From NCBI GenBank assembly GCA_022562795.1, contig JADFOP010000067.1, positions 1 to 6,042 of the forward strand: a DNA stretch of 6,042 nt. The letters are read 5' to 3'. Below are positions 1 through 6,042 of the stretch, one piece after another. Positions within the stretch are counted from its first letter, which is position 1. Every line of letters starts with the position of its first letter. Source of the DNA: Nitrospinota bacterium. Lineage in GTDB: Bacteria > JADFOP01. The notes below the pieces were generated by a model that saw only the letters and a list, made by a program, of their open reading frames with translations, had not been told where the DNA came from and did not search any database. Made by a program: the position numbers and the translations under genes.

Positions 1-378
1 ACTGAAACCTGAGCCTTTATATTGCTGAGGAAATAGAAATCAAAGGAGTATAGTTAAAACGTCAGAATTCAACGAAGAAAATTTTGCTGTATACTCCCTC
101 CGACCACCCTCCCATCCCACGGGTCACTAAACAATATAAACTCTTCCATGCCTCCGTGTCTAGTCCAAAAATCATTTTCCTACGCTCGGAGAGCAATTTT
201 TTTCAATTACAGGGTCCATGTTCCAATGATCAAGATTGAGTATGGGCAGGCCCCGACACGATGACTTGATAACGGCAAATTGTCCAACGAGATAGGGCTA
301 AAAGACTTAGGCCTTTAGCTCCATACGGGGTGGGATAGGACGGTCGAGACAGTTACGGTTTATAAAGACGCTTCCGGG
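1..378. other. AT-rich intergenic stretch without a gene
   Basis: No reading frame with a credible start, RBS or protein-like composition is seen on either strand. The stretch is visibly richer in A and T than the genes that follow. It is the 3' side of the minus-strand formyltransferase. I see no convincing intrinsic terminator for that gene: a GCTAAA/TTTAGC stem around 298-320 is not followed by a T-run on the minus strand. An 8-bp inverted repeat, GGAGTATA at 45-52 and TATACTCC at 90-97, is present, as is a very short GCTC/GAGC hairpin followed by seven T (184-203) on the plus strand. Neither can be assigned a function. Confidence 0.6.
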
Positions 379-1338
379 TCACGAGCCCAGTCGCGCTCCC
401 GGACCGATGTGATGTCGCCGGGCAAATTCTCCGGCCCCAAGCTCCTCCTCGCCGTCCAACTGGAGGGAAATCACCTGCAAGGCACCCTCACCCGAAGCAA
501 CCACAATCGCTTCGTCTGAGTCTACCCCGATAACCTCTCCAGGGTGTTGCCCTTGAACTTCATCCTGCAGGTCGCAAACTTCGCCCCACCAGACGAAGAG
601 CTTCCGTCCATTGTGGAACGTAAAAGCTCCAGGATAAGGATGTGTTACGGCCCGGATGAGATTGTAGATCGCGCGGGCAGGCTGAACCCAGTCAATCTTT
701 CCATCCGCAGGTGTCCTTCGACCAAAGTAGCTCGATAGGGAATGATCCTGTGGGATACGGGGTGCCCGGCCCGATTTTTTGAGGGGCCAAGTTTCACGAA
801 AGAGCTCACGTGAAGCTTCCGTCATTTTATGGTGTAGGGAAATGGCGGTGTCCGTATCGCTAATGGTAACAACCCGTTGGGAGATAATCTCGCCTCGATC
901 CGCCTTTGCCTCCATATAATGAAGGGTCGCCCCCGTTTCGGTCTCCCCGTTGACCAAAACCCAATTGACCGGCGCTCGTCCCCGGTACTTGGGAAGGAGC
1001 GAGCCGTGGAGGTTGATGCAACCACGGGGGGGGATGGCCAAGATATCGGGGGAGACGATCTGGCGGAAAGCCAAGGAAAAAAGGATGTCCGGCTGGAGGG
1101 CCATCAAGCTACTCACAAAGATCGGCTTGTTGACGTCGTTCGGGGTATGGACCGGAATAGAATGAGTCCGGGCCAGCTCAGCGACGGACCGGTACCAACC
1201 GTTCTCGTTGGGATCGTCGTGGTGCGTCACCACAGCGACAACCTCCTCACCTGCCTTAATGAGCTCCTCAAGACAGACGTAGCCCACCTCATGATAACCC
1301 AAAACAACCACCCTCCTAGCTGTGCTCCTCTCTCTCAT
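379..1338 (-). CDS. ArnA-like formyltransferase (formyl-THF dependent, sugar-nucleotide type)
   Basis: A 319-residue cytosolic enzyme predicted to transfer a formyl group from N10-formyltetrahydrofolate to the amino group of a nucleotide-linked amino sugar. It aligns along its whole length with the N-terminal formyltransferase domain of ArnA (UDP-4-amino-4-deoxy-L-arabinose formyltransferase) and more distantly with Met-tRNA formyltransferase. Seen: an N-terminal Rossmann start (residues 9-40), the INLHGSLLPKYRGRAP signature at 108-123, catalytic Asn109, His111 and Asp147 (equivalent to Asn102, His104 and Asp140 of E. coli ArnA, a constant offset of 7), the FGRRTPADG motif at 205-213 and a C-terminal OB-like part. 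The ArnA dehydrogenase domain is absent, so this is the stand-alone form. I chose the ATG at 1338 over the GTG at 1344 because a GAGG sits five bases before the ATG and nothing suitable precedes the GTG. It lies 20 bases behind the TPR gene, probably in one transcript. The exact sugar substrate is unknown. Confidence 0.9.
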   Translation of the reverse strand: MRERSTARRVVVLGYHEVGYVCLEELIKAGEEVVAVVTHHDDPNENGWYRSVAELARTHSIPVHTPNDVNKPIFVSSLMALQPDILFSLAFRQIVSPDILAIPPRGCINLHGSLLPKYRGRAPVNWVLVNGETETGATLHYMEAKADRGEIISQRVVTISDTDTAISLHHKMTEASRELFRETWPLKKSGRAPRIPQDHSLSSYFGRRTPADGKIDWVQPARAIYNLIRAVTHPYPGAFTFHNGRKLFVWWGEVCDLQDEVQGQHPGEVIGVDSDEAIVVASGEGALQVISLQLDGEEELGAGEFARRHHIGPGARLGS

Positions 1339-1340
1339 CC

Positions 1341-1347
1341 TCACCTC
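1341..1347 (-). promoter_or_regulatory. RBS of the formyltransferase gene
   Basis: On the minus strand the sequence GAGGTGA precedes the ATG at 1338. Its GAGG core is five bases from that ATG, whereas the in-frame GTG at 1344 overlaps this motif and cannot use it. This decides the start. The site lies between the stop of the TPR gene and the formyltransferase, consistent with translation from a shared mRNA. Confidence 0.6.
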
Positions 1348-1358
1348 ATTGTAAGCGA

Positions 1359-2195
1359 TTATTCATTAAAATGGCCTATAGCGTGCCTTCCTTGATGTGA
1401 CCGAGTTTCCAGAAGAACCTGAATTTGGTGTTGATTAGAATTCAGCCGTAAGGATTCCTGCCAACAGGAACGTGCCTCCTCGGATCTGCCTGCTTCCTGG
1501 AGCCACGCACCTAGCTCGTTTAAGGCCGGCACCTGGAATCGGCCGAACAGAGGATTGAGCTCGAGGCTTTCCACGAGCCGGGCAATGGCGTCTGGCGTAT
1601 TGCCGAGGAAACGGTATAGGCGGGCCAGATTAAACTGGGCCTCGGAGTGGAAGGGCTCCAACCCCATGGCCCGGCGGAGGACACCGACGGCGTCGCCAAA
1701 ACGCCCTCTGGCGCAGTAGACATTGGCGAGGCCGCTTAACACGTAGCCGTCATCGCCGAAGATGGCCAGAGCCTCCAGGACGTATCGTTCGACCTCGTCC
1801 CAATCGCTCCGTTCGGTTGCCAGCAGGGCCATGTACTTCGACATCTGGTAATTAAGACACGCCGTTAGGGCTTGTCTTCTCTCAGGACCTGAAGGGTGGT
1901 CAATATAAGCCTTACTTATCTCAAGGCAAAATCGGTCGTAGGCGATGGGGAGGTAAGGACCTTCCAGGTCGGAATCGCTGAGGCCCTCCTCAGCCAAAGC
2001 TCTAAGGGCCTCCTCGGTCTGGCGGCGGGCCTCTTCGGCTGAAATCACCCCTCCGCGCTCTCCCATGTGGGCCGTTGCGAGGTTGCACCGGGCAAGAGCG
2101 AATGAGGGCCTGAGAGCCAGGGCCCTCTCAAAAGACTCCAGCGCCATCGATAAATCGCCCTCCAGGGAGGCCGCCACCCCTTGGGCGTTTATCAC
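1359..2195 (-). CDS. TPR-repeat protein, possibly 5'-truncated
   Basis: A 278-residue protein built of tetratricopeptide repeats, which form helical scaffolds for protein-protein contacts. Repeats are seen at about residues 2-33 (GVAASLEGDLSMALESFERA), 150-182 (LANVYCARGRFGDAV), 184-216 (LARLYRFLGNTPDAI) and 222-254 (LGAWLQEAGRSEEAR), with a degenerate helical region between 50 and 148. No signal peptide or membrane segment is seen, so it is probably cytosolic; the partner is unknown. The only usable start in frame is the GTG at 2195, which has a weak RBS. The frame stays open upstream to a stop at 2322-2324, and residues translated from about 2196-2264 still look protein-like. The true N-terminus may therefore have been lost where the divergent epimerase gene begins. 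It precedes the formyltransferase in the same direction with a 20-base gap, suggesting an operon. Confidence 0.75.
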   Translation of the reverse strand: MINAQGVAASLEGDLSMALESFERALALRPSFALARCNLATAHMGERGGVISAEEARRQTEEALRALAEEGLSDSDLEGPYLPIAYDRFCLEISKAYIDHPSGPERRQALTACLNYQMSKYMALLATERSDWDEVERYVLEALAIFGDDGYVLSGLANVYCARGRFGDAVGVLRRAMGLEPFHSEAQFNLARLYRFLGNTPDAIARLVESLELNPLFGRFQVPALNELGAWLQEAGRSEEARSCWQESLRLNSNQHQIQVLLETRSHQGRHAIGHFNE

Positions 2196-2258
2196 CCGTG
2201 GGCTCTCGCCCCATGAGGCACGGTAATTGCTGATAAGAGCTAGCGGAATGAGCTGGTA

Positions 2259-2266
2259 GGGAGGAG
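2259..2266 (+). promoter_or_regulatory. RBS of the SDR-aminotransferase fusion
   Basis: GGGAGGAG is followed by seven bases and then the GTG at 2274. This is a strong Shine-Dalgarno at ideal spacing and supports GTG as the original start of the epimerase gene. No clear sigma70-type promoter is seen in the 78 bases between the divergent starts. Confidence 0.65.
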
Positions 2267-2273
2267 CGAGCTT

Positions 2274-3131
2274 GTGCAGAGGGTTCTTGTAACAGGCGGA
2301 GCAGGTTACCTGGGCTCCATATTATCTCGGCGGCTCGTGGACAAAGGCTACGAAGTCTTGTGTCTCGACCGGCTCTATTTCGGAGATAAGCCCGTGGCCT
2401 TGCTTCTCGGCCACCCGAACTTCCAGCTCGTCCAAGCCAATATCGTCGACATCGCCGACCACGCCGAGCTCATGGAGGGCGTGGACGCCGTCATCCACCT
2501 GGCGGGCCTGGCCTACGACCCGTCTTGCGACCTCGACCCAGCAACGCTGAATATCGACCCGGAGGCCATAGAGGCGGCGATCACCGAACGAACCAAGGCC
2601 ATCATTCCCGTCCATATGGCCGGCTTTCCCTGCGACCTCGACCGGATTCACGCCGTGGCCCAAGGCCACGGACTAGCCGTGGTCGAAGATGCGGCCCACG
2701 CCCTAGGGGCGCAATACAAGGGCGAGAAGATCGGGGCGATCAGCGAATTCACCTGCTTTAGCTTCTACCCTGTTAAGAACATCACCACCATCGAGGGAGG
2801 TGCGTTGGCCACAAACAACGCCGAGTGGGCCGAGACAGCCCGCCTCTACAGCCTCCACGGGATAAGCCGAGACGCCTGGAAGCGATACCAGCCCGGGGGC
2901 TCCCTTCATTGGGAGGCTCTTGGCGCCGGGGTTCAAGTACAACATGTCCGATATCCAGGCCTCATTGGGCATCCACCAGCTTCCCAGGCTCGACTCATTC
3001 ATCGCCACGAGGCGCCGCCACGCGGAGCGATACCGGGAGGCCTTTGCCGCCCTGCCCGAGATCGAGACGTTTTTTCAGGAGGCCAACGGCGTCCTTCACG
3101 CCCACCACCTATTCATCATCGCCCTCAGTGA
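2274..3131 (+). CDS. Chimeric ORF: SDR NAD-binding segment plus middle of a DegT aminotransferase
   Basis: This 285-codon frame starts at GTG after a strong RBS. Residues 3-14 (RVLVTGGAGYLG) carry the SDR glycine motif, followed by the acidic turn near Asp32 and VIHLAGLAYDPSCDLDP at 73-89, typical of extended SDR epimerases. From residue 92 (LNIDPEAIEAAITERTKAIIPVH) it matches DegT/ArnB aminotransferases: EDAAHALGA at 138-146 with the Asp139 that contacts the PLP ring nitrogen, and SFYPVKNITTIEGG at 163-176 with Lys168 as the expected Schiff-base lysine. The frame leaves the aminotransferase after Glu214. Residues 215-285 are out-of-frame translation, rich in Pro, Arg and His, and mean nothing. 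As written it should not fold as either enzyme. Confidence 0.6.
   Translation: MQRVLVTGGAGYLGSILSRRLVDKGYEVLCLDRLYFGDKPVALLLGHPNFQLVQANIVDIADHAELMEGVDAVIHLAGLAYDPSCDLDPATLNIDPEAIEAAITERTKAIIPVHMAGFPCDLDRIHAVAQGHGLAVVEDAAHALGAQYKGEKIGAISEFTCFSFYPVKNITTIEGGALATNNAEWAETARLYSLHGISRDAWKRYQPGGSLHWEALGAGVQVQHVRYPGLIGHPPASQARLIHRHEAPPRGAIPGGLCRPARDRDVFSGGQRRPSRPPPIHHRPQ
2529..2543 (+). other. Fusion junction between SDR and aminotransferase sequence
   Basis: Around codons 86-90 (Asp-Leu-Asp-Pro-Ala) the protein switches family. In SDR epimerases the segment 'DPxCDLDP' is followed by a Thr-x-x-Asn helix. In DegT proteins 'DIDPxTLNIDPEAIE' precedes the segment seen here. Both therefore share an Asp-Leu/Ile-Asp-Pro stretch at this very point, which would give a short DNA similarity (GACCTCGACCC here) suitable for a deletion or for an assembler to collapse. 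The family boundaries are from memory of the families and the exact base cannot be fixed. Confidence 0.6.
2916..2919 (+). other. Frameshift site (one extra base) in the aminotransferase
   Basis: Up to codon 2913-2915 (Glu214) the aminotransferase is in the frame of the GTG at 2274. From TTG at 2920 it continues (LAPGFKYNMSDIQASLG) in the next frame. Four bases, GCTC, stand where one codon is expected; removing one gives the family-like 'HWE-x-LAPGFKYN'. No slippery homopolymer or downstream pseudoknot is evident, so a mutation or sequencing error is more likely than programmed frameshifting. Confidence 0.75.
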
Positions 3132-3438
3132 CGGAATGCTTAATATCGACAGGGACGGCCTGATGGAAGCCCTCAAGGCAGAAAACATCGCGACGGGCGT
3201 ACACTTTCGCTCGCTCCACATCCAGCCCTACTACCGGGAAACCTTCGGCTATCGCCCAGAGGACTTTCCCCGCGCCCTGGACTTAAACAACCGGATCCTC
3301 TCCCTCCCCCTCTACCCGACCATGACGTACCAAGACGTCGAGGACGTCATCAGGGCGGTCACAAAGCTCGTCCGCTTCTACCGGAGTGCGAAGCCCTCAA
3401 GGGTAGAGAGGTGTAAAAAGGAGAGGGTGGCCCAATGA
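2920..3438 (+). CDS. C-terminal part of DegT/ArnB-family aminotransferase (out-of-frame fragment)
   Basis: This 172-codon frame carries the rest of the aminotransferase. GFKYNMSDIQASLGIHQL at about residues 4-21 is the strongly conserved DegT segment after the PLP lysine. It continues through the small C-terminal domain with TGVHFRSLHIQPYYRETFGY (about 92-111), ILSLPLYPTMTYQDVEDVI (about 127-145) and a basic tail. The family forms homodimers that transaminate nucleotide-linked 4-keto or 3-keto sugars using glutamate. The TTG at 2920 is only the first permitted start codon after the shift; there is no RBS before it, so independent translation is unlikely. It belongs to the gene whose earlier part lies in another frame just upstream. 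The TGA at 3436-3438 abuts the terminator of the convergent methyltransferase. Confidence 0.65.
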   Translation: MAPGFKYNMSDIQASLGIHQLPRLDSFIATRRRHAERYREAFAALPEIETFFQEANGVLHAHHLFIIALSDGMLNIDRDGLMEALKAENIATGVHFRSLHIQPYYRETFGYRPEDFPRALDLNNRILSLPLYPTMTYQDVEDVIRAVTKLVRFYRSAKPSRVERCKKERVAQ

Positions 3439-3470
3439 AAAAACCCGCCCCCGCGCGCGGCGGGAGCGGG
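3438..3470 (-). terminator. Intrinsic terminator of the PmtA-like methyltransferase
   Basis: On the minus strand a GC-only hairpin (3444-3448 pairs with 3466-3470, one C/A mismatch, then 3450-3454 pairs with 3460-3464, five-base loop) is followed directly by six T (plus-strand A-run 3438-3443). It lies about 35 bases past the methyltransferase stop. The T-run overlaps the last base of the aminotransferase stop codon. On the plus strand the hairpin has no T-run after it, so it acts mainly for the minus-strand gene. A second small hairpin (3483-3489 with 3495-3501) sits between it and the stop codon. Confidence 0.75.
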
Positions 3471-3505
3471 CTAGGCAGGCGCCCGCCTCTCAAGGAGGCG
3501 GTCGA

Positions 3506-4126
3506 TTACTTGTTGTTCGTCGCGAAGACGACGTGCCAGAGGTCTAGTTTCTTAATCTGGTAGCAATTGTCGATGGCCAGGTCGGCGGTCTCGGCCAAGT
3601 CCGACAATTTGATGTCTGACCTCCAGCCTAGGAATCGGCAGGCTGGAGCCACCCACCTCTCAAGCGTCCCGATCACCTTGTTCTTCTCGTTTTGAAAATG
3701 GTTGACGATTACGAGGTTTCCTTCGGGCTTCAGCACACGCTTCATCTCGCTGATGGTGCGTACCGGGTCGGGAACGACCGAAATTACGAAGGTCGCCAGG
3801 ACGTGGTCGAAGCTGTTATCGGCGAAAGAGAGTTGCTGGGCGTCCATCTCAAGGAGGTTTACTTGCGTGAGAGCGAGCTCCTCGACCTTGCGCCTGGCCT
3901 TGGCTAGCATATTGCCGGAGAGGTCGATGCCGATGACTTCGCAGTCCTTCGGATAGAGGGGCAATGTGAGGCCGGTGCCCACGCCCACATCGAGCACACG
4001 TTGGCCGGACCGAATGTTCATGGCCTCGATGACGTGCTTCTGGCGTGGGCTGAAAAACCACTTGAAGACGTAATCGTAGATATTCGACCACGCGGAGTAA
4101 GTTTTCTTAATCTTCTCAACGTTCAT
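3506..4126 (-). CDS. SAM-dependent methyltransferase, PmtA/UbiE-like
   Basis: A 206-residue class I methyltransferase. The closest pattern I recognise is the PmtA-type phosphatidylethanolamine N-methyltransferase, which methylates PE stepwise toward phosphatidylcholine at the inner membrane face; UbiE-like quinone methylases are the alternative. Seen: motif I VLDVGVGTGL at 44-53, the acidic end of strand 2 in IGIDLS at 65-70 (Asp68, ribose contact), MDAQQLSF at 94-101, the PmtA-like FVISVVPDP at 113-121, MKRVLKPEG at 128-136 and VNHF at 141-144. Length fits PmtA (about 200 residues). The N-terminal YSAWSNIYDYVF (10-21) is the usual amphipathic entry of these enzymes. The ATG at 4126 has GGAG six bases upstream, so the start is secure. 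It stands alone, convergent with the broken aminotransferase and divergent from the 184-residue gene. Family assignment is strong; the lipid substrate is inferred. Confidence 0.85.
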   Translation of the reverse strand: MNVEKIKKTYSAWSNIYDYVFKWFFSPRQKHVIEAMNIRSGQRVLDVGVGTGLTLPLYPKDCEVIGIDLSGNMLAKARRKVEELALTQVNLLEMDAQQLSFADNSFDHVLATFVISVVPDPVRTISEMKRVLKPEGNLVIVNHFQNEKNKVIGTLERWVAPACRFLGWRSDIKLSDLAETADLAIDNCYQIKKLDLWHVVFATNNK

Positions 4127-4230
4127 CGCGCACTCCGTCTTCAGGCTCCGTCAGGCGACAAAACGCAGCACTCTCGAAACGAGAACGATGCTATCGTATA
4201 TGGACAGACTATTAAAGAAACCCAGGTGCG

Positions 4231-4277
4231 CCTTCGTGGAACTTGTCTTCCGCTGAAGGGGTTTCGGTACTTCCACG
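4231..4277 (+). other. Overlapping alternative hairpins in the divergent intergenic region
   Basis: Within the 249 bases between the methyltransferase and the 184-residue gene, 4231-4241 (CCTTCGTGGAA) pairs with 4248-4259 (TTCCGC, one bulged T, GAAGG), an 11-pair stem with a six-base loop. The same left arm, CGTGGAA at 4235-4241, also pairs perfectly with TTCCACG at 4271-4277, so the two folds exclude each other. The element lies upstream of the predicted promoter of the next gene, so it would be in an RNA only if another promoter exists. I cannot assign a function. Confidence 0.35.
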
Positions 4278-4282
4278 CGGGA

Positions 4283-4321
4283 CGTTACCATACCATCAGC
4301 ATTTTTGCAACGTTTTTTTTG
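4283..4321 (+). terminator. Weak terminator-like structure with T-run
   Basis: ACGTT at 4283-4287 can pair with AACGT before a run of T ending near 4320, with a nested GCA/TGC mini-hairpin between. The stem is short and AT-rich, so terminator strength is doubtful. It would matter only if a transcript enters from the left through the hairpin region at 4231-4277. Confidence 0.25.
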
Positions 4322-4327
4322 GCGCCC

Positions 4328-4357
4328 TTGTCACGGAGCTCTGAGGTGGTTTATTAT
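4328..4357 (+). promoter_or_regulatory. Sigma70-like promoter of the 184-residue gene and probably tRNA-Gln
   Basis: TTGTCA (4328-4333, five of six consensus bases) is followed after 18 bases by TATTAT (4352-4357, five of six). Transcription would start near 4364, leaving a leader of only about 12 bases before the ATG at 4376. That leader consists almost entirely of the RBS GAGAGGG (4366-4372). Confidence 0.6.
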
Positions 4358-4375
4358 GTAACGCCGAGAGGGATT

Positions 4376-4930
4376 ATGGGCGACAACGACGCGAGAGTTG
4401 AGCGGCTAGACCCGTACGAGACTTACGGGCTCCAGCGCATCCCGAAAAGCCGGGCCGAGTCCTTAGAAGCGCTCCAGGCCGAGTTTCACCGCGAGATCGC
4501 ACGCCGAGCTGGAGCGTACGGGAGCCGGCTCGCAGAGCTCTTCGAAGCCCTCGAGGGGGCTCGGCAAACCTTCGAGGCGGGCCTTGGGGAGCTGGTGGAT
4601 TCCGTTCTAAGAAGGCTCGGTCCTCAGGCCGCCCGGTGGTCTTGGGGCGAGCTCATCGCCGGCATCGAGGCGCTTCCCCCGAAGCGAGGGGCGACGCTGG
4701 CCCAAGGCGTGCGGGCCGTCGAGCGGTCCGCCGAGCTCCACGTGGGACTGAGGGCTCAGGCGGAGGGTGTCCGCCACCACCTCATCATCCACCGCGAGGC
4801 GATGGGTTTCCGCCGCCACCACCTGGTCGATGAGAAGTTCCCGCTCCCGGCGGCTCTGCCGCAGGTTGAGGCGGCCTGGCGCCAAGCCCGCGCCGGGCTG
4901 AAGGAGAGCAGGCCCAAAGTATCGATATAG
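4376..4930 (+). CDS. Hypothetical protein, helical, 184 residues, upstream of tRNA-Gln
   Basis: I do not recognise a family. The ATG at 4376 is preceded by GAGAGGG and a well-placed promoter; the frame is open further left, but only by running antisense through the methyltransferase, so I start here. The protein is soluble, with no signal peptide or membrane segment. Residues 25-85 (RAESLEALQAEFHREIARRAGAYGSRLAELFEALEGA...) look like one or two long amphipathic helices able to form a coiled coil. Residues 88-100 hold a Trp-containing helix. A His/Arg-rich segment, RHHLIIHREAMGFRRHHLVD at 133-152, is the most distinctive part and is followed by the proline-containing KFPLPAALP (154-162) and a last helix. 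The balanced codon use and clear signals suggest a real gene. The stop is three bases before tRNA-Gln, so both are probably made in one transcript. Confidence 0.65.
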   Translation: MGDNDARVERLDPYETYGLQRIPKSRAESLEALQAEFHREIARRAGAYGSRLAELFEALEGARQTFEAGLGELVDSVLRRLGPQAARWSWGELIAGIEALPPKRGATLAQGVRAVERSAELHVGLRAQAEGVRHHLIIHREAMGFRRHHLVDEKFPLPAALPQVEAAWRQARAGLKESRPKVSI

Positions 4931-4933
4931 CGC

Positions 4934-5007
4934 TCCCCGGTCGTCCAATGGCAGGACCCCAGACTTTGGATCTGGTGATGGAGGTTCGAATCCTCCCCGG
5001 GGATCCA
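4934..5007 (+). tRNA. tRNA-Gln (anticodon TTG), CCA encoded
   Basis: A full cloverleaf is seen: acceptor 4934-4940 with 4997-5003 (seven pairs), D stem GTCC/GGAC at 4943-4946 and 4954-4957, anticodon stem CCAGA/TCTGG at 4959-4963 and 4971-4975, loop CTTTGGA with anticodon TTG at 4966-4968 (reads CAA, and CAG by wobble), T stem GGAGG/CCTCC around the loop TTCGAAT at 4985-4991, discriminator T at 5004 and an encoded CCA at 5005-5007. All stems pair without mismatch, so it should be functional. It starts three bases after the stop of the upstream gene and therefore needs 5' processing from that transcript or an internal promoter. Confidence 0.96.
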
Positions 5008-5051
5008 GGTCCATTATAGAGTCTATATATCTTTGGCTGAAGGGGACGAAG

Positions 5052-5092
5052 CAGGGGGTTTTCCAACTCTAAGCACCGCCCCCTGTTTATTT
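5052..5092 (+). terminator. Terminator-like hairpin after tRNA-Gln
   Basis: CAGGGGG (5052-5058) pairs with CCCCCTG (5079-5085), followed by TTTATTT. The seven-pair GC-rich stem is good but the 20-base loop and interrupted T-run are not ideal. It is placed about 45 bases behind the tRNA and would end the transcript carrying the 184-residue gene and the tRNA. Confidence 0.55.
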
Positions 5093-5132
5093 CCGAGAGA
5101 CACCTCGCCGGCCCCTCGCAGCTCAAAAAAAC

Positions 5133-5161
5133 TTGCCAAATTACACCGCCTGTACTATTAT
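5133..5161 (+). promoter_or_regulatory. Sigma70-like promoter of the cold-shock gene
   Basis: TTGCCA (5133-5138) and TATTAT (5156-5161) each match five of six consensus bases and are separated by the optimal 17 bases. Initiation near 5168 would give an untranslated leader of about 135 bases. Long leaders are a known trait of regulated cold-shock mRNAs. Confidence 0.7.
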
Positions 5162-5200
5162 AGGGGTAGCAGGAGATAGACTTGGTAGGAACGATAGGGA

Positions 5201-5249
5201 CGACAGACCACCGCACAGGCGTCTGTTGTGAGCCGTGCGGTTTATTTAT
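5201..5249 (+). promoter_or_regulatory. Leader with mutually exclusive hairpins, attenuator-like, ahead of the cold-shock gene
   Basis: One fold pairs ACCGCAC (5210-5216) with GTGCGGT (5235-5241) and, past one bulged A, GGC (5218-5220) with GCC (5232-5234). It is followed by TTTATTTAT, so it looks like an intrinsic terminator. A second fold pairs ACAGAC (5203-5208) with GTCTGT (5221-5226), extended by a G-T and a C-G pair. The folds are likely to exclude each other: the second encloses the left arm 5210-5220 in its loop and uses the loop of the first. A third small stem, CTCGT (5265-5269) with ACGAG (5282-5286), ends directly before the Shine-Dalgarno. Together this resembles an attenuator or temperature-sensitive leader. 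Function is inferred from structure alone. Confidence 0.45.
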
Positions 5250-5287
5250 CGCCCGCCGGTCCGTCTCGTGAGCAAAATCCAACGAGG

Positions 5288-5295
5288 GGAGGTGA
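5288..5295 (+). promoter_or_regulatory. RBS of the cold-shock gene
   Basis: GGAGGTGA is a perfect match to the anti-Shine-Dalgarno and stands eight bases before the ATG at 5304. The same frame is open upstream to 5235, but this RBS and the family's N-terminus (MxxGxVKWFN) fix the start at 5304. Confidence 0.85.
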
Positions 5296-5303
5296 GCGGC
5301 AGG

Positions 5304-5510
5304 ATGGAGAAAGGACGAGTAAAATGGTTCAACGAGAGCAAGGGCTTTGGCTTCATCGAGCGTGAGGACGGGCCGGACGTCTTCGTCCATTTCTCGGCAA
5401 TCCAGGGTGAGGGCTATAAGTCTCTGGCCGAAGGCCAGGCCGTGGAGTTCGAGGTAATCGAAGACACAAAGGGCTTAAAAGCCATCAACGTGGCGAAGGT
5501 CGCCGAGTAA
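5304..5510 (+). CDS. CspA-family cold-shock protein
   Basis: A 68-residue single cold-shock domain, the usual length for the family. Such proteins bind single-stranded RNA or DNA through one face of a five-stranded beta barrel and act as RNA chaperones in the cytoplasm, either during cold adaptation or constitutively. Seen: GRVKWFN at 4-10 (Trp8, Phe9), RNP1 KGFGFI at 13-18 and RNP2 VFVHF at 26-30, with the aromatic nucleic-acid-binding residues Phe15, Phe17, Phe27, His29 and Phe30 all present, then EGQAVEFEV (43-51) and KGLKAINV (56-63). The gene is monocistronic: it has its own promoter, a long structured leader and a strong terminator 11 bases after the stop. Whether it is truly cold-induced cannot be told from the protein, but the leader would suit post-transcriptional control. 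Confidence 0.96.
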
Positions 5511-5521
5511 GAGAAATCGAG

Positions 5522-5551
5522 ACCCCCGTCGGGCATCCCGGCGGGGGTTTT
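5522..5551 (+). terminator. Strong intrinsic terminator of the cold-shock gene
   Basis: ACCCCCGTCGGG (5522-5533) pairs with CCCGGCGGGGGT (5537-5548) as a 12-pair stem with one G-T pair and the loop CAT, followed by a T-run to 5551. It begins 11 bases after the TAA. Confidence 0.9.
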
Positions 5552-5578
5552 CATATCTGCAATCATCCGCCCCGTATT

Positions 5579-5608
5579 CGGAAAATCGCGGAAAATCGCG
5601 GAAAATCG
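5579..5608. repeat. Three tandem copies of a 10-bp unit (CGGAAAATCG)
   Basis: CGGAAAATCG occurs three times without interruption, at 5579-5588, 5589-5598 and 5599-5608. The copies are identical. The 10-bp period is close to one helical turn, as in some protein-binding arrays, but with only three copies and no neighbouring gene or origin signal no role can be assigned. Replication slippage is the simplest origin. Confidence 0.8.
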
Positions 5609-5727
5609 GGCCGTCAGGGAGCTTGAACGGTCAATGGGGCAATCTCCCCTATTTGTGAATAACATGGGCTGGACGACCTGCAGGGACATGTGATTTACCC
5701 CTATCCGTGGGTTTTCTCATCCGTGTA

Positions 5728-5903
5728 GTCGGGCCGACTCCGCCTAAGGCGGACTTGCGACCCAGCCCCCTTGGGGGCTTGCCCCACTGCCTGCAGCACC
5801 CCGACACCAACAAACCCTGTAGGGACAGGGCCGACCAAAGGTCGCTTGCGACTCCCTGTCCGCAAAGAAAACCCGGACAGCCTAAATCCGCCTCAGGCGG
5901 ACT
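5728..5903. repeat. Cluster of nested palindromes (REP/MITE-like)
   Basis: Several inverted repeats follow each other. The unit TCCGCCTAAGGCGGACT (5739-5755) returns as TCCGCCTCAGGCGGACT (5887-5903), one mismatch in 17. Between them lie AGCCCCC/GGGGGCT (5764-5779), CCCTGT/ACAGGG (5815-5820 with 5825-5830), GGACAGGG/CCCTGTCC (5823-5830 with 5854-5861) enclosing GTCGC/GCGAC (5841-5852), and GTCGGG/CCCGAC (5728-5733 with 5800-5805). There is no coding content. The structure resembles extragenic palindromic elements that are dispersed in many genomes, but copy number elsewhere cannot be seen from here. Confidence 0.6.
5819..5831. repeat. Direct repeat GTAGGGACAGGGC, copy 1
   Basis: The 13 bases recur exactly at 6023-6035, about 200 bases downstream. 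Similarity continues loosely beyond both copies (CGACCAAAG against GGCCAAG). The first copy forms the left arm of the hairpin with CCCTGTCC at 5854-5861. The second is cut off by the window end, so its partner arm cannot be seen. Confidence 0.7.
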
Positions 5904-5917
5904 ACATTTTTAAATAT

Positions 5918-5937
5918 AAAAAAACAGGCGGGCCTGT
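5918..5937 (-). terminator. Terminator-like hairpin, minus strand
   Basis: Read on the minus strand, ACAGGC and GCCTGT (5924-5929 and 5932-5937) form a short stem followed by seven T (plus-strand A-run 5918-5924). It could end a minus-strand transcript entering from beyond the right edge of the window. The stem is short, so the call is tentative. Confidence 0.4.
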
Positions 5938-5964
5938 CGTCACGCACTTCCCGTACTTCCTTTA

Positions 5965-5990
5965 CTTCCCGAATGGGGAGCGATTTTTTT
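5965..5990 (+). terminator. Terminator-like hairpin, plus strand
   Basis: CTTCCC (5965-5970) pairs with GGGGAG (5975-5980, one G-T pair) around the loop GAAT, followed by CGA and seven T (5984-5990). No gene on the plus strand lies between the cold-shock terminator and this point, so it is either spare or marks the end of an untranslated RNA from the repeat field. Confidence 0.4.
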
Positions 5991-6022
5991 GCTTGATCCG
6001 ATGGTTTTGGGGGGAATCCCGC

Positions 6023-6035
6023 GTAGGGACAGGGC
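6023..6035. repeat. Direct repeat GTAGGGACAGGGC, copy 2
   Basis: Exact copy of 5819-5831. It is followed by GGCCAAG at the window edge, so the element probably continues to the right and may include a matching CCCTGTCC arm like that of the first copy. Confidence 0.7.
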
Positions 6036-6042
6036 GGCCAAG

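Follow-up and report, generated by a model that had tools for sequence, protein, structure and literature searches.

The window, a stretch of 6,042 bases that makes up the whole of contig C67 (genome of 2.15 Mb in 84 contigs, 97% complete), holds at positions 2274-3131 of the forward strand an open reading frame in which the start of an SDR epimerase continues into the middle of a DegT/ArnB aminotransferase. We consider it probable that this locus is a recent pseudogene, shaped by a deletion and a frameshift, inside a nucleotide-sugar island. Compared with intact relatives, the region as assembled carries two inactivating lesions, a large missing block and a change of frame. The SDR-DegT remnant is thus most likely an ordinary dead gene rather than a new enzyme, and the reading frame should not be annotated as a fused epimerase-aminotransferase; it has little importance beyond annotation.

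The frame encodes 285 amino acids from a GTG start, with a plausible ribosome site, GGGAGGAG, upstream. Its residues 4-91 match the Pfam Epimerase family PF01370 (profile 1-86 of 240, E 1e-13) and residues 85-206 the DegT family PF01041 (profile 91-212 of 360, E 1e-51), both far beyond chance. The first part (2274-2528, plus strand) is the N-terminal third of an extended, NAD-dependent epimerase/dehydratase of the SDR type; among full-length relatives, identity with their SDR half reaches 56% at most. This part contains the Gly-rich nucleotide-binding motif GGAGYLG at residues 8-14. The catalytic Tyr-x3-Lys and the substrate domain are absent: profile positions 87-240 are missing, and an alignment gap covers the region. 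The second part (2541-2919, plus strand) is the middle of a DegT/ArnB-type PLP aminotransferase, at most 63% identical to its relatives; no nearer relative was found for either part. EDAAHALGA and the Schiff-base lysine motif SFYPVKN are both present; the N-terminal ~105 residues of the aminotransferase (profile 1-90) are missing. The sequence-only reading had divided the protein in this way, with an SDR start carrying GGAGYLG at residues 1-88 and DegT/ArnB sequence with EDAAHA and SFYPVKN from about residue 92, and the profiles agree with it, the DegT match beginning at residue 85.

That reading closed the feature at 2920, where the fusion frame indeed ceases to be DegT, but it missed the frameshift that explains this end. 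The C-terminal half of the aminotransferase follows at once in a different frame of the same strand (2920-3438; PF01041 profile 216-359 of 360, E 2e-36). The P0002 matches follow one frame as far as 2891 and resume in another at 2905; together with the open reading frames they place the point where the aminotransferase leaves the fusion frame at 2905-2922 (plus strand). The 285-aa frame therefore ends in ~70 residues that are not DegT sequence, and the full-length domain of ~360 profile positions is split, with positions 91-212 and 216-359 in different frames. Programmed frameshifting was considered and rejected: 2905-2922 shows no obvious slippery run, and such a mechanism would not restore the missing N-terminus anyway.

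The two families meet at Asp-Leu-Asp-Pro (2529-2540, plus strand), a motif present at the corresponding place in both; the SDR match ends at 2540 and the DegT match begins at 2529. The proposed switch at a common Asp-Leu/Ile-Asp-Pro is thereby confirmed. Relative to all full fusion reading frames compared (eleven listed, ten of them distinct, as L050 and L128 are identical), the window is short by 353-354 codons, or ~1,060 bp, at this one place. Alignment with four of these frames gives a single clean internal gap, which starts and ends at Asp-Leu/Ile-Asp-Pro.

The DNA equivalent to the two breakpoints was compared in four relatives. In L132 and L139, 10 of 12 bases agree, and the identical stretches measure 9 and 8 bases; in L050 and L140 the agreement is weak. 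The suggestion that a short shared DNA stretch could have driven the deletion thus finds a match at DNA level in two of the four relatives and not in the others, and it is plausible that the window's own ancestor had a short direct repeat there. A 13-base repeat in the window itself, TGCGACCTCGACC (at 2527 and 2632), was rejected as the deletion repeat, since its second copy lies downstream of the junction.

A shared run of 8-9 bases suits a microhomology deletion. It is short for a k-mer assembly collapse, being far below the k-mer lengths usual in assembly, and this bears on the main rival to the pseudogene: that the organism has both complete regions, the assembler skipped ~1 kb and a base error created the frameshift. 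The locus is indeed known from a single assembly of one genome, in 84 contigs, and the contig ends in repeats. Nevertheless, no intact copy and no fragment with the missing piece was found elsewhere in this 97%-complete assembly, which yielded distant paralogues only. The frameshift would moreover require a second, unrelated error, and the remaining main genes on the contig have uninterrupted frames of the length expected. We regard an assembly error as unlikely.

As a pseudogene, the locus would have descended from a complete SDR epimerase/dehydratase region followed directly by a complete DegT/ArnB aminotransferase, whether these were neighbouring genes or a single fused one. About 1,060 bp would have been deleted, most likely through slippage or end-joining at a short direct repeat that codes for Asp-Leu/Ile-Asp-Pro. 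The SDR would have lost its final two thirds and the aminotransferase its first ~105 residues, with the reading frame preserved across the joint. An independent small indel near 2905-2922 would have disrupted the aminotransferase a second time, and the remnant, with neither enzyme activity, would be a recent pseudogene. Judging from what the two families require, both activities should be lost, because the SDR is mostly gone and the aminotransferase has lost ~105 residues at its N-terminus, with its C-terminal half out of frame. The decay is probably recent: at least 92% of 71 relatives agree in each of 19 DegT columns, and the window, with its two DegT pieces taken together, has the conserved residue in all 19.

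These intact residues, with the frame open across the junction behind a plausible ribosome site, could also be read in favour of a working chimera. The short frame would then be translated as a stable protein and kept by selection, for example as a nucleotide-sugar binding or regulatory protein made of a dinucleotide-binding part and a PLP-binding core. Against this, the SDR catalytic part and the N-terminal third of the aminotransferase are absent, the frameshift removes its C-terminal half, and no relative of the same truncated form was found. Such a chimera appears very improbable. Among the three explanations offered at the outset, an inactivating deletion, a real chimera and an assembly collapse, the first is the best supported: relatives have both domains complete, one block of 353-354 codons is missing, and the frameshift adds weight.

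The comparison with related genomes that had been proposed as a check does recover complete SDR and DegT regions, both as adjacent genes and as one-piece fusions. In the 59 other genomes of wide range that were searched, the DegT relatives mostly have open frames of ~370-420 aa, and no gene of the window's truncated form is listed among these 59. A complete SDR lies directly upstream of a complete DegT, in the same order, in L007 (4-nt overlap), in L005 and on the Pantoea plasmid L141 (genes touch). In Candidatus Hydrogenedentota, L050 (627-2801) encodes one protein of 724 aa in which both SDR and DegT are complete. Of 68 genomes searched in that phylum, at least 48 contain a colinear match over almost the full length of this fusion. 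A normal family with a full-length fusion, named beforehand as grounds for abandoning the idea of a deletion, thus exists, but its members have all of both domains and do not explain the truncated form in the window.

The pseudogene may have had such a fused gene as its ancestor, in which case the deletion was internal to one gene. The best SDR match (56%) and the best DegT match (63%) are both in Hydrogenedentota fusions, where sampling is however deepest, and the frame kept across the joint fits a fused ancestor. In a DegT tree of 72 rows, by contrast, the fusions make up a single clade (100/100). The window is placed outside this clade, and a stand-alone enzyme is its nearest neighbour in path length; constraining the window to group with the fusions gives a tree that the AU test does not reject (p-AU 0.31). 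We therefore view a fused ancestor as possible, with some reservation. The verdict of a pseudogene is unchanged by the choice between a fused and an adjacent ancestor.

The right part of the window, from a methyltransferase to tRNA-Gln (3492-5007), is conserved at 76% identity and in the same order in one same-genus genome (G001), so the contig belongs to this lineage. Within it, a reading frame at 4378-4930 has no Pfam or NCBIfam match; it is conserved in G001 (L044:8392-8994), again beside the methyltransferase and tRNA-Gln. Further right, a cold-shock domain gene (5155-5510) is also conserved there, and its 5' region is repeated at 82% on contig C42. The end of the contig lies inside an intergenic repeat family (5567-6042) with palindromic TCCGCCTNAGGCGGA units and several copies in the same genome (contigs C12, C42 and C55).

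The left part, with a formyltransferase, a TPR protein and the SDR-DegT remnant, looks like an accessory nucleotide-sugar island. At the corresponding place in G001 the right-hand flank alone is retained and the island has no counterpart; this genome was for that reason rejected as a picture of the state before the deletion. The formyltransferase gene (379-1344, minus strand) is apparently intact and sugar N-formyltransferase-like, of the ArnA N-terminal domain type (Formyl_trans_N and Formyl_trans_C; NCBIfam PRK06988 above cut-off), a type that would fit a pathway with an SDR and an ArnB-like aminotransferase. The TPR-repeat protein (1359-2195, minus strand; Pfam TPR matches) is possibly short at its N-terminus. 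Its frame is open upstream of the first listed start, to 2321 (2196-2321, minus strand), overlapping the beginning of the SDR remnant; this gene, too, may have lost its first part. On contig C43 (L043:9496-9914), regulator genes enclose a second, more eroded copy of the island's left flank. It consists of window positions 1-298 at 91%, then 42 bases, then positions 1404-1481 at 87%; it is without the formyltransferase and retains only the end of the TPR gene. This copy suggests decay in the region, with duplication and loss around the island more generally.

Among known systems, the Hydrogenedentota fusions (L050, L132-L140) contain the same two families in the same order as the window, with identities of 40-56% for the SDR and 53-63% for DegT. 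They differ in having both domains complete, in ~725 aa, whereas the window has 353-354 codons fewer and is frameshifted. The adjacent SDR and DegT/ArnB genes of L007, L005 and the Pantoea plasmid likewise share the order and strand of the window, touching or nearly so; in these nucleotide-sugar clusters they are two complete genes, and in the window a truncated remnant. Bacterial pseudogenes derived from deletions at short direct repeats resemble it in both respects, a junction in sequence common to both ends and a frame-breaking indel. From these we see no evident difference, the in-frame joint being a one-in-three outcome. The locus illustrates clearly that two touching genes of one pathway can come to look like a gene fusion through a deletion between them. 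The genuine fusion of these families at full length, for which a literature search returned no report, stands in contrast to it: kept across most genomes of one phylum, it is the more interesting object.
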